This document shows, one piece after another, positions 1 to 64,000 of a DNA stretch of 64,000 nucleotides (position 1 is the first letter of the stretch; the number at the start of each line of letters is the position of its first letter). A program made the translations under genes and the position numbers. The notes under the pieces were generated by a model. That model had not been told where the DNA came from. It made no database searches and was given only the letters and a program-made list of their open reading frames with translations. The stretch covers positions 930,001 to 994,000 of the forward strand of contig NZ_CP118157.1 in the NCBI RefSeq assembly GCF_032878875.1, in the 5' to 3' direction. The DNA comes from Microbacterium sp. AB (lineage in GTDB: Bacteria > Actinomycetota > Actinomycetes > Actinomycetales > Microbacteriaceae).

Positions 1-131
1 TCGATCGCGGGGTGAGCCCGACGCAGATGCACGCGCGCGGCCTGGAGCGATTCGAGGCATCCGGCCAGCAGCTCCTCCTCGTCGTGGACGGGGACCACGA
101 CGGCGACGGCGGCGATTCGCCGAGACGACAT
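1..131 (-). CDS. Family 2 glycosyltransferase, N-terminal fragment cut by the window edge
   Basis: Only the first 43 codons are present; the gene runs out of the window to the left. The translation starts MSSRRIAAVAVVVPVHDEEE and continues into LLAGCLESL. A hydrophobic beta strand ending in VVVPVHDEEE is the classic first strand and nucleotide-binding loop of GT-A fold, family 2 glycosyltransferases. The start ATG (131-129) shares its A with the TGA stop of the upstream PIG-L/methyltransferase gene (TGATG overlap), so the two are translationally coupled and probably act in the same pathway. Acceptor and donor sugars cannot be inferred from this fragment. Confidence 0.75.
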   Translation of the reverse strand, partial: MSSRRIAAVAVVVPVHDEEELLAGCLESLQAARVHLRRAHPAI

Positions 132-1498
132 CACAGCACCCCCGTCTCGCGGGCGACCGACGCCGCGCCTCCTCGCGCGAGCACGTCCAAGACGAAGTCG
201 TCCTCGATGTGCCGGGCCGCACGGGTCCACTCGCGGCGCGCGGCGATGGCGGCGTGGACGTCGTCGCCGCCCAGCGGCGCCGTGTCGATCGGATGCCGCC
301 AATGGCATGCGACGAGGACCGCGTCGCCGGCGGCGGACGCGTCGATCCGGTCGAGAGCCCGGGCGAGGCGCTCGGCCGACCAGTAGTAGCCGAGCTCGGA
401 CAGCACGATCAGATCGAAGTCGCCGGCGGGCCACTCGTCGGGGAGCGTCCATTGCTCGAACCGGACGTTCGACGGGGCTCCGTTCCGCCGTGCGCGCGAG
501 AGCGCCACCTCGGACGCGTCGACCGCGACGAGCGACGAGGCGCGTGAGGCCAGCTCCCGCGACGTCGCTCCGCCGGCGCAGCCGAGCTCCAGCGCCCGTG
601 CGAAGCGTTCCCGCGGGAGCGACGCGAGCAGCAGATCCCGTTTGCGTCGTTCGTACCAGCGCGACTCGAGCCCCCACGGATCGTCGTGGCGCTCATGGAA
701 CGCGTCGAAGTCGGCGACGCTCGGCTCCGGCGTCTCCCGATCGTCCCGCGTCGGCGACGGGGCGATGAGCACCTCGACGTCACGCGCGAAATGAGCCTTC
801 GTGTCGGCGTGGAGGATGGCTCCGTCGGCGGGCGCGTCCGGATCGGGATGCAGCTGGCTCCTGTGCGCGGCGATCGCACGGCTCTTGGCGGCAACGGACT
901 CCTCGTCGAGCGAGAACGCCCTCCAGCCCACCGTGTCGATCGACGCGGGATCGCCCCAGTGCCAGAGCCAGATCGGGTAGCCGACGACGGTGGCGCCGCT
1001 CGTGCGGAGGGACAGGGCGATCTCGCCCAGCACGCGGTGGTCGCGGTGGCCGTCGTCCCACCAGGGGGCCGCGATCAGCGTCCGGCCCGAGCCCCGCCCG
1101 CGCACCCGTGCGGACAGGGCCGCGGCGACGTCCGCCCGAGCCTCGCGGATGCCGCCGTCGGCGACGCCCAGGAAGTCGACGGGCGCGCCCGGAGCCAGCT
1201 CGTGGAGCGCCCTGATGAGCTCTTCACGTCGCACACGCCCGAGGTCCGCCGGGTTCGGCACGTCGGGATGGGCGGCGTCGCCGTCGGTGACGACGATCAC
1301 CGACACGGCGACGCCGTCCCGCGCGGCGCGGAAGATGAGACCGCCGGCGCCGAGGGTCTCGTCGTCCGGGTGCGCCGACAGCACGACGAGACGCTCCACG
1401 CCCGTGAGGTCGAGCGCGGGGAGGCCCCGCCACGGCGCCGCACGCTGCCACGCGTCCTCGGACGTCCCGGGATCGCGGTGGTCGAACGGGACGCTCAC
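131..1498 (-). CDS. Bifunctional PIG-L family deacetylase / class I SAM methyltransferase
   Basis: This 455-residue protein has two domains. The N-terminal half (about residues 30-240) is a PIG-L/LmbE-type zinc-dependent N-acetylglucosaminyl deacetylase: it shows LVVLSAHPDDETLGAGG, with the AHPDDE zinc motif, and a later HRDH motif. The C-terminal half (about 275-450) is a class I methyltransferase with LELGCAGGATSRELA as SAM-binding motif I and FDLIVLSELGYYW as motif IV. I chose the GTG at 1498 because it overlaps the TGA of the upstream acyl-CoA dehydrogenase-like gene (GTGA). Upstream in-frame codons give low-complexity Arg-rich sequence and are antisense shadow. The neighbours suggest modification of an N-acylated sugar or glycoconjugate; the substrate is unknown. 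Confidence 0.85.
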   Translation of the reverse strand: MSVPFDHRDPGTSEDAWQRAAPWRGLPALDLTGVERLVVLSAHPDDETLGAGGLIFRAARDGVAVSVIVVTDGDAAHPDVPNPADLGRVRREELIRALHELAPGAPVDFLGVADGGIREARADVAAALSARVRGRGSGRTLIAAPWWDDGHRDHRVLGEIALSLRTSGATVVGYPIWLWHWGDPASIDTVGWRAFSLDEESVAAKSRAIAAHRSQLHPDPDAPADGAILHADTKAHFARDVEVLIAPSPTRDDRETPEPSVADFDAFHERHDDPWGLESRWYERRKRDLLLASLPRERFARALELGCAGGATSRELASRASSLVAVDASEVALSRARRNGAPSNVRFEQWTLPDEWPAGDFDLIVLSELGYYWSAERLARALDRIDASAAGDAVLVACHWRHPIDTAPLGGDDVHAAIAARREWTRAARHIEDDFVLDVLARGGAASVARETGVL

Positions 1499-2565
1499 CG
1501 TCGGCCCTCCGCGACGGCGAGGCGCCCGAGACGCGCGAGATCGCGGTCCGCATGGTCCTGGCGGATGTACACGGAGAGGTCGGCGACGCGTCGGGAGTGG
1601 CTCTCGTCGGCGGCGACGGGCCCGGGGCCGAGAGCCGCCGCCTCGTCGTCGAGCACGACGCGGACGGATCGCGAGACGACCGCGCGGACGCGCGCCGCGA
1701 GGAGAGCGGCGTCCGCACCCGAGACGCGCTCGTCGATCTCCGCGGCGGCGTGCGCCAGCGTGCGGGATGCCGCCCAGCTCGCCGCATCCGCCCGTCCCGC
1801 GTACAGCGCGGACAGCTGGTCCGCGTCGGTTCGCGCGCCGGCGGCGGCGAGGGCCGCGACGATCGGCAGGGTCCCGCCCCACCACACCGCCGCGACGCCC
1901 ATCCCGCCCCACGTGAAGCCCGCCCGGCGCAGGTACCAGCCCGGCTCGCCGACGGGAGCGGCGTGAGCGCCCTCCAGGTCGACGGGGGCGCTGACGACCT
2001 GGGACAACCCGCGAGCCGCCCACGGCCCCGGTCTGGCGCTCACCTCGGGCGCACGGAGGTCGACGGCGAAGAGGCCGCGCCGGCCGTCGTCGACCCACGC
2101 CGTGAGGAGCGCATGACTCAGGCGACCGGCGAGCGAGCACCACGGCTTCGTCCCCGTGAGCGTCCATCCGCCGCCGGCCGCGGGACGCGCCGTGACCCGC
2201 GCCGCCGGTCCTTCCGCGGCGAAGACGCCCCAGGTCGCGTCGTCCGTCGCGTCGACCGATGCGAGCACGGCGTCGACGTCCGCGACGTCGTCGCGCGCCT
2301 GATCGAGGATCGCCAGCGCATCGAGATGAGGCTCGAGGATCCGCGCAGCGCCGACGTCCCGCTCGCTCGTCGATGCCAGGAGTTCCCAGAGGGCGGCCGT
2401 GTCCTCACCGGGCGAGGGGGCGATCCTGCCGACCCGGGAGACCCACGCGAGCGTGGACTCCAGGTCGACGCCGAAGCCCGCGAGGTCGTCCACGTCCGCC
2501 AACGCCTCGTCGAGAGCCGGGGGCAGCGCACGCAAGGGAGGACGATCGGGAACGGATCTGCTCAT
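1495..2565 (-). CDS. Acyl-CoA dehydrogenase-like flavoprotein
   Basis: A 356-residue protein with the middle beta domain of acyl-CoA dehydrogenases: the segment WTLTGTKPWCSLAGRLSHAL matches the usual W.L.G.K.W.S.....D/A pattern that holds FAD and substrate, followed by an alpha-helical C-terminal domain. At 356 residues it is a little shorter than typical family members (about 380-400), and the usual C-terminal GG.G....P....RD.R motif is not evident, so it may not be a standard beta-oxidation enzyme. It is the first gene of a three-gene coupled set with the PIG-L/methyltransferase fusion and the glycosyltransferase. That context favours a tailoring role over fatty acid breakdown, but this is inference. 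Confidence 0.7.
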   Translation of the reverse strand: MSRSVPDRPPLRALPPALDEALADVDDLAGFGVDLESTLAWVSRVGRIAPSPGEDTAALWELLASTSERDVGAARILEPHLDALAILDQARDDVADVDAVLASVDATDDATWGVFAAEGPAARVTARPAAGGGWTLTGTKPWCSLAGRLSHALLTAWVDDGRRGLFAVDLRAPEVSARPGPWAARGLSQVVSAPVDLEGAHAAPVGEPGWYLRRAGFTWGGMGVAAVWWGGTLPIVAALAAAGARTDADQLSALYAGRADAASWAASRTLAHAAAEIDERVSGADAALLAARVRAVVSRSVRVVLDDEAAALGPGPVAADESHSRRVADLSVYIRQDHADRDLARLGRLAVAEGRR

Positions 2566-2698
2566 GACGGGACTCTACGAAGGATGCGTGCGTGGCGGCT
2601 CGGGCTTGACAGGCGCGCGTCCCGGCGGAGCGGACCGGTCCGGCCCTCCCGGCCCGTCCCGCGGCTCGCCGCCGCGACACGCCCGACGGGGTCCCGGA

Positions 2699-2727
2699 TT
2701 GCAGCCGAAGAGTGCGCGGCGTAGTGT
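2699..2727 (+). promoter_or_regulatory. Candidate rrn promoter
   Basis: A -35 element TTGCAG (2699-2704) and a -10 element TAGTGT (2722-2727) are separated by exactly 17 bp. TANNNT is the usual actinobacterial sigma-A -10 form. It lies about 400 bp upstream of 16S, a normal distance for an rrn promoter with a long processed leader. Other promoters may exist in the same gap. Confidence 0.5.
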
Positions 2728-3132
2728 TATCTCTGTTGCAGCCAAGCGATGAGGTAGAGCCGACAGGCTCCTTGATCCCAGGACTGTGACATCAACTCCA
2801 TCTCGACGGAGATCCTCCATGAGGATCCTGAAGGATGGGGGTCTTCCTCACTCCTGAACCGGAGAGGATCGATACGACGTATCGATCGGATCGTCGGGTG
2901 GGGGGTGTGGGTGCCCCGGAGGGCTCGGCTGTGTGGTCGGGGGCTGGGTGTGTCTGATCTTTGAGAACTCAACAGCGTGCACTTGTCAAGTGCCAAATTT
3001 TATCCTCGTCTCGGTTTTTTCCGGGGTGAGAATTCCTTTGGATCAATGGGGGATCATCTTTTTGGTGGTTTCTTTTTTTGGTCAGTTTCAAGCTCGCTTG
3101 TCCTGGTCTTTGGGCTGGGGTGGGTTTTGGTT
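2728..3132 (+). other. rrn leader with strong hairpin and antitermination/processing-type motif
   Basis: No gene is visible between 2566 and 3132. The leader contains a perfect inverted repeat with 9-bp arms GATCGATAC and GTATCGATC around GAC (2867-2887). Around 2958-2980 it carries TTTGAGAACTCAACAGCGTG, a sequence typical of actinobacterial rrn leaders; a similar TTTGAGAACT sequence recurs just before 23S. The last 130 bases are T-rich compared with the rest of the genome. Roles in antitermination and RNase III processing are inferred. Confidence 0.6.
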
Positions 3133-8196
<5,064 letters not shown>

Positions 8197-8313
8197 ACAT
8201 GACTCATCGTCGTTTTTTCGAGAGTGCGTGTTCGCGTCCACTTTGTGGTTCCCGATGTATGGGCACCCGTATAGTTTCATAGAGAAGCTTGATGTTCCGA
8301 AGCATCGCAGAGT

Positions 8314-8433
8314 GTTTCGGTGGTCATAGCGAGAGGGAAACGCCCGGTCACATTCCGAACCCGGAAGCTAAGCCTCTCAGCGCCGATGGTACTGCAAGGG
8401 AGACCTTGTGGGAGAGTAGGACACCGCCGGACT
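8314..8433 (+). rRNA. rrf: 5S ribosomal RNA
   Basis: A 119-120 nt sequence starting GTTTCGGTGGTCATAGCG, containing CCGAACCCGGAAGCTAAG and GGGAGAGTAGGACACCGCC. These are the conserved loops of actinobacterial 5S rRNA. It lies about 117 bases after 23S and directly before a strong terminator. Confidence 0.96.
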
Positions 8434-8440
8434 TCACGTG

Positions 8441-8476
8441 AGAAAAGGGCCGCCCAACGCCGGGCGGCCCTTTTCT
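8441..8476 (+). terminator. rrn operon intrinsic terminator
   Basis: A 15-bp perfect stem with arms AGAAAAGGGCCGCCC and GGGCGGCCCTTTTCT around a 6-base loop sits 8 bases after 5S. The 3' arm supplies the T tract. It also reads as a terminator for the convergent DUF445 gene. Confidence 0.9.
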
Positions 8477-8512
8477 GCACCCCATCACGACCACCCACAC
8501 ACCTCACCTCCG

Positions 8513-9784
8513 TCATCCGAAGACGGCGTGGGCGACGGTGAAGATCGAGAGCCCGGCGAGGGCCCCCACGACGGTTCCGTTGAGGCGGATGTACTGCAGG
8601 TCGCGGCCGACGAGCAGCTCGATCTTCTCCGTGGTCTCGTCGGCGTCCCATCGATCGACCGTGTCGGTGATGATCGAGGCGATGTCGTGCCGGTACCGCT
8701 CGACGAGGAAGCCGGCCGCATCCACGACCCAGCCGTCGACGCGGTGCTGCAACGCGGGCTCCGTCCCGAGCCGTGCGCCGATGTCGATCAGGGCCTCGCG
8801 CATGCGCGTGCGCAGGGCGCTGTCGGGATCGCCCAGAGAGAGGATGAGCCCGTTCTTCGCGGTGTCCCATGCGCGAGCGGCGAGGTCGCGCACGCGCGGG
8901 CTGTCGAAGACCGCGCTCTTCGCGCCCTCGAGCTTCGCGCGGGTCTCGGCGTCGTGCTGCAGGTTGTTCGCGAGAAGCGCGAGGTACCTGTCGATGGCCC
9001 GGCGGGCGGGGTGGTGCGGGTCCGCGCGCACGGCGTCGACGAAGGAGACCGCCTCGTTGTAGAGCGCGCCGTCGATCACGCGGTGCGCGAGCGACGGAAC
9101 CCATGACGGAAGGCGCTTCGACACGAGCCCTGCGAACGCGTCCTTGTTCCCGGCCAGCCATCCCGAGATGCTGTCCGCGGCGAGATCGACGGCGGAGTGA
9201 TGGGCGTCGGCCTCGACGATCCGCTCGAGCCACGCCCCGGCGGCCGTCCCCCACTCGGGCTCGAGGAGATGCTCGCGAGCGAGCGATGCGACGAGGTCCT
9301 GCACGTCGTCGTCGCTCAGCGCGCGCAGCACGCCCTGCGCCATCGTGGCGCCCTCGGCGGCGATCCGCTCCGCGTGGTCCGGCTCGGTGAGCCATCCGCC
9401 CAGTCGCTCCGCGATGCGCGCCCCCGCGAGCTTGTCCCGCACGACCGGGGAGGAGAGGAAGTTGGTCTCCACGAAGTCGCCGAGCGTGCGCCCGATCTCG
9501 TCCTTGCGGCTGGGGATGATGGCCGTGTGCGGGATGGGCAGCCCGAGGGGTCGACGGAAGAGCGCCGTCACGGCGAACCAGTCGGCCAGCGCGCCCACCA
9601 TGCCGCCCTCCGCGGCTGCGCGCACGTACGCCATCCACGGCACGCTGCCCTGCAGCGCGAAGCCGAAGACGAACAGGACCGCCATGAAGACGAGCGCACC
9701 TGCCGCGACCGCCTTCATCCGCCGCAGGGAGCTCCTTCGCACGCGGTCGGCGGGGGAGAGGAGCTCGGTAGGGGTGCGCGGCAT
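8513..9784 (-). CDS. DUF445 family membrane protein
   Basis: The 423-residue protein has a hydrophobic segment near residues 24-48 and another at the extreme C-terminus (about 400-420), with a long helical, charged middle. The segment AAAEGGMVGALADWFAVTALFRRPLGLPIPHT is the conserved DUF445 signature, here summarised by its core GALADWFAVTALFR. Members are inner-membrane proteins of unknown function, sometimes annotated YjiN-like. It is divergent from the CsoR-type regulator at 9871, separated by 86 bases, so both may share a regulatory region. No catalytic motif is visible. Confidence 0.85.
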   Translation of the reverse strand: MPRTPTELLSPADRVRRSSLRRMKAVAAGALVFMAVLFVFGFALQGSVPWMAYVRAAAEGGMVGALADWFAVTALFRRPLGLPIPHTAIIPSRKDEIGRTLGDFVETNFLSSPVVRDKLAGARIAERLGGWLTEPDHAERIAAEGATMAQGVLRALSDDDVQDLVASLAREHLLEPEWGTAAGAWLERIVEADAHHSAVDLAADSISGWLAGNKDAFAGLVSKRLPSWVPSLAHRVIDGALYNEAVSFVDAVRADPHHPARRAIDRYLALLANNLQHDAETRAKLEGAKSAVFDSPRVRDLAARAWDTAKNGLILSLGDPDSALRTRMREALIDIGARLGTEPALQHRVDGWVVDAAGFLVERYRHDIASIITDTVDRWDADETTEKIELLVGRDLQYIRLNGTVVGALAGLSIFTVAHAVFG

Positions 9785-9870
9785 GACATGATCCTCGCAC
9801 GCGAGTGCCGGACGAGACGCGGCCTCGCTGCCGGCGCCCGCCTGGCCGGCGAGCGGGGTACGCTGGCGCC

Positions 9871-10146
9871 GTGATCGAAGACATCCAGAAGCGCGCGCTG
9901 CACCGTACCCGCATCCTCGAAGGCCAGCTGCGCGGCGTCGCCCGGATGATCGAGAACGAGGAGTACTGCATGGACATCATCACGCAGTCCCGTGCCATCC
10001 AGCGCTCGCTCGAGTCGCTCAACCGGCTGCTCCTGGAAAATCATCTGCGCACGCATGTGACGCACATGTTCGAGAACGGCGGCGACGACCGCGACCAGGC
10101 CGTCGCCGAACTGCTGCGGGCGTTCGACTTCGACGGGCGTTCCTGA
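9871..10146 (+). CDS. CsoR/DUF156 family metal- or sulfur-sensing repressor
   Basis: A 91-residue all-helical protein of the CsoR/RcnR/FrmR family. The core matches ILEGQLRGVARMIE and EEYCMDIITQ. The three positions that bind Cu(I) in M. tuberculosis CsoR (Cys-His-Cys) are Cys33, His58 and His62 here, with identical spacing but His in place of the last Cys. This argues against a plain copper sensor. The GTG at 9871 is the best start: a TACGCT -10 element ends 6 bases before it, which suggests a leaderless transcript. No metal exporter is adjacent, so its target may lie elsewhere. Confidence 0.85.
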   Translation: MIEDIQKRALHRTRILEGQLRGVARMIENEEYCMDIITQSRAIQRSLESLNRLLLENHLRTHVTHMFENGGDDRDQAVAELLRAFDFDGRS

Positions 10147-10158
10147 CCGACCGGCGAT

Positions 10159-11325
10159 TCAGCCGAGCGGGCCGAGCCAGGCCGACGCGACGGTGCTGTG
10201 GGCGGACTCGGGATCCGAGGGGTGGAAGGCGCCGGCGAGCACGTCGCGAGAGAGGCGCGAGAGCTCGTTGCGCGAGAAGTACGACGAGCCGCCCGCGACG
10301 AGCATCGCGTCGTCCACCACGCGCTTCGCCGTGGCCGTGGCGCGGTGCTTGACGCCCGAGAGGTACGAGAACCAGCGCGGGCCGTGGTCCTCGAGCGCGT
10401 CGAGGCCGTGACCCACCCACTCGAGCTGCGGGGGAAGGGCGTCGTAGGCGAGCGCCATCTCGGCGATCCGCCAGCGGATGTCGGGATCCTGGCTGTAGGC
10501 GAGGCCGGTCCGCTTCGACCGCCGGGCATGCGCCGACTCGACGGCGAGGTCGAGGGCGCGACGCGCGACGCCCGTGTAGACCGAGGCGAGGAGCAGCTCG
10601 AAGGAGGCGAAGATCCCGAAGACCAGGGGGTCGGCGCTCGGCCCGGGGTCGATGCGCCGCACGACGCGCTCGGCGGGCGCGACCACACCGTGCAGCTCGG
10701 TCGTGCGGCTCTGCGTGCCGCGCATCCCGAGCGTGTCCCAGTCGTCGCGGGTGACGACCCGCTCGTCCCGCCCGACGAAGGCGAAGACGAGCTTCGGTGC
10801 GTCCGGCGACGTCGTGTCGAGCCCGTGGAGACCCAGCCTCGTCCACACGGGGGCCAGCGAGGTGAAGACCTTCGTGCCCGTGAACGCGTACGAGCCGTCC
10901 GGCCCCGGTGCGGCGTCCGTGTCGCTGCCGAAGAGCACGAGGTCGTTGCCGGCCTCGCTGATGCCGAAGGCGAAGACCTCGCCATCCGCGGCCTCCTCCT
11001 CGACGAAGGCGAGATCGTCGATGCCGCGATCGCGCAGCGTCTTCGCCACGCCCGTCCACACGAGATGCATGTTGATCGCGAGGGCCGTGGCGGGCGAGGC
11101 CTGGGCGAGGCGCTGCTGCAGCACCGACGCCTGCGCGAACCCGAGCCCGGCGCCGCCGCGGTCCTTCGGGACGAGGAGGCGCAGATATCCGGCCTCGCGC
11201 AGCGCGTCGAGGTCCTCCTCGGGGAAGGCGTTCTCGGCGTCGACCCTCGCGGCGCGCGATCGGATGCTCTCGACGAGCGCGTCGGGAAGGAACGTCTCGG
11301 GATCGAAGGATGCGGGCCGGCTCAT
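10159..11325 (-). CDS. Acyl-CoA dehydrogenase family protein
   Basis: The 388-residue protein has the N-terminal helical domain, the beta domain with YAFTGTKVFTSLAPVWTRLG and WDTLGMRGTQSRTTELHGV, and a C-terminal helical bundle with AMLVAGGSSYFSRNELSRL. These are typical of the acyl-CoA dehydrogenase/monooxygenase (DszC-like) superfamily using FAD or reduced flavin. The GG..YF....L.R..RD segment fits the C-terminal flavin-contact region. The start ATG at 11325 follows the usual N-terminal length; longer in-frame sequence is noise. It converges on the CsoR-type gene with a 12-base gap and is divergent from the GNAT gene. The substrate is unknown. Confidence 0.8.
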   Translation of the reverse strand: MSRPASFDPETFLPDALVESIRSRAARVDAENAFPEEDLDALREAGYLRLLVPKDRGGAGLGFAQASVLQQRLAQASPATALAINMHLVWTGVAKTLRDRGIDDLAFVEEEAADGEVFAFGISEAGNDLVLFGSDTDAAPGPDGSYAFTGTKVFTSLAPVWTRLGLHGLDTTSPDAPKLVFAFVGRDERVVTRDDWDTLGMRGTQSRTTELHGVVAPAERVVRRIDPGPSADPLVFGIFASFELLLASVYTGVARRALDLAVESAHARRSKRTGLAYSQDPDIRWRIAEMALAYDALPPQLEWVGHGLDALEDHGPRWFSYLSGVKHRATATAKRVVDDAMLVAGGSSYFSRNELSRLSRDVLAGAFHPSDPESAHSTVASAWLGPLG

Positions 11326-11509
11326 GCCTCCCAGCCTAGAGACGAGATCGCCGTCTCCGCCCTGAGGCGACGACCATCTCGACGACAGGGCAGATGCTCC
11401 AGAGGTTTGGGTAGGGTTCTCACCGAACCGCAGGCGCGACGAGCGGCATGGCGACGAGCGAGTTCGGATCCTCGCGCCCGAGTCGACATCTCTTCCGAGG
11501 GGAGACACG

Positions 11510-11578
11510 ATGAAGAAGAACACCACGACCGATGAGATCCTGTTCGGTCCGGACATCGCCTCGGAGGGCTCGCTGTGA
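11510..11578 (+). CDS. 22-residue ORF translationally coupled to a GNAT gene
   Basis: A short reading frame of 22 codons begins MKKNTTTDEILFGPDIASEG and ends with SL and TGA. It is preceded by GAGGGGAGACACG, a good ribosome binding site, and its TGA overlaps the GTG start of the acetyltransferase at 11575 (GTGA). There is no cysteine or signal peptide. A role as a leader or coupling peptide, or as a small effector, is possible. I do not recognise it. Confidence 0.45.
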   Translation: MKKNTTTDEILFGPDIASEGSL

Positions 11579-12150
11579 CTTCCGCAGGCGCGATTCGCCT
11601 CCTGCCGACGGCGGGCGCCGCCGACGGCGACCTGGTGCACGACGTCGCCGCATTGGCCAACGACGTCTACGCAGCGGCAGAAGAGGGGATGTGGCAGCCG
11701 GGCACGCCGCGCACCGATCGCGATGAGATCGCTGCAGCCATCGGTGCGGGCGAGATCCTCGCCGCGTACGCGCGCGAGCGACTCGTCGGTGTCGTGCGCA
11801 CGGCGGTCGCCGACGGGACCGGCTGGCTCGGCATGCTCGCCGTCCGCTCGGATGTCCGAGGCGGCGGGATCGGGCGGAGGCTGGTCGACGCCGCCGAGGA
11901 CCTGGCCCGGGACGCCGCGGCGACCGTCATGCAGATCGAGGTGCTCACCCCTCTCGACGGAAGCAATCGGTCGAAGGGCGAACTCGACCGGTGGTATCGG
12001 CGACTCGGCTACGAGCACGTCCGCGACGACGATCTCGCCGCGCACCACGCCGCGCTCGGCGCCCTGCTCGCCATACCGTGTCTTCTCCGGGTCTACCGAA
12101 AGCCCCTGCTGCCGCCCCGGACCCCGACGCCGGCCGACCCGCCCCAGTGA
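11575..12150 (+). CDS. GNAT family N-acetyltransferase
   Basis: A 191-residue protein. The central part WLGMLAVRSDVRGGGIGRRLVDAAEDLAR contains the GNAT acetyl-CoA pyrophosphate loop (R-G-G-G-I-G), preceded by the beta4 strand with MLAV and followed by QIEVLTPLDGSN and WYRRLGYEHV, the beta6-alpha4 region. The acceptor substrate cannot be read from the sequence. The GTG start lies inside the stop of the 22-codon ORF, so translation is probably coupled. The C-terminal tail is Pro-rich (PPRTPTPADPPQ). Confidence 0.8.
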   Translation: MTSAGAIRLLPTAGAADGDLVHDVAALANDVYAAAEEGMWQPGTPRTDRDEIAAAIGAGEILAAYARERLVGVVRTAVADGTGWLGMLAVRSDVRGGGIGRRLVDAAEDLARDAAATVMQIEVLTPLDGSNRSKGELDRWYRRLGYEHVRDDDLAAHHAALGALLAIPCLLRVYRKPLLPPRTPTPADPPQ

Positions 12151-12502
12151 TAGGGCGCGGCCGAGCCCGGAGCCGGCGCGTGCGCGACACGCCGGGACAC
12201 GCCGAAGAGGCGATCTCGGCGGGACGTCGATGTCGGTGGCCCGACCTATCGTGCGAGCTGTGGAGAACGTCGTGATCGGCGGTGCCGATCCCCGTCGATC
12301 GGGCATTCGGAGGGCCTTCCGAGCGTTGCACCCCTGTGGATGCTTCGGTGGACGGACCTGTGGGAGGCGGTGGAGAACGGTGGAAAATCACACGGATGTA
12401 ACTACTAGCCCTTGTGGTGCCCCCGAACGTCGGCACCCATATGTAGTATTGAGAGTCCGGTGGGGGTCTGCCGGGACAACACGGATCTGAGGGGAACAGG
12501 AC
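12151..12502 (+). promoter_or_regulatory. nrd upstream region: two NrdR-type boxes and DnaA-box-like repeats
   Basis: This 352-base gap holds no gene. Two sequences resemble the NrdR box (ACACWATATATWGTGT): 12402-12417 (CTACTAGCCCTTGTGG, weak, about 9 of 16) and 12434-12449 (CACCCATATGTAGTAT, stronger in the centre). They start exactly 32 bp apart, the three-turn spacing typical of tandem NrdR boxes. Further upstream are TGTGGAGAA (12259-12267), TGTGGATGC (12335-12343), GTGGAGAA (12370-12377) and GTGGAAAA (12380-12387), which resemble reverse-oriented DnaA boxes. Repression of nrdHIEF by NrdR is established for the family; here it is inferred. Confidence 0.5.
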
Positions 12503-12736
12503 ATGGCGATCACGGTCTACACCAAGCCGTCGTGCGTGCAGTGCAACGCAACCTACCGCGCGCTCGACGCGAAGGGCATCGAGTACCAGGTCACCGACCT
12601 CTCGCAGGACGCCGACGCGCTCGAGCAGGTCAAGGCGCTCGGCTACCTGCAGGCTCCTGTCGTCGTGACCGACGAGGGGCACTGGTCGGGCTTCCGCCCC
12701 GACAAGATCGCCGAGCTCGCGGCGCGCCTGGCCTGA
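12503..12736 (+). CDS. nrdH: NrdH glutaredoxin-like redoxin
   Basis: A 77-residue thioredoxin-fold protein and the electron donor to class Ib ribonucleotide reductase. The CVQC active site lies in [17 protein letters not shown] near residues 11-14, and the C-terminal WSGFRPDKI is the NrdH hallmark that lets thioredoxin reductase rather than glutathione reduce it. It is first in nrdHIEF, 26 bases before nrdI. The ATG follows GAGGGGAACAGGAC. Confidence 0.97.
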
Positions 12737-12762
12737 GCGACGGACGCGGGAGTGACGAGAAC

Positions 12763-13196
12763 ATGACCGCGACGCTCACGGCCACGAGCGCACCTCTGCT
12801 CGTCTACTTCTCGAGCGTGTCCGGCAACACGGCGCGTTTCGTCGAGAAGCTCGAGCAGCGTTCGTCGGCACGCTCCCTGCGCATCCCCGTTCACGGGGGA
12901 GGCGCCCCCCTCGTCGTCGAAGAGCCCTACGTGCTCGTGACTCCCACCTATGGCGGGGGTCAGGGTCGCGGGGAGGAGAAGGGGGCCGTCCCCAAGCAGG
13001 TCATCCGCTTCCTCAACGACGAGCGGAACAGGCGCTCCATCCGCGGTGTCATCGCCGCGGGGAACACCAACTTCGGCGAGGCGTTCTGCCTCGCCGGAGA
13101 CGTCATCAGCCGCAAGTGCAACGTGCCGCATTTGTACAAGCTCGAACTGTTCGGCACGCCGGAAGACGTCGATCGCGTGAGCGACGGATTGGAACG

Positions 13197-13218
<22 letters not shown>
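12763..13218 (+). CDS. nrdI: NrdI flavodoxin-like maturation protein
   Basis: A 151-residue flavodoxin-fold protein that supplies oxidant for assembly of the dimanganese-tyrosyl radical cofactor of Nrd[20 protein letters not shown] is the FMN phosphate-binding loop and VTPTYGGG the second FMN contact; [13 protein letters not shown] is typical of NrdI. The last 22 bases overlap the start of nrdE. The length is normal for actinobacterial NrdI. Confidence 0.96.
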
Positions 13219-16359
<3,141 letters not shown>

Positions 16360-16399
16360 GAGTGATCTCAGCCCGGCTCTTCTGAAGGGCTGATGGGAG

Positions 16400-16438
16400 G
16401 CCCGGATCTGCAGGTGTCAGCAGATCCGGGTCTCTTCT
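16400..16438 (+). terminator. nrdHIEF terminator
   Basis: An 11-bp perfect stem (CCCGGATCTGC and GCAGATCCGGG) around an 8-base loop is followed by TCTCTTCTC. It lies 41 bases after the nrdF stop and between convergent genes. Confidence 0.75.
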
Positions 16439-16491
16439 CGTGCCGGACGGCACGACCCACGCGGCAGCACCGAGGAGGAAGCTTGTGAGCG

Positions 16492-17706
16492 CTAACGAGT
16501 GCATAGCAGCCTTCCCCTCCAGACCGCGAAGCACACGATCAGCCCGGTCAGACTCACGACAGAGAGGATCGTTGCCGCTGTCCCGACGCCGAGCTGCGCG
16601 CCCAGTGTGCCGGCTGTTGGGTACATGACCAGCAGGAATCCGTGCGACAGGGAGAAGTAGGCACTGAATACGGCGTTCCTGGACCTCGTTGTCGAGAACC
16701 GGCGCAGAAGCCTCCCCGACAGCGTCAGCACCGATGACGTGAGCAGTCCGAACAGGAACCAGATGACGGGTGCGACCCCACGCAGGACGCCCACCGGCAA
16801 CCAGGTCAGAGACAGCCCCAGCGTCAGCAGCACGACGGGCATGGGCAGGACGGTCGTGAACATCACATCGTGATCCGCCCATCTGCGAACCAGCCTCGGC
16901 GCTTGGAGCGCGGTGATGAGCGACCCCACTCCGAAACAGGCGAGCAGGAGCGCGACGTCCGTCGAGTCCCCCTCGAGGTCCTCCTTCACGACGATGACCG
17001 TCGTGACGACGACCACGGAGGTCGATGCGGACAATGCCAGGTTGAGCCCCAACAGGCCGCGGAGCTCGCGACGGCTCAGGAAGGCGTGTAGCCCCTCCAC
17101 GAGTCTCCGGCCGAACGATCGATCGGTCTTGCCCTCGTGGCGCGGCAGGCGGGTTCGGAGGATGATGCCAGCGGAGAGCAGGAACCCGAAGGCGGTCCCG
17201 AGGAACAGCAGATTGACGTCCATGACCGTCAGCAGAGCGGCGGCGATCAGCGGGCTTGCCAGTGATTCCGTGTCGTAGCTGATCCGGGACAGCGTCAGCG
17301 CGTGCGTGTACTGCTCATCGTCCTCCACGATGTCGGGGATCAGCGCTTGGAATGCGGGTGTGAAGAGCGCGGACGCGCACTGCAGCACGAAGATGAGCAC
17401 GTAGATCTGCCACGCATCCGTGACAAGCGGCAGCAGGAGTGCCGCTCCCGCGCGCAGCACGTCCGAGAAGACGAGGACGTTCTTGCTCTGGAATCGCGCG
17501 CTCAGCGCCGAGAGGAACGGCGTCAGGAAGACGTACGCGATCATCTTCACCATCATCGCGATGCCGAGAATCACCCCTGCGTCGCCGCCGCCGATGTCGT
17601 ATGCGAGGAGCCCCAGGGCGACGGTGAGGATGCCCGTGCCGATCAGCGCGACACAGTGCGCGATGAACAGGCACCGGTAAGTCGTGTTTCGGAGCACTGC
17701 GAGCAT
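16492..17706 (-). CDS. MFS transporter
   Basis: A 404-residue protein with about 12 hydrophobic segments and the MFS loop 2-3 region FLTPFLSALSARFQSKNVLV, related to the A-motif. The central loop (about 195-215, RLPRHEGKTDRSFGRRL) separates two six-helix halves. It is the last gene of the minus-strand operon led by the polar amino-acid ABC transporter, 55 bases after the MalY-like gene. In that context it may export a product or toxic by-product (for example a thiol or alkyl-sulfur compound), but no substrate motif is visible. Its base composition is slightly less GC-rich than that of nrdEF. Confidence 0.8.
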   Translation of the reverse strand: MLAVLRNTTYRCLFIAHCVALIGTGILTVALGLLAYDIGGGDAGVILGIAMMVKMIAYVFLTPFLSALSARFQSKNVLVFSDVLRAGAALLLPLVTDAWQIYVLIFVLQCASALFTPAFQALIPDIVEDDEQYTHALTLSRISYDTESLASPLIAAALLTVMDVNLLFLGTAFGFLLSAGIILRTRLPRHEGKTDRSFGRRLVEGLHAFLSRRELRGLLGLNLALSASTSVVVVTTVIVVKEDLEGDSTDVALLLACFGVGSLITALQAPRLVRRWADHDVMFTTVLPMPVVLLTLGLSLTWLPVGVLRGVAPVIWFLFGLLTSSVLTLSGRLLRRFSTTRSRNAVFSAYFSLSHGFLLVMYPTAGTLGAQLGVGTAATILSVVSLTGLIVCFAVWRGRLLCTR

Positions 17707-17761
17707 GCTGCTGGCGCCCTATACGGCCAGGATCAGCATTGCAGAGCTCCGTGTGCCGACC

Positions 17762-18940
17762 TCACCAGGCGCGCAGCAGCGCATCCGCGCGGTCCACGAA
17801 CTCGTCGATCACCGAATCGTGCGTTGCGAAGTTCACCCGCACATGGCCAGCGCCGGCGAGGCCATGCGCGCTCCCGTCGGTGAGGAAGACGCCCACGTCG
17901 CGAAGGAATCGCTCCGCGAGCTCTCCGCGCCCGAACGCGCGGAGATCCAGCCATCCGAGGTAGGTCGCGCCGGGCGAGGTGATGACGTGCCCATGTCCGA
18001 GGGCGTTGAGAGCCTCCACGAGATGGTTGCGCTTCTTCTCGAGCACCGTGATCGCCGCGTTCAGCCAGGGCTGTCCTTCGGACACGGCCGCGATCGTCGC
18101 GAAGATCCCAAGCGGAGAGATGCCGCCCTTCGCGCCTCCGGACAGAGACCGCCAGGTCTGCACGTCCGTGTCCCGCGTGAACGCGATGATCGCGCATCTG
18201 AGGCCGGGGATGTTCCAGGCCTTGCTCGCGCTGGTCACGGTGATCGCCACGTCGGCCGCCTCCGGGCTCACGCTCGCGAACGGGACGTGTTCTGCGTCCG
18301 AGTATGTCAGTGGGGCATGGACCTCGTCGCTGATCACGCGCACCCCGTGTCGGTCGGCGAGCTCCGCAAGGCTCTGCAGCTCCTCCTGCGTGTAGACGGT
18401 ACCGGTGGGATTGCTGGGATTGCACAGCAGCACCGATCCGGCCCCTGCCGCCAGAGCCTCTTCGATCCCGTTCAGATCGAGCGTGTAGCGCCCCGTCGCG
18501 TGTGCGTTCATCGGCACCTGGACCACCTCGCGTCCGGCCACCTCGATCGCCGAGAAGAACGAGCTGTACGTGGGCGTGATCACGGCCACAGGCGCCCCGG
18601 GGCGGGTGAAGTGTCGCACCGCGAGAGAGATGCCCTGCGCGACGTGGGCGAGCATGAACACGTTGCCGTCCCCCACCGGAAGTCCGCCGGCTCGCAGCCA
18701 CGAACCGCACGCGCTCTGGAACGTCGTGTGCTCCTCGGAGAGCGGGTATCCGAAGCGTTCGCGGGTCACGCTGTCCTGCAGGGACCGCAGGACAGGCTCG
18801 GCGGTCGGGAAGTCCATCTCGGCGACGGACAGATCGAGGACGCCCTCGGGGTAGCGTCCCCAGCGCTTCGTCCCTCGTGCCCGTGAGTCCTCGACGTTCC
18901 AGGTCTCCAGGCGGGTGATCAGATCCGTCGCAAGCGTCAT
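17762..18940 (-). CDS. MalY/PatB-type PLP C-S lyase (aminotransferase class I/II fold)
   Basis: The 392-residue protein is of the MalY/PatB cystathionine beta-lyase family. The N-terminal LSVAEMDFPTAEPV is the MalY signature. The PLP region reads LLCNPSNPTGTVY, with the conserved N, then VISDEVHAPLTY with the Asp-Glu pair, and TSASKAWNIPGLRCA with the Schiff-base Lys. Such enzymes split the C-S bond of cystathionine or S-substituted cysteines to give pyruvate, ammonia and a thiol. It follows the IclR gene in an operon with a class V PLP enzyme and a polar amino-acid importer, suggesting degradation of an imported sulfur amino acid. Confidence 0.85.
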   Translation of the reverse strand: MTLATDLITRLETWNVEDSRARGTKRWGRYPEGVLDLSVAEMDFPTAEPVLRSLQDSVTRERFGYPLSEEHTTFQSACGSWLRAGGLPVGDGNVFMLAHVAQGISLAVRHFTRPGAPVAVITPTYSSFFSAIEVAGREVVQVPMNAHATGRYTLDLNGIEEALAAGAGSVLLCNPSNPTGTVYTQEELQSLAELADRHGVRVISDEVHAPLTYSDAEHVPFASVSPEAADVAITVTSASKAWNIPGLRCAIIAFTRDTDVQTWRSLSGGAKGGISPLGIFATIAAVSEGQPWLNAAITVLEKKRNHLVEALNALGHGHVITSPGATYLGWLDLRAFGRGELAERFLRDVGVFLTDGSAHGLAGAGHVRVNFATHDSVIDEFVDRADALLRAW

Positions 18941-18999
18941 CAGCAGTGCCTTCCGTGTCCGTGCGGGTGGTGTATCCAGTCGCCGTCGAGCGGCGGGGG

Positions 19000-19791
19000 T
19001 CAGAGCCGTTCTTCGAGGGGTCGGCCCTCGAGGTATCCGAGGCTCTGCGAGATCGATGCGGCGGTGTCGACGACAGCGCTCACCAGATAGTCGAGGCGCG
19101 TCGGGTCGAGCTGCCCTCCGGGAGCGTCGACGCTGATGCAGAACGCATACTTCACGCGCCCCTTCGGGTCGCGGATGGGTGCCGAGATCCCCACCGTGTT
19201 CGGTGTGATCTCCCCGGTGCTCACCCAGTGGTGCGTTCCCTGGATCTGCGTGAGCATCTCGCGGATCCGGTCGGGCTCGACGGGCGTCGCCTCCGTGTAG
19301 CGGCTCAGGGGCGCGGCGAGCACCTCGTCCACGAACGGGTCGTCCTGGAACGCGAGGATCGACTTCCCGGCGCCCGCGTGGAGGCCGATCGTGTCGCCGA
19401 TCTCCACGGTCACCTCGGTGTCGCTGTTCACGTCCAGGCGGTCGACGCAGAGGTAGCGATGTCCGCGCATCGAGTACAACAGCGCCACTTCGCCGGTGCT
19501 CTCCGCTGCGCGCACCAGGTGCCTCCGCGCGACGGCGACCAGAGACTTGCTCTTCACGGACCGGCCGAGCGCGACCGCGGCCGGTCCCAGGAGGTAGGGT
19601 CCTCGTTCCTCCGGCTGTTCGAGGAAGCCGCGCTGCTCCAGCGATCGGACGATGCGATAGACGACCGCCTTGTTCAGGTCGAGGTGGCGGGCGAGGTCGC
19701 TCAGCCCCCAGCTCGAACGGTGGATGAACGCCTCGAGGACCGAGAGCGCACGCTCGATCCCGAGCAGGGTGTTGTTCTTCGAATCCGTCAT
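19000..19791 (-). CDS. IclR family transcriptional regulator
   Basis: A 263-residue protein with an N-terminal winged helix (about residues 8-70, ALSVLEAFIHRSSWGLSDLA, then LNKAVVYRIVRSLEQRGFLE as recognition helix) and a C-terminal IclR effector domain containing GLHAGAGKSILAF and ISAPIRDPKGRVKYAFCIS. The start ATG overlaps the stop of the class V aminotransferase gene (ATGA). It sits inside the operon it probably controls; the palindromes at 23734-23756 and 23795-23809 around the operon promoter are candidate binding sites. The effector is likely a substrate or product of the two PLP enzymes. Confidence 0.9.
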   Translation of the reverse strand: MTDSKNNTLLGIERALSVLEAFIHRSSWGLSDLARHLDLNKAVVYRIVRSLEQRGFLEQPEERGPYLLGPAAVALGRSVKSKSLVAVARRHLVRAAESTGEVALLYSMRGHRYLCVDRLDVNSDTEVTVEIGDTIGLHAGAGKSILAFQDDPFVDEVLAAPLSRYTEATPVEPDRIREMLTQIQGTHHWVSTGEITPNTVGISAPIRDPKGRVKYAFCISVDAPGGQLDPTRLDYLVSAVVDTAASISQSLGYLEGRPLEERL

Positions 19792-21020
19792 GGTTCCTCT
19801 GTGTCCTCTTTCGCCTCGTCGCCGAGTGTCGTCAGTTCAGAGACCAGCGCTGCGACCTCGTCCGAGGAGTTGAAGTAGTGCGCCGATGCTCTGACCACGC
19901 TCTCGAGCCCGCGCCGGGGAAGGTCCCAGCGTGAGGATCTCGCGCGTGAGACGCTCACGTTGATGCGTCTCTGTCTCAGCGAGGACATGATTCTGTCAGG
20001 TGACACCCCTGTGAGCGTGAAGGAGACGATCCCGCAGTGGCGAGCGCCCTGGTCGGCGATGGTGACGCCGGGGACTTCGCGCAGTGCGTCCCGCAGCTCT
20101 GTGCCGCGCCGCAGGACGCTCGCTTCGATCGCGCTCATTCCCAGGCCGAGCGCGTAGTCGGCGGCGGCGCCCAGACCGAGCAGGTTCGCGTAGTTCTTCT
20201 CCCACGTCTCGTATCGGATGGCAGTGCTCGCCAACTCGTACTCGCCAGGGCTCAGCCAGGTGGCGGAGCGCCCATCGAGGAACGCCGGCTCGAAGAGCGC
20301 CATCGCCTCCGATCTGACGTACGCGAATCCTGTGCCGCGCGGGCCACGTAGGTACTTCCGTCCGGTGCCCGTGAGCACGTCGCAGTGGAGTCGCGCGACC
20401 GAGAGGTCGAGCTGTCCGACGGACTGGCACGCATCGAGGAGGAACAGGACGCCGGCCTCGCGGCACAGCTCGCCGATCCGCTCCGCGGGATTGACGAGCC
20501 CGCCCTGGGTGGGGATGTGGTTCATCGTCATGAGGCGAGTTCGCGGCTTGCCGAGCTCTTCCTCGAGTCGACGGAGGTCGATCTGGCCGTCGGGATCGTT
20601 CTCGACGACGACGATCTCGCCGCCTGTCTGCTTCGCGCGGTGGAGGTAGGCGATCGCGTTGCCGCCGTACTCGGACATGCAGGTGATGATGCGGTCGCCT
20701 GGGGCGAGGGCCAGGCCGTAGAAGACCATGTCCCAGGCGCGGGTCGCGCTGTCGGCGAGGGCGATCTCATCGGCGGACGCGCCGATCAGCTGGGCCAGCG
20801 ATGAGTACACGGCCGAGATCTGCGGTTCGAACGCCTCCCGTGCCTCGTAGCCGCCGAAGCGCTCCTCGAAGTCGATGTAGCCCTTCACCGTGTCTGTCAC
20901 CGTCTTCGGCGGAAGCGAGCATCCCGCGTTGTTGAAGTGGGCGACGTCGTGCACCCCCCGTGTGTCGTCCCGTACGGAGGCGAGATCGACGCGCGACGCG
21001 ACGTCCATCGCCTCAAACAC
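19788..21020 (-). CDS. Class V aminotransferase / cysteine desulfurase-like PLP enzyme
   Basis: The 410-residue protein has the class V PLP fold: [10 protein letters not shown] near the N-terminus, the [20 protein letters not shown] segment, [16 protein letters not shown] with the PLP Asp, and [20 protein letters not shown] with the Schiff-base Lys. This last motif ([13 protein letters not shown]) is found in EgtE-like ergothioneine C-S lyases and related sulfurtransferases rather than in IscS/SufS. No catalytic Cys loop of SufS type is obvious. Overlap of 8 bases with the ABC ATPase stop shows it belongs to the transporter operon. Activity on a sulfur or beta-substituted amino acid is inferred; epimerase or kynureninase-like chemistry cannot be excluded. 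Confidence 0.75.
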
Positions 21021-21774
21021 GGCTGAGGAAGTCCCTGGCGCGCTCCGAGCGCGGCGAGGAGAGCACGGTGCGCGGATGCCCTTCCTCGACGATCACTCCT
21101 GCGTCCATGAATGCGACGTGGTCGGCGACCTCGCGGGCGAAGCTCATCTCGTGCGTCACGACGATCATCGTCATGCCGCCGTTCGCGAGATCCTTCATGA
21201 CCGTGAGCACCTCTCCGACGAGCTCCGGGTCCAGCGCGGATGTCGGCTCGTCGAAGAGCATCGCCTTCGGCTGCATCGAGAGCGCCCGTGCGATCGCGAC
21301 CCGCTGCTGCTGGCCTCCGGACAGTTCGGCGGGATAGTGGTGAGCCCGCTCACCCAGGCTCACTCGTTCGAGAAGCTCGAGTGCCCGTCGCTTCGCTCGC
21401 GTGCGGTCTTCGCCCTTGACCCACTGCGGGCCGACCATCACGTTCTCCAGGGCCGTCATGTGCGGGAAGAGATTGAACTGCTGGAAGACCATCCCGATCG
21501 AGGCGCGTTGACCGGCGATCTCCCGCTCATCGAGCGCGCGATAGTCGTCCTTCTCCGTGCGCTTACCGATGAGGGCACCGTCGACCCAGATCTCGCCTTC
21601 CTCCGGCTGCTCGAGGCTGTTGATGCAGCGCAGCAGCGTCGACTTGCCGGATCCCGACGGGCCGATCAGGCAGCTGACGCTGCCTTGCCGCACCGTGTAG
21701 TCCACGCCCTTCAGGACCTCGACCCTGCCGAAGCTCTTGCGGATGCCCCTCAAGTCGATGAATGTCTCGGTCAC
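21013..21774 (-). CDS. Polar amino-acid ABC transporter ATP-binding protein
   Basis: A 253-residue ATPase of the GlnQ/HisP type. It shows Walker [19 protein letters not shown]-loop [17 protein letters not shown], signature [15 protein letters not shown], Walker [15 protein letters not shown] and switch His in IVVTHEM. The GTG start at 21774 overlaps the stop of the permease (GTGA). The PAAT family imports amino acids such as glutamine, histidine, arginine or cystine; here the PLP enzymes downstream point to a cysteine-like substrate. Confidence 0.93.
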
Positions 21775-22688
21775 GCGTGCACATCCTCTCCGCGCTTGCT
21801 CGTCTCGGCTTTTTTCCCGCGGACCCTCCGGGGCACGAAGCCTCGGGAGTAGCGCGCCTCCAGCAACTGCTGCACATAGCCGAGCACAGAGGTCACGAAG
21901 AGATACCAGAGGCCCACGACGATCAGCAGCGGGATCGTCTGATAGTTGAGCGAGTAGATGATCTGGGCGCTGTGCAGCAGGTCCGTGAGTCCGATGATGC
22001 TGACCAGCGAGGTGTTCTTGAACGCCCCGACGAGGTTGTTCCCGGTCGGCGGAATGATCATGCGGACCGCCTGCGGGATGATGATCCGGTATACCTGCGC
22101 AGGCTTCATCCCCAGGGCACGCGCCGCCTCCGCCTGACCGCGGTTCACCCCCAGCAGGCCGCCGCGGATGACCTCCGCCATCAGCGCAGCCTCGTTCAGG
22201 GAGAGGGCGAGCAGTGCGGCGGTCAGGGGAGTGATGAGCCGGTTCGCGTCCACGCCGAACAGCGTCGGGCCAAAGGGGATCTCGAGTCCGATCGTCGGGA
22301 ACAGCGCCGCGATGTTGAACCAGAAGATCACCTGGATCAGCAGCGGGGTGCCACGGAAGAACCACACGTACAGCGCGGACGCCGTCGAGAGGATGCGGTT
22401 ACTGGACAGCCGCATGATCGCGAGGATCAGCCCGAGGACCGACCCGATGACCATGACGAGCGCCATCAACCACAGCGAGAGCAAAAGCCCGTTGATGATC
22501 GATGGATCGAACAGGTACTCCGCGACGACCGGCCACCCGAAGTTCTTGTTCGTGACGGCGGCGTCCAGGAGCGCGGCTGCGAAGAACAGGACGACAATCG
22601 CGGCGACGTAGCTCCATGGGCCGGGGCGTTTGGCGATCAGCTTGCCCCGGACGGGGGCAGGAAAGGCGCGCAGTTCGCTGGTCGTCAT
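21771..22688 (-). CDS. Polar amino-acid ABC transporter permease (HisM/GlnP type)
   Basis: A 305-residue membrane protein, long for the family because of N- and C-terminal extensions. The conserved EAA-type motif reads [20 protein letters not shown] with [16 protein letters not shown], and the transmembrane core contains [15 protein letters not shown]. One permease gene is present, so the transporter is probably homodimeric in its membrane part. The ATG overlaps the stop of the substrate-binding protein (ATGA). Confidence 0.92.
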
Positions 22689-23686
22689 TTGGCAGTCTCG
22701 ATCTGCATCACTTCGTCGGCCTCGAGCGCGTAGTCGCCCATGCCCCACCGGTCGTAGATGGCCTGGTACTGCGGGAGGGACTGCAGCACCTTCATCGCCT
22801 CGACGAGCGCCGGCGTGAAGTCCGAGCCCTTCGGCACCGCCATCGCCCCGAGGGCCACCTCCAGCGCGGAGTCTCGGGAGGAGCCTTCGTTCAGAGAATC
22901 GTGCTCGAGGATGTCGAACTGGCCGCTGTTCACCCGGTCCGCGTAGGCGAGCGGCACACCGTCGCCCATGAACGCATCCACCCGTCCACTCGAGAGAGCC
23001 AGCAGCGCCTGGTTGGGGTTCGGCACCTCGACGGGGACGATGGCCTCCTCGCCCTGTGACTCGCAGAGGTCCTCGCTGAAGTCCGGGAGCTGTCGGGTGG
23101 CCTGGATGGTGCCCACGCCCACGGCCATCCGCACCCCGCAGAGCGAGGTGTCGAGGGCCAGTCCTTCGGGGTTGCCGTCCGGAACGGCGATGCTGGTGCC
23201 GCCCTTGGTGAACGGCACCATGTCCATCACCTCGAGCCGCTCCGCGGTCGGGGACATCGAGGCCATCGACCACTGGTACTTGCCCGACGCCATGCCGGGG
23301 ATGATCGCGTCGAACGGGACCGAAGTCAGCTCTGCATCGATCCCCATGATCCGCACCAGAGCGCGGGCGATGTCAGCGTTGAGGCCGAGGCTCGTCTTGC
23401 CGTCGGCTCCCACGAACGTCGTCGGCGGCGCCGCAGCGCTGAGGGCTACCGTGATCCTCTCGTTCTTGATCCGGTCGGGCACGAGTGCCTGAACGTCCGG
23501 ATAGGGCTCGATCTCGTCGAAGGTCGTCACCTTCTGGATGTCGATGCCGCCCTCGTCCGTGGCGGGCGCGGAGCCAGCCGGCGACTCGCTCGGCGCGTCC
23601 TCAGGGGTGCCGGTGCATCCGGCCATTCCGATGGCCAGGGCGACACCCAGGCTCAGTGCGATGCTGCCCACTTTGATTCGGTTCAT
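22685..23686 (-). CDS. Amino-acid ABC transporter substrate-binding lipoprotein
   Basis: The 333-residue lipoprotein has a signal peptide (residues 1-23) with lipobox ALAIGMAGC, Cys24 being the lipidated residue, followed by an Asp/Glu/Pro-rich linker and an SBP_bac_3 domain (about 75-320). The domain shows GLNADIARALVRIMGIDAEL and FDAIIPGMASGKYQWSMASM, the usual ligand-binding strands. It is the first gene of the seven-gene operon, 75 bases after a good promoter. Ligand specificity is not readable, but a polar or cysteine-like amino acid fits the operon. Confidence 0.9.
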   Translation of the reverse strand: MNRIKVGSIALSLGVALAIGMAGCTGTPEDAPSESPAGSAPATDEGGIDIQKVTTFDEIEPYPDVQALVPDRIKNERITVALSAAAPPTTFVGADGKTSLGLNADIARALVRIMGIDAELTSVPFDAIIPGMASGKYQWSMASMSPTAERLEVMDMVPFTKGGTSIAVPDGNPEGLALDTSLCGVRMAVGVGTIQATRQLPDFSEDLCESQGEEAIVPVEVPNPNQALLALSSGRVDAFMGDGVPLAYADRVNSGQFDILEHDSLNEGSSRDSALEVALGAMAVPKGSDFTPALVEAMKVLQSLPQYQAIYDRWGMGDYALEADEVMQIETAK

Positions 23687-23733
23687 CGAAGTCTCACATT
23701 CGGGAGTGATGGAAGAACAGGAGGGTGGTGCAC

Positions 23734-23809
23734 TCAGCGAACCGATGATTCGCTGAAAGAAACGATAGTGAAGCGCGCGCGACCGTGTCAATGTCCAATC
23801 GCCGATTGG
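23734..23809 (-). promoter_or_regulatory. Promoter of the ABC/PLP operon with flanking palindromic operators
   Basis: Read on the minus strand: -35 TTGACA (23791-23786), an 18-bp spacer and -10 TATCGT (23767-23762). Immediately downstream is an inverted repeat with 8-bp arms TCAGCGAA and TTCGCTGA and a 7-base spacer (23734-23756). Just upstream of -35 lie interlaced palindromes CCAATC-GCC-GATTGG (23795-23809) and ATCGCC-GATT-GGCGAT. Palindromes on both sides of a near-consensus promoter fit control by the IclR protein encoded in the operon; which one it binds is unknown. Confidence 0.65.
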
Positions 23810-23829
23810 CGATGAATCCTGGCGACGCG

Positions 23830-24060
23830 ACGAAGGCCGGGGTGCGCAGCCACGTGTGAGGCGTCGAGCGGTCGCCTCGCGGTTCCTTTCGCCCTGCACG
23901 GCCGACGAAGCGCCAACCGCCGCCGTCGGGGAAGCCGCCGAGCTTTTCTACGTCGACGTGGATTGAGGTGGCAGCGTCCGAAAGCCGCGTGCACCGTCGA
24001 AGCGGGCATGTCGACTGCCCGGCGACGTGCACCGGGCCCAGACGCTCGTCGAGCCGACGA
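23830..24060 (-). pseudogene. Decayed IS481-family transposase remnant
   Basis: On the minus strand, pieces of an IS481-type transposase appear in different frames: RLGPVHVAG near 24050-24020, then MPASTVHAAFGRC in a second frame (24009 downwards), then IHVDVEKLGGFPDGGGWRFV and GRAGRKEPRG back in the first frame (23963-23880). The family consensus is LGPV.IA..LG.PASTVHA..., then HVDVKKLG.IPDGGGWR. The central DDE residues and the rest of the gene are missing. At least two frameshifts or deletions separate the pieces, so it is long inactive. It lies exactly at the edge of the ABC/PLP operon. Confidence 0.7.
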
Positions 24061-24102
24061 GATGCGCTTGCGCTCTGAGCGCTGTCCGACGAGACCCGGC
24101 CC

Positions 24103-24417
24103 TCAGGTCGCGAGAACGCGGGCCAGGGGGACCATGACGACGGCGACGACGCTCGTGACGACGATGACGGCGGCGACGAGCCGTCCGTCCTGGTCGGGCT
24201 CGTGAGACAAGATGAACGCCGTCGCCGCCGTCGGCATGGCCGCCATGAGGATCAGCGCAGTCGTCCAGGTGTCGTCGAGCGCCGTCGGCAGCGCCCAGAT
24301 GCTGGCCTGCGCGATGCGGGGCGGGGCGAGGTTCCACAAGCCGACGCCGATCCCGGCAGTGACGCTGATGGCCACGGGGTTGAGGATCACGGCCCACGTG
24401 ACCACATGCCAGGCCAT
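24103..24417 (-). pseudogene. Remnant of an AEC (auxin efflux carrier) family permease
   Basis: The 104-residue frame begins MAWHVVTWAVILNPVAISV and ends with ILMAAMPTAATAFILSHEPD and VTSVVAVVMVPLARVL. The segment AAMPTA..A..L followed by VV.ST..S...P is the C-terminal signature of AEC carriers, which normally have about 300 residues and 10 helices. Here the N-terminal half is missing and the NP...TAGIGVGL helix is joined to the last two helices without those usually between them. This suggests truncation plus internal deletion. It may be a casualty of the adjacent island insertion. Confidence 0.6.
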
Positions 24418-24519
24418 TCTGCCGTTCCATCTCTCTCTGCGCTCCGATGACGAGCCCGGAGACGGATATCGGGAGCGGATGCGTCCGTCATGTCGGTGGA
24501 GCCTCGTAGGCTGGACTCC

Positions 24520-24792
24520 GTGCTCGTAGGTGTGATCAGGCGGAACGACAGCGGTGAGATCGAGGCCGAGGCGGAGACCCAGGCGGAGGTGCGTGCGGCG
24601 CTCGAGGAGCAGGTGCCCGCGGGGCACGTCCTCACCGATGCGACGGTGTCGATGATCAAGCGGTCCACGAGGATCCGTGCCGTCGGAAAGCACCGCCACA
24701 CCGAGACCGCCGAGATCGAGGCCGACGACCGCGCCGCCCTCGACGCGAAGGTGCCGGAGGGCTGGTCGCTCATGTCCGTCCGCCTCGTCTGA
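24520..24792 (+). CDS. Small hypothetical protein with internal duplication
   Basis: A 90-residue protein not recognised by me. Two halves look related: GEIEAEAETQAEVRAALEEQ then VPAGHVLTDATV, and AEIEADDRAALDAK then VPEGWSLMSVRLV, so the fold may be a tandem beta-alpha-beta repeat. It is acidic overall with a basic stretch KRSTRIRAVGKHRHT in the middle. The GTG at 24520 lies 7 bases after TAGGCT (24507-24512), suggesting a leaderless mRNA; an in-frame ATG at 24490 would give 100 residues but overlaps that -10. It converges on mntP. Confidence 0.6.
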   Translation: MLVGVIRRNDSGEIEAEAETQAEVRAALEEQVPAGHVLTDATVSMIKRSTRIRAVGKHRHTETAEIEADDRAALDAKVPEGWSLMSVRLV

Positions 24793-24807
24793 CGCCGGAC
24801 CCCCTGC

Positions 24808-25374
24808 TCAGGCGGTCAGGTGATCGAGGAGGATCTGCACGCCGATCGCGATGAGCACGAGGCCGCCGAGGACCTCCGCCGGCCGGCGGAACCGCGTGCC
24901 GATGCGGTGCCCGACGAGCACCGCCACGAAGGACAGCGCGAAGGTGGTCACGCCGATCGCGAGCACCGCCATCCAGACGACGACGTCGAGGAACGCGAAC
25001 GAGACGCCGACGGCGAGCGCGTCGATGCTCGTGGCGACGGACAGGATGAGGATCTCGCGTGCCGAGAGGCGACCGGTCTTCTCCGCCTCCGTCTCCTGGT
25101 CGGGGTTCAGCGCCTCCCACAGCATCTTCCCGCCGACGAGCGCGAGCAGCCCGAAGGCGATCCAGTGGTCGAAGGGTGCGATCGCCTCGGCGAACGCGCT
25201 CCCGAGAAGCCAGCCGATGAGGGGCATGATCGCCTGGGCGACCCCGAACGCCGCCGCGATGGCGAGGGCTCCGAGCACCACGCGCGACCGCAGATGCAGA
25301 CCCTTCCCGAGTGCGACGGCGAACGCGTCCGCCGAGACGCCGATGGCGAGCGGGATCAGGGTCCAGGGTGACAT
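24808..25374 (-). CDS. mntP: MntP/YtaF family manganese efflux protein
   Basis: A 188-residue, six-helix membrane protein with two repeated halves: GVSADAFAVALGKGL near the N-terminus and ATSIDALAVGVSFAFL in the middle, each carrying the conserved Asp used for Mn2+ export. The length is typical of MntP. The ATG at 25374 (MSPWTLIPLAIGVSADAF) gives the standard N-terminus. Mn control is relevant to the nearby class Ib reductase, which prefers Mn, but the genes are not linked. No convincing yybP-ykoY riboswitch was found in the 5' region. Confidence 0.92.
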   Translation of the reverse strand: MSPWTLIPLAIGVSADAFAVALGKGLHLRSRVVLGALAIAAAFGVAQAIMPLIGWLLGSAFAEAIAPFDHWIAFGLLALVGGKMLWEALNPDQETEAEKTGRLSAREILILSVATSIDALAVGVSFAFLDVVVWMAVLAIGVTTFALSFVAVLVGHRIGTRFRRPAEVLGGLVLIAIGVQILLDHLTA

Positions 25375-25572
25375 TCCGGGGCTCTCCTCGTCGGCCGGTG
25401 TGCAGGTCCCGGCACATCGTTGCGCGTGCCGAGGGTCTCGCCGCGCCGCAGGCGGTGAGCCCGCCGCAGGACGCGCGTCCCTCAGCCCTTCCACCCTGCC
25501 GTAGCACTCGCGGCCGGGCCACGCGGAGGGCGGATTTGGCAGCATTTCGGGGAGCCGAAGGCCGGACCGGAC

Positions 25573-25604
25573 TTGTTTGTCGTCAATAACGTCATATATG
25601 ATGT
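25573..25604 (+). promoter_or_regulatory. Promoter with overlapping palindromic operator of the GntR gene
   Basis: -35 TTGTTT (25573-25578), an 18-bp spacer and -10 TATGAT (25597-25602) lie directly before the ATG at 25610, so the mRNA would be leaderless or nearly so. A 16-bp near-perfect palindrome ACGTCATATATGATGT (25589-25604, 7 of 8 pairs) covers the -10. It fits an autoregulatory FCD-type GntR operator. The sequence is AT-rich in a GC-rich context. Confidence 0.6.
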
Positions 25605-25609
25605 ACGAC

Positions 25610-26263
25610 ATGTCGACCCTGCCACCCGCGCCGATCGTGCTGCCCTCGCGGACGGAGCACGCCCTGTCGGTCATCAAGCAGGGGATCCTCAGCGGGCGAT
25701 TCGCGCCGGGGCAGTCGCTCGTCGAGACGGAGCTCGCCCAGGAGCTCGCCATGTCGAAGACACCGGTGCGCGAGGCGCTGAAGACGCTCGAGATGAGCGG
25801 ACTCGTCGTCGTGCGCCCCTACATCGGCGTGCGCGTGCGGGAGCTCTCCCAGGAGGACGCGGTGGCGATCTACGACACGCGTCTCCTCCTGGAGCCGGAA
25901 GCCGTGCGTCGGAGCGTCGCGAACGGCGCGGACACCTCGCCCGCGCGCGCAGCGCTCGTGCGGGCGGACGCCGCGGTCGACGCGCCGTCTCGCAGCCTTG
26001 CGAACCGTGCGTTCCATGCGGGGCTCTGGGCGGGGGCGCAGAATCCGATCCTCATCGGGGTCCTCGACGGCCTGCGGGACCAGACCGCGCTCGCTGCGGT
26101 GTCGACGTGGGCCCGCGAGCCGAGCTGGCGCGACGAGGCCGAGGAGCATGCCCGCATCCTCGACGCGGCGGAGGCGGGCGAGGCCGACCGAGCCGCAGAA
26201 CTGACCAGCCGGCACATCGCCGGCTTCCTCGACCGTCTTCGTCAGGGAGGAGCCGCCCGCTGA
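25610..26263 (+). CDS. GntR family (FadR/FCD subfamily) regulator of sugar-acid use
   Basis: The 217-residue protein has an N-terminal winged helix (about 15-75; LAQELAMSKTPVREALKTLE is the recognition region) and an all-helical FCD domain with YDTRLLLEPEAVR, ANRAFHAGLWAGAQN and EEHARILDAAEAGE, which carry the His/Asp metal-binding positions. FCD regulators usually bind sugar acids or carboxylates. The ATG at 25610 was chosen over earlier in-frame ATGs because the promoter and operator occupy the upstream bases. It leads the operon MFS-dehydratase-dehydratase-dehydrogenase and probably represses it. Confidence 0.88.
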   Translation: MSTLPPAPIVLPSRTEHALSVIKQGILSGRFAPGQSLVETELAQELAMSKTPVREALKTLEMSGLVVVRPYIGVRVRELSQEDAVAIYDTRLLLEPEAVRRSVANGADTSPARAALVRADAAVDAPSRSLANRAFHAGLWAGAQNPILIGVLDGLRDQTALAAVSTWAREPSWRDEAEEHARILDAAEAGEADRAAELTSRHIAGFLDRLRQGGAAR

Positions 26264-26355
26264 CAGCGAGGTGCGACCCGTTCACCGCCAAGATCCCGGG
26301 CCGCACCTCAGGAACCGTGCTCCGCCAAGGAGCACACGCCACCCAAGGAGCGACG

Positions 26356-27699
26356 ATGCTTCATCGTACAAGCACGGGGCAGCGCAGTGCAGCGCGCCCC
26401 CACCGCAGTCAGACCCGCTGGACGATCGTGGGCCTCTCGGCCCTCGGACTGACGATCGCCTACCTCGACAGGGCGGCGCTGAGCGTCGCCGTGCCGTTCA
26501 TGTCGGACGAGTTCGCCATCAGCCCTGCCGTGCAGGGCGTGCTGCTGTCTTCCTTCTTCTGGACGTACGCGCTGTTCCAGGTCCCGTCCGGATGGCTGCT
26601 CGACCGGTTCGGCCCGCGTGTCATCTACCCGATCGCGGTCGGATGGTGGTCGATCTGGACGACGCTCACGGCCTTCGCCACGGGCGTCTCGAGCATCATC
26701 GTCTTCCGGCTCGGCCTCGGAGTGGGGGAGGCCCCCGTCCAGCCCGCCAACATCAAGGTCGTCTCGACATGGTTCCCGCGCCGTGAACGCGCCTTCGCCT
26801 CCAGCCTGTTCGACATGGGGCAGCAGATCGGCTCGGCGCTGTCGATCCCGATCGTCACCGTGATCGCCGTCTCCGCCGGCTGGCGCTGGGCCTTCGTGCT
26901 GATCGGAGCCGTGGGCCTGCTCTGGATCGTCGGCTGGCTCGCGATCTACCGCGTCCCCGAGAGGCATCCCCGGGTCAACGCCGCCGAGCTGGAGCACATC
27001 CGCTCCGATCAGGCGGAGATGGTGAAGCCCGCGGGGCAGGCGCCTCGCTGGCGCGATCTCCTCACCGACAACCAGGTGTGGGCGCTGACACTCGGGTACG
27101 TCTTCCGTTCGCTCGCCGGCGCCTTCTTCCTGACCTGGTACCCGAGCTATCTCCTCGACGCGCGAGGCTTCACCGAGGCCGAGTTCGGCATGGTCGGAGC
27201 CCTCCCCGCCCTCATCGCAATCGGTTCGACCGTGCTCGGCGGCGTCGTGTCGGATCGGATGCTCGCCTCGGGCCTGTCGGCCAACGTCGCGCGCAAGGTG
27301 CCGATCATCTCGGGTCTCGTGCTCAGCGCGTGCATCGGATTCAGCCCGTTCATCGACAGCAACGCGATCCTCATGGTCGTCCTCACCGTGTCGAGCGCCG
27401 CGCATTCGTTCGCGGGCGCGGCCATCCTGAGCCTCCCCGCTGAGGTCGCGCCGTCATCCGAGCAGGTCGGATCGCTCGCCGGATTCCAGAACTTCGGCTC
27501 TCAGCTCGGCAACCTCATCAGCCCCATCGCCATCGGGCTCTTCCTCACCTTCTCCGGCGGGTCGTACCTCGGCCCCCTGGTGTTCGCAGCGCTCAGCTGT
27601 CTCGTCAGTGCGGCCGTCTACGGATTCTGGGTCCGGATCAAGCCTGTCGAACCCCTCGCGGACGTCGTGTCCGCACCACATGAGATCGGAGCCCCATGA
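26356..27699 (+). CDS. MFS sugar-acid transporter (anion:cation symporter family)
   Basis: A 447-residue, 12-helix permease. The motifs YLDRAALSVAVPFMSDEFAI in helix 1, SGWLLDRFGPR in the A-motif loop and GLGVGEAPVQPANIKVVSTW are typical of the ACS family that imports hexuronates, galactonate, glucarate or tartrate with protons. The ATG follows CCAAGGAGCGACG, a strong ribosome binding site. The stop overlaps the ATG of the next gene (ATGA). Together with the downstream enzymes it probably imports an aldonic or aldaric acid. Confidence 0.88.
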   Translation: MLHRTSTGQRSAARPHRSQTRWTIVGLSALGLTIAYLDRAALSVAVPFMSDEFAISPAVQGVLLSSFFWTYALFQVPSGWLLDRFGPRVIYPIAVGWWSIWTTLTAFATGVSSIIVFRLGLGVGEAPVQPANIKVVSTWFPRRERAFASSLFDMGQQIGSALSIPIVTVIAVSAGWRWAFVLIGAVGLLWIVGWLAIYRVPERHPRVNAAELEHIRSDQAEMVKPAGQAPRWRDLLTDNQVWALTLGYVFRSLAGAFFLTWYPSYLLDARGFTEAEFGMVGALPALIAIGSTVLGGVVSDRMLASGLSANVARKVPIISGLVLSACIGFSPFIDSNAILMVVLTVSSAAHSFAGAAILSLPAEVAPSSEQVGSLAGFQNFGSQLGNLISPIAIGLFLTFSGGSYLGPLVFAALSCLVSAAVYGFWVRIKPVEPLADVVSAPHEIGAP

Positions 27700-28604
27700 C
27701 CACCTTCGACCGAACGCTGAACGCCCTGCACACGGTTGTCGGCATCCCCGTCGTGCCGTACGCGTCCGACGGCTCGATCGACCTTGCTCAGGCGGCGGAG
27801 CTCGCCGACCGGCTGGTGTCCAGGGGGCTCGGCGCCCTCACGCCCAACGGCAACACGGGGGAGTTCTACGCGCTGTCCCCCCGGGAGCGCATCGACGTGC
27901 TGCGCACCGTGACCGATGCGGTCGGCGGCCGAGCCGTGGTGATCGCGGGCGTCGGACTCGATCTGTCGACCGCGACCGCGGAGGCGGGGCTCGCGGCCGA
28001 GCTCGGGGCTCAGGCCGTCATGGTGCACCAGCCCGTCCTGCCGTACATGTCGGGTGGCGGATGGGTCGACTACGTCGCCGCGGTCGCCGCGGCCGTGCCG
28101 GAGACCGCCGTGGTCCCGTACGTGAGCTCCACGGCGATCAGCGGCGCCGATGTCTCCGAGCTCGTGCGACGGGCGCCCAACGTCATCGCGCTCAAGTACT
28201 CCGTGCCCGACCCCGTGCTCTTCGCCGAGACCGTCCAGGACGTCGGCGGCGACCTCCTCTGGATCGCAGGGCTCGCCGAGTCGCATGCTCCCGCGGCATG
28301 GCAGGCGGGTGCGCGCGCGTTCACCTCGGGGCTCGTGAACGTCGCTCCGGAGGTCTCCTTCGCGATGCTCGATGCGCTGCGGGCCGGAGACCGGGACGCG
28401 GCGTCGTCGACATGGCGCCGGATCCGGCGCTTCGAGCAGCTCCGCGCGCGCGATCGCAACGCCGACAACGTGTCGGTCGTCAAGGAGGCGATGCACCAGC
28501 TCGGCCTGTGCGACCGTTCGGTGAGGCCGCCGAGCACCGTCGTCGGCGAGAGCGTCAGGGCGGAGATCTCCGAGATCCTCGCGGGATGGGGAGCGGCATC
28601 ATGA
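27696..28604 (+). CDS. DHDPS/NAL-family dehydratase, likely 5-dehydro-4-deoxyglucarate or 2-keto-3-deoxypentonate dehydratase
   Basis: A 302-residue class I aldolase-fold enzyme. It shows GALTPNGNTGEFYALSPRER, the 2-oxoacid carboxylate loop, AVVPYVSS with the catalytic Tyr, and NVIALKYSVPD with the Schiff-base Lys. In KdgD-type enzymes this fold dehydrates (and decarboxylates) 5-dehydro-4-deoxyglucarate to 2-oxoglutarate semialdehyde; AraD-type enzymes dehydrate 2-keto-3-deoxypentonate to the same product. The aldehyde dehydrogenase two genes downstream supports either. The exact substrate cannot be separated from sequence alone. Confidence 0.82.
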   Translation: MTTFDRTLNALHTVVGIPVVPYASDGSIDLAQAAELADRLVSRGLGALTPNGNTGEFYALSPRERIDVLRTVTDAVGGRAVVIAGVGLDLSTATAEAGLAAELGAQAVMVHQPVLPYMSGGGWVDYVAAVAAAVPETAVVPYVSSTAISGADVSELVRRAPNVIALKYSVPDPVLFAETVQDVGGDLLWIAGLAESHAPAAWQAGARAFTSGLVNVAPEVSFAMLDALRAGDRDAASSTWRRIRRFEQLRARDRNADNVSVVKEAMHQLGLCDRSVRPPSTVVGESVRAEISEILAGWGAAS

Positions 28605-29737
28605 GGATCGAACGTCTCACCACGTACCTCCAGCGCGTCGGCGATCGGCCGCGAGTCCTCCTCCGCCTCACGACGGACGACGGGATCGACGGGTGGGCGG
28701 AGGTCTACAACCACGGCCCCGACCTCGCCTATCCGGCGATCCTGGAATACCTCGCGGACCAGATCTCCGGGATCGACGCGACGAGGGTCGGCTTCGTCAA
28801 CCAGCTGCTCCACCAGTCGGCGCGGTTCCCGCAGGGCGCGCTGGGGCTCGCTGCGATCGCCGCCGTCGACCACGCCCTGTGGGACGTCGCGGCGAAGGCG
28901 GCGGGAGTGCCCGTCTACCAGCTGCTGGGCGGACGCGTGCGCGATCGGGTACGCGTGTACGCCGGCCTCTATTCCGCACCGGATGTGCGGGACCTCGTCG
29001 ACCGGACGGCGCAGCTCCACGAGGAGCAGGGGATCGACGCGTTCAAGCTGAGCCCCTACCGGCGCGATGTGCATCGTTCGCGGTTCGGCCTGGTCGCGCG
29101 AGAGCTCGGGGAGTGGTTCGGCGAGATCCGCCAGGCCCATCCGGAGGAGTGGGAGTTCGCCTTCGACGCCCACGGATGCCTGTGGGAGCCGCGCCAGGCG
29201 GTGGCCCTCGCCGCGGCCCTCGCGCCGCATGACCCGCTCTTCCTGGAGGAGCCCATCCGCCCGGAGTACCTTCCCGCGTGGGGCCGCATCCGATCGGAGA
29301 TGGCCGTCCCCCTCGCGACGGGGGAGTCGCTCTACTCGCCCAGCGAGTTCCTCGGACTGCTGTCGGTGCAGGGCGCCGACATCATCCAGCCCGACATCTG
29401 CGTCGTCGGCGGCCTCACCCAGATGCGGAAGATCGCCGTGCTCGCGGAGGCACACGACGTCCCCGTCGCCCCCCACAACCCGCTCGGCCCGCTGGCGACG
29501 GCCGCCAACGTGCATTTCGCCGCGGCGACCTGGAACTTCTCGATCCTGGAGTACAAGCCGGACGAGGTCTCGTGGTGCCACGACCCGTACCTCCCGACCG
29601 ACGGGCACCTCGAGCTGCGCGAGGACAGACCCGGATGGGGGATCGAGATCGACGAGAGCGCTCTCGAGCGCGACGACTGGGTGCACTGGGAACGACGGGT
29701 TCCCGTGCGGAAGGACGGATCGACGGCATGGATGTGA
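28601..29737 (+). CDS. Mandelate racemase/enolase-superfamily sugar-acid dehydratase
   Basis: The 378-residue protein has an N-terminal capping domain and a TIM barrel. Metal and catalytic residues are visible: FAFDAHGCLW (Asp plus the Asp-X-His pair), LFLEEPIRPEY (Glu), ATGESLYS (Glu) and APHNPLGPL (His). The D-x-H, E, E, H pattern resembles galactonate dehydratase and related acid-sugar dehydratases rather than muconate cycloisomerase (K-x-K is absent). It would form a 2-keto-3-deoxy acid for the preceding dehydratase. The start overlaps the previous stop (ATGA). Confidence 0.85.
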   Translation: MRIERLTTYLQRVGDRPRVLLRLTTDDGIDGWAEVYNHGPDLAYPAILEYLADQISGIDATRVGFVNQLLHQSARFPQGALGLAAIAAVDHALWDVAAKAAGVPVYQLLGGRVRDRVRVYAGLYSAPDVRDLVDRTAQLHEEQGIDAFKLSPYRRDVHRSRFGLVARELGEWFGEIRQAHPEEWEFAFDAHGCLWEPRQAVALAAALAPHDPLFLEEPIRPEYLPAWGRIRSEMAVPLATGESLYSPSEFLGLLSVQGADIIQPDICVVGGLTQMRKIAVLAEAHDVPVAPHNPLGPLATAANVHFAAATWNFSILEYKPDEVSWCHDPYLPTDGHLELREDRPGWGIEIDESALERDDWVHWERRVPVRKDGSTAWM

Positions 29738-31287
29738 CGAACCGCGTGGAGAGCAGGGACGCCCGGACGGGTGACGTGCGTGCCCTCGACGTCGGCGAGA
29801 CCGACGCCGCGGGTGTCGACCACGTCGTGTCGCGCGCGCGGGAAGCGGCCGACGGCTTCGCGACGTGGTCCCGCGCACGACGCGCCGGACTGCTCGAGGC
29901 GCTCGCCGACGGGCTGGAGGGGGAACGCCACGCCCTCGTGGCGGACGCGGACCGCGAGACGGCCCTGGGGGCGACGCGCCTGGGCGCCGAGCTCACACGG
30001 ACGACGTACCAGCTCAGGGAGTTCTCCCGCGTCGTGCGCGACGGGAGCCACCTCGAAGCCGCCGTCGACCACGCGGCCGAGACGCCCATGGGACCGCGTC
30101 CCGACCTTCGGCGGATGCTCGTGCCGCTCGGCCCCGTCGCGGTGTACGCCGCGAGCAACTTCCCGTTCGCCTTCTCCGTGCTGGGCGGTGACACCGCGTC
30201 GGCGCTGGCCGCGGGCAACGCCGTCGTCGTCAAGGCTCACCCGGGCCATCCGGCCGCGTCGGAACGCGTGGCCGCGATCGCCCGGGAGGCCGTCGCCTCT
30301 GCGGGAGCGCCCGCAGGGCTGCTCGCGCTCGTGCACGGGTTCGACGCGGGCGTACGTCTGGTGACGCATCCCTCCGTGCGCGCGGCGGCGTTCACCGGCT
30401 CGCTCGCCGGCGGCCGGGCGCTCGCGGATGCCGCCGCGGGGCGGCCGGACCCGATCCCGTTCTACGGCGAGCTGGGCAGCGTCAACCCGCTCCTGGTGAC
30501 CCCGCGCGCGGCTCGCGAACGGGCGGAGGAGTACGGCCAGGGCATCGCGGGATCCGTGCTGCAGGGCGGGGGGCAGTTCTGCACGAAGCCCGGGCTCGTC
30601 CTGATCCCGCAGGGCGAGGACGGCGACCGGGTCGTCGCGGCGATGGCGCAGGCGGTTTCGGCGGCAACGGCCGCGCCCGCGCTCACGGCGTCGATGGCGG
30701 AGGCGTACGACCGCGGCGTGGAGGCGCGGACGCACGATGCGCGCCGGCGCGCATCGGGGGCGGCCGGCGGGCCGCACACCACGCGTCCCGTCCTGTTCGA
30801 GGTCGCAGCCGAATCCCTGACCGACCTGCTCGCGGAGGAGTGCTTCGGCCCGGTCGCCGTCGTGGCCAGGTATGAGGACGAAGCGGACGCGCTCGCCGCC
30901 CTCGCGCGCGTCCCGGGATCCCTCACGGCCACGGTGCTGACCGCGGGCGAGACGGATCGGGGCCTCCCCGCGACGAGGGCCTCGCTCACGGCGCGCGCCG
31001 GTCGCATCCTGTTCGACGGCTACCCGACCGGCGTCGCCGTCAGCCCCGCGCAGCACCACGGCGGCCCGTGGCCCGCGACGAACACGCTGCACACCTCGGT
31101 CGGCGCGACGGCCATCAGGCGGTTTCTGCGTCCGGTCGCGTGGCAGCAGGCCCCACAGCACGCGTTGCCTCCGGAGCTGCGCGAGGGACCGGTGCAGGTT
31201 CCGACGCGCGTCGACGGCGTGCTCGTCCTGCCGTCAGCCGATCGGGACCGACCCCACGACGACGCCCACGGCGAGCATCGCGAGTGA
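29728..31287 (+). CDS. 2,5-dioxovalerate (2-oxoglutarate semialdehyde) dehydrogenase-type aldehyde dehydrogenase
   Basis: The 519-residue protein is of the long KGSA dehydrogenase class. Signatures are VYAASNFPFAFSVLGGDT, AFTGSLAGGRALADAAA (NAD(P) binding), FYGELGSVNPL with the general-base Glu and GGGQFCTKPGLVL with the catalytic Cys. It oxidises 2-oxoglutarate semialdehyde to 2-oxoglutarate, ending the pathway of this operon. The start lies 10 bases inside the previous gene. Its last 54 bases overlap the convergent citrate transporter gene, an unusual arrangement that could give antisense interaction. Confidence 0.85.
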   Translation: MDVTNRVESRDARTGDVRALDVGETDAAGVDHVVSRAREAADGFATWSRARRAGLLEALADGLEGERHALVADADRETALGATRLGAELTRTTYQLREFSRVVRDGSHLEAAVDHAAETPMGPRPDLRRMLVPLGPVAVYAASNFPFAFSVLGGDTASALAAGNAVVVKAHPGHPAASERVAAIAREAVASAGAPAGLLALVHGFDAGVRLVTHPSVRAAAFTGSLAGGRALADAAAGRPDPIPFYGELGSVNPLLVTPRAARERAEEYGQGIAGSVLQGGGQFCTKPGLVLIPQGEDGDRVVAAMAQAVSAATAAPALTASMAEAYDRGVEARTHDARRRASGAAGGPHTTRPVLFEVAAESLTDLLAEECFGPVAVVARYEDEADALAALARVPGSLTATVLTAGETDRGLPATRASLTARAGRILFDGYPTGVAVSPAQHHGGPWPATNTLHTSVGATAIRRFLRPVAWQQAPQHALPPELREGPVQVPTRVDGVLVLPSADRDRPHDDAHGEHRE

Positions 31288-32718
31288 GACGACGAGGGCG
31301 CGCCACAGCACCTTCTTGTGGTGGTCGCCGAGGTTGACGTTCGCGAGCGAGACGAGGAGCAGGATCGCCGGCACGAGCGGGCTCTGCAGGTGCACGGGCT
31401 GGCCGATGACCGACGCCCGCGCCATCTCGGCCGGCGTGATCCCGTAGGTCGCAGCGCTCTCGGCGAGGATCGGCAGGATGCCGTAGTAGAAGGCGTCGTT
31501 CGACATGAAGAACGTCATGGGGATCGACAGGAGCCCGGTGATGACGGCGAAGAACGGACCGAGCGACGGCGGGACGATGTCGACGACCCAGTCGGCCATC
31601 GCCGTGACCATGCCCGTTCCGTCGAGCACGCCCACGAGGACGCCGGCGGCGAGCACCATGGAGACGACGCCGACGATGCTCGGCGCATGCGCGACGATCT
31701 CCGCGCTCTGGTCCTTGAGCCTCGGGAAGTTCAGGACGAGCGCGATGCCCGTGCCGATCATGAAGACGAAGGCGAGGGGCAGCACGTCGAGGACGAGCAG
31801 CACCATCACCGCGATCGTCAGCACGAGGTTGACCCAGATGAGCCGCGGACGCAGCGTGGCGCGCTCGGGGCTCAGCATCGTGTCGGCCATCGCCGTGTCG
31901 CGCTCGTCCTCGGAGATCAGCGTGGGGGCGGGCATCCCCGAGCCCTTGACGGTGACCACGTTCGTCGTGCCGAGCACGGCGCGGGCGCCGGGCGTCCCCG
32001 TGCCCGAGCGGGGCTCGGCGAGCCGGCGCACGCGCATCCCGAGACGACCGGGCCGCGTGGTGCCGCCATCCGTCCACAGCTCGTCCGCTCCCGTCAGGCT
32101 GAGGCGGCCGAGGCGTCGGCGTTCCGAGAGCCCGAGAAGCCAGGACAGGCCGAGGGCGATCCCGATGCCGACGATGAGCGAGGGGATCATGGGGACGAAC
32201 ACGTCGGTCGGCTGCAGGCCGAGGGCCGTCGCCGCGCGCACCGTCGGCCCGCCCCACGGCACGATGTTGAGCGTGCCGTTCATCAGCCCGGCCACGCAGG
32301 TCAGCACCACGGGGCTCATCCCGAGGCGGAGGTAGAGCGGGAGCATCGCCGACGTCGTGATGATGAAGGTCGTCGAGCCGTCGCCGTCGAGCGAGACGGC
32401 GCCCGCGAGCAGCGCCGTGCCGAGCACGACCTTGGCGGGGTCGTCGCCGAGGGCGCGTGTGATGAAGCGGATGAGCGGGTCGAACAGCCCGACGTCGATC
32501 ATGATGCCGAAGTACATGATCGCGAACATGAGGAGCGCGGCCGTGGGCGCCATGTCGCCGATCGCCGAGATGACCATGTCGCCGATGCCGAGCCCGGCGC
32601 CCGCGAAGAGGCCGAAGATCGTCGGGACGAGGATGAGCGCGACCATGGGCGTGAGCCGCTTGGTCATGATGAGCACCATGAACGCGAGGATCATGGTGAA
32701 TCCGAGGATGACGAGCAT
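31234..32718 (-). CDS. CitMHS family citrate transporter
   Basis: The 494-residue protein has about 12 hydrophobic segments and a soluble central loop (about residues 225-310). It shows the CitMHS pattern with SLDGDGSTTFIITTSAMLPLY in one half and SIPMTFFMSNDAFYYGILPIL in the other, the latter including the characteristic SNDAFYYG. The family imports citrate complexed with Mg2+ or Ca2+ together with protons. It is divergent from the CitA/CitB system, 173 bases apart, which probably induces it. The ATG at 32718 was chosen because the first helix starts directly after it (MLVILGFTMILAF). Confidence 0.92.
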   Translation of the reverse strand: MLVILGFTMILAFMVLIMTKRLTPMVALILVPTIFGLFAGAGLGIGDMVISAIGDMAPTAALLMFAIMYFGIMIDVGLFDPLIRFITRALGDDPAKVVLGTALLAGAVSLDGDGSTTFIITTSAMLPLYLRLGMSPVVLTCVAGLMNGTLNIVPWGGPTVRAATALGLQPTDVFVPMIPSLIVGIGIALGLSWLLGLSERRRLGRLSLTGADELWTDGGTTRPGRLGMRVRRLAEPRSGTGTPGARAVLGTTNVVTVKGSGMPAPTLISEDERDTAMADTMLSPERATLRPRLIWVNLVLTIAVMVLLVLDVLPLAFVFMIGTGIALVLNFPRLKDQSAEIVAHAPSIVGVVSMVLAAGVLVGVLDGTGMVTAMADWVVDIVPPSLGPFFAVITGLLSIPMTFFMSNDAFYYGILPILAESAATYGITPAEMARASVIGQPVHLQSPLVPAILLLVSLANVNLGDHHKKVLWRALVVSLAMLAVGVVVGSVPIG

Positions 32719-32891
32719 GTGACGTCCTTGTCTTGTGCCGTGGAGACGGATGGCCCGGGGAGACGGGCCGTACCCGGCGACGATACGGTCGTCGCCCTTC
32801 GCGGAAGGGGATGCGCGCATTGGGGGAGGATCTGCGCGTTGGCCTGATTCTGCGCATTCTGCTCATGTGTCCCCGCGGTCATACTCTTCGT

Positions 32892-34565
32892 ATGCGCTTC
32901 ACCACGCGCGTCTTCGCGATGCAGCTGATCGCCGCGGCGGTCGTCGTCGCCGTCTGCGTGGCGGCCTTCGCCGTCCTGGGTCTTCGTCAGCTGCGCGACG
33001 AGGCGGAGTCGACGGCCCTCGCGATCGCGCGGACGGTCGCGAGCGACCCGCAGGTCCGCGAGCAGGTCGCGGCGTACTCGGGTCGCACCGATCTGGATCC
33101 GGGCACGCTCGCGGGGCAGCCCCTGCAGGAGTACGCCACGGGCATCGTCGACCGCACGGGGGCGCTCTTCGTCGTCGTGGCGAACGACCACGGCCTGCGG
33201 CTGGCGCATCCGGACGCGTCTCTCCTGGGCGCCGAGGTCAGCACGGAGTATGCCGCCGTTCTCGCGGGCGAGGAGGTCGTCGCCTGGGAGGAGGGCACGC
33301 TGGGCGACTCGGTGCGCGCGAAGGTCCCTGTGCGGGCGGCCGGTGCGCAGACGGTCGTCGGCGAGGTGAGCGTCGGCCTCGCCCCGGCCCGGGTGTTCGC
33401 GGATGTGCCGTTGATGTCCGCGCTCCTCGCCGGGGTCGCTCTCGTGGCTCTGGTGCTCGCCGCCCTCGTGTCGTCCCTCATCCGACGTCGGCTCGAACGG
33501 CTGACGCGCGGCGTGCAGCCGGAGGAGCTCGGCACGCTCCTGCAGAGCCACGCCGCGGTGCTCGAGGGCGTGCACGACGGCGTCATCGCGGTGTCGCTCG
33601 ACGGCGTCGTGCGCGCCGTCAACCGCGCCGCGGCCGCTGCGGTCGGGATCGACGGCGCGGCCGGTCGCTCGCTCGACGAGCTCTCGCTTCCGCCGAGACT
33701 GCGGGCGGTGATCGCGCGTTCGCTGCAGGGTGCGCCGTTCGCGGAGGGGGAGCTCGTCCTGAGCGATCGAGTCGTGTACGTCGAGGTGCGGCGCGTCCGG
33801 CACGGCGACGACGTGCTCGGCGTGGTCGCCGTGCTCCGCGACCGGACGGACGTCGTGGCGATGGTGGAGCGGCTCGACGCCGTCCGTGCGGCGACCAACG
33901 CCCTGCGCGCGCAGCGACACGAGTTCGCGAACCGGATGCATGCCGTGAGCGGCATGATCGCTGCGGGACGTGTGCCCGAGGTGCAGGACCTGCTGGCGGG
34001 GCTCGCCGTCCGGGGCGCGTTGCCCGAGGAGGCGGACGTGGTCGTGGACGAGCCGTTCCTGCGCTCCTTCCTCGTGGCCAAGCGCATCGAGGCGCGCGAG
34101 CGCGGCGTCGACCTGCGGGTCGGAGACGACACGTTCCTCGTGGGCGTCGTCGCGGAGCCCGAGGACGTCGCGGCCGTCCTCGGCAATCTCGTCGACAACG
34201 CCGTGACCGCGGCCGCCGCGGGCGGAGAGCCCCGCTGGGCGGAGGTGTCGCTGCTCGACGACGGGGACGAGCTCGCGCTCACGGTGACCGACTCCGGCGC
34301 CGGCGTCGACGACCCCGAGCACGTCTTCGAGCGGGCGCGCGCCGCCGAGGAGGACGAATCGGCCCGCGTGCACGGGCGGGGAATCGGCCTGCCGCTCGCG
34401 CGGAGGTTCACCCGGCGCCGCGGAGGCGAGCTCTGGCTCGCCGAGGCGAACGGCGAAGGACACGGCGCGGTGTTCGCGGCGCGGCTCCCCGGCGTGATGA
34501 AGGTCCGAGGAGCGCCGGTCGACGAGGATGGGACAGCGCGCCGAGGGGAGGGGGATGCGACATGA
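32892..34565 (+). CDS. CitA/DcuS-type sensor histidine kinase
   Basis: The 557-residue kinase has TM1 (about 9-31), an extracytoplasmic PDC-like sensor domain (about 32-175) with VVVANDHGLRLAHPDASLLG, TM2 (about 178-198), a cytoplasmic PAS domain (about 215-325) and a SpoOB-type dimerisation helix with QRHEFANRMHAVSG, His being the phosphoacceptor. The HATPase domain shows NLVDNAVTAA, TDSGAGV and GRGIGLPLAR. This layout is standard for citrate and C4-dicarboxylate sensors. It is coupled to the response regulator by an ATGA overlap and divergent from the CitMHS transporter. Confidence 0.9.
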   Translation: MRFTTRVFAMQLIAAAVVVAVCVAAFAVLGLRQLRDEAESTALAIARTVASDPQVREQVAAYSGRTDLDPGTLAGQPLQEYATGIVDRTGALFVVVANDHGLRLAHPDASLLGAEVSTEYAAVLAGEEVVAWEEGTLGDSVRAKVPVRAAGAQTVVGEVSVGLAPARVFADVPLMSALLAGVALVALVLAALVSSLIRRRLERLTRGVQPEELGTLLQSHAAVLEGVHDGVIAVSLDGVVRAVNRAAAAAVGIDGAAGRSLDELSLPPRLRAVIARSLQGAPFAEGELVLSDRVVYVEVRRVRHGDDVLGVVAVLRDRTDVVAMVERLDAVRAATNALRAQRHEFANRMHAVSGMIAAGRVPEVQDLLAGLAVRGALPEEADVVVDEPFLRSFLVAKRIEARERGVDLRVGDDTFLVGVVAEPEDVAAVLGNLVDNAVTAAAAGGEPRWAEVSLLDDGDELALTVTDSGAGVDDPEHVFERARAAEEDESARVHGRGIGLPLARRFTRRRGGELWLAEANGEGHGAVFAARLPGVMKVRGAPVDEDGTARRGEGDAT

Positions 34566-35206
34566 CGGACGACATCAGGGTGCTCATCGTCGACGACGAC
34601 TTCCGTGTGAGCGGCATCCATCGCGACCTCGTGGCCTCCCGCCCCGGGTTCGAGCCGCTTCCTCCCGTGCGGGACGCCGCATCCGCGCGCACCGCCATCC
34701 GCGAGATGCAGCCCGACCTGCTGCTGCTCGACGTGTACCTGCCGGACGGTGACGGCATCGAGGTCGGACGGGAGGCCGGGATCGACCGCTTCGTGCTGAG
34801 TGCGGCCGACGACGTCGCGACCATCCGCCGGGCGATCGCCTCGGGAGCGCTGCACTACCTCGTCAAGCCCTTCGCCGCGCGGGACCTGCGGGACCGGCTC
34901 GACCGCTACGCGCGGTTCCGCAACCTGCTGGCGGCGGGAAGCGCGACGCAGGCGACCATCGATCGCGCTGTCGGGCTGCTGCACGGGGGAGCGGCGCCGC
35001 CTCCGGCGCGTGCGGGCACGCAGCAGCTCATCCTCGACGCGCTCGCCGAGGGGGAGGCGTCGAGCGTCGAGCTCGCCGAGCGCATCGGGGTCTCCCGCGC
35101 GACCGCACAGAGGCATCTGGCGGAGCTCGCCGCCCGTGGCGCGGTCGAGGTCGCCCTGCGGTACGGCACGGCCGGGCGCCCGGAGCACCGTTACCGCGTC
35201 GGGTGA
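34562..35206 (+). CDS. CitB/DcuR-type response regulator
   Basis: The 214-residue protein has a receiver domain (about 5-120; IVDDDFRVSGIH acidic pocket, LLLLDVYLPDGDG phosphoacceptor Asp, LVKPF conserved Lys) and a C-terminal winged helix (about 150-212; ELAERIGVSRATAQRHLAEL). It should activate citM in response to external citrate sensed by the upstream kinase. The gene ends 103 bases before the IS3 remnant, so the transposon insertions have not damaged it. Confidence 0.9.
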   Translation: MTDDIRVLIVDDDFRVSGIHRDLVASRPGFEPLPPVRDAASARTAIREMQPDLLLLDVYLPDGDGIEVGREAGIDRFVLSAADDVATIRRAIASGALHYLVKPFAARDLRDRLDRYARFRNLLAAGSATQATIDRAVGLLHGGAAPPPARAGTQQLILDALAEGEASSVELAERIGVSRATAQRHLAELAARGAVEVALRYGTAGRPEHRYRVG

Positions 35207-35308
35207 GAGGTTCTCGGGAGGCTCGTCGCGGTCGCGCACCGCGGCGAGGTCTCCTGAGACGCGGGTAACGAAGATCCCACTGTCCCTGGACTCCCATCGA
35301 AACGATGT

Positions 35309-35683
35309 TGAAGCGCCCCGGGTTTTGTGGAGGCTCGGTTAGTTGGTTTCGGCCCCGGCGGGGACGTGTTTTCGAGCGTATTCGACCGCGGGCTGAGGTG
35401 CCCAGTAGGTGGCCTCGGCTTCGGCGGGTGGGACGAGCTCGATCTCGCCGTGGAGGCGACGGTGATTGAACCAGTCGACGTATTCCGCGACGGCGATCTC
35501 GACGTCGCGGATAGACGCCCAGCCGCCCTTGGGTCGCATGACGGGGTTGCGGATGCACTCGGCCTTGAACAGCGAGTTGAACGCCTCAGCGAGGGCATTG
35601 TCGTAGCTGTCGCCTTTGGAACCCGCGGAGGCGACGGCTTCTGCTGCGGCGAGGCGTTCGGTGTAGCGGATCGCTCGATACTG
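35309..35683 (-). pseudogene. IS3-family transposase remnant, 3' part (split by IS30)
   Basis: The minus frame reads YRAIRYTERLAAAEAVASAG, then GDSYDNALAEAFNSLFKAEC and EYVDWFNHRRLHGEIEL, which is the C-terminal third of an IS3 OrfB integrase including the catalytic Glu in NALAE. It ends with TAA at 35339. Outside it the sequence TGAAGCGCCCCGGGTTTTGT at 35309 looks like the IS3 terminal inverted repeat. The upstream half of the gene resumes at 37181-37425 beyond the IS30 element. CTG at 35681-35683 is one copy of the IS30 target duplication. Confidence 0.85.
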
Positions 35684-37180
35684 GGCGGGTTCAACCGGTC
35701 GTTGCAACACCGGGTTGTTGAAGTGAGCGTAGCTGCTCCTCGAACACTTCGGCGGGGGTGCGCCAGTCGAGGCTCTTGCGGGGCCTGTTGTTCAGCGCGA
35801 GGGCGACTGCTTCGAGGTCCTCGGCGGACCATCGTGAGAGGTCCGTGCCCTTCGGGAAGTACTGACGCAGCAGCCCGTTGGTGTTCTCGTTCGTCGGCCG
35901 CTGCCAGGGCGAGTGGGGGTCGGCGAAGAACAGCTTCGTGCCCGTCTCGAGCGCGAACTGGGCATGCGCGGAGAGTTCCTTGCCTCGATCCCAAGTGAGG
36001 GTCTTGCGGAGCTGTTCGGGAAGCTTCGTCATCGACGCGATGAGAGCGGCGTTCATCGCGACGGCGCCATAGCCGCCCAGCGCGGGCCCGTTCTTCACGG
36101 GCGGCGTCTCGCCATAGCCTTCAAGGCGCGGCAGATGCACCAACAGAGTCGAGCGGCTCTTGCGCTCGACGATCGTGCCGATCGCGGACCGGCCCGTGCC
36201 GATGATCAGATCGCCCTCCCAATGCCCCGGGACGGCGCGGTCCGCGGCCTCCGCAGGACGTTCGGAGAACACGACATCCGCAGTGACATGCCCTTGCGGG
36301 CGGTTCTGCGCTCGAGCCCGTGGCCGTCGTAGCGCGCGGCCAGTTCGCAGGCAGGTGACGAGCTCGCGCCCCAGTGCTCCACGGCCCTGGATGAACAACG
36401 ACTGGTAGATCGCCTCGTGGCTGATGCGCATGGACTCATCATCCGGGAAGTCGACCTTCAGCCGGTGCGAGATCTGCTCCGGACTCCACGCAGTCGCCCA
36501 CCGCCGATCTTGCCGATGCGGCTTGTTCAACCCCTTCCACGCAGGCGGCTCAGGCCCGACGACGATGCTGCCATCGGGTCGGCGGACGTTGCCAGCGAGG
36601 CGCTCCTGAACGTACTCGCGCAGCTTGTCGTTGGTCGCGAGCCTCACCATCTTTGGGCGCTTCGCCGCCTGCTGCGCCTTCCACTGCGCCACCAACGCCC
36701 GATACTCCGGCTTCCCGCCCCGGGTGGCCGCGTTGCGACGCAGTTCGCGGGAGACCGTCCCCGGGTCGCGGCCGATGCTGCGAGCGATCTCACGCACCCC
36801 GACCTGCTTGGCGCGCAGTATCGCGATCTCCTCACGCTCCTCGAATGACAGGTAGCGGCCGGTGGGCTCGGCAAGCGAGATCGGTGGCATGCCCCCAGCG
36901 TGGCGAAACCAGCGGGCTCCGACCGGGACGGACACGCCCACCTTCAGCGCCGCCTCGGCCGAGTTGATGCCCGTCGCAACCAGACGCCAGAACTGCCGCT
37001 GCACCGCCCGCGAGGGCTCAGGCCGCCCAGGCGAGCACATCGGCGGACGCAACGCCCTGTCCGCACGCCACTGTCGCCGAGCCCCCTCAGGAACCTCGCT
37101 CGTCTTCGCAGACCAGTACTTCGTCGCCACCGCTGAACACCTCCACGATCGAGGTGTTGCGACAACCAGTTGAATCAGCC
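35684..37180 (-). mobile_element. Complete IS30-family insertion sequence inserted in an IS3 remnant
   Basis: The 1497-bp element has imperfect terminal inverted repeats of about 28 bp. The left end begins GGCGGGTTCAACCGGTCGTT, and the reverse complement of the right end begins GGCTGATTCAACTGGTTGTC, both continuing into GCAACACC (about 23 of 28 identical). It is flanked by a 3-bp direct repeat CTG (35681-35683 and 37181-37183), and removing the element plus one CTG restores the IS3 reading frame (HHSDRGVQ joined to YRAIRYTERL). One transposase gene fills it. The intact gene and clean duplication suggest a recent insertion. Confidence 0.9.
35691..37130 (-). CDS. IS30-family transposase
   Basis: The 479-residue protein is full length. 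The N-terminal helix-turn-helix reads LSFEEREEIAILRAKQVGVR, then EIARSIGRDPGTVSRELRRN. The DDE catalytic core is complete: GHWEGDLIIGTG (Asp), LTWDRGKELSAH (Asp) and RPTNENTNGLLRQYFPKG (Glu), followed by NNRPRKSLDWRTPAEVF. These are diagnostic for IS30. No frameshift is seen, so the enzyme is probably active. Confidence 0.95.
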   Translation of the reverse strand: MATKYWSAKTSEVPEGARRQWRADRALRPPMCSPGRPEPSRAVQRQFWRLVATGINSAEAALKVGVSVPVGARWFRHAGGMPPISLAEPTGRYLSFEEREEIAILRAKQVGVREIARSIGRDPGTVSRELRRNAATRGGKPEYRALVAQWKAQQAAKRPKMVRLATNDKLREYVQERLAGNVRRPDGSIVVGPEPPAWKGLNKPHRQDRRWATAWSPEQISHRLKVDFPDDESMRISHEAIYQSLFIQGRGALGRELVTCLRTGRALRRPRARAQNRPQGHVTADVVFSERPAEAADRAVPGHWEGDLIIGTGRSAIGTIVERKSRSTLLVHLPRLEGYGETPPVKNGPALGGYGAVAMNAALIASMTKLPEQLRKTLTWDRGKELSAHAQFALETGTKLFFADPHSPWQRPTNENTNGLLRQYFPKGTDLSRWSAEDLEAVALALNNRPRKSLDWRTPAEVFEEQLRSLQQPGVATTG

Positions 37181-37425
37181 CTGGACTCCGCGGTCCGAGT
37201 GGTGGATCAGACCGGTGACGTCTTGCCCGGTGCGTTGCCGCTGCCAGAGGCCCATATCGAGGGCGTCCAGGGCAAGGTCGGTGCGCATGTTCGTGGAGGT
37301 CTGCCAGCCCACCACGCGACGAGAGAACACGTCGATCACGAACGCGGCGTAGACCCAGCCGGCGTGGTGCGGATGTAAGTCAGGTCTGTTGTGCTGGTGG
37401 CATCTACACCACCTCGAACGCTGCG
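37181..37425 (-). pseudogene. IS3-family transposase remnant, 5' part, frameshifted and truncated
   Basis: The minus strand encodes FVIDVFSRRVVGWQTSTNMR and TGLIHHSDRGVQ, the middle of an IS3 OrfB including the second catalytic Asp, in one frame. Just upstream DATSTTDLTYIRT is in another frame; a single missing C near 37365 (CGCACC CACGCC expected) explains the shift. No OrfA or left terminal repeat follows, so the IS3 was already truncated near 37420. The stretch from there to 37560 shows nothing recognisable. Confidence 0.8.
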
Positions 37426-37560
37426 GCTGGGACATCACGATGCGTCATGGCACGCCCTACGTCGCCGCACCGGGATGGGTCGACCGCCGACGCGTCTCCA
37501 GGGGCGCTCCCACCTCTCGGACGCGACTCCGATGAGAGCCGCCTACCAGGGGTGCTCGGG

Positions 37561-37640
37561 CGGGCGCCGGCCGGCGGCAGGCGTCGATGCCGAGCTCGCG
37601 GCGCAGGCGAGGACCGGCCCGTCGTCCTCGACGGTTGTCG
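37561..37640 (-). pseudogene. Decayed copy of the 3' end of bcp
   Basis: Bases 37561-37611 match 38141-38191, the end of the intact bcp gene, at about 40 of 47 positions (shared blocks CGGGCGCCGGCC and CAGGCGTCGATGCCGAG). Further weaker similarity with small indels reaches about 37640. In the third minus frame LRRELGIDA, the last residues of Bcp, can still be read but the stop codon is lost. The copy and the intact gene flank the VOC gene as a direct repeat. Confidence 0.55.
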
Positions 37641-37719
37641 TGCGGATGGCACCTGGTCGACGGTCGTCGTGCTCGCTCTCGTGCGCCGTGCGGCGCGACG
37701 TGCGTGAGAGCATGGGCGG

Positions 37720-38133
37720 GTGAGTTCCGCCGAAGGCCCGGCTCTCGTCCCCGAGCTGCTCGTCGCAGACGTCGAGAAGAGCGTCGATTTCTGGTGTGGC
37801 CTCTGCGGCTTCGCGATCGACTATCGGCGCGAGGAGGAAGGGTTCGCCTCCATCTCGTCCGGCTCGGCGCATGTGATGCTCGAGCAGCAGGGCGTTGGAC
37901 GAAACTGGATCACGGCCTCTCTGGAGCGCCCGTTGGGCCGTGGGATCAACCTGCAGATCACCGTCCCGGACGTGGCGCCGATCCTGTCGTCATTGCGCGA
38001 AGTCGGCTATCCGCTCTTCCTGGAGCCGGAGACGAAGCTCTACCGCACCGATCGTGGCGATGTCGGCGTACGACAGTTCCTCGTCGCCGATCCCGACGGG
38101 TACCTCATCAGGTTTCAAGCCGCGCTCGGCTGA
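37720..38133 (+). CDS. VOC family (glyoxalase/bleomycin resistance-like) protein
   Basis: A 137-residue protein with the beta-alpha-beta-beta-beta vicinal oxygen chelate fold: VPELLVADVEKSVDFWCGLCGF at the N-terminus and REVGYPLFLEPETKLYR to VRQFLVADPDGYLIRF at the C-terminus, the end carrying the typical D.DG....F pattern. Metal-ligand positions are incomplete compared with glyoxalase I, so antibiotic binding or another role is possible. The start is GTG at 37720. It lies between a decayed and an intact copy of the bcp 3' end. Confidence 0.8.
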   Translation: MSSAEGPALVPELLVADVEKSVDFWCGLCGFAIDYRREEEGFASISSGSAHVMLEQQGVGRNWITASLERPLGRGINLQITVPDVAPILSSLREVGYPLFLEPETKLYRTDRGDVGVRQFLVADPDGYLIRFQAALG

Positions 38134-38156
38134 TCCCGTGCGGGCGCCGGCCTGCG

Positions 38157-38630
38157 TCAGGCGTCGATGCCGAGTTCGCGCCGGAGACGAGCCACATGGC
38201 CCGTGGCCTTGACGTTGTAGAGCGCCTTCACGACGACGCCCTCCTCGTCGAGCACGAGCGTCGAGCGGATGACGCCCTCGATCACCTTGCCGTAGTTCTT
38301 CTTCTCGCCCCACACGCCGTAGGCGCGGTGCACGGCGGTGTCCGGGTCGCTCAGCAGCGTGAACGTCAGGCCGTCGCGCTCGCGGAACGTCGCGAGCTTC
38401 GCGGGCTCGTCCCGCGAGACGCCGAGCACGGTGTAGCCGGCGGCGGCGAGCGAGGAGATGCTGTCGCGGAAGTCGCAGGCCTGCGTCGTGCAGCCGGGCG
38501 TCATCGCCGCAGGGTAGAAGTACAGGACGACCTTCCCGCCGCGCAGGTCGGAGAGCGAGACGCTCTCGCCGTCCTGGTCGAGGAGCGTGAAGTCGGGAGC
38601 GACGGAACCGGGTTCGAGGCGTGAAGTCAT
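38157..38630 (-). CDS. bcp: Bcp/PrxQ-type thiol peroxidase
   Basis: A 157-residue peroxiredoxin that reduces hydroperoxides with thioredoxin-type donors. The core reads LRGGKVVLYFYPAAMTPGCT, then TQACDFRD: the peroxidatic Cys in TPGCT and a resolving Cys five residues later, the 1-Cys-like or atypical 2-Cys arrangement of PrxQ. Length and ends are normal. It is divergent from the radical SAM gene, so the 264-base gap contains promoters for both. Confidence 0.93.
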   Translation of the reverse strand: MTSRLEPGSVAPDFTLLDQDGESVSLSDLRGGKVVLYFYPAAMTPGCTTQACDFRDSISSLAAAGYTVLGVSRDEPAKLATFRERDGLTFTLLSDPDTAVHRAYGVWGEKKNYGKVIEGVIRSTLVLDEEGVVVKALYNVKATGHVARLRRELGIDA

Positions 38631-38894
38631 AGCCGTCCCAGCCTACCGATCGCCTCGTGTCTGAAGGGGCTGGATCTGAGCCCGCCCCGACATCGCCCCC
38701 CGGGTGCGCCGGCAACAGACCCGAAACATGCTGTTAGCGCACTAATAATTAGGGCTCAATAATCTTTCTGCATGACGTCGACTCCTGTCATCGCCGAGAC
38801 GCGCGGGCCGCACGAAACAGGATCTTCTCTCCGCGAAACAGAAAGGAAGTCTGGTCGTAGCCAATCCGAAACACGATCTCCGTCTACTGGAGGC
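38631..38894 (+). promoter_or_regulatory. Divergent promoter region of the nitrogen-starvation gene cluster
   Basis: No gene is visible in these 264 bases. An AT-rich block, CACTAATAATTAGGGCTC (38740-38757) and the bases after it, stands out in the GC-rich context and probably holds promoter elements. GAAAC occurs at 38723, 38814, 38835 and 38868; the copies at 38814 and 38835 sit in a repeated CGAAACAG with a 21-bp period, two helical turns. GAAAC is the b-half of actinobacterial GlnR sites, but the paired GTNAC with 6-base spacing is not clear here. TGGAGGC precedes the ATG at 38895. Confidence 0.4.
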
Positions 38895-39989
38895 ATGACA
38901 CCCGCCATCCCCCTCGCAGCCGACAGCCCGGAACGCGTCTCCACCCGGGTGAACATCGCTCTTCTCGGCGTCCGCAGCGACGCTCCCGTCCGCCGCACGG
39001 GCGGTGCCGGCCCGAGCGACGACGGCCACTTCGTCGTGGACGGCGACGGGGCGGCCATCCCGCTCAATCCCGACAGCCCCTACGTCGTCACCAGTCGCGG
39101 GCGTCTGACCCTCGACGGCGCAGACCTCGGGCTCGACGTGTCTCCCGTGATCCGCCCACGCTTCTACGACCTCGTCACGGCCGACGGGGTCTCGTACGAC
39201 AAGATCGCGAAGCTGCACGGCAAGGACGTGCTGGCCACCACCGTGGTGCAGACCTGCGTGCGCTACGACGAGAGCGAGCGCTGCCGCTTCTGCGCGATCG
39301 AGGCCTCGCTCGACGCGGGGACGACGGTCGCCGTGAAGACCCCCGCGATGCTCGCCGAGGTCGCAGAGGCCGCGGTGCGGCTGGACGGCGTGACGCAGAT
39401 GGTCATGACGACGGGCACCTCGAACGGATGGGACCGAGGCGCCAAGCACCTCGCGCGCTGCGTGAAGGCGGTCAAGGCCGCGGCGCCGGGGCTCGGCGTC
39501 CAGGTGCAGTGCGAGCCGCCGGCCGACCTGCGGGCGATCGCAGATCTGTACGAGGCCGGAGCGCGCTCGATCGGCATCCACGTCGAGTCGATGGACGACG
39601 AGGTCCGCCGGCGCTGGATGCCCGGCAAGTCGCGCGTGAGCATGGACGACTACCGGTCGGCGTGGCGCGAGGCGGTGCGCGTCTTCGGCTGGAACCAGGT
39701 GTCGACCTATCTCATCGTCGGGATGGGGGAGGACCCGGACGAGCTCGTGGAGGGCGCGCGCGAGCTCATCGAGATGGGCGTGTACCCGTTCGTCGTCCCG
39801 TTCCGCCCGCTCAAGGGCACCCTCGCCACGGATGTCGATCACGTGCCCGCACCGCACCGGGCGGTCCTGAACCGCGTCACCGGTCGCGTCGCCGCGCTGC
39901 TCCAGGCGGCGGGCATGCGCGGCGAGGACCAGAGCGCGGGTTGCGCCGCCTGCGGCGCGTGCAGCGTCTTGAAGACGGCGGGGGCGTGA
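38895..39989 (+). CDS. nitD: MSMEG_0568/Sll0785-family radical SAM protein (Nit1C NitD)
   Basis: The 364-residue protein resembles biotin synthase-like radical SAM enzymes. The cluster-binding cysteines are Cys121, Cys130 and Cys133 in CVRYDESERCRFCAIE, a CX8CX2C spacing instead of the common CX3CX2C. Barrel strands follow (MVMTTGTSNGWDRG; IGIHVESMDDEVRR). The C-terminus carries an extra CAACGAC, maybe an auxiliary cluster site. It is the first gene of the cluster and carries a good ribosome binding site. The family is found in cyanobacteria and actinobacteria and in Nit1C loci linked to cyanide use; the reaction is unknown to me. Confidence 0.88.
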   Translation: MTPAIPLAADSPERVSTRVNIALLGVRSDAPVRRTGGAGPSDDGHFVVDGDGAAIPLNPDSPYVVTSRGRLTLDGADLGLDVSPVIRPRFYDLVTADGVSYDKIAKLHGKDVLATTVVQTCVRYDESERCRFCAIEASLDAGTTVAVKTPAMLAEVAEAAVRLDGVTQMVMTTGTSNGWDRGAKHLARCVKAVKAAAPGLGVQVQCEPPADLRAIADLYEAGARSIGIHVESMDDEVRRRWMPGKSRVSMDDYRSAWREAVRVFGWNQVSTYLIVGMGEDPDELVEGARELIEMGVYPFVVPFRPLKGTLATDVDHVPAPHRAVLNRVTGRVAALLQAAGMRGEDQSAGCAACGACSVLKTAGA

Positions 39990-39990
39990 C

Positions 39991-41394
39991 GTGTTCGAGG
40001 TCCCGGCGCTGACCGGGCCTCCGCGGCGGGCGCGCGTCGCCGTCTGGAGCGTCGTACGGGCCGATCGTGCGCAGGCGGACGCCTACCGCGCGATCCGGCG
40101 CGAGGTGTTCGTCGCCGAGCAGGGGATCTTCGCGTCCGACGACCGCGACCGCATCGACGACGACCCGCGGACGATCGTGCTCGTCGCGGTCGGCGACGAC
40201 GGCGACGTCCTGGGCGGTGTCCGGCTGTCTCCCGCCGTGGAAGGACGCGACATCGGCTGGTGGACGGGCAGCCGGCTCGTCGTGCGGCGCGGGGCGCGGC
40301 ACGCGGGCGGGATCGGATCGGCCCTCGTGCGCCGCGCATGCGCCGAGGCGCTCGATCGCGGCGTGCTGCGCTTCGAGGCGAACGTGCAGGAGCGCAACGC
40401 GCCGCTCTTCCGTCACCTCGGCTGGGTCCCGTGGGGGAGCGCCGACATCGAGGGCGTGCCGCACGTGCGCATGCGATGGCCCATCGACCGCATCGGCTCG
40501 CTCGTCACGGCGACGAAGCAGCCCCTCGGCGACCTTCTCCTCGGCCTCAGGGGCGATTCGCCATCCGCCCTCGGCGGACACGGCTACGTCGGCGACGACG
40601 GCGCCCCGGTGCCGGGCAGCGACCTGGTCGCGGCGTGCGACGCCATCCTCCCGGCGCTCATTGAGCGCGATCCGGAATGGGCCGGATGGTGCGGGGTCCT
40701 CGTGAACGTCAACGACCTCGCGGCGATGGGGGCGGATCCCACGGGCCTGCTCGACGCGGTCGCCGCTCCCACCGCCTCCCTGGTGCGCCGCATCCTGGCG
40801 GGCGTGCGCAGCGCGGCGCAGGCCTGGGGCGTCCCCGTCCTCGGCGGGCACACCCAGCTCGGCTCCCCCTCGGCGCTCGCCGTGACGGCCCTCGGCCGGA
40901 CGCGCCATCCCGTGCCCGGCGGGGGCGGCAGGCCCGGAGACGCGCTGAGCCTGACCGTCGACGTGACCGGTCGATGGCGGCGAGGGTTCGAGGGGCGCCA
41001 GTGGGACAGCACCTCCGCGCGCACCGGCGCGGAGCTGCGGCATCTCGGCGCGCTCGTGCGCGAAGCCCGGCCCGCCGCCGCGAAGGACGTCAGCATGGCG
41101 GGGATCGTCGGCACCGCCGCGATGCTCGCCGAGTCGTCCGGGACGGGCGCCGTCGTCGAGGTCGGCGCGATCCCCGCGCCCGCCGAGGCGTCCTTCGGCG
41201 ACTGGCTCACATGCTTCCCGGGCTTCGGGATGCTCACCGCCGATGCGCCGGGCCGATCGCGCATGTCGGGCCCCCACGCCGAGACCGCCGCGATCGGTGC
41301 GCTCACGCCGGGCTCCGGCGTGACGCTGCGATGGCCCGATGGCGTCGAGACGGACGCCGCCGGGCAGGCGACCGGTCTCGGGGCGGTGACGTAA
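39991..41394 (+). CDS. GNAT-AIR synthase-like fusion (MSMEG_0567 / Sll0786-Sll0787 type)
   Basis: The 467-residue protein has an N-terminal GNAT domain (about 15-165; YRAIRREVFVAEQGIF and GARHAGGIGSALVRRACAEA, the acetyl-CoA loop) and a C-terminal PurM/AIR synthase-like ATP-binding domain (about 185-460; VLVNVNDLAAMGADPTGLLD, VPVLGGHTQLGSPSALAVTA, then CFPGFGMLTAD). In cyanobacteria and pseudomonads these are separate proteins; fusion is known in mycobacterial loci. The start GTG is one base after the previous stop. The combination suggests acetyl transfer and phosphoryl activation of one intermediate. Confidence 0.85.
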   Translation: MFEVPALTGPPRRARVAVWSVVRADRAQADAYRAIRREVFVAEQGIFASDDRDRIDDDPRTIVLVAVGDDGDVLGGVRLSPAVEGRDIGWWTGSRLVVRRGARHAGGIGSALVRRACAEALDRGVLRFEANVQERNAPLFRHLGWVPWGSADIEGVPHVRMRWPIDRIGSLVTATKQPLGDLLLGLRGDSPSALGGHGYVGDDGAPVPGSDLVAACDAILPALIERDPEWAGWCGVLVNVNDLAAMGADPTGLLDAVAAPTASLVRRILAGVRSAAQAWGVPVLGGHTQLGSPSALAVTALGRTRHPVPGGGGRPGDALSLTVDVTGRWRRGFEGRQWDSTSARTGAELRHLGALVREARPAAAKDVSMAGIVGTAAMLAESSGTGAVVEVGAIPAPAEASFGDWLTCFPGFGMLTADAPGRSRMSGPHAETAAIGALTPGSGVTLRWPDGVETDAAGQATGLGAVT

Positions 41395-41412
41395 CGCAGT
41401 CTCTTTCCGAAC

Positions 41413-41452
41413 GAAACCATCACGAAACATCCGGCGGTGACGCTGGAGACAC
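41413..41452 (+). promoter_or_regulatory. Candidate GlnR-type half-site pairs upstream of the MSMEG_0572-like gene
   Basis: GAAAC (41413-41417), six bases, GAAAC (41424-41428), then GTGAC (41437-41441), six bases, GACAC (41448-41452). The actinobacterial GlnR consensus is GTNAC-N6-GAAAC, so the second pair matches 9 of 10 half-site positions and the first keeps the spacing. They lie 46-85 bases before the ATG at 41498 in a 103-base gap, the longest inside the cluster. Nitrogen control would fit the gene family. Confidence 0.4.
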
Positions 41453-41497
41453 GCTCCACCTCCTCCGACCCAGGCCCCACCGACAGAAGGAACGGTC

Positions 41498-42025
41498 ATG
41501 ACCGACGACATCGACGCCCAGATCGCCGAGAACATCGCCACGTCCCTCGGCGAGATCCCCCACCCGTCCCTCCCGCAGGGCAGCAACATCTACGGCTCGA
41601 CCAAGCTCTTCCCCGACTTCCAGGCGGAGGACGGCGAGACGTACTTCACGCTCGTCCACGGCATCCCGCACGAGTCGTCCGTGAGCTTCGTCGCGATCCT
41701 GCAGGCCACGCGCGCGCTGCGGAAGGGGTTCGAGTCGGCGATCTATTTCTACGGCCCCGGCACGCTCGCCGTCAGCGCGAACCGCGGGTTCCCGACGACG
41801 GGCGACTCGGGCTTCCCCGGCGAGCTCAACACGAACGCGTCGCTCGAGACCTTCATCAAGGAGGGCGGGACGGTCTACGCCTGCCGCTTCGGGCTGGCGC
41901 TCCACGGCATCCGCGAGGAGGACCTCATCGCGGGCGTCATCCCCGCCCATCCCCTCGACGTCCAGGACGCCCTCATCTACTACGCGCGCAAGGGCGCGAT
42001 CATCAACTCCACCTACAACCTCTGA
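41498..42025 (+). CDS. nitB: MSMEG_0572/Sll0783-family nitrogen starvation response protein (NitB)
   Basis: The 175-residue protein is highly conserved in Nit1C loci. Recognisable parts are YGSTKLFPDFQAEDGETYFT, VAILQATRALRKGFESAIYF and NTNASLETFIKEGGTVYACR. No catalytic motif is known to me; the fold may resemble DsrE-like proteins (single domain, FGLALHGI). It starts a second transcription unit or continues the first after a 103-base gap, with AGAAGGAACGGTC before its ATG. Its conserved linkage to the nitrilase suggests a shared pathway step. Confidence 0.85.
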   Translation: MTDDIDAQIAENIATSLGEIPHPSLPQGSNIYGSTKLFPDFQAEDGETYFTLVHGIPHESSVSFVAILQATRALRKGFESAIYFYGPGTLAVSANRGFPTTGDSGFPGELNTNASLETFIKEGGTVYACRFGLALHGIREEDLIAGVIPAHPLDVQDALIYYARKGAIINSTYNL

Positions 42026-42033
42026 GGCTCCCG

Positions 42034-42936
42034 ATGTCCGTCACCGTCGCATCCGTCTCGGCCAACTTCACCCGGGACCTGGAGCAGAACTACGCGCTCA
42101 TCGCACAGCTTCTCGACGACGCGCGCGATCGGGGCACGGAGCTCGTCGCCTTCCCCGAGGCCGCTATCGGCGGCTACCTGTCGTCGCTCGGCAACCACGG
42201 CGACACCGTCAAGAGCACCCGGCGGTCGCTCCCTCCCGCCATCCGGCTCGACGGCCCGGAGATCGCCCGGGTCCAGGAGCTCGCGGGCGACACCGTCGTC
42301 ACGATCGGGTTCTGCGAGCTCGACGACGACGGCGAGACGCGCTACAACGCCGCGGTGTGCCTCGACGGCGGGACCGTCTACGGCTCGTACCGGAAGGTGC
42401 ACCAGCCCCTCGGCGAGAACATGTCGTACTCGGCGGGCTCCGAGTACCGCGCGTTCGACACCCCCGTCGGCCGCCTCGGCATGCAGATCTGCTACGACAA
42501 GGCCTTCCCCGAGGCGGCGCGGATGCTCGCCCTCGACGGCGCGGAGATCGTCGTGAGCATGTCGGCCTGGCCCGCGGCGCGCACCGCGACGGCCGAGGAT
42601 CTGCAGGACGACCGCTGGACGTACCGGTTCAACCAGTTCGACATCGCCCGCGCCCTCGACAACCAGGTGTTCTGGATCGCCTCGAACCAGTCGGGGACGT
42701 TCGGCTCCCTGCGCTACGTCGGCAACGCGAAGGTCGTCGACCCGGGCGGGAACGTCCTCGCGACGACGCTGCTCGGCGCGGGGCTCGCGGTGGCGGAGAT
42801 CGACGTCGACGAGACGTTCCGGGCCATGCGCGGCGGCATGTTCCACCTGCGCGATCGCCGTCCCGACGTCTACGGGGCGATCGCCGAGGCCGATGCCCGG
42901 CACGTCAACGGATGGCGGGAGCTCGCCCATGCCTGA
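42034..42936 (+). CDS. nitC: Nit1C-type nitrilase
   Basis: The 300-residue carbon-nitrogen hydrolase has the complete catalytic triad: Glu42 in VAFPEAAIGGYL, Lys121 in SYRKVHQPLGE and Cys153 in GMQICYDKAFPE. It resembles the Sll0784/Nit6803-type and NitC nitrilases that convert nitriles to acids and ammonia. In Pseudomonas fluorescens NCIMB 11764, NitC is required for growth on cyanide. It starts 9 bases after nitB and its last bases overlap the next gene. Another homologue without these residues is encoded at 44513. Confidence 0.92.
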   Translation: MSVTVASVSANFTRDLEQNYALIAQLLDDARDRGTELVAFPEAAIGGYLSSLGNHGDTVKSTRRSLPPAIRLDGPEIARVQELAGDTVVTIGFCELDDDGETRYNAAVCLDGGTVYGSYRKVHQPLGENMSYSAGSEYRAFDTPVGRLGMQICYDKAFPEAARMLALDGAEIVVSMSAWPAARTATAEDLQDDRWTYRFNQFDIARALDNQVFWIASNQSGTFGSLRYVGNAKVVDPGGNVLATTLLGAGLAVAEIDVDETFRAMRGGMFHLRDRRPDVYGAIAEADARHVNGWRELAHA

Positions 42937-43228
42937 GATGACGTTCGCCGTGCGGTGGCCGGACGGCCGGGAGACGTCGCACTACTCTCCGAGCCTCGTC
43001 GTGCACGACTACCTCGAGACCGGCGGCCGCTACCCGGTCTCCGACTTCGTCTCGCGGTCGAGCGAGGCGCTCCGCGTCGCGAGCGAGCGGGTGCGGGCGA
43101 CCTTCGGCTTCGCGTGCACCTCCGCCGCGCATTCCGAGGAGACCATCGCCGCCGCGGCCGCGGCGTACGACGACGGCGACGTCGAGGTGCTCCGGATGGA
43201 GCCCGCCCTGCCGCAAGGAGCATCATGA
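42929..43228 (+). CDS. MSMEG_0570-family nitrogen starvation response protein
   Basis: A 99-residue protein starting MPEMTFAVRWPDGRETSHYS with the conserved SLVVHDYLETGGRYPVSDFV, the hallmark of this small family found only in these clusters. No enzymatic motif is visible; it may be a partner or carrier subunit. Its start lies inside the nitrilase gene (8-base overlap) and its stop overlaps the flavin oxidoreductase start (ATGA), so it is tightly coupled to both. Confidence 0.85.
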   Translation: MPEMTFAVRWPDGRETSHYSPSLVVHDYLETGGRYPVSDFVSRSSEALRVASERVRATFGFACTSAAHSEETIAAAAAAYDDGDVEVLRMEPALPQGAS

Positions 43229-44484
43229 TCCCCGTCACGCTCGACGAGAACGCCCATTTCGAGGCCGTCGTCGTCGGCGGCGGGCAGGCGGGCCTCTCCG
43301 TCAGCCGTCACCTCCTGGAGCACGGCGTGTCGCACGTCGTCATCGAGCGGGACTCGGTGGCGCACGAATGGCGGGACGGGCGGTGGGACGCCTTCACCCT
43401 CGTCACGCCGAACTGGCACTGCCGCCTTCCGGGATACGCCTACGACGGCGACGACCCGGACGGCTTCATGACGCGCGACGAGGTCTACGCGTGGGTGCGC
43501 CGGTACGCCGACACGTTCGACGCGTCCGTCGCGGAGGGCGTCTCCGTGCAGCGGGTCTCGCAGCGGGTCGGCGGGGGCTTCGTCGTGGAGACGAGCGCGG
43601 GGACGATCACGGCGGACACCGTCACCTCGGCGACGGGCGGATACCACGTGCCCGTCGTGCCCGGCTGGGCGGCGCGGATCCCGGAGCGCGTCCGCCAGGT
43701 GCACTCGCACCGCTACCGCAACGCGGGGGAGCTGCCCGACGGCCCCGTGCTCGTCGTCGGCTCCGGGCAGTCGGGGACGCAGATCGCGGAGGACCTCCTC
43801 CTCGCGGGCCGCGAGGTGCACCTCGCGCTCGGCAGGGCGCCGCGCGTGGCACGCTTCTACCGCGGGAAGGACTGCATGACCTGGCTCGCGGAGATGGGCG
43901 TGTACGACGTGCCCGTCTCGACGAGGGGACTGGCCAAACGCGAGTCGACGAACCACTACGTCACGGGCCGCGACGGCGGGCGCGACATCGACCTGCGGAG
44001 CTTCGCGCTGCGCGGCATGGCCCTCTACGGCCGCGCCGTGGGGCTCGACGGCGGGACGGTGCGCTTCGACGACTCCCTCGCGGCGGACCTCGACCACGCG
44101 GACTCCGTGGCGGAGTCGATCAAGGACGACATCGACGCGTACATCGCGCGCTCCGGGATCGACGCCCCCGCGGAGGAGCGGTACACGCCGGTGTGGACGC
44201 CGGCCGACGTCCCGCGGTCGCTCGACCTCGACCGTGTCGGGAGCATCGTGTGGGCGATCGGGTTCCGGGCCGACTGGTCGTGGCTGGGGGACCTCGACGT
44301 CCTCGACGCCGAGGGCCATCCCGCGCACGAGAGGGGGCGGACGAGCGTCCCGGGCTTCCAGCTCGTCGGCCTGCCGTGGCTGCACACCTGGGGATCGGGC
44401 CGCTTCCACGCGATCGCCGAGGACGCCGAGCACGTGGCGGGGCTCGTCGCCGGTCGCGTGCGAGAGAGGGCGGGGGCCGCGTGA
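43225..44484 (+). CDS. nitH: MSMEG_0569-family flavin-dependent oxidoreductase (NitH)
   Basis: The 419-residue protein has two Rossmann dinucleotide folds: VVVGGGQAGLSVSRHLLEHG for FAD at the N-terminus and VLVVGSGQSGTQIAEDLLLA for NAD(P)H at about residue 170, the layout of class B flavin monooxygenases and their relatives. FTLVTPNWHCRLPG and WAIGFRADWSWL fit. It would oxidise or hydroxylate a nitrogen-containing intermediate. It is coupled upstream by ATGA and followed after 28 bases by the second nitrilase homologue. Confidence 0.87.
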   Translation: MIPVTLDENAHFEAVVVGGGQAGLSVSRHLLEHGVSHVVIERDSVAHEWRDGRWDAFTLVTPNWHCRLPGYAYDGDDPDGFMTRDEVYAWVRRYADTFDASVAEGVSVQRVSQRVGGGFVVETSAGTITADTVTSATGGYHVPVVPGWAARIPERVRQVHSHRYRNAGELPDGPVLVVGSGQSGTQIAEDLLLAGREVHLALGRAPRVARFYRGKDCMTWLAEMGVYDVPVSTRGLAKRESTNHYVTGRDGGRDIDLRSFALRGMALYGRAVGLDGGTVRFDDSLAADLDHADSVAESIKDDIDAYIARSGIDAPAEERYTPVWTPADVPRSLDLDRVGSIVWAIGFRADWSWLGDLDVLDAEGHPAHERGRTSVPGFQLVGLPWLHTWGSGRFHAIAEDAEHVAGLVAGRVRERAGAA

Positions 44485-44512
44485 GCGTGCGCCCTGCCTC
44501 TACCCTGGGGGA

Positions 44513-45370
44513 ATGGTCTCCGTGACGCTGGCCGCCGTCGCCGCCCACTTCGGACGCGATGTGAATCGCACGCTCGCGAAGCTCCCCGGCGTCGTCGGCC
44601 AGGCGCGCGAGCGCGGCGTCGACCTGCTCGTGCTCCCCGATGCGACGATCGGCGGCTACCTCCTCGACCTGCACCACCCGGTCGAGGAGGGCGACGGCTT
44701 CCCGCACTCCGTCGATCTGGACGGCCCCGAGGTGAGGGCGGTCGTGGAGCTCGCGGGCGACATGACGGTGTGCTTCGGCATCGCCGAGCGCGCCGTCGTC
44801 GACGGCGTCGAGGTCCGCTACAACACGGCCGTCTGCGTGACGGGCGACGGCATCCTGGGGACGCATCGCAAGGTGCATCTCCCGCTCGGGGAGTCCGAGG
44901 TCTACCGGGCGGGAGACGAGTTCCGCGCGTTCGACACCCCCGTCGGGCGGATCGGGATGCTCATCGACTTCGACAAGACCTTCCCGGAGTCCGCGCGCTC
45001 CCTTGCCCTCGACGGCGCGGAGGTCATCGCCTGCCTGAGCGCCTGGCCCGCGAGCGTCACCGATCGCTCCGACCGCATCCGCAACGACCGTCAGGCGCAC
45101 CTGTTCGACCTCTACGACTGCGCCCGCGCGGCCGAGAACCAGGTCTACGTCGTCTCGGCGAACCAGACCGGCGTGCTCGGCGGGCTGCGCTTCCTCGGGC
45201 AGGCGAAGGTCGTCGATCCCGCAGGCGAGATCATCGCCAAGACGTGGGCCAAGGGCGGTCTCGCCGTGGTCGAGGCCGACGTGTCGGCCACCATCGCACG
45301 AGCGCGCCGCTCGCTCGACCACATCCATCAGCGTGCCGAGCACGCCTACCGCTTCACGGCGACCGCCTGA
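44513..45370 (+). CDS. Nitrilase-fold protein lacking the catalytic Glu and Cys
   Basis: The 285-residue protein aligns over its length with the cluster nitrilase, but the catalytic positions differ: Glu42 is Asp43 (LVLPDATIGGYL), Lys is kept (Lys120, THRKVHLPLGE) and Cys153 is Asp152 (MLIDFDKTFPE). Flanking motifs (RAFDTPVGRIG, ALDGAEVIACLSAWPA) are well preserved, so the fold is maintained. It is thus probably a pseudoenzyme or a hydrolase with altered chemistry. A TACCCT -10 element ends 6 bases before the ATG, suggesting its own leaderless mRNA. Confidence 0.88.
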   Translation: MVSVTLAAVAAHFGRDVNRTLAKLPGVVGQARERGVDLLVLPDATIGGYLLDLHHPVEEGDGFPHSVDLDGPEVRAVVELAGDMTVCFGIAERAVVDGVEVRYNTAVCVTGDGILGTHRKVHLPLGESEVYRAGDEFRAFDTPVGRIGMLIDFDKTFPESARSLALDGAEVIACLSAWPASVTDRSDRIRNDRQAHLFDLYDCARAAENQVYVVSANQTGVLGGLRFLGQAKVVDPAGEIIAKTWAKGGLAVVEADVSATIARARRSLDHIHQRAEHAYRFTATA

Positions 45371-45420
45371 TCCGACCGTCCGCTCGCGATCGGCGCCGCC
45401 TCCCACGACAAGGAGCGCGC

Positions 45421-46560
45421 ATGCGCATCGCGCAGGTCACGTACTCGACGAAGCCCCGGGGCGGCGTCGTCCACACCCTCGCCCTCGCCGAGACGCTCGC
45501 ACGACGAGGGCACGAGGTCGAGGTGTGGACGCTCGGCCGCGGCGACGACACGGCGTTCTTCCGTGACGTGGACCCTCTTGTCGACGTGCGCGTGGTGCCT
45601 TTCGCGCACCGGGACGGGGAGGACGTGGGTGATCGCATCGAGCGGTCCATAGCGGTGATGGCCGGAGCGTTCGAGACGACGGCCGACATCGTCCACGCGC
45701 AGGACTGCATCTCGGCCAACGCCGTGGTCGACAGCGGCGCGTCGTGCGTCCGGACGATCCACCACCTGGACGCGTTCACGACGCCGAGGCTTGTGGAGTG
45801 CCACGAGAGGGCGATCACCGAGCCGGTCGCCCGCCTGTGCGTCTCCCGCGCGGTCGCCGCCGAGGTCGACGCCGCGTACGGGCTCTCGCCGTCGGTGATC
45901 CCCAACGGCGTCGACGCGTCGCGCTTCGCGGCGGCGGCGGGCCCCGACGGCGCGGCCGCGCGCGAGCGCTGGCTCGGCGACCTCGGCGACTACGCGCTCG
46001 CACTCGGCGGCATCGAGCCGCGCAAGGGATCGATCGACCTGCTGGAGGGATACGCCCTCGTCCGCGAGCGGCATCCCGGTCTCCGGCTCGTGTTCGGCGG
46101 AGGGGAGACGCTGTTCGACTACCGGCCCTACCGTGAGCGGTTCGAGGAGCGCGCCGGGGAGCTCGGCGTCGAGCCGATCGTCCTCGGGACGCTGCGCGAC
46201 GACGACGTGCCGTCGCTCGTCGCGGCGGCGCGCGTGCTGGGGTTCGTCTCGACGAAGGAGGGCTTCGGGCTCGCGGCGATGGAGGCGCTCGCCGCGGGCG
46301 TCCCCGTCGTCGCGCGATCGCTGCCCGTGGTGCAGGAGGTCTTCGGCGGCGCCGTCGCCTACGCGACCGATCCCGGGGACATCGCGGAGCGCATCGGCGA
46401 GGTCCTCCGGGGGCGTGCGCCGGATCCGGCCGCGGGCAGGGCGCTGGCCGCGAGACACACCTGGGAGGCTGCGGCCGAGAAGCACGAGAGGTTCTACGAC
46501 GCGGTTCGCGACGGGGGAGGCGACGGCGGTGCGGCGATCGATCTCGCGGATCCTCGCTGA
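45421..46560 (+). CDS. MSMEG_0565-family glycosyltransferase (GT-B)
   Basis: The 379-residue family 4-type glycosyltransferase has KPRGGVVHTLALAETLARRG (acceptor loop) at the N-terminus, GGIEPRKGSIDLLEGYAL in the middle and STKEGFGLAAMEALAAGVPV, the E-X7-E donor motif, at about 280-300. A sugar-carrying final product or carrier is therefore likely for the cluster. It follows AAGGAGCGCGC and its 3' end overlaps the acyl-adenylating enzyme by 32 bases. Confidence 0.87.
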   Translation: MRIAQVTYSTKPRGGVVHTLALAETLARRGHEVEVWTLGRGDDTAFFRDVDPLVDVRVVPFAHRDGEDVGDRIERSIAVMAGAFETTADIVHAQDCISANAVVDSGASCVRTIHHLDAFTTPRLVECHERAITEPVARLCVSRAVAAEVDAAYGLSPSVIPNGVDASRFAAAAGPDGAAARERWLGDLGDYALALGGIEPRKGSIDLLEGYALVRERHPGLRLVFGGGETLFDYRPYRERFEERAGELGVEPIVLGTLRDDDVPSLVAAARVLGFVSTKEGFGLAAMEALAAGVPVVARSLPVVQEVFGGAVAYATDPGDIAERIGEVLRGRAPDPAAGRALAARHTWEAAAEKHERFYDAVRDGGGDGGAAIDLADPR

Positions 46561-47953
46561 CCGTGCCGCCGAGGCGCCCGACGAGGTCGTCGTCGCGGAC
46601 GACGACGGCGCGCTCACGGCGGCGCAGCTGGACGAGGCGGCCACGCGGCTGGCCCACGCGCTCGTCCGGGAAGGGGTGCGACGCGACGACCTCGTGACCG
46701 TGACGCTCCCCAACGGGCGGGACTTCGTCGTGGCATGCGCCGCGATCTGGCGCGCGGGCGCGACGCCTCAGCCGGCCTCGCGCGCCCTGAGCGCCGAGGA
46801 GAGGGCCGCGCTGGAGGCGACCGCCCGCCCCGCCGCGGCGATCGGACGACGGCCGGAGACGCCGGGGATCGCGTGGTTCCCGGGCGTCGCCGCACCGCCG
46901 GCGGCGGGCGCCCTCCCCGATCTCGCCGCGTCGTCGTGGAAGGCGCCCGCCACCTCCGGCTCGACCGGACGTCCGAAGATCGTGATGGCGTCGGGCCCCG
47001 CACTGCTCGACCCGACGAGGCCCGTCGCCGCGTTCCTGCCCGTGCGCGCCGTGCAGCTCGTCGCCGGCCCCCTGACGCACTCGGCGACCTTCACGTACGC
47101 GTTCCGCGGTCTGCTCACGGGGCACCGCCTCGTCGTGCTGCCCGCCTTCGACGAGCACCGCTGGATCGACGCGGTCGAGCGGCACGGCGTGACGTGGGCG
47201 CTCGTCGTGCCGACCATGATGCACCGTCTGCTCCGGCTGCCCTCGGGCGAACGCGCGCCGGAGCGCGTGCGGACGATCGAGTCGGTGCTGCACATGGGGG
47301 CGCCGTGCGCCCCCGGCCTCAAGCGCGCGTTCCTCGACTGGCTCGGCCCGGAGCGGGTCGTGGAGGTGTACGCGGGCAGCGAGTCGAACGGGCTGACCAT
47401 GATCCGCGGCGACGAGTGGATCGGGCATCCCGGGAGCGTCGGCCGGCCCGTCGGGGGCACGGAGCTCCAGATCCGCCGCGCGGACGGAACGCGCGCGCGG
47501 CCCGGGGAGGAGGGGGAGGTGTGGATGCGTCGGGGCGCGGAGCCGGCCTACCGCTATCTCGGGGCGCCGTCGCGGCGCGACGACGACGGATGGGACACGC
47601 TGGGAGACGTGGGTCTCCTCGACGAAGAGGGCTATCTGCATCTCCTGGACCGCGTCGACGACGTCATCAACCGCGGAGGGGAGAAGGTCTATCCCGTCGA
47701 GATCGAGAGCGCGATCGAGCGTCATCCCCTCGTGCGCGGCGCGGTGGCGTTCGGCGTGCCCGACGCCGAATGGGGCGAGCGCATCGCCACGGTCGTGGAT
47801 GTCGCCGACGCTGCCGTCGGCCCCGGCGAGCTCGAGGCCTGGATGCGGGAGCGTCTCGGTGCGCGTGCGCCCGAGAGCGTTCGCGTCGTCCACGAGCCCG
47901 TGCGCGACGACGCGGGCAAGACGTCCCGCGCCCGATGGCGTTCGCGCCTCTGA
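46529..47953 (+). CDS. AMP-dependent acid-CoA ligase / acyl-adenylating enzyme
   Basis: The 474-residue ANL-superfamily enzyme shows ATSGSTGRPKIVMA (A3, P-loop), EVYAGSESNG (A5), GDVGLLDEEGYLHLLDRVDD with VINRGGEKVYP (A7-A8) and DDAGKTSRARW at the C-terminus with the A10 Lys. It is a little short but complete. It activates a carboxylic acid as an adenylate, then as a CoA or amide. The GTG at 46529 after GGGGGAGGCGACGGC is the likely start. It may act on the acid formed by the nitrilase, which is inference. Confidence 0.85.
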   Translation: MRRSISRILADRAAEAPDEVVVADDDGALTAAQLDEAATRLAHALVREGVRRDDLVTVTLPNGRDFVVACAAIWRAGATPQPASRALSAEERAALEATARPAAAIGRRPETPGIAWFPGVAAPPAAGALPDLAASSWKAPATSGSTGRPKIVMASGPALLDPTRPVAAFLPVRAVQLVAGPLTHSATFTYAFRGLLTGHRLVVLPAFDEHRWIDAVERHGVTWALVVPTMMHRLLRLPSGERAPERVRTIESVLHMGAPCAPGLKRAFLDWLGPERVVEVYAGSESNGLTMIRGDEWIGHPGSVGRPVGGTELQIRRADGTRARPGEEGEVWMRRGAEPAYRYLGAPSRRDDDGWDTLGDVGLLDEEGYLHLLDRVDDVINRGGEKVYPVEIESAIERHPLVRGAVAFGVPDAEWGERIATVVDVADAAVGPGELEAWMRERLGARAPESVRVVHEPVRDDAGKTSRARWRSRL

Positions 47954-47962
47954 TCGGCCTCG

Positions 47963-49423
47963 TCAGCCGAACAGATCGTCCAGGCCGACCCTCTCCCCGG
48001 TCGTGTCGGCGATCGCGAGCCGGGCCGCGAGCCACCCCGCCGTCCCGTGCACGCCGGGGCCGGGGGAGGTGGATCCCGAGGCGAGGTAGACGCCGCGGAC
48101 GGGCGTCCGCCACGGCGCGGGCGTGAGCACGGGACGCGCGAGGAGCTGCGCGAAGGTCACCGCCCCGCCGGAGAAGTCGCCGCCGACGGCCGACGGGTTG
48201 TAGGCGGCGAGATCGGTCGCCGTCGTCGCGTGCGAGGCGAGGACGCGGTCGCGGAAGCCGGGGGCGAACCGCTCGATCTGACGCGTGACGAGCTCGGTCG
48301 GATCGAGCGTGGAGCCTGCGGGGACGTGGATGTACGACCACAGCACGCTCTTGCCCGCGGGCGCGCGCGTGGGATCGAGCACCGACGGCTGTGCGGCGAG
48401 CACGTAGGGGCGCTCCGACACCCGTCCGCGCGCGACGGCGTTCTCGCTCGCCTCGACCTCCGCGCGCGTGCCGCCGACATGCACGGTCGGCGAGCGGTGG
48501 ACGTCGGCGTTCTCCCACGGCACGGGGCCGTCGAGCGCGAAGTCGACCTTGGCCGCGCCGGGGCCGTAGCGGAAGCGCCGGATCGCCCGCGCCCACCGAT
48601 CGGGCACGTCCGGGAGCGTCAGGGCGAGACGCGGGGAGGCGTCCAGCACGAGCACGTCGCCGCGCCGCGGGTCGCCCCAGTCGAGCGTCGCGAGGTCGTC
48701 GACGCGCTCACCCGTGCGGATGCGTCCTCCGTGCGCGGCGAGGTCCTCGGCGAGCGCATCCGGGATCGCCTGCGCCCCGCCGACGGGGAAGCCCCATCCG
48801 TCGGCATGCGCCTGCGCGGCCAGCAGCAGCCCCGCAGCCGCGGCGCCGATCGACGGCAGCGCGGTGTTCGCGTGCGCGACGACGCCCGTGATGAGCGCGT
48901 GAGCCTCCTCCGTGCGGAACGAGCGGCGTCCGAGCTCGGACCCGAGCTCGAGGGCGCGCAGCCCGTACCGGACGGCGGTGACGGGATGCCGCGGCACGCG
49001 CACCATCTGGTTGCCGGTGAAGTCGACGACGCCGCCGATGCGCCGCGACAGCGGCCGGAGCATCGCCTTCCACGCGCGTGCGTCCGTGCCGAGGGCGTCC
49101 GCCGTCCGTCCGAGGTCGCGCCAGGCGACGGCGGCGCGTCCGCCGTCGAGCGGGTGCGCGTAAGAGGCGTCGGGGATGAGCCATCCGACCTTCTCGCGCA
49201 TCCCGAAGGCGCGGAAGAACGGTGACGTGAACGCGGCGGGATGCACGGCGGAGCACACGTCGTGCCGGAACCCCGGCAGGGTGAGCTCCGCCGTCCGCGT
49301 GCCGCCGCCGATCGCGTCGTGCGCCTCCACGACCGTGACGTCGAACCCGGCCCGCGCGAGCGCGACGGCGGCGGAGAGCCCGTTGGGCCCGCTCCCCACC
49401 ACCGTCGCCCGTCGCGTCGTCAT
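47963..49423 (-). CDS. CrtI-like FAD-dependent phytoene desaturase/oxidoreductase family protein
   Basis: The 486-residue protein starts with the FAD-binding VVGSGPNGLSAAVALARAGF then VTVVEAHDAIGGGTR, and ends with YLASGSTSPGPGVHGTAGWL, the C-terminal FAD motif of the CrtI/CrtN and BCO-like NAD(P)/FAD oxidoreductases. It is encoded alone and faces the acyl-adenylating gene with a 9-base gap, so it is not in the same operon. No carotenoid genes are near; the substrate is unknown. The ATG at 49423 fits the usual N-terminus. Confidence 0.85.
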   Translation of the reverse strand: MTTRRATVVGSGPNGLSAAVALARAGFDVTVVEAHDAIGGGTRTAELTLPGFRHDVCSAVHPAAFTSPFFRAFGMREKVGWLIPDASYAHPLDGGRAAVAWRDLGRTADALGTDARAWKAMLRPLSRRIGGVVDFTGNQMVRVPRHPVTAVRYGLRALELGSELGRRSFRTEEAHALITGVVAHANTALPSIGAAAAGLLLAAQAHADGWGFPVGGAQAIPDALAEDLAAHGGRIRTGERVDDLATLDWGDPRRGDVLVLDASPRLALTLPDVPDRWARAIRRFRYGPGAAKVDFALDGPVPWENADVHRSPTVHVGGTRAEVEASENAVARGRVSERPYVLAAQPSVLDPTRAPAGKSVLWSYIHVPAGSTLDPTELVTRQIERFAPGFRDRVLASHATTATDLAAYNPSAVGGDFSGGAVTFAQLLARPVLTPAPWRTPVRGVYLASGSTSPGPGVHGTAGWLAARLAIADTTGERVGLDDLFG

Positions 49424-49482
49424 ACCGACATCCTGCCAGGGTCGGCGCCCGTGTCGGCGAACCCGGAGCGCGTTCTCGGCGG

Positions 49483-50229
49483 TCAGCTGTCGGTGACGGA
49501 GCCGGCGACGTTGACGAGCCCGCCGTCGACGAGGAACTCCGACGCGGTGGAGTACGACGACTCGTCCGACGCCAGGAACACGACGAGGTTGGAGACCTCC
49601 TGCGGCTCGGCGACACGGGGAATGGGGGCGGCCAGCGACGACAGGTCGATGCCCTCGGTCATGGGGGTGCGCACGGTCCCCGGGTGGATCGAGTTCGCGC
49701 GGACGCCGAAGGCCGCGAGCTCCGCGGCGACGCTCTTCGTCAGACCCCGGACGCCGAACTTCGACGCCGCGTAGCCGTGCTGCCCCGCGCTGCCGGTCAG
49801 GCCCGCGGTCGACGAGATGTTCACGATGGACGACGGCGCCGACCGCTTCAGCTCGGCCGCGGCCGCCTTGATGCCGAGGAACGGGCCGGTGAGGTTGATC
49901 TTCAGGATCAGGTCCCACTGGGCCTGCGTGTAGTTGTCGAGGAAGCCGAAGTTCACGATCCCCGCATTGTTGACCAGGACGTTCAGCTTGCCGAACCGGT
50001 CGACGGCCAGGGCGACCGCCCTGTCCCAGTCCTCGCTGCTCGTCACGTCCAGGTGCACGTATGCCGCCGCGTCGCCGAGCTCGGCCGCGAGAGCATCGCC
50101 CTTCTCGTCGTTGATGTCGCCGATGACGACCTTGCCGCCTTCGCTCACGATCGCGCGGGCGTGGCTCTCGCCCATGCCCTGAGCGGCTCCGCTCACGATC
50201 GCGACCTTGCCGTCGAGCCTGTCCACCAT
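49483..50229 (-). CDS. Short-chain dehydrogenase/reductase (hydroxysteroid-dehydrogenase-like)
   Basis: A 248-residue SDR with the TGxxxGxG variant SGAAQGMGESHA, the NAG in VLVNNAGIVNFG, catalytic Ser in VNISSTAG, Tyr and Lys in GYAASKFGVRG, and PGTVRTPM. GDINDE at the end of strand 2 indicates NAD(H). The closest recognisable type is 3-alpha/20-beta hydroxysteroid dehydrogenase, but such calls rarely identify the substrate. It is 114 bases from the acyl-CoA dehydrogenase gene and on the same strand. Confidence 0.88.
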   Translation of the reverse strand: MVDRLDGKVAIVSGAAQGMGESHARAIVSEGGKVVIGDINDEKGDALAAELGDAAAYVHLDVTSSEDWDRAVALAVDRFGKLNVLVNNAGIVNFGFLDNYTQAQWDLILKINLTGPFLGIKAAAAELKRSAPSSIVNISSTAGLTGSAGQHGYAASKFGVRGLTKSVAAELAAFGVRANSIHPGTVRTPMTEGIDLSSLAAPIPRVAEPQEVSNLVVFLASDESSYSTASEFLVDGGLVNVAGSVTDS

Positions 50230-50343
50230 GATTCTCCTCAGCGAGTTCAGTCCGGGGCACATCTCATTCGACGTGCCGAATAGGGTCGCCGCCCATGATG
50301 GTCCTGCCCGCTGTGCAGAGCCTGGACCGGGTGGGCGCTCACC

Positions 50344-51573
50344 TCACGCGAAGGCGCTGACGCCCGTGAGGTCGCGGCCGATCAGGAGGGCCTGCACGCT
50401 CTCGGTGCCCTCGTAGGTGTGGATCGCCTCGATGTCGGCCAGATGCTGGACGACGCGGTTCTCCAGGAGGATGCCGTTGCCCCCGAGCACATCCCGGGCG
50501 GTGCGGGCGATGTCACGCGCGGTGCGCGTGCCGTGGTACTTGGCCAGCGACGCCTGCGTCGGACGCAGCGCGCCCGCCGCCTCGAGGTCGGCCAGCCGCC
50601 GGCAGTACAGCTGCATCGACGTGAGCTCGGCGAGCATCCGCGACAGCCGCTCCTGCACCATCTGGAACCGCGCGAGGGGCTTGCCGAACTGGACCCGCTC
50701 CGTCGCATAGGCCAGAGCCGCCTCGAAGCACGCCGTGGCGTGACCGAGCGCCGACCACGCGACGCCCGAGCGGGTCGCGAAGAGCACGCGGGAGGCGTCC
50801 TTGAACGTGTGCGCTCCCGGGAGCAGCGCGTCCGACGGCACCCGCACGTCGTCGAGCGCGATGTGCGCCTGGTGGATGCCGCGGAGGGCGACCTTGCCCG
50901 TGATGACGGTCCCCGTGTATCCGGGGGCGTCCTGCTCGACGAGGAAGCACCGCACGGCGCCGTGGTCCGGGGCGCCCTCGTCGTCGACGCGCGCCCACAC
51001 GAAGGTGACGCCGCCCGATGCGCCGTTGCCGATCCACTTCTTCGCACCGCGGAGGACCCATCCGTCCCCGTCGCGCCGGGCAGAGGTCTCGAGCGACGTC
51101 GAGTCCGACCCGTGGTCGGGCTCGGTGAGGGCGAACGCTCCGGGAACCTCGCCCGACAGCAGCGGCTTCAGCCAGGCCGCCTGCTGCGCCTCGCTGCCGA
51201 AGAGCGCCAGGGTGCGCAGCGCGAGACCGCCCTGGACGGCGATCACGGTGCCGAGCGAGCCGTCGTGCCTCGACACCTCCATGTTCACGAGGCCGGCGGC
51301 CAGCGGAGACAGCGCCGGGACGTCCGGATGGTCGATGCCGTCCGCGAACAGCCCGGCTGCGCCGAGCTCGGAGAGCGCCTCCCGCGGGTACTCCGCGCGC
51401 TCCCAGGCCTCGAGCATCAGCGGCGCGAGCCGTGCGCCGACGTCGCGGGCACGCGACCAGGCGTCGCGATCCGCTCCTCCCACATCCTCGAACACGGCGT
51501 AGTAGTCGGTGCCGAGAGCCTTCGTGACGTCGTAGGACGAGACCCGCTCGCCGGGGAGGAGCTGCGATGCCAT
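50344..51573 (-). CDS. Glutaryl-CoA dehydrogenase-like acyl-CoA dehydrogenase
   Basis: The 409-residue protein has FALTEPDHGSDSTSLETSA, WVLRGAKKWIGNGASG, ATERVQFGKPLARFQMVQER, VLGGNGILLENRVVQHLAD and the C-terminal IHTYEGTESVQALLIGRDLT with catalytic Glu, which match glutaryl-CoA dehydrogenase best. It would convert glutaryl-CoA to crotonyl-CoA in lysine or tryptophan breakdown, with ETF as electron acceptor. No other genes of that pathway are adjacent, so a related acyl-CoA is possible. Confidence 0.88.
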   Translation of the reverse strand: MASQLLPGERVSSYDVTKALGTDYYAVFEDVGGADRDAWSRARDVGARLAPLMLEAWERAEYPREALSELGAAGLFADGIDHPDVPALSPLAAGLVNMEVSRHDGSLGTVIAVQGGLALRTLALFGSEAQQAAWLKPLLSGEVPGAFALTEPDHGSDSTSLETSARRDGDGWVLRGAKKWIGNGASGGVTFVWARVDDEGAPDHGAVRCFLVEQDAPGYTGTVITGKVALRGIHQAHIALDDVRVPSDALLPGAHTFKDASRVLFATRSGVAWSALGHATACFEAALAYATERVQFGKPLARFQMVQERLSRMLAELTSMQLYCRRLADLEAAGALRPTQASLAKYHGTRTARDIARTARDVLGGNGILLENRVVQHLADIEAIHTYEGTESVQALLIGRDLTGVSAFA

Positions 51574-51642
51574 GACGCCAGATTAGGCAGAGGCCTCCGG
51601 CGCGATCATCTAAGCTGGAGGAAGTCTTCAAAAGGAGCAGGG

Positions 51643-51795
51643 ATGTTCATCGTCGCTTTGGTTCTCTTCCTCGCCGGGATGGCGCTGTTCGGCGTGGCCT
51701 TCATGGTGCCGGCGTTCCAGGCCCTCGTCTTCGTGGCGGGCATCCTCCTCATCTGCCTCGCGATGGCGCTGCCGATGCACATCAAGGCCAAGTAG
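51643..51795 (+). CDS. Small two-helix membrane protein
   Basis: The 50-residue protein [20 protein letters not shown] and the following [20 protein letters not shown] forms two hydrophobic helices with a short turn, ending MHIKAK. It is preceded by AAAAGGAGCAGGG, a strong ribosome binding site, and TAAGCT (51611-51616) may be its -10. A hairpin terminator follows. Such proteins are widespread in actinobacteria without known function. Confidence 0.75.
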
Positions 51796-51808
51796 GCGCG
51801 CCCCCTTG

Positions 51809-51838
51809 GAAACGGCCCCGGGAGACCGGGGCCGTTTC
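51809..51838 (+). terminator. Hairpin terminator after the small membrane protein
   Basis: A 13-bp perfect stem with arms GAAACGGCCCCGG and CCGGGGCCGTTTC and a GAGA loop lies 13 bases after the stop. It lacks a long T tract after the stem. Confidence 0.75.
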
Positions 51839-51884
51839 GCATGCCCGCGCCGGGAGCCCGAAGGAAGCGGCATCCGCGCGGTAG

Positions 51885-51914
51885 TAGGGTGGGGGACTGG
51901 TCGAGATCTCTCGA
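51885..51914 (+). promoter_or_regulatory. sucCD promoter -10 and leader palindrome
   Basis: TAGGGT (51885-51890) is a good actinobacterial -10 with no clear -35. About 10 bases later the leader has a perfect inverted repeat TCGAGA-TC-TCTCGA (51901-51914) near the expected transcription start. It may be an operator or a 5' hairpin; no regulator can be named. Confidence 0.4.
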
Positions 51915-51967
51915 CGCCGAGACGTTTCCACGCGTCTTGTCCCGTGGCCCCATCGAAGGAATGCAAC

Positions 51968-53134
51968 GTGGATCTGTACGAGTACCAGGCTCGAGACCTT
52001 TTTGAGAAGTACGAGGTGCCGGTGCTCGCCGGCATCGTCGCGGACACCCCCGAGGAGGTGAGAGCGGCAGCCGAGAAGATCGGCGGCGTGGTCGTCGTCA
52101 AGGCCCAGGTGAAGACGGGCGGACGCGGCAAGGCCGGCGGCGTGAAGGTCGCCAAGACCCCCGACGAGGCGTACGAGGCGGCGAAGGCGATCCTCGGCCT
52201 CGACATCAAGGGCCACGTCGTCAAGCGCGTCATGGTCGCCCAGGGCGCCGACATCGCCCGCGAGTTCTACTTCTCGGTGCTGCTGGACCGCTCGAACCGC
52301 TCCTACCTGTCGCTCGCCAGCGTCGAGGGCGGCATGGAGATCGAGCAGCTCGCCGTCGAGAAGCCCGAGGCGCTCGCCCGCGTCGAGGTGAACCCCCTCA
52401 CGGGGATCGACGAGGCCAAGGCCATCGAGATCGCCCGCGCCGGCGGATGGGACGAGGAGCTCGCCCCGAAGGTCGCCGACGTCTTCGTCAAGCTCTACGA
52501 CGTCTACACGGGCGAGGGGGCGACCCTCGTCGAGGTCAACCCGCTCGTGCTCACGGGCGCAGGCGACATCGTCGCGCTCGACGGCAAGGTGTCGCTCGAC
52601 GACAACGCCAGCGAGGTGCGCCACCCCGAGCACGAGGAGCTCGAGGACAAGGGCGCCGCAGACCCGCTCGAGGCCAAGGCCAAGGCGAGCGGCCTCAACT
52701 ACGTCAAGCTCGACGGCGAGGTCGGCATCATCGGCAACGGCGCGGGCCTCGTCATGTCGACGCTCGACGTCGTCGCCTACGCGGGCGAGGCCCACGGCGG
52801 AGTGAAGCCGGCGAACTTCCTCGACATCGGAGGCGGCGCCTCGGCGACGGTCATGGCGGCCGGTCTCGACGTCATCCTCGGCGACGAGCAGGTCAAGAGC
52901 GTCTTCGTGAACGTCTTCGGCGGCATCACGTCGTGCGTCGCCGTCGCGGAGGGCATCGTGAAGGCCCTCGAGATCCTCGGCGACACGGCCACGAAGCCGC
53001 TCGTCGTGCGCCTCGACGGCAACCAGGTCGAGGAGGGCCGCGCCATCCTCGCGGGAGCGGGACATCCGCTCGTCACGCTCGCGGCGGGCATGGACGAGGG
53101 CGCCGACAAGGCCGCCGAGCTGGCGAACGCCTGA
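51968..53134 (+). CDS. sucC: Succinyl-CoA synthetase beta subunit (ADP-forming)
   Basis: A 388-residue TCA-cycle subunit with N-terminal [23 protein letters not shown]-grasp region [20 protein letters not shown], and C-terminal [20 protein letters not shown], which contacts the phospho-His of SucD. The GTG at 51968 after GAAGGAATGCAAC gives the family N-terminus; an upstream frame is noise. It is followed by sucD after 21 bases. Confidence 0.97.
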
Positions 53135-53155
53135 GACGGAAGAGGACACAGGGAA

Positions 53156-54058
<903 letters not shown>

Positions 54059-54070
54059 ACGGTCTTCACG

Positions 54071-54102
54071 AGAAGGGCCCCGCCGGACGGCGGGGCCCTT
54101 CT
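54071..54102 (+). terminator. sucCD terminator
   Basis: A 14-bp perfect stem, AGAAGGGCCCCGCC and GGCGGGGCCCTTCT around GGAC, starts 12 bases after the sucD stop. It can act for the convergent LigD-type gene as well. Confidence 0.85.
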
Positions 54103-54107
54103 GCGCC

Positions 54108-55127
54108 TCAGCCCTTCCTGGCCCGTGAGGGCTGGACGCGGGGCGGCTCGCCCGGCATCTTCGGGAAGTCCGGCGGGAACGGCAGCTCGCCGAGGCCGTC
54201 CGCGACGTCCCGCTCCCACCATCCGAGCAGGACGTCGATCGATCCCGGGGCGTCCGCGAAGCCGGCCCAGGGATCGCCGGCCCCGGAGAGGCGCTGCGGA
54301 ACGGTCCGCACCGTGAACGCGTGCGGGTCGACGCCGTCGAGCTCGTCCCACGTCACGGGCGTCGACACGGTGGCCTGCGGCAGCGCGCGCGGGCTGTAGG
54401 CGCCGGCCATCGTCCTGTCGCGGTTCGCCTGGTTGAAGTCGACGAAGACGCGCTCCCCGCGCTCCTCCTTCCACCAGCTCGTCGTGACGCGGTCGGGCAT
54501 CCGCCGTTCCAGCTCGCGGCTCGCCGCGATCACCGCATGGCGCACCTCGAGGAACTCCCAGCGCGGCTCTATGGGCACGAAGAGGTGGATGCCGCGGCTC
54601 CCGCTCGTCTTGACCCACGACGTCAGGCCCGCCTCGCCGAGCACCTCGCGCATGGCGTGCGCCGCGGCGACGACGTCGGCGAAGTCCGTTCCGGGCTGCG
54701 GGTCGAGGTCGATGCGCAGCTCGACGGGATGGTCCGTGTCGGAGGCGAGCGAGGCCCACGGATGGAACACGACGGCGTTCATCTGCGCGGCCCACACGGC
54801 GGCCGCGGGCTCGGTGAGCACGAGCTGCGGATGGCGTCTGCCGCTGTTGTAGGTGACGGGCACCGACTCGACGAAGCCCGGAGCGCCCCGCGGCGGGTTC
54901 TTGGAGAAGAAGCTCTCGCCGTCGACGGAGCCGGGGTAGCGCTCGAGCGAGATCGGCCGGCCGCCGCTGTGCGCGAGGAAGGGCCCGGACACCGCGATGA
55001 GGTACTCCGCGAGCTCTCGCTTGGTGACGCCGGCCGCGGGCCAGACGAGCCGGTCGGGACTCGACAGGCTGACCTCACGCTCGCCGAGGGGGCCCGGCAC
55101 GGTCAGGGTGAGGCGCTCGGAGGGCAT
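54108..55127 (-). CDS. Stand-alone LigD-type primase-polymerase domain protein
   Basis: The 339-residue protein consists of one archaeo-eukaryotic primase-like polymerase domain. Visible motifs are ELRIDLDPQPGTDFADV, with the metal-binding Asp-X-Asp, VKTSGSRGIHLFVPIEP with the conserved His, and RVFVDFNQANRDRTMAGAYS with the third Asp. In LigD this domain adds (ribo)nucleotides during non-homologous end joining; here it lacks ligase and nuclease domains. No Ku gene is in the window. It may cooperate with Ku and ligase encoded elsewhere. Confidence 0.9.
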   Translation of the reverse strand: MPSERLTLTVPGPLGEREVSLSSPDRLVWPAAGVTKRELAEYLIAVSGPFLAHSGGRPISLERYPGSVDGESFFSKNPPRGAPGFVESVPVTYNSGRRHPQLVLTEPAAAVWAAQMNAVVFHPWASLASDTDHPVELRIDLDPQPGTDFADVVAAAHAMREVLGEAGLTSWVKTSGSRGIHLFVPIEPRWEFLEVRHAVIAASRELERRMPDRVTTSWWKEERGERVFVDFNQANRDRTMAGAYSPRALPQATVSTPVTWDELDGVDPHAFTVRTVPQRLSGAGDPWAGFADAPGSIDVLLGWWERDVADGLGELPFPPDFPKMPGEPPRVQPSRARKG

Positions 55128-55173
55128 GGGCCGACTCTAGGGCGGTGCGGGCACGCCCGTCAGGGGGTTGCGC

Positions 55174-55872
55174 TCACTCGCCGAAGCCCGACTCGACGAG
55201 CGCGCGGATCGCGTCGATCGCGCGGTCGGCGTCCGGGCCGTCGGCCGTGACGTCGATCGTGTCGCCGCGGCGGGCGCCGAGCGCCATGAGGCCCACGAGG
55301 CTCCGGCCGTCGACGGCGGGCCTGGTCGCGGTGCCGATGCGCACGACCGCGTCGAGTCCGCGCAGCGCACCGGCGACGGATGCCGCGGGCCGCGCATGCA
55401 GGCCGATCTCGTTGGTGAGGAGGAACGACTCCGAGCGGCCGGAGGGCGGCGGCGGCGCGGGCTCGCCGTCGTCCGCTCCGAGGTGCTGGAGCTTCGCGGT
55501 GAGGGCGCGGCGCGCCTCGCGCTCGACCTCGTCGATGTCGCCGCCGGCGGCCGCGCGCGCCACGGCCGCGACGAAGCCCTCGACGAGCGGGGCCGCGGCG
55601 AGCCGCACCTCGCCTCCTGTCGCCGCGAGGTCGACGGCCAGCTCGGCGCTCATCACGGCCGAGCCGAGGTCGGTGAAGACGAGCGTCCCCTCGGGGGAGG
55701 CCACGGACTCGATCGCCTCGGCGATGAGCGCGGCGTCGGTGCCGACGCCCCCGTCGGCCGTTCCCGCGGCGACGGCGATGGGCGGCGGCTCGGGGCGGGC
55801 CATCTCGCCCGCGAGCAGGACGAGGGCCTCGGCGAGCGCGGTGCTGTGCGAGACGACGACGAACGCGATCAT
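55174..55872 (-). CDS. dhaM: DhaM: PTS EIIA-HPr phosphotransfer subunit of dihydroxyacetone kinase
   Basis: The 232-residue protein fuses an EIIA-Man-like domain (1-130; VVVSHSTALAEAL with His9) and an HPr domain (about 145-232; EIGLHARPAASVAGAL with the phospho-His). E. coli DhaM has an additional EI-like domain, missing here, so phosphate must come from a separate enzyme I. It phosphorylates ADP bound to DhaL. The ATG overlaps the dhaL stop (ATGA). Confidence 0.92.
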   Translation of the reverse strand: MIAFVVVSHSTALAEALVLLAGEMARPEPPPIAVAAGTADGGVGTDAALIAEAIESVASPEGTLVFTDLGSAVMSAELAVDLAATGGEVRLAAAPLVEGFVAAVARAAAGGDIDEVEREARRALTAKLQHLGADDGEPAPPPPSGRSESFLLTNEIGLHARPAASVAGALRGLDAVVRIGTATRPAVDGRSLVGLMALGARRGDTIDVTADGPDADRAIDAIRALVESGFGE

Positions 55873-56495
55873 GCCAGCGCCTCGGCCAGGGCCTCGAACA
55901 GCAGCGCCGTCGACACGGAGCCGGGGTCCAGATGCCCTGCGCTGCGCTCGCCCAGGTAGCTCGCCCGTCCCTTGCGGGCGACGAGGGGCTCCGTCGCGTC
56001 GCTCCCCGCGCGCGCGGCGCCCGCGGCGGCGGAGGCGGCGGCCGCCGGATCGGAGGGGTCCGCCTCGAACGCCTCCACGGCGGGGAGCATCGCGTCGAGC
56101 ATGGTCTTGTCCCCCGCCGAGGCCTTTCCGCGAGCGACCACCCCCTCGGCCCCCGCACGCAGCGCGGCGGCGAGCGCCGCGCCGTCGAGCGCGGCGGCGC
56201 CCGCGGCCTGCGTGCCGAACCGGAGGAAGAACGTGCCGTAGAGCGGCCCGCTCGCCCCTCCGACGGTGGAGACGAGGGCCATGCCGACCGTCTTCCCGAG
56301 GGCGTCGACGGTGGCAGGCGGCGTCTCGTCGAGCTTGGCGGCCGCCGCGGCCGTCCCACGCGCCATGTTCGCGCCGTGGTCGGCGTCGCCGATAGCCGAG
56401 TCGAGCTCGGTGAGCCGGCCCTGCTCGGCGGCGATGCGATCGCGGAACAGCGTCACCCAGGAGACGAGAGTCGGGAGCGAGATCTCCGTGCCCAT
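55869..56495 (-). CDS. dhaL: Dihydroxyacetone kinase ADP-binding subunit DhaL
   Basis: The 208-residue all-helical subunit has LDSAIGDADHGANMARG with the Asp cluster binding Mg-ADP, TVGGASGPLYGTFFLR and GKASAGDKTMLDAMLPA, all DhaL signatures. It transfers phosphate from DhaM to dihydroxyacetone on DhaK. It lies 4 bases from the dhaK stop and is coupled to dhaM. Confidence 0.94.
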   Translation of the reverse strand: MGTEISLPTLVSWVTLFRDRIAAEQGRLTELDSAIGDADHGANMARGTAAAAAKLDETPPATVDALGKTVGMALVSTVGGASGPLYGTFFLRFGTQAAGAAALDGAALAAALRAGAEGVVARGKASAGDKTMLDAMLPAVEAFEADPSDPAAAASAAAGAARAGSDATEPLVARKGRASYLGERSAGHLDPGSVSTALLFEALAEALA

Positions 56496-56499
56496 CCGC

Positions 56500-57495
56500 T
56501 CACCGCCCCCATCGCAGGCCGGGCGTCACGACGGGCGCGTCCCACAGTCGGAGCAGCTCGTCGTCCGCGCGCAGCAGGGTGAGCGAGCATCCCGCCATGT
56601 CGAGGGACGTGATGTAGTCGCCGACGAGGCGGCGCTCGACCCGCACGCCCGCCCTGTCGAGCAGCTTCGCCACCTCGCCGTACATGAGGTACAGCTCGAG
56701 GAGGGGCGACCCGCCCATCCCGTTCAGCATCGCGACGACGGGCGCCCCGGTGAAGTCGGCGTCCGCGAGGATCGGCTCGACGAGCATCTCGGCGATCTGC
56801 GCCGCGGGCGCGAGCGGGACCCTGCGGCGCCCCGGCTCGCCGTGGATGCCGACGCCGATCTCCATCTCGTCGTCCGCCAGCTCGAACGTCGGCCTCCCCG
56901 CCGCCGGGACGGTGCCGCTCGTGAGCGCCATGCCCATGGACCTCCCCTGCGCCGACACGGTCTCGGCCACGCGGACGACGTCGTCGAGCGGACGTCCCTC
57001 CTCGGCCGCGGCTCCGGCGATCTTCTCGAGGAGCACGGTGAGGCCCACGCCGCGCCGGCCCGCGGTGTAGGTGGAGTCCTCGACGGCGACGTCGTCGTGG
57101 ACGAGGACGGTCGCGACCTCCGTGCCCGCGGCGTCGGCCAGCTCGGCGGCCATCTCGAAGTTCATCACGTCGCCGGTGTAGTTCTTCACGACGTGCAGCA
57201 CGCCGGCCCCGCCGTCGACGGCGGTCGTCGCCGCGAGCACCTGGTCGGGGGTCGGCGACGTGAACACCTCGCCCGCGCACGCGGCGTCCAGCATCCCGTA
57301 CCCGACGAACCCGCCGTGCAACGGCTCGTGCCCCGAGCCGCCGCCCGAGACGACCGCGACCTTGCCGGGGTCCTTCGCCGTCGCGCGCAGCACGACGCGG
57401 CTGTCGTGGTCGACGCGGATCTCCGGCAGCGCCGCCTCCATGCCGGTCAGCGCGTCGGACACGACGCGGGCGACCTCGCCGACCAGCTTCTTCAT
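56500..57495 (-). CDS. dhaK: Dihydroxyacetone kinase substrate-binding subunit DhaK
   Basis: The 331-residue subunit has VVSGGGSGHEPLHGGFVGYG and GVLHVVKNYTGDVMNFEMA in the substrate-binding fold, and the covalent-substrate His lies in the C-terminal half (near VGIHGEPG). It carries dihydroxyacetone as a hemiaminal. It heads the dhaKLM operon, downstream of a promoter at 57571-57599. No dhaR or glycerol dehydrogenase is adjacent. Confidence 0.94.
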   Translation of the reverse strand: MKKLVGEVARVVSDALTGMEAALPEIRVDHDSRVVLRATAKDPGKVAVVSGGGSGHEPLHGGFVGYGMLDAACAGEVFTSPTPDQVLAATTAVDGGAGVLHVVKNYTGDVMNFEMAAELADAAGTEVATVLVHDDVAVEDSTYTAGRRGVGLTVLLEKIAGAAAEEGRPLDDVVRVAETVSAQGRSMGMALTSGTVPAAGRPTFELADDEMEIGVGIHGEPGRRRVPLAPAAQIAEMLVEPILADADFTGAPVVAMLNGMGGSPLLELYLMYGEVAKLLDRAGVRVERRLVGDYITSLDMAGCSLTLLRADDELLRLWDAPVVTPGLRWGR

Positions 57496-57570
57496 GTTCC
57501 GGTCCCGGCGGCCGTGGTGATCGTGGACATCCGTGCTCCCTCGTGCTCGACGCCTGCGTCGTCACGCCTC

Positions 57571-57599
57571 ACTATTCGCAGGCCCGGGCGAGGTGTCAA
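57571..57599 (-). promoter_or_regulatory. Candidate dhaKLM promoter
   Basis: On the minus strand a consensus -35 TTGACA (57599-57594), a 17-bp spacer and -10 AATAGT (57576-57571) precede dhaK by about 75 bases. The -10 is imperfect. Confidence 0.45.
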
Positions 57600-57645
57600 G
57601 AGCGCCGAGCGGATGTGCACCGCAGACGTGTCGTAGGCTCGGTCC

Positions 57646-58098
57646 ATGCCGCTTCAGGGAGAGTACGCACCGGGCACGTCGGAGCAGGCGCGCAGGCAGG
57701 CCGAGGCCTTCGAGACGTCGAAGGGCGCCGACGCGTCCGTGCTGCCGGGGACCGAATGGCCCATCATCGTGCTGACGAGCGTCGGGGCGAAGACCGGCAA
57801 GCTCCGCAAGACCGCGCTCATGCGCGTCGAGCACGATGGGCGCTATGCCGTCGTCGCGTCGAAGGGCGGTGCGCCGAAACCGCCGACGTGGTTCTGGAAC
57901 CTGAAGGCCAACCCCCACGTCGAGCTGCAGGACGGCGCCGTCACGCGCGACTATCTGGCCCGGGAGCTCGACACGGCGTCCGAGGAGTACGCGCGGTGGT
58001 GGGAGCGTGCCGTCGCGGCCTACCCGCCGTACGCCGAGTATCAGGAGCGCACGACTCGCCGCATCGAGGTCTTCGTCCTCGAACCGCTCGAGGCGTAG
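57646..58098 (+). CDS. DUF385 / F420-type nitroreductase family protein
   Basis: The 150-residue protein is of the deazaflavin-dependent nitroreductase (Ddn-like) family: [40 protein letters not shown] and [12 protein letters not shown] are its conserved strands. These proteins use F420H2 for reductions or act in quinone protection; the substrate is unknown. TAGGCT ends 6 bases before the ATG, so the mRNA is probably leaderless. It is divergent from dhaKLM. Confidence 0.88.
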
Positions 58099-58152
58099 CG
58101 CCCGGCGCGGGTCCGGGCTTCTCCGGGCCGTGGCCGGTAGGGTCGTCTCGCC

Positions 58153-59475
58153 ATGCACCGGATCCTCATCGCCCTGCTCGCCGCGTTCGACGCTCTCGTG
58201 GCCGCGGCGGTCGGCCTCGTCGTCGTCCTCGCCCCCCTGACGCTGCTGTGGGTCTTCGCCTTCGGCGTGGACGCGGACTGGGCGGCGCTGTGGCCGGCGA
58301 CGGCGCGCATCTGGCAGCTCGGGGCGCTCGTGCCGGTGTCGTTCGCGTTCGACGACGCCGCCGTCGTGGCGCTCGGCCTCCCGGCGGACGGCGCGTCGTT
58401 CGCGCTGTCGCTCGCGCCGCTCGCGCTGACGGTCTTCGCCGTGGTCTTCGCCGCGCGGTCGGCTCGTCGCGCGGTCCGCAGCGGCGGCGCGGCGACGGGC
58501 GTGGTCGCCGGCATCGCCGCGACCGCGGCGATCGCCGCGGTCGTGCTCGTCAGCTCCGGCAACGCGCTCGCGACGGTCGAGCCGTGGCAGGCCGTCGTCT
58601 TCCCCGCCCTCGTCTACGGCGCCGGAGCGTTCGCCGGGGCGTGGACCGAGGCGTGGGCCGAGGGCGACGGCGGCGCGATCGACGCCCTGCGGGAGCGGAT
58701 CGACGCGTGGCCGTCGAAGTGGCGGGAGCTGCCGTCGCTCGCCGTCCGGGGTGCTGCCCTCGCCCTCGCCGGCGTCGTCGGCGTCGGGGCGATCGCGGTC
58801 GTCGTCGCCGTGCTCCTGCGCGCCGACGAGGTCATCGCGCTGTTCGAGCGCGCGCAGGTCGACGGGCTCGGGGCCACGGCGATCGCGCTCGCGCAGCTGG
58901 CCTACCTCCCGACGCTCATCGGATGGGCCGTGGCGTGGACCGCCGGTCCCGGGTTCGCCGTCGGGGCGGCCACGGCCGTGTCTCCCGCCGGCACCCAGCT
59001 CGGGGTCGTGCCCGGCATCCCCGTGCTCGGACTGCTGCCGGAGCAGGGGTCTCCGTGGCTGCTGCTCGTGCTGCTGCTGCCGGTCGCCGCCGGCGCCGCC
59101 GCGGGGTGGGCCGTGCGCTCGGCCCTCGTCGCCGAGTGGGAGGCGGACCCGCCGGAGACGCCGGAGTCCGCGGACGCGTCACCGCGGGAGCCGGTCTCGC
59201 CGCGCATCGTGCTCGCCGTCGCGATCGCCGTGCTCGCGGGCGCGGGCGCGGCGATCGTCGCGGCGGTCTCCTCGGGGGCGATCGGCCCGGGGCGCCTGGA
59301 GACCGTGGGAGCGGAGCCGGGCCCGGTCGCCCTCGCCGTGGGGCTCGAGGTCCTGCTGGGGGCGGCGATCCTGCTGCTCTCGCCGCGCGGGCGCGCGGGC
59401 GGCCTCGCCTCGGACGACGCGGATGGCCGCGCGGCCACGGCGGACGGGGGCGATGTGCGCGCGCCGGTAGACTAG
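58153..59475 (+). CDS. DUF6350 family membrane protein
   Basis: The 440-residue protein has about ten hydrophobic segments rich in Ala and Val and an acidic C-terminal tail. Its size and position directly before purN match the DUF6350 proteins of actinobacteria. The function is unknown. TAGGGT lies 9 bases before the ATG, so the leader would be very short. The final codons and stop lie directly before the purN start. Confidence 0.75.
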
Positions 59476-59479
59476 CCGC

Positions 59480-60076
59480 GTGCTCACGGTCGCCGTCCTC
59501 ATCTCCGGCACCGGTTCGAACCTCCGTGCCCTTCTCGAAGCCGCGAGCGACCCGGCGTATCCCGCGCGGGTCGTCGCCGTCGGAGCCGACCGCGCCGCGG
59601 CCGGCCTCGCTCACGCGGAGGCGTTCGGCGTGCCGGCCTTCACGGTCGCCTTCCGCGACCACCCCTCGCGCGAGGCGTGGGGGGAGGAGCTCGCGCGACG
59701 CCTTCGGGCCGTCGGCGCCGATCTCATCGTGCTGAGCGGTCTCATGCGCCTTCTGCCGGCATCGGTCGTCGACGAGTTCGGCCCGCGCATCGTCAACACC
59801 CATCCGGCCTATCTGCCGGAGTTCCCGGGGGCCCACGGCGTGCGCGACGCGCTCGCCGCGGGCGCGGACCAGAGCGGCGCGAGCGTGATCGTCGTCGACA
59901 ACGGCGTCGACTCCGGACCCGTCCTCGCGCAGGAGCGCGTCGCCGTGCTCCCGGGCGACGACGAGACGACGCTCCACGAGCGCATCAAGCCCGTCGAGCG
60001 ACGGCTCCTCATCGACGTCGTCCGCCGCATCGCCGACGGCGAGATCGACCTGGAGCATCCCGCGCCCGCGCCGTGA
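59480..60076 (+). CDS. purN: Phosphoribosylglycinamide formyltransferase
   Basis: The 198-residue PurN uses 10-formyl-THF to formylate [20 protein letters not shown] is the phosphate-binding start, [20 protein letters not shown] with [20 protein letters not shown] holds the catalytic Asn-His, and [12 protein letters not shown] the conserved Asp. The GTG is 4 bases after the DUF6350 stop. TAGACT, formed by the end of that gene, ends 6 bases before it, so purN may have its own leaderless transcript. purH follows after 62 bases. Confidence 0.95.
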
Positions 60077-60138
60077 CGCGACGACGCGCCGTCCGTACCT
60101 CAGACCATCCGCCACCGATTCCTCGAGAAGGAGCCCTC

Positions 60139-61746
60139 ATGGCCGGCCCTCGCCACGATCACTCGCTCTACCGCGACCGAGACGTCGTGCCGATCCGGCG
60201 CGCCCTCGTGTCGGTGAGCGACAAGACCAACCTCCCGCAGCTCGCCGAGGCGCTCGCGGGCGCCGGCGTCGAGATCGTCTCGACCGGATCGACGGCGTCG
60301 ACGATCCGCGACGCGGGGTTCTCCGTGACCGACGTCTCGAGCGTCACGGGCTTCCCCGAGTCGCTCGACGGGCGCGTGAAGACCCTGCACCCGGGCGTCC
60401 ACGCCGGCCTGCTCGCCGATCTCAGGCTCGAGCACCACGAACAGCAGCTCGGAGACCTCGGCATCGCCCCGTTCGAGCTCGTCGTGGTGAACCTGTACCC
60501 GTTCGTCGACACGGTGCGCTCCGGGGCGGAGGGCGACGACGTCGTGGAGCAGATCGACATCGGCGGACCCGCCATGGTGCGCGCGTCGGCGAAGAACTTC
60601 GCCAACGTCGCGGTCGTCGTCTCGCCCGAGTCGTACCCGGCGATCATCGACGCGGTCGCATCCGGCGGCACCTCCCTCGGCCATCGCAAGGAGCTCGCCG
60701 CGCGGGCGTTCGTGCACACCGCGGCGTACGACACGGCGGTGGCGGCCTGGTTCGCGGAGGGCACGCTCGGCTCCGAGAGCGGGCTCCCCGAGCACCTCAC
60801 CATCAAGGCCGAGAAGCTCGGCGACCTCCGCTACGGCGAGAACGCGCACCAGCGCGCCGCCATCTACTCCCGCGTCGGCGGACACGGCATCGCGCAGGCG
60901 ACGCAGCTGCAGGGCAAGGAGATGTCCTACAACAACTACGTCGACGCCGACGCCGCGCTGCGCGCCGCCTACGACTACGTCAAGCCGGCCGTCGCGATCA
61001 TCAAGCACGCGAACCCGTGCGGCATCGCCGTCTCGGCCCCCAACGCCCTCGACCCCATCGCGAGCGCGCACCTGCGCGCCCACGAGTGCGACCCGCTGTC
61101 GGCGTTCGGCGGGGTGATCGCGGCGAACCGGCCCGTCACGCTGAAGATGGCCGAGAACCTCCGCGACATCTTCACCGAGGTCATCGTGGCGCCCGACTTC
61201 GAGCCGGCCGCGCTGGAGGTGTTCAAGGCGAAGAAGAACCTGCGCGTGCTGAGGCTCCCCGCCGACTGGCGGCAGGAGCAGATGGACGTGCGCCTCGTCT
61301 CGGGCGGTCTGCTGCTGCAGGACGCCGACCGGTTCCCCGACGACATCGACGCCGTCGCGAAGGGATGGGAGCTCGTCTCGGGCGAGCGACCCTCCGACGA
61401 CGAGATGCACGACTTCGTGTTCGCGTGGAAGACCTGCCGGGCGGTCAAGTCGAACGCGATCGTCCTCGCGAAGGACTCGGCCACGGTCGGCGTCGGCATG
61501 GGCCAGGTCAACCGGGTGGACTCGTGCAAGCTCGCCGTCGAGCGGGCGGGAGACCGCGCGGCGGGCTCCATCGCCGCGTCGGACGCGTTCTTCCCGTTCT
61601 CGGACGGCCCCGAGGTCCTCATCGGCGCCGGCGTCCGCGCCATCATCCAGCCGGGCGGCTCGGTGCGCGACGAGGAGACGATCGCCTTGGCGAGGGAGCG
61701 CGGCGTGACGATGTTCTTCACGGGGGAGCGCCACTTCTTCCACTGA
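60139..61746 (+). CDS. purH: Bifunctional AICAR formyltransferase / IMP cyclohydrolase
   Basis: The 535-residue enzyme makes the last two steps of IMP synthesis. The N-terminal MGS-like cyclohydrolase domain has [38 protein letters not shown] and [14 protein letters not shown]; the C-terminal transformylase has [26 protein letters not shown] with the catalytic Lys-His, and the end [16 protein letters not shown]. The ATG follows GAGAAGGAGCCCTC. It forms an operon with purN. Confidence 0.97.
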
Positions 61747-61822
61747 CGCCCCGCTCGGGGCGCGTCACAGCGATGTCCGAAACCCGCCAGCCGGTCGCCT
61801 GCGGGCGTGACAGGCTGGACGC

Positions 61823-63298
61823 ATGAGCCCGGGCATGACCTTCGACGAGCGGTATCGCGCGATCTCCGCGCGCGACACCCGCTTCGACGGGCAGTTCGTC
61901 ACGGCGGTGCGATCGACCGGCATCTACTGCCGTCCCAGCTGTCCCGCGCGCACGCCGAAGGCCGCCAACGTGACCTTCTATCCGACGAGCGCGGCGGCGC
62001 ACGAGGCGGGCTACCGCGCGTGCAAGCGCTGCCTCCCCGAGGCGGCTCCCGGCTCCCCCGAATGGAATCTCCGCGGCGACGTCGTGGCCCGCGCCATGCG
62101 GCTCGTCTCCGACGGTGTCGTCGAGCGGGAGGGCGTCGCGGGGCTCGCGGCCCGGCTCGGGTACTCCTCGCGGCATCTCTCCCGGCTGCTCGCGGCGGAG
62201 CTCGGCGCAGGACCCCTCGCCCTCGCCCGGGCGCAGCGCGCGCACACGGCGCGGATGCTCCTCGTCGGCACCGACCTGCCCGCCGCCGACGTCGCGTTCT
62301 CGGCCGGGTTCGCGAGCGTCCGGCAGTTCAACGACACCGTGCGCGAGGTGTTCTCCCTCACACCCACGCAGCTCAGGTCGACGCGACGCGCGGCGGCGGC
62401 GCCCGCGGGCCTCACGCTTGTGCTGCCCTATCGCGAGCCGTTCGACCACGCGGGCCTGTTCTCCTGGATGTCGGCCCGCACCATCGCGGGGATGGAGGAG
62501 GGCGACGGGGCGTCGTTCGCGCGGACCCTGCGGCTTCCGTCCGGCGCCGGATGGTTCCGGCTGCGATTCGACGGCCGGCTGCGTCTCGACGCGCACCTGG
62601 AGAGCCTCGGAGACCTCGCGACGCTCGTCGCGCGGGTGCGGCGCCTCTTCGACCTCGACGCCGATCCGCTCGCGGTCGACGCCGCGCTCGCCGCGCATCC
62701 CGCGCTCGCCCCCCTCGTCGTCGCCGTGCCCGGGATGCGCCTGCCGGGAACGGCCGATCCGCACGAGATGCTCATCCGCGCCATGATCGGCCAGCAGATC
62801 TCCGTCCCGGCCGCCCGCACGCACCTCACGCGCCTCGTCGAGGCGCGGGGAGACCCGGTCGAGCTCGGAGGGGCCTCGCGCCTGCTCTTCCCCGCGATGG
62901 AGACGATCGCCGAGCACGGGCCCGAGCTCCTGCGCGGCCCCGCCGCGCGCATCCGCGCCGTCGCGGAGGCGGCGTCGGCGCTCGCCTCGGGCGCGCTCTC
63001 CCTCGGACCCGGCGACGACGCCGTCGCGCAGCGCACGGACCTGCTCGCCCTCCGCGGCGTCGGGGAGTGGACGGCCGACTACGTGCGCATGCGCGTGCTG
63101 GGCGACCCCGACGTCCTGCTCCCCGGCGACGTCGCCCTCCGCGCGGGCGCCGCGGCCGCGGGCCTTCCCGCCGAGCCGCGGCCGCTCGTCGCGTGGGCCG
63201 CTCGTGCCGCGCCGTGGCGCTCGTACCTGTCCATGCACCTGTGGCGGGCCGCCCTCTCGGCGCCGTCCGTCCGCCGTCCGAAGGAGACCGCACCATGA
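61823..63298 (+). CDS. Ada-AlkA fusion: methyl-responsive regulator and DNA-3-methyladenine glycosylase
   Basis: The 491-residue protein has an Ada zinc domain (about 1-80; [20 protein letters not shown] and ACKRC give the four Cys including the methyl acceptor), an AraC-type helix-turn-helix region (about 85-190), an AlkA N-terminal domain and a helix-hairpin-helix glycosylase domain (about 310-470; [30 protein letters not shown] with catalytic Asp). It senses phosphotriester methylation and removes alkylated bases. A second ATG 12 bases later (MTFDERYRA) is also possible. It is coupled to the Ogt gene by ATGA. Confidence 0.92.
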
Positions 63299-63828
63299 CC
63301 GATCCGATCCCCGCCGCCGCCCGCACCGCGGTCGTGCAGACCGTCGACACGGCGGACGGCCCGTTCACGATCGTCGCCGGCGCGGACGGCGCCGTGCTCG
63401 CCTCGGGATGGTCGAGCGATGTGCCGACGGTCGTCGACCGCGTGCACCCGCGTCTTCGCCCCCTGGCCGTCGAGGACGGGGAGACGACCGCCGCCGACGC
63501 CGTGGCGGCGTACTACGCGGGCGACCTCGCGGCGATCGACGGCGTCCGGGTCCGGCAGCACGGCACCGCGCTGCAGATCGCCGGATGGCGGGCGCTGCGG
63601 CGGATCGCGCCGGGAGCCCCCCTCGCCTACACGGGCTTCGCGGCGGAGCTCGGCTCGCCCCGCGCCGTCCGCGCCGCCGCGTCGATCTGCGCGCGCAACG
63701 CGCCGGCGCTGTTCGTGCCGTGCCACCGCGTCCTCCGCGGCGACGGCACGATGGGCGGCTTCGCCTGGGGGATCGAGGTCAAGCGCTCGCTCCTGGCGAG
63801 AGAGGCGGCGTCGCGCCACGACGCGTAA
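63295..63828 (+). CDS. ogt: O6-methylguanine-DNA methyltransferase
   Basis: The 177-residue protein has the C-terminal MGMT domain with the alkyl-acceptor Cys in [20 protein letters not shown], preceded by the helix-turn-helix segment [20 protein letters not shown]. The N-terminal part is divergent. It repairs O6-alkylguanine by suicide transfer. The overlap with the Ada-AlkA gene makes an alkylation-repair operon. Confidence 0.94.
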
Positions 63829-63870
63829 CCCGCGCGTCCCGCGCCCTCCCGCGCGATTAGGGTTGCGAGC

Positions 63871-64000
63871 ATGAGCGATTACTTCGACCGGCAGCACGAC
63901 AAGGCGTACACGCGCGTGTACAAGGAGCAGACCCCCGACATCCTGAAGACGTGGAACGACTTCAACACCGCGGTCTTCGCGAAGGAGGGGCGCGAGATCC
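63871..64000 (+). CDS. AhpD-like carboxymuconolactone decarboxylase family protein, N-terminal fragment
   Basis: The gene runs out of the window after 43 codons (MSDYFDRQHDKAYTRVYKEQ, then TPDILKTWNDFNTAVFAKEG). The pattern P.....W..FN...F..GRE resembles the N-terminus of carboxymuconolactone decarboxylase/AhpD-like proteins, whose CxxC lies further on. TAGGGT (63858-63863) ends 7 bases before the ATG, indicating a leaderless mRNA. Confidence 0.55.
   Translation, partial: MSDYFDRQHDKAYTRVYKEQTPDILKTWNDFNTAVFAKEGREI

Follow-up and report, generated by a model that had tools for sequence, protein, structure and literature searches.

A gpr-type gene cluster pairing a nitrilase with an aspartate-bearing twin in Microbacterium sp. 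AB, possibly a biosynthetic operon

Nine genes on the plus strand at 38895-47953 of the window, the 64,000-nucleotide stretch of Microbacterium sp. AB DNA analyzed here, almost certainly represent the actinobacterial MSMEG_0565-0572 ('gpr') branch, a sister of Nit1C. All eight gpr gene families are linked in the window, as judged from profile scores and locus comparison, and eight of the nine genes correspond to the published M. smegmatis set, in line with the initial annotation, which had regarded the core as already known. Our favored reading, to which we assign a probability of roughly 0.4, is a GlnR-controlled biosynthetic operon for a redox-linked small molecule, possibly sulfur-containing, in which the second nitrilase homolog (nit2) acts as a non-hydrolytic partner. 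Nit1C was described in 2005 (PMC1199592) and gpr in 2018 (PMC6039565), and published work interprets them as systems for cyanide use or redox defense (PMC11049912, PMC6039565). No product was found for either in the open-licence literature, as had been anticipated; the compound name viridisamide led only to papers on cyanobactin-type peptides.

The family assignments made from the sequence alone held up, with six of the nine genes exceeding curated NCBIfam cut-offs when the window proteins were compared with profiles and the two CN_hydrolase genes and the AMP-binding ligase clear by Pfam. The genes are consecutive, as described, but they do not mostly overlap: overlaps occur at three of eight junctions, the last of which (GT/ligase) depends on a ligase start at 46529. 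The largest gap within the cluster, 103 bases, spans 41395-41497. M. smegmatis gpr comprises the same eight families, including two CN_hydrolases and the glycosyltransferase (GT), together with GlnR-type boxes (PMC6039565, PMC3662644, PMC4222082). The window differs in placing the radical SAM (rSAM) and GNAT/AIRS genes ahead of 0572-nit1-0570-0569-nit2-GT, each of these two parts being preceded by a GlnR-type box, and in carrying one additional gene, the ligase; the gene order in Mycolicibacterium loci is MSMEG_0572 to 0565. With Nit1C (PMC1199592; nitA-H of pseudomonads, as presented in PMC11049912) the window shares homologs of NitB, NitD, NitE, NitF, NitG and NitH, corresponding to ORFs 1 and 3-7 sensu Podar 2005 and all over NCBIfam cut-offs, but the subfamily 1 (Nit6803/NitC) nitrilase of that definition was found above its cut-off in neither the window nor the genome. 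In its place stand another branch of the superfamily and a non-catalytic twin; GNAT and AIRS are fused, the GT is regularly present, and GlnR-type boxes are found instead of the sigma-54-dependent regulator gene of pseudomonads (PMC11049912).

Presence counts were based on 57 full-length named actinobacterial loci picked via the rSAM gene. The 0572, GNAT-AIRS, nit1, 0569 and GT genes each occur in 57/57 and nit2 in 56/57, and because this co-occurrence is near-universal the arrangement lies far beyond chance. Across 396 genomes, the seven closest nit2 homologs all adjoin the cluster. Conserved linkage of the presumed extra genes was borne out, strongly for nit2 and, for the ligase, as an optional gene (20 of the 57 loci at a threshold of >200 bits). 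The GT and nit2 proved not to be add-ons, since in the eight-gene cluster already published they correspond to MSMEG_0565 and MSMEG_0566 by position; the ligase alone lies beyond the known set. This AMP-forming acyl ligase of the ANL family (46529..47953, +; about 474 aa, start uncertain) scores 171 bits against PF00501, and its best NCBIfam match, BaiB, reaches 268 bits, under the cut-off of 650. An Acetobacter AMP-binding gene was rejected as its ortholog, the match being only 34% across 114 residues in the C-terminal domain. The GT4 glycosyltransferase of the MSMEG_0565 family (45421..46560, +; 379 aa) scores 438 bits against TIGR04047 (cut-off 259.9), far from the runner-up families MshA (48.6 bits) and BshA (46.5 bits). 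Amidohydro_2 genes also recur near these clusters, lying upstream of 0572 in 30 of all 80 loci and flanked by 0572 and rSAM, or in the corresponding position, in nine of ten deep-lineage loci (L123-L132, not L130). Given that many loci carry Amidohydro_2 besides nit1, including 17 of the 57 full-length named loci where it lies upstream of 0572, we treated it as an accessory gene and rejected it as a plain nitrilase replacement; a search run with no positive control did not find it in the genome of the window.

The nitrilase pair departs from Nit1C. The first member, nit1 (MSMEG_0571 position; 42034..42936, +; 300 aa), is an intact CN_hydrolase (PF00795, 147 bits) with E42/K121/E128/C153, and this Glu-Lys-Glu-Cys set (EKEC) is present in 89/89 rows, including L120-L122, which fall outside the nit1 clade. 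The second, nit2 (MSMEG_0566 position; 44513..45370, +, with 44522 a possible alternative start; 285 aa), is a CN_hydrolase homolog (PF00795, 126 bits) with D43/K120/E127/D152. The earlier description of a nitrilase-like protein lacking catalytic residues was thus accurate for two positions, E to D at 43 and C to D at 152, with K120 and E127 retained. Of the 82 locus rows readable at the nit2 position, 81 have aspartate in place of the nucleophilic cysteine, as do 120/120 database hits among the best matches listed; the sole exception, L118, is an intact enzyme that does not belong to the nit2 clade. The nit2 proteins form one clade with support of 100/96 in a 66-row tree. We know of no active site in the nitrilase superfamily whose nucleophile has given way to a fixed aspartate, and no report of a nitrilase-family Cys-to-Asp change was found in the open-licence literature. 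Both proteins find their best family scores, and nit2 its solved homologs, among N-carbamoylputrescine amidase and PH0642-type nitrilases, but they fall far under the cut-offs of those families and nit2 lacks the Cys.

The same data bear on whether the operon simply scavenges nitriles, cyanide or amides, with nit1 freeing ammonia for growth and the other genes in support. Such a role has been proposed for NitC in pseudomonads (P. pseudoalcaligenes, with NitC also linked to it in P. fluorescens) in PMC11049912, and for an Antarctic cyanobacterium in PMC9716671; the retained catalytic residues of nit1 agree with it, and GlnR control, as outlined in PMC4222082 and PMC3662644, is compatible. However, neither homolog belongs to the NitC/Nit6803 family: against a cut-off of 502.6 bits, nit1 scores 37.8 and nit2 33.1, and the best protein in the whole genome reaches 52.2, whereas the model exceeded its cut-off in one control genome. 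Without a NitC-family nitrilase over cut-off in the genome, the published cyanide chemistry is not directly transferable. Moreover, none of the nine genes encodes a transporter by Pfam comparison, hydrolysis needs no radical SAM, AIRS, GNAT, GT or ligase, and the catalytically altered twin (56 of 57 loci) is nearly as constant as its active counterpart (57 of 57). We consider scavenging improbable, and the gene set probably fits synthesis, as the initial annotation had proposed, better than catabolism or simple cyanide hydrolysis.

The end of nit1 also allowed us to assess a selenoprotein suggested for MSMEG_0571-0569 in PMC6039565, in which the TGA ending nit1 would encode selenocysteine and fuse nit1 to the flavin oxidoreductase. 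The stop codon is TGA in 87/88 rows, 42 of which show no further stop for at least 513 codons past it (515 in the window). However, the TGA falls inside the following gene's start, (A/G/T)TGCCTGA, in 66/88 rows (52, plus 14 with GTG or TTG), which accounts for its conservation; the frame closes within 454 codons in the other 45 TGA rows, and a G+C content of 69% commonly leaves alternate frames open. No SelB over cut-off was found in the genome, the best match (197.7 against 242.25 bits) being a 407 aa open frame that is probably another translation factor. Based on the TGA position, the closing frames and the missing SelB, we rejected read-through for the Microbacterium sp. AB genome and regard it as scarcely credible.

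Closer inspection of the core proteins points tentatively toward sulfur. The MSMEG_0568-family radical SAM protein (NitD-like; 38895..39989, +; 364 aa) scores 508 bits against TIGR04043 (cut-off 303.7) and contains C-x8-C-x2-C plus a C-terminal CxxCGAC, with C121/C130/C133 present in 110/110 rows and C350/C353/C356 in 109/110, the remaining row having a gap. Lipoyl synthases rank first for it both by profile and by fold comparison with an AF2 model (pLDDT 89.8), and additional conserved cysteines are common to it and to LipA and LipS2. Its scores nevertheless lie far under the cut-offs of these enzymes (28.1 bits against 310.25 for the curated LipA model), and its additional cysteines are C-terminal. 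In LipA the auxiliary-cluster cysteines are N-terminal, and such cysteines are absent from the rSAM protein, which has no Cys before residue 121. The MSMEG_0572/Sll0783 family protein (NitB-like; 41498..42025, +; 175 aa; TIGR04044 240 bits, cut-off 109.9) has a Cys, C129, invariant in 42/42 relatives that aligns with a Cys of DsrE-like 3mc3 (E 0.088). Among the 42 relatives, 38 match PF02635 (DsrE) at E<=1, the best of them at 3.1e-6; the window protein scores 18.8 bits against a cut-off of 22.7. These profile comparisons suggest that MSMEG_0572 is related to DsrE/DsrF, with which its invariant cysteine can be aligned, but it forms a separate subfamily (TIGR04044) and the cluster has no second DsrE-like gene.

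These observations do not weigh on one side only. In an alternative, which we find doubtful, the same biosynthetic operon makes a sulfur-free product, with rSAM performing dehydrogenation, rearrangement or C-C bond formation and MSMEG_0572 serving a structural or redox role. The gene-set evidence is equal for both, NifB, HydE, MqnE and biotin synthase rows come closely after the lipoyl synthases in the fold comparison, and relatives L133-L137 retain the C-terminal rSAM cysteines despite lacking MSMEG_0572. Against this stand the top rank of lipoyl synthases in both comparisons and the presence, as a core gene, of a likely DsrE relative whose invariant cysteine aligns with that of a DsrE-like protein. 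We lean only slightly toward sulfur here, and a sulfur-containing product falls somewhat short of even odds.

Of the remaining proteins, the GNAT-AIR-synthase-like fusion (MSMEG_0567; NitE and NitF fused; 39991..41394, +; 467 aa) scores 445 bits against TIGR04050 (cut-off 312.2) and 104 bits against TIGR04045 (cut-off 68.5), with ThiL (2.5e-10) and then HypE (1.3e-6) nearest to the AIRS part in the PDB. The MSMEG_0570 family protein (NitG-like; 42929..43228, +; 99 aa, start MPEM; TIGR04042 119 bits, cut-off 79.9) has a Cys invariant in 38/38, and its AF2 model (pLDDT 93.9) had no Foldseek match in the PDB at E<=0.001; single-sequence PDB queries with MSMEG_0572, MSMEG_0570, rSAM and GT likewise gave no match at the limits used. 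The MSMEG_0569 family flavin-dependent oxidoreductase (NitH-like; 43225..44484, +; 419 aa; TIGR04046 585 bits, cut-off 498.4) has C66 in 95/95 and is nearest in the PDB to flavin monooxygenase-like 4usr (2.2e-17). Close to the interpretation in PMC6039565, the encoded proteins themselves, chiefly the flavin enzyme and the DsrE-like one, might act as a direct redox module that sustains NADPH and limits peroxide when nitrogen runs out, without making a dedicated metabolite. That paper reports that deletion of the M. smegmatis operon causes peroxide sensitivity and that its expression raises NADPH/NADP, and PMC3901256 describes a Synechocystis sll0783 mutant lacking the NADPH rise. This reading nonetheless fails to account for a conserved set that unites radical SAM, AIRS, GNAT, both nitrilase homologs, GT and ligase, and according to PMC6039565 its authors could not identify the individual genes behind the phenotype; we judge it very unlikely.

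The M. smegmatis GlnR motif, as given in PMC3662644, is Gn2AC-n6-GnAACA, and exact matches number only two in the 64 kb, where 0.65 are expected: GCAAC-n6-GAAACA upstream of the first gene (38712..38728, +) and GAAAC-n6-GAAACA before MSMEG_0572 (41413..41429, +), each in a gap preceding one of the cluster's two halves. Upstream of the first start codon, GAAAC half-sites also lie at -81, -60 and -27 (38814..38872, +; bases 38814, 38835 and 38868). Their positions are identical in L036, L035 shares them with further sites, and L034 has -60 and -27; the exact triple array occurs in 4/149 loci, including L001 of the window's own genome. Sigma-70 and terminator scans returned nothing above chance. 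The motif matches point to probable induction of the cluster by GlnR when nitrogen is lacking, with transcription starting at two promoters.

In the proposed pathway, the AIR-synthase-like domain would use ATP to activate the oxygen of an amide or carboxylate, and the GNAT domain would acylate an amine, with the ligase, where present, supplying acyl-CoA. The lipoyl-synthase-like rSAM protein may then functionalize a C-H bond, probably by sulfur insertion, drawing sulfur from a putative C-terminal auxiliary iron-sulfur cluster, which could be fed by DsrE-like MSMEG_0572 via the invariant cysteine. The flavin enzyme would oxidize the product, nit1 would hydrolyze a C-N bond with ammonia release, and the GT4 enzyme would add a sugar. 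In this scheme nit2 would not hydrolyze and may be a nitrilase-fold partner of nit1, its Asp/Lys/Glu pocket retained for binding or assembly.

The comparison argues against the proposed MSMEG_0571-0569 selenoprotein and also against the label "aliphatic amidase" given to MSMEG_0566 in PMC6039565, PMC3662644 and PMC4222082, as the counterparts read here lack the nucleophile. It poses three questions: which protein carries sulfur, whether the nitrilase aspartate twin serves as a subunit or represents a novel type of enzyme, and whether a single metabolite could account for the NADPH phenotypes seen in two phyla. As a speculative and on balance unlikely extension, Nit1C/gpr might make a new low-molecular-weight sulfur metabolite in nitrogen-starved cyanobacteria, proteobacteria and actinobacteria that causes the NADPH-linked phenotypes in two phyla. 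Its assembly would involve a lipoyl-synthase-like rSAM that receives sulfur from a DsrE-type carrier, and the hydrolytic step in actinobacteria would fall to a heteromer of an active nitrilase-type subunit and a fixed-Asp subunit.

The cluster in the window is of a known kind, in its actinobacterial form. The window, positions 930001-994000, comes from a genome of 3.64 Mb in a single contig, and nine plus-strand genes (38895-47953) run in the order MSMEG_0568-family radical SAM protein (rSAM), GNAT-AIR synthase fusion, MSMEG_0572, intact nitrilase homologue (nit1), MSMEG_0570, MSMEG_0569, nitrilase homologue with altered nucleophile (nit2), glycosyltransferase and AMP-forming acyl ligase. Three of the eight junctions overlap, and the biggest gap, 103 bases, lies 5' of MSMEG_0572. 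The flanking genes are on the minus strand: upstream an AhpC/TSA peroxiredoxin gene (38157-38630) and beyond it a transposase-like ORF (35691-37130; HTH_38, weak rve), downstream FAD amine-oxidase-like, SDR and acyl-CoA dehydrogenase ORFs. The rSAM protein shares 85-87% identity with its counterparts in named Microbacterium loci, on which basis the bacterium is taken to be a Microbacterium. The structure model of MSMEG_0570 (42929-43228) is confident (pLDDT 93.9), and no significant Foldseek match to it was found in the PDB.

To compare gene content, we searched the window's proteins, together with those from reference loci, against 80 named actinobacterial loci that had been retrieved via the rSAM protein, the best 80 of 589 confirmed ones; because their ranking followed the similarity of their rSAM protein to the window's, presence counts, taken in the 57 loci that span 20.9 kb or more, describe the window's closer relatives. 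The rSAM, GNAT-AIR synthase, MSMEG_0572, nit1, MSMEG_0569 and glycosyltransferase genes each occurred in 57/57 loci, nit2 in 56 (missing from L093), MSMEG_0570 in 48 (>60 bits) and the ligase in 21 at >60 bits or 20 at >200 bits. A Rhodococcus plasmid carries the other eight genes of the window's cluster and lacks the ligase. Of 396 genomes drawn evenly from the phylum, 28 had an rSAM match at 1e-60, 24 of them above the cut-off, and within the genus 16 of 295 genomes hold the cluster (own genome counted in both surveys). Together, these counts and surveys show a tight gene set with a patchy distribution. The remoter rSAM-matched loci of the 396-genome draw (L123-L137) are without nit1 and nit2; among them, five divergent TIGR04043 relatives (L133-L137, 32-35% identity) retain all six candidate Fe-S cysteines, and other cluster genes were not seen in the stretches searched. 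Separately, an MSMEG_0568-like gene occurs on 513 plasmid records, 373 of them Klebsiella, where a nitrilase of the Nit6803 family adjoins it in most of the matches listed.

All eight proteobacterial or cyanobacterial plasmid loci examined have a nitrilase gene inside the cluster, annotated as Nit6803 family in seven and as plain nitrilase in one, whereas the window and its relatives instead carry two nitrilase-superfamily members of another branch. A Nit6803 homologue was present in 1/57 loci, that of Microbacterium testaceum NS283 (L033), as a separate gene (19042-20010 of that locus, minus strand) directly beyond the ligase and 39% identical to Nit6803. We observed Glu-Lys-Glu-Cys in all 89 nit1 rows, three of which (L120, L121 and L122) fall outside the nit1 clade. 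Among 83 nit2 rows, one is truncated, 81 have Asp at the nucleophile position and L118 is intact; the 82 readable rows all retain Lys, 81 retain the second Glu, and the first Glu position holds Asp (77), His (2), Tyr (1), Gly (1) or, in L118, Glu. In a 66-row tree (64 of 172 rows plus two outgroups, root not resolved), nit2 formed one clade with support 100/96; the L118 protein, the sole homologue of either type seen in its cluster, lies outside that clade and groups next to the lone intact enzymes from L120 and L121. At the 95% level, six columns set nit1 and nit2 apart, the catalytic columns among them, and Asp also occupied the nucleophile position in 120/120 of the best 120 of 4216 proteins at E<=1e-10. 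Given this fixed Asp and 58 invariant columns across 81 sequences, nit2 does not, to judge from the alignment, look like a decaying gene. With at most six candidates scored per genome, nit2 matches of at least 56% identity occurred in 7/396 genomes, in each case no more than 5 kb away from the rSAM gene; matches of 47-54% identity spread wider, including three genomes (G301, G337 and G385) without an rSAM match. Mycolicibacterium loci are ordered as MSMEG_0572 down to MSMEG_0565, which by gene order assigns nit2 to the position of MSMEG_0566, named an aliphatic amidase in excerpts of two papers (PMC4617892, PMC6039565). We found no description of the fixed pseudo-nitrilase among the open-licence papers searched.

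The nit1 stop is TGA in 87/88 rows, and this conserved codon has been suggested to encode selenocysteine (excerpt of PMC6039565). In the window, the TGA lies in the MSMEG_0570 start (42929-42936, ATGCCTGAG), as it does in 66/88 rows: within ATGCCTGA in 52, and with GTG or TTG replacing ATG in a further 14. The overlap explains the conservation. The frame behind the codon closes within 454 codons in 45/87 TGA rows, and no SelB above cut-off was found in the window's genome; these three observations speak against selenocysteine in this genome.

GlnR of M. smegmatis binds upstream of msmeg_0572 by gel shift and ChIP-seq (excerpts of PMC4222082 and PMC3662644), the latter giving the motif Gn2AC-n6-GnAACA. 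The window has two matches, one ahead of each half of the cluster, both in gaps (38712 and 41413); with 0.65 expected and at least two reached by 13/100 shuffles, the informative part is their positions, not their number. GAAAC half-sites lie at -81, -60 and -27 relative to the first start, likewise in L036. Across 90 loci, 17 motif matches (16 loci) fell within 300 bases 5' of MSMEG_0572 or rSAM, in sequence free of cluster-gene matches, about 26 times the density elsewhere (uncorrected for base composition), and the motif was absent from these regions in 74/90.

The genes around the core vary. The ligase lies 3' of the glycosyltransferase in Microbacterium and Curtobacterium, and between MSMEG_0569 and rSAM in those Gordonia loci possessing it; an Acetobacter cluster has a glycosyltransferase and an AMP-binding gene, the latter of another subfamily. 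An Amidohydro_2 gene stands 47-193 bases 5' of MSMEG_0572 in 17/57 loci. It recurs directly upstream of MSMEG_0572 in 30/80 named loci and, in deeper lineages, at the nitrilase place (L124, 10584-11447; L131, 10557-11417), and two copies tested gave no NCBIfam match at 0.001. Agrobacterium, Methylocystis and Caballeronia clusters carry a Pnap_2097 gene, which in Agrobacterium also matches the LnmK acyltransferase/decarboxylase family and in Caballeronia stands beside a methylmalonyl-CoA mutase gene; both follow the Caballeronia Nit1C cluster (L139, 12565-14652) and may perhaps supply an acyl group for the product. Changing tailoring genes around one constant core give the whole the look of a biosynthetic cluster. 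In its actinobacterial form it has the fixed pseudo-nitrilase and a ligase that is optional, and it raises a hypothesis about sulfur that can be tested.
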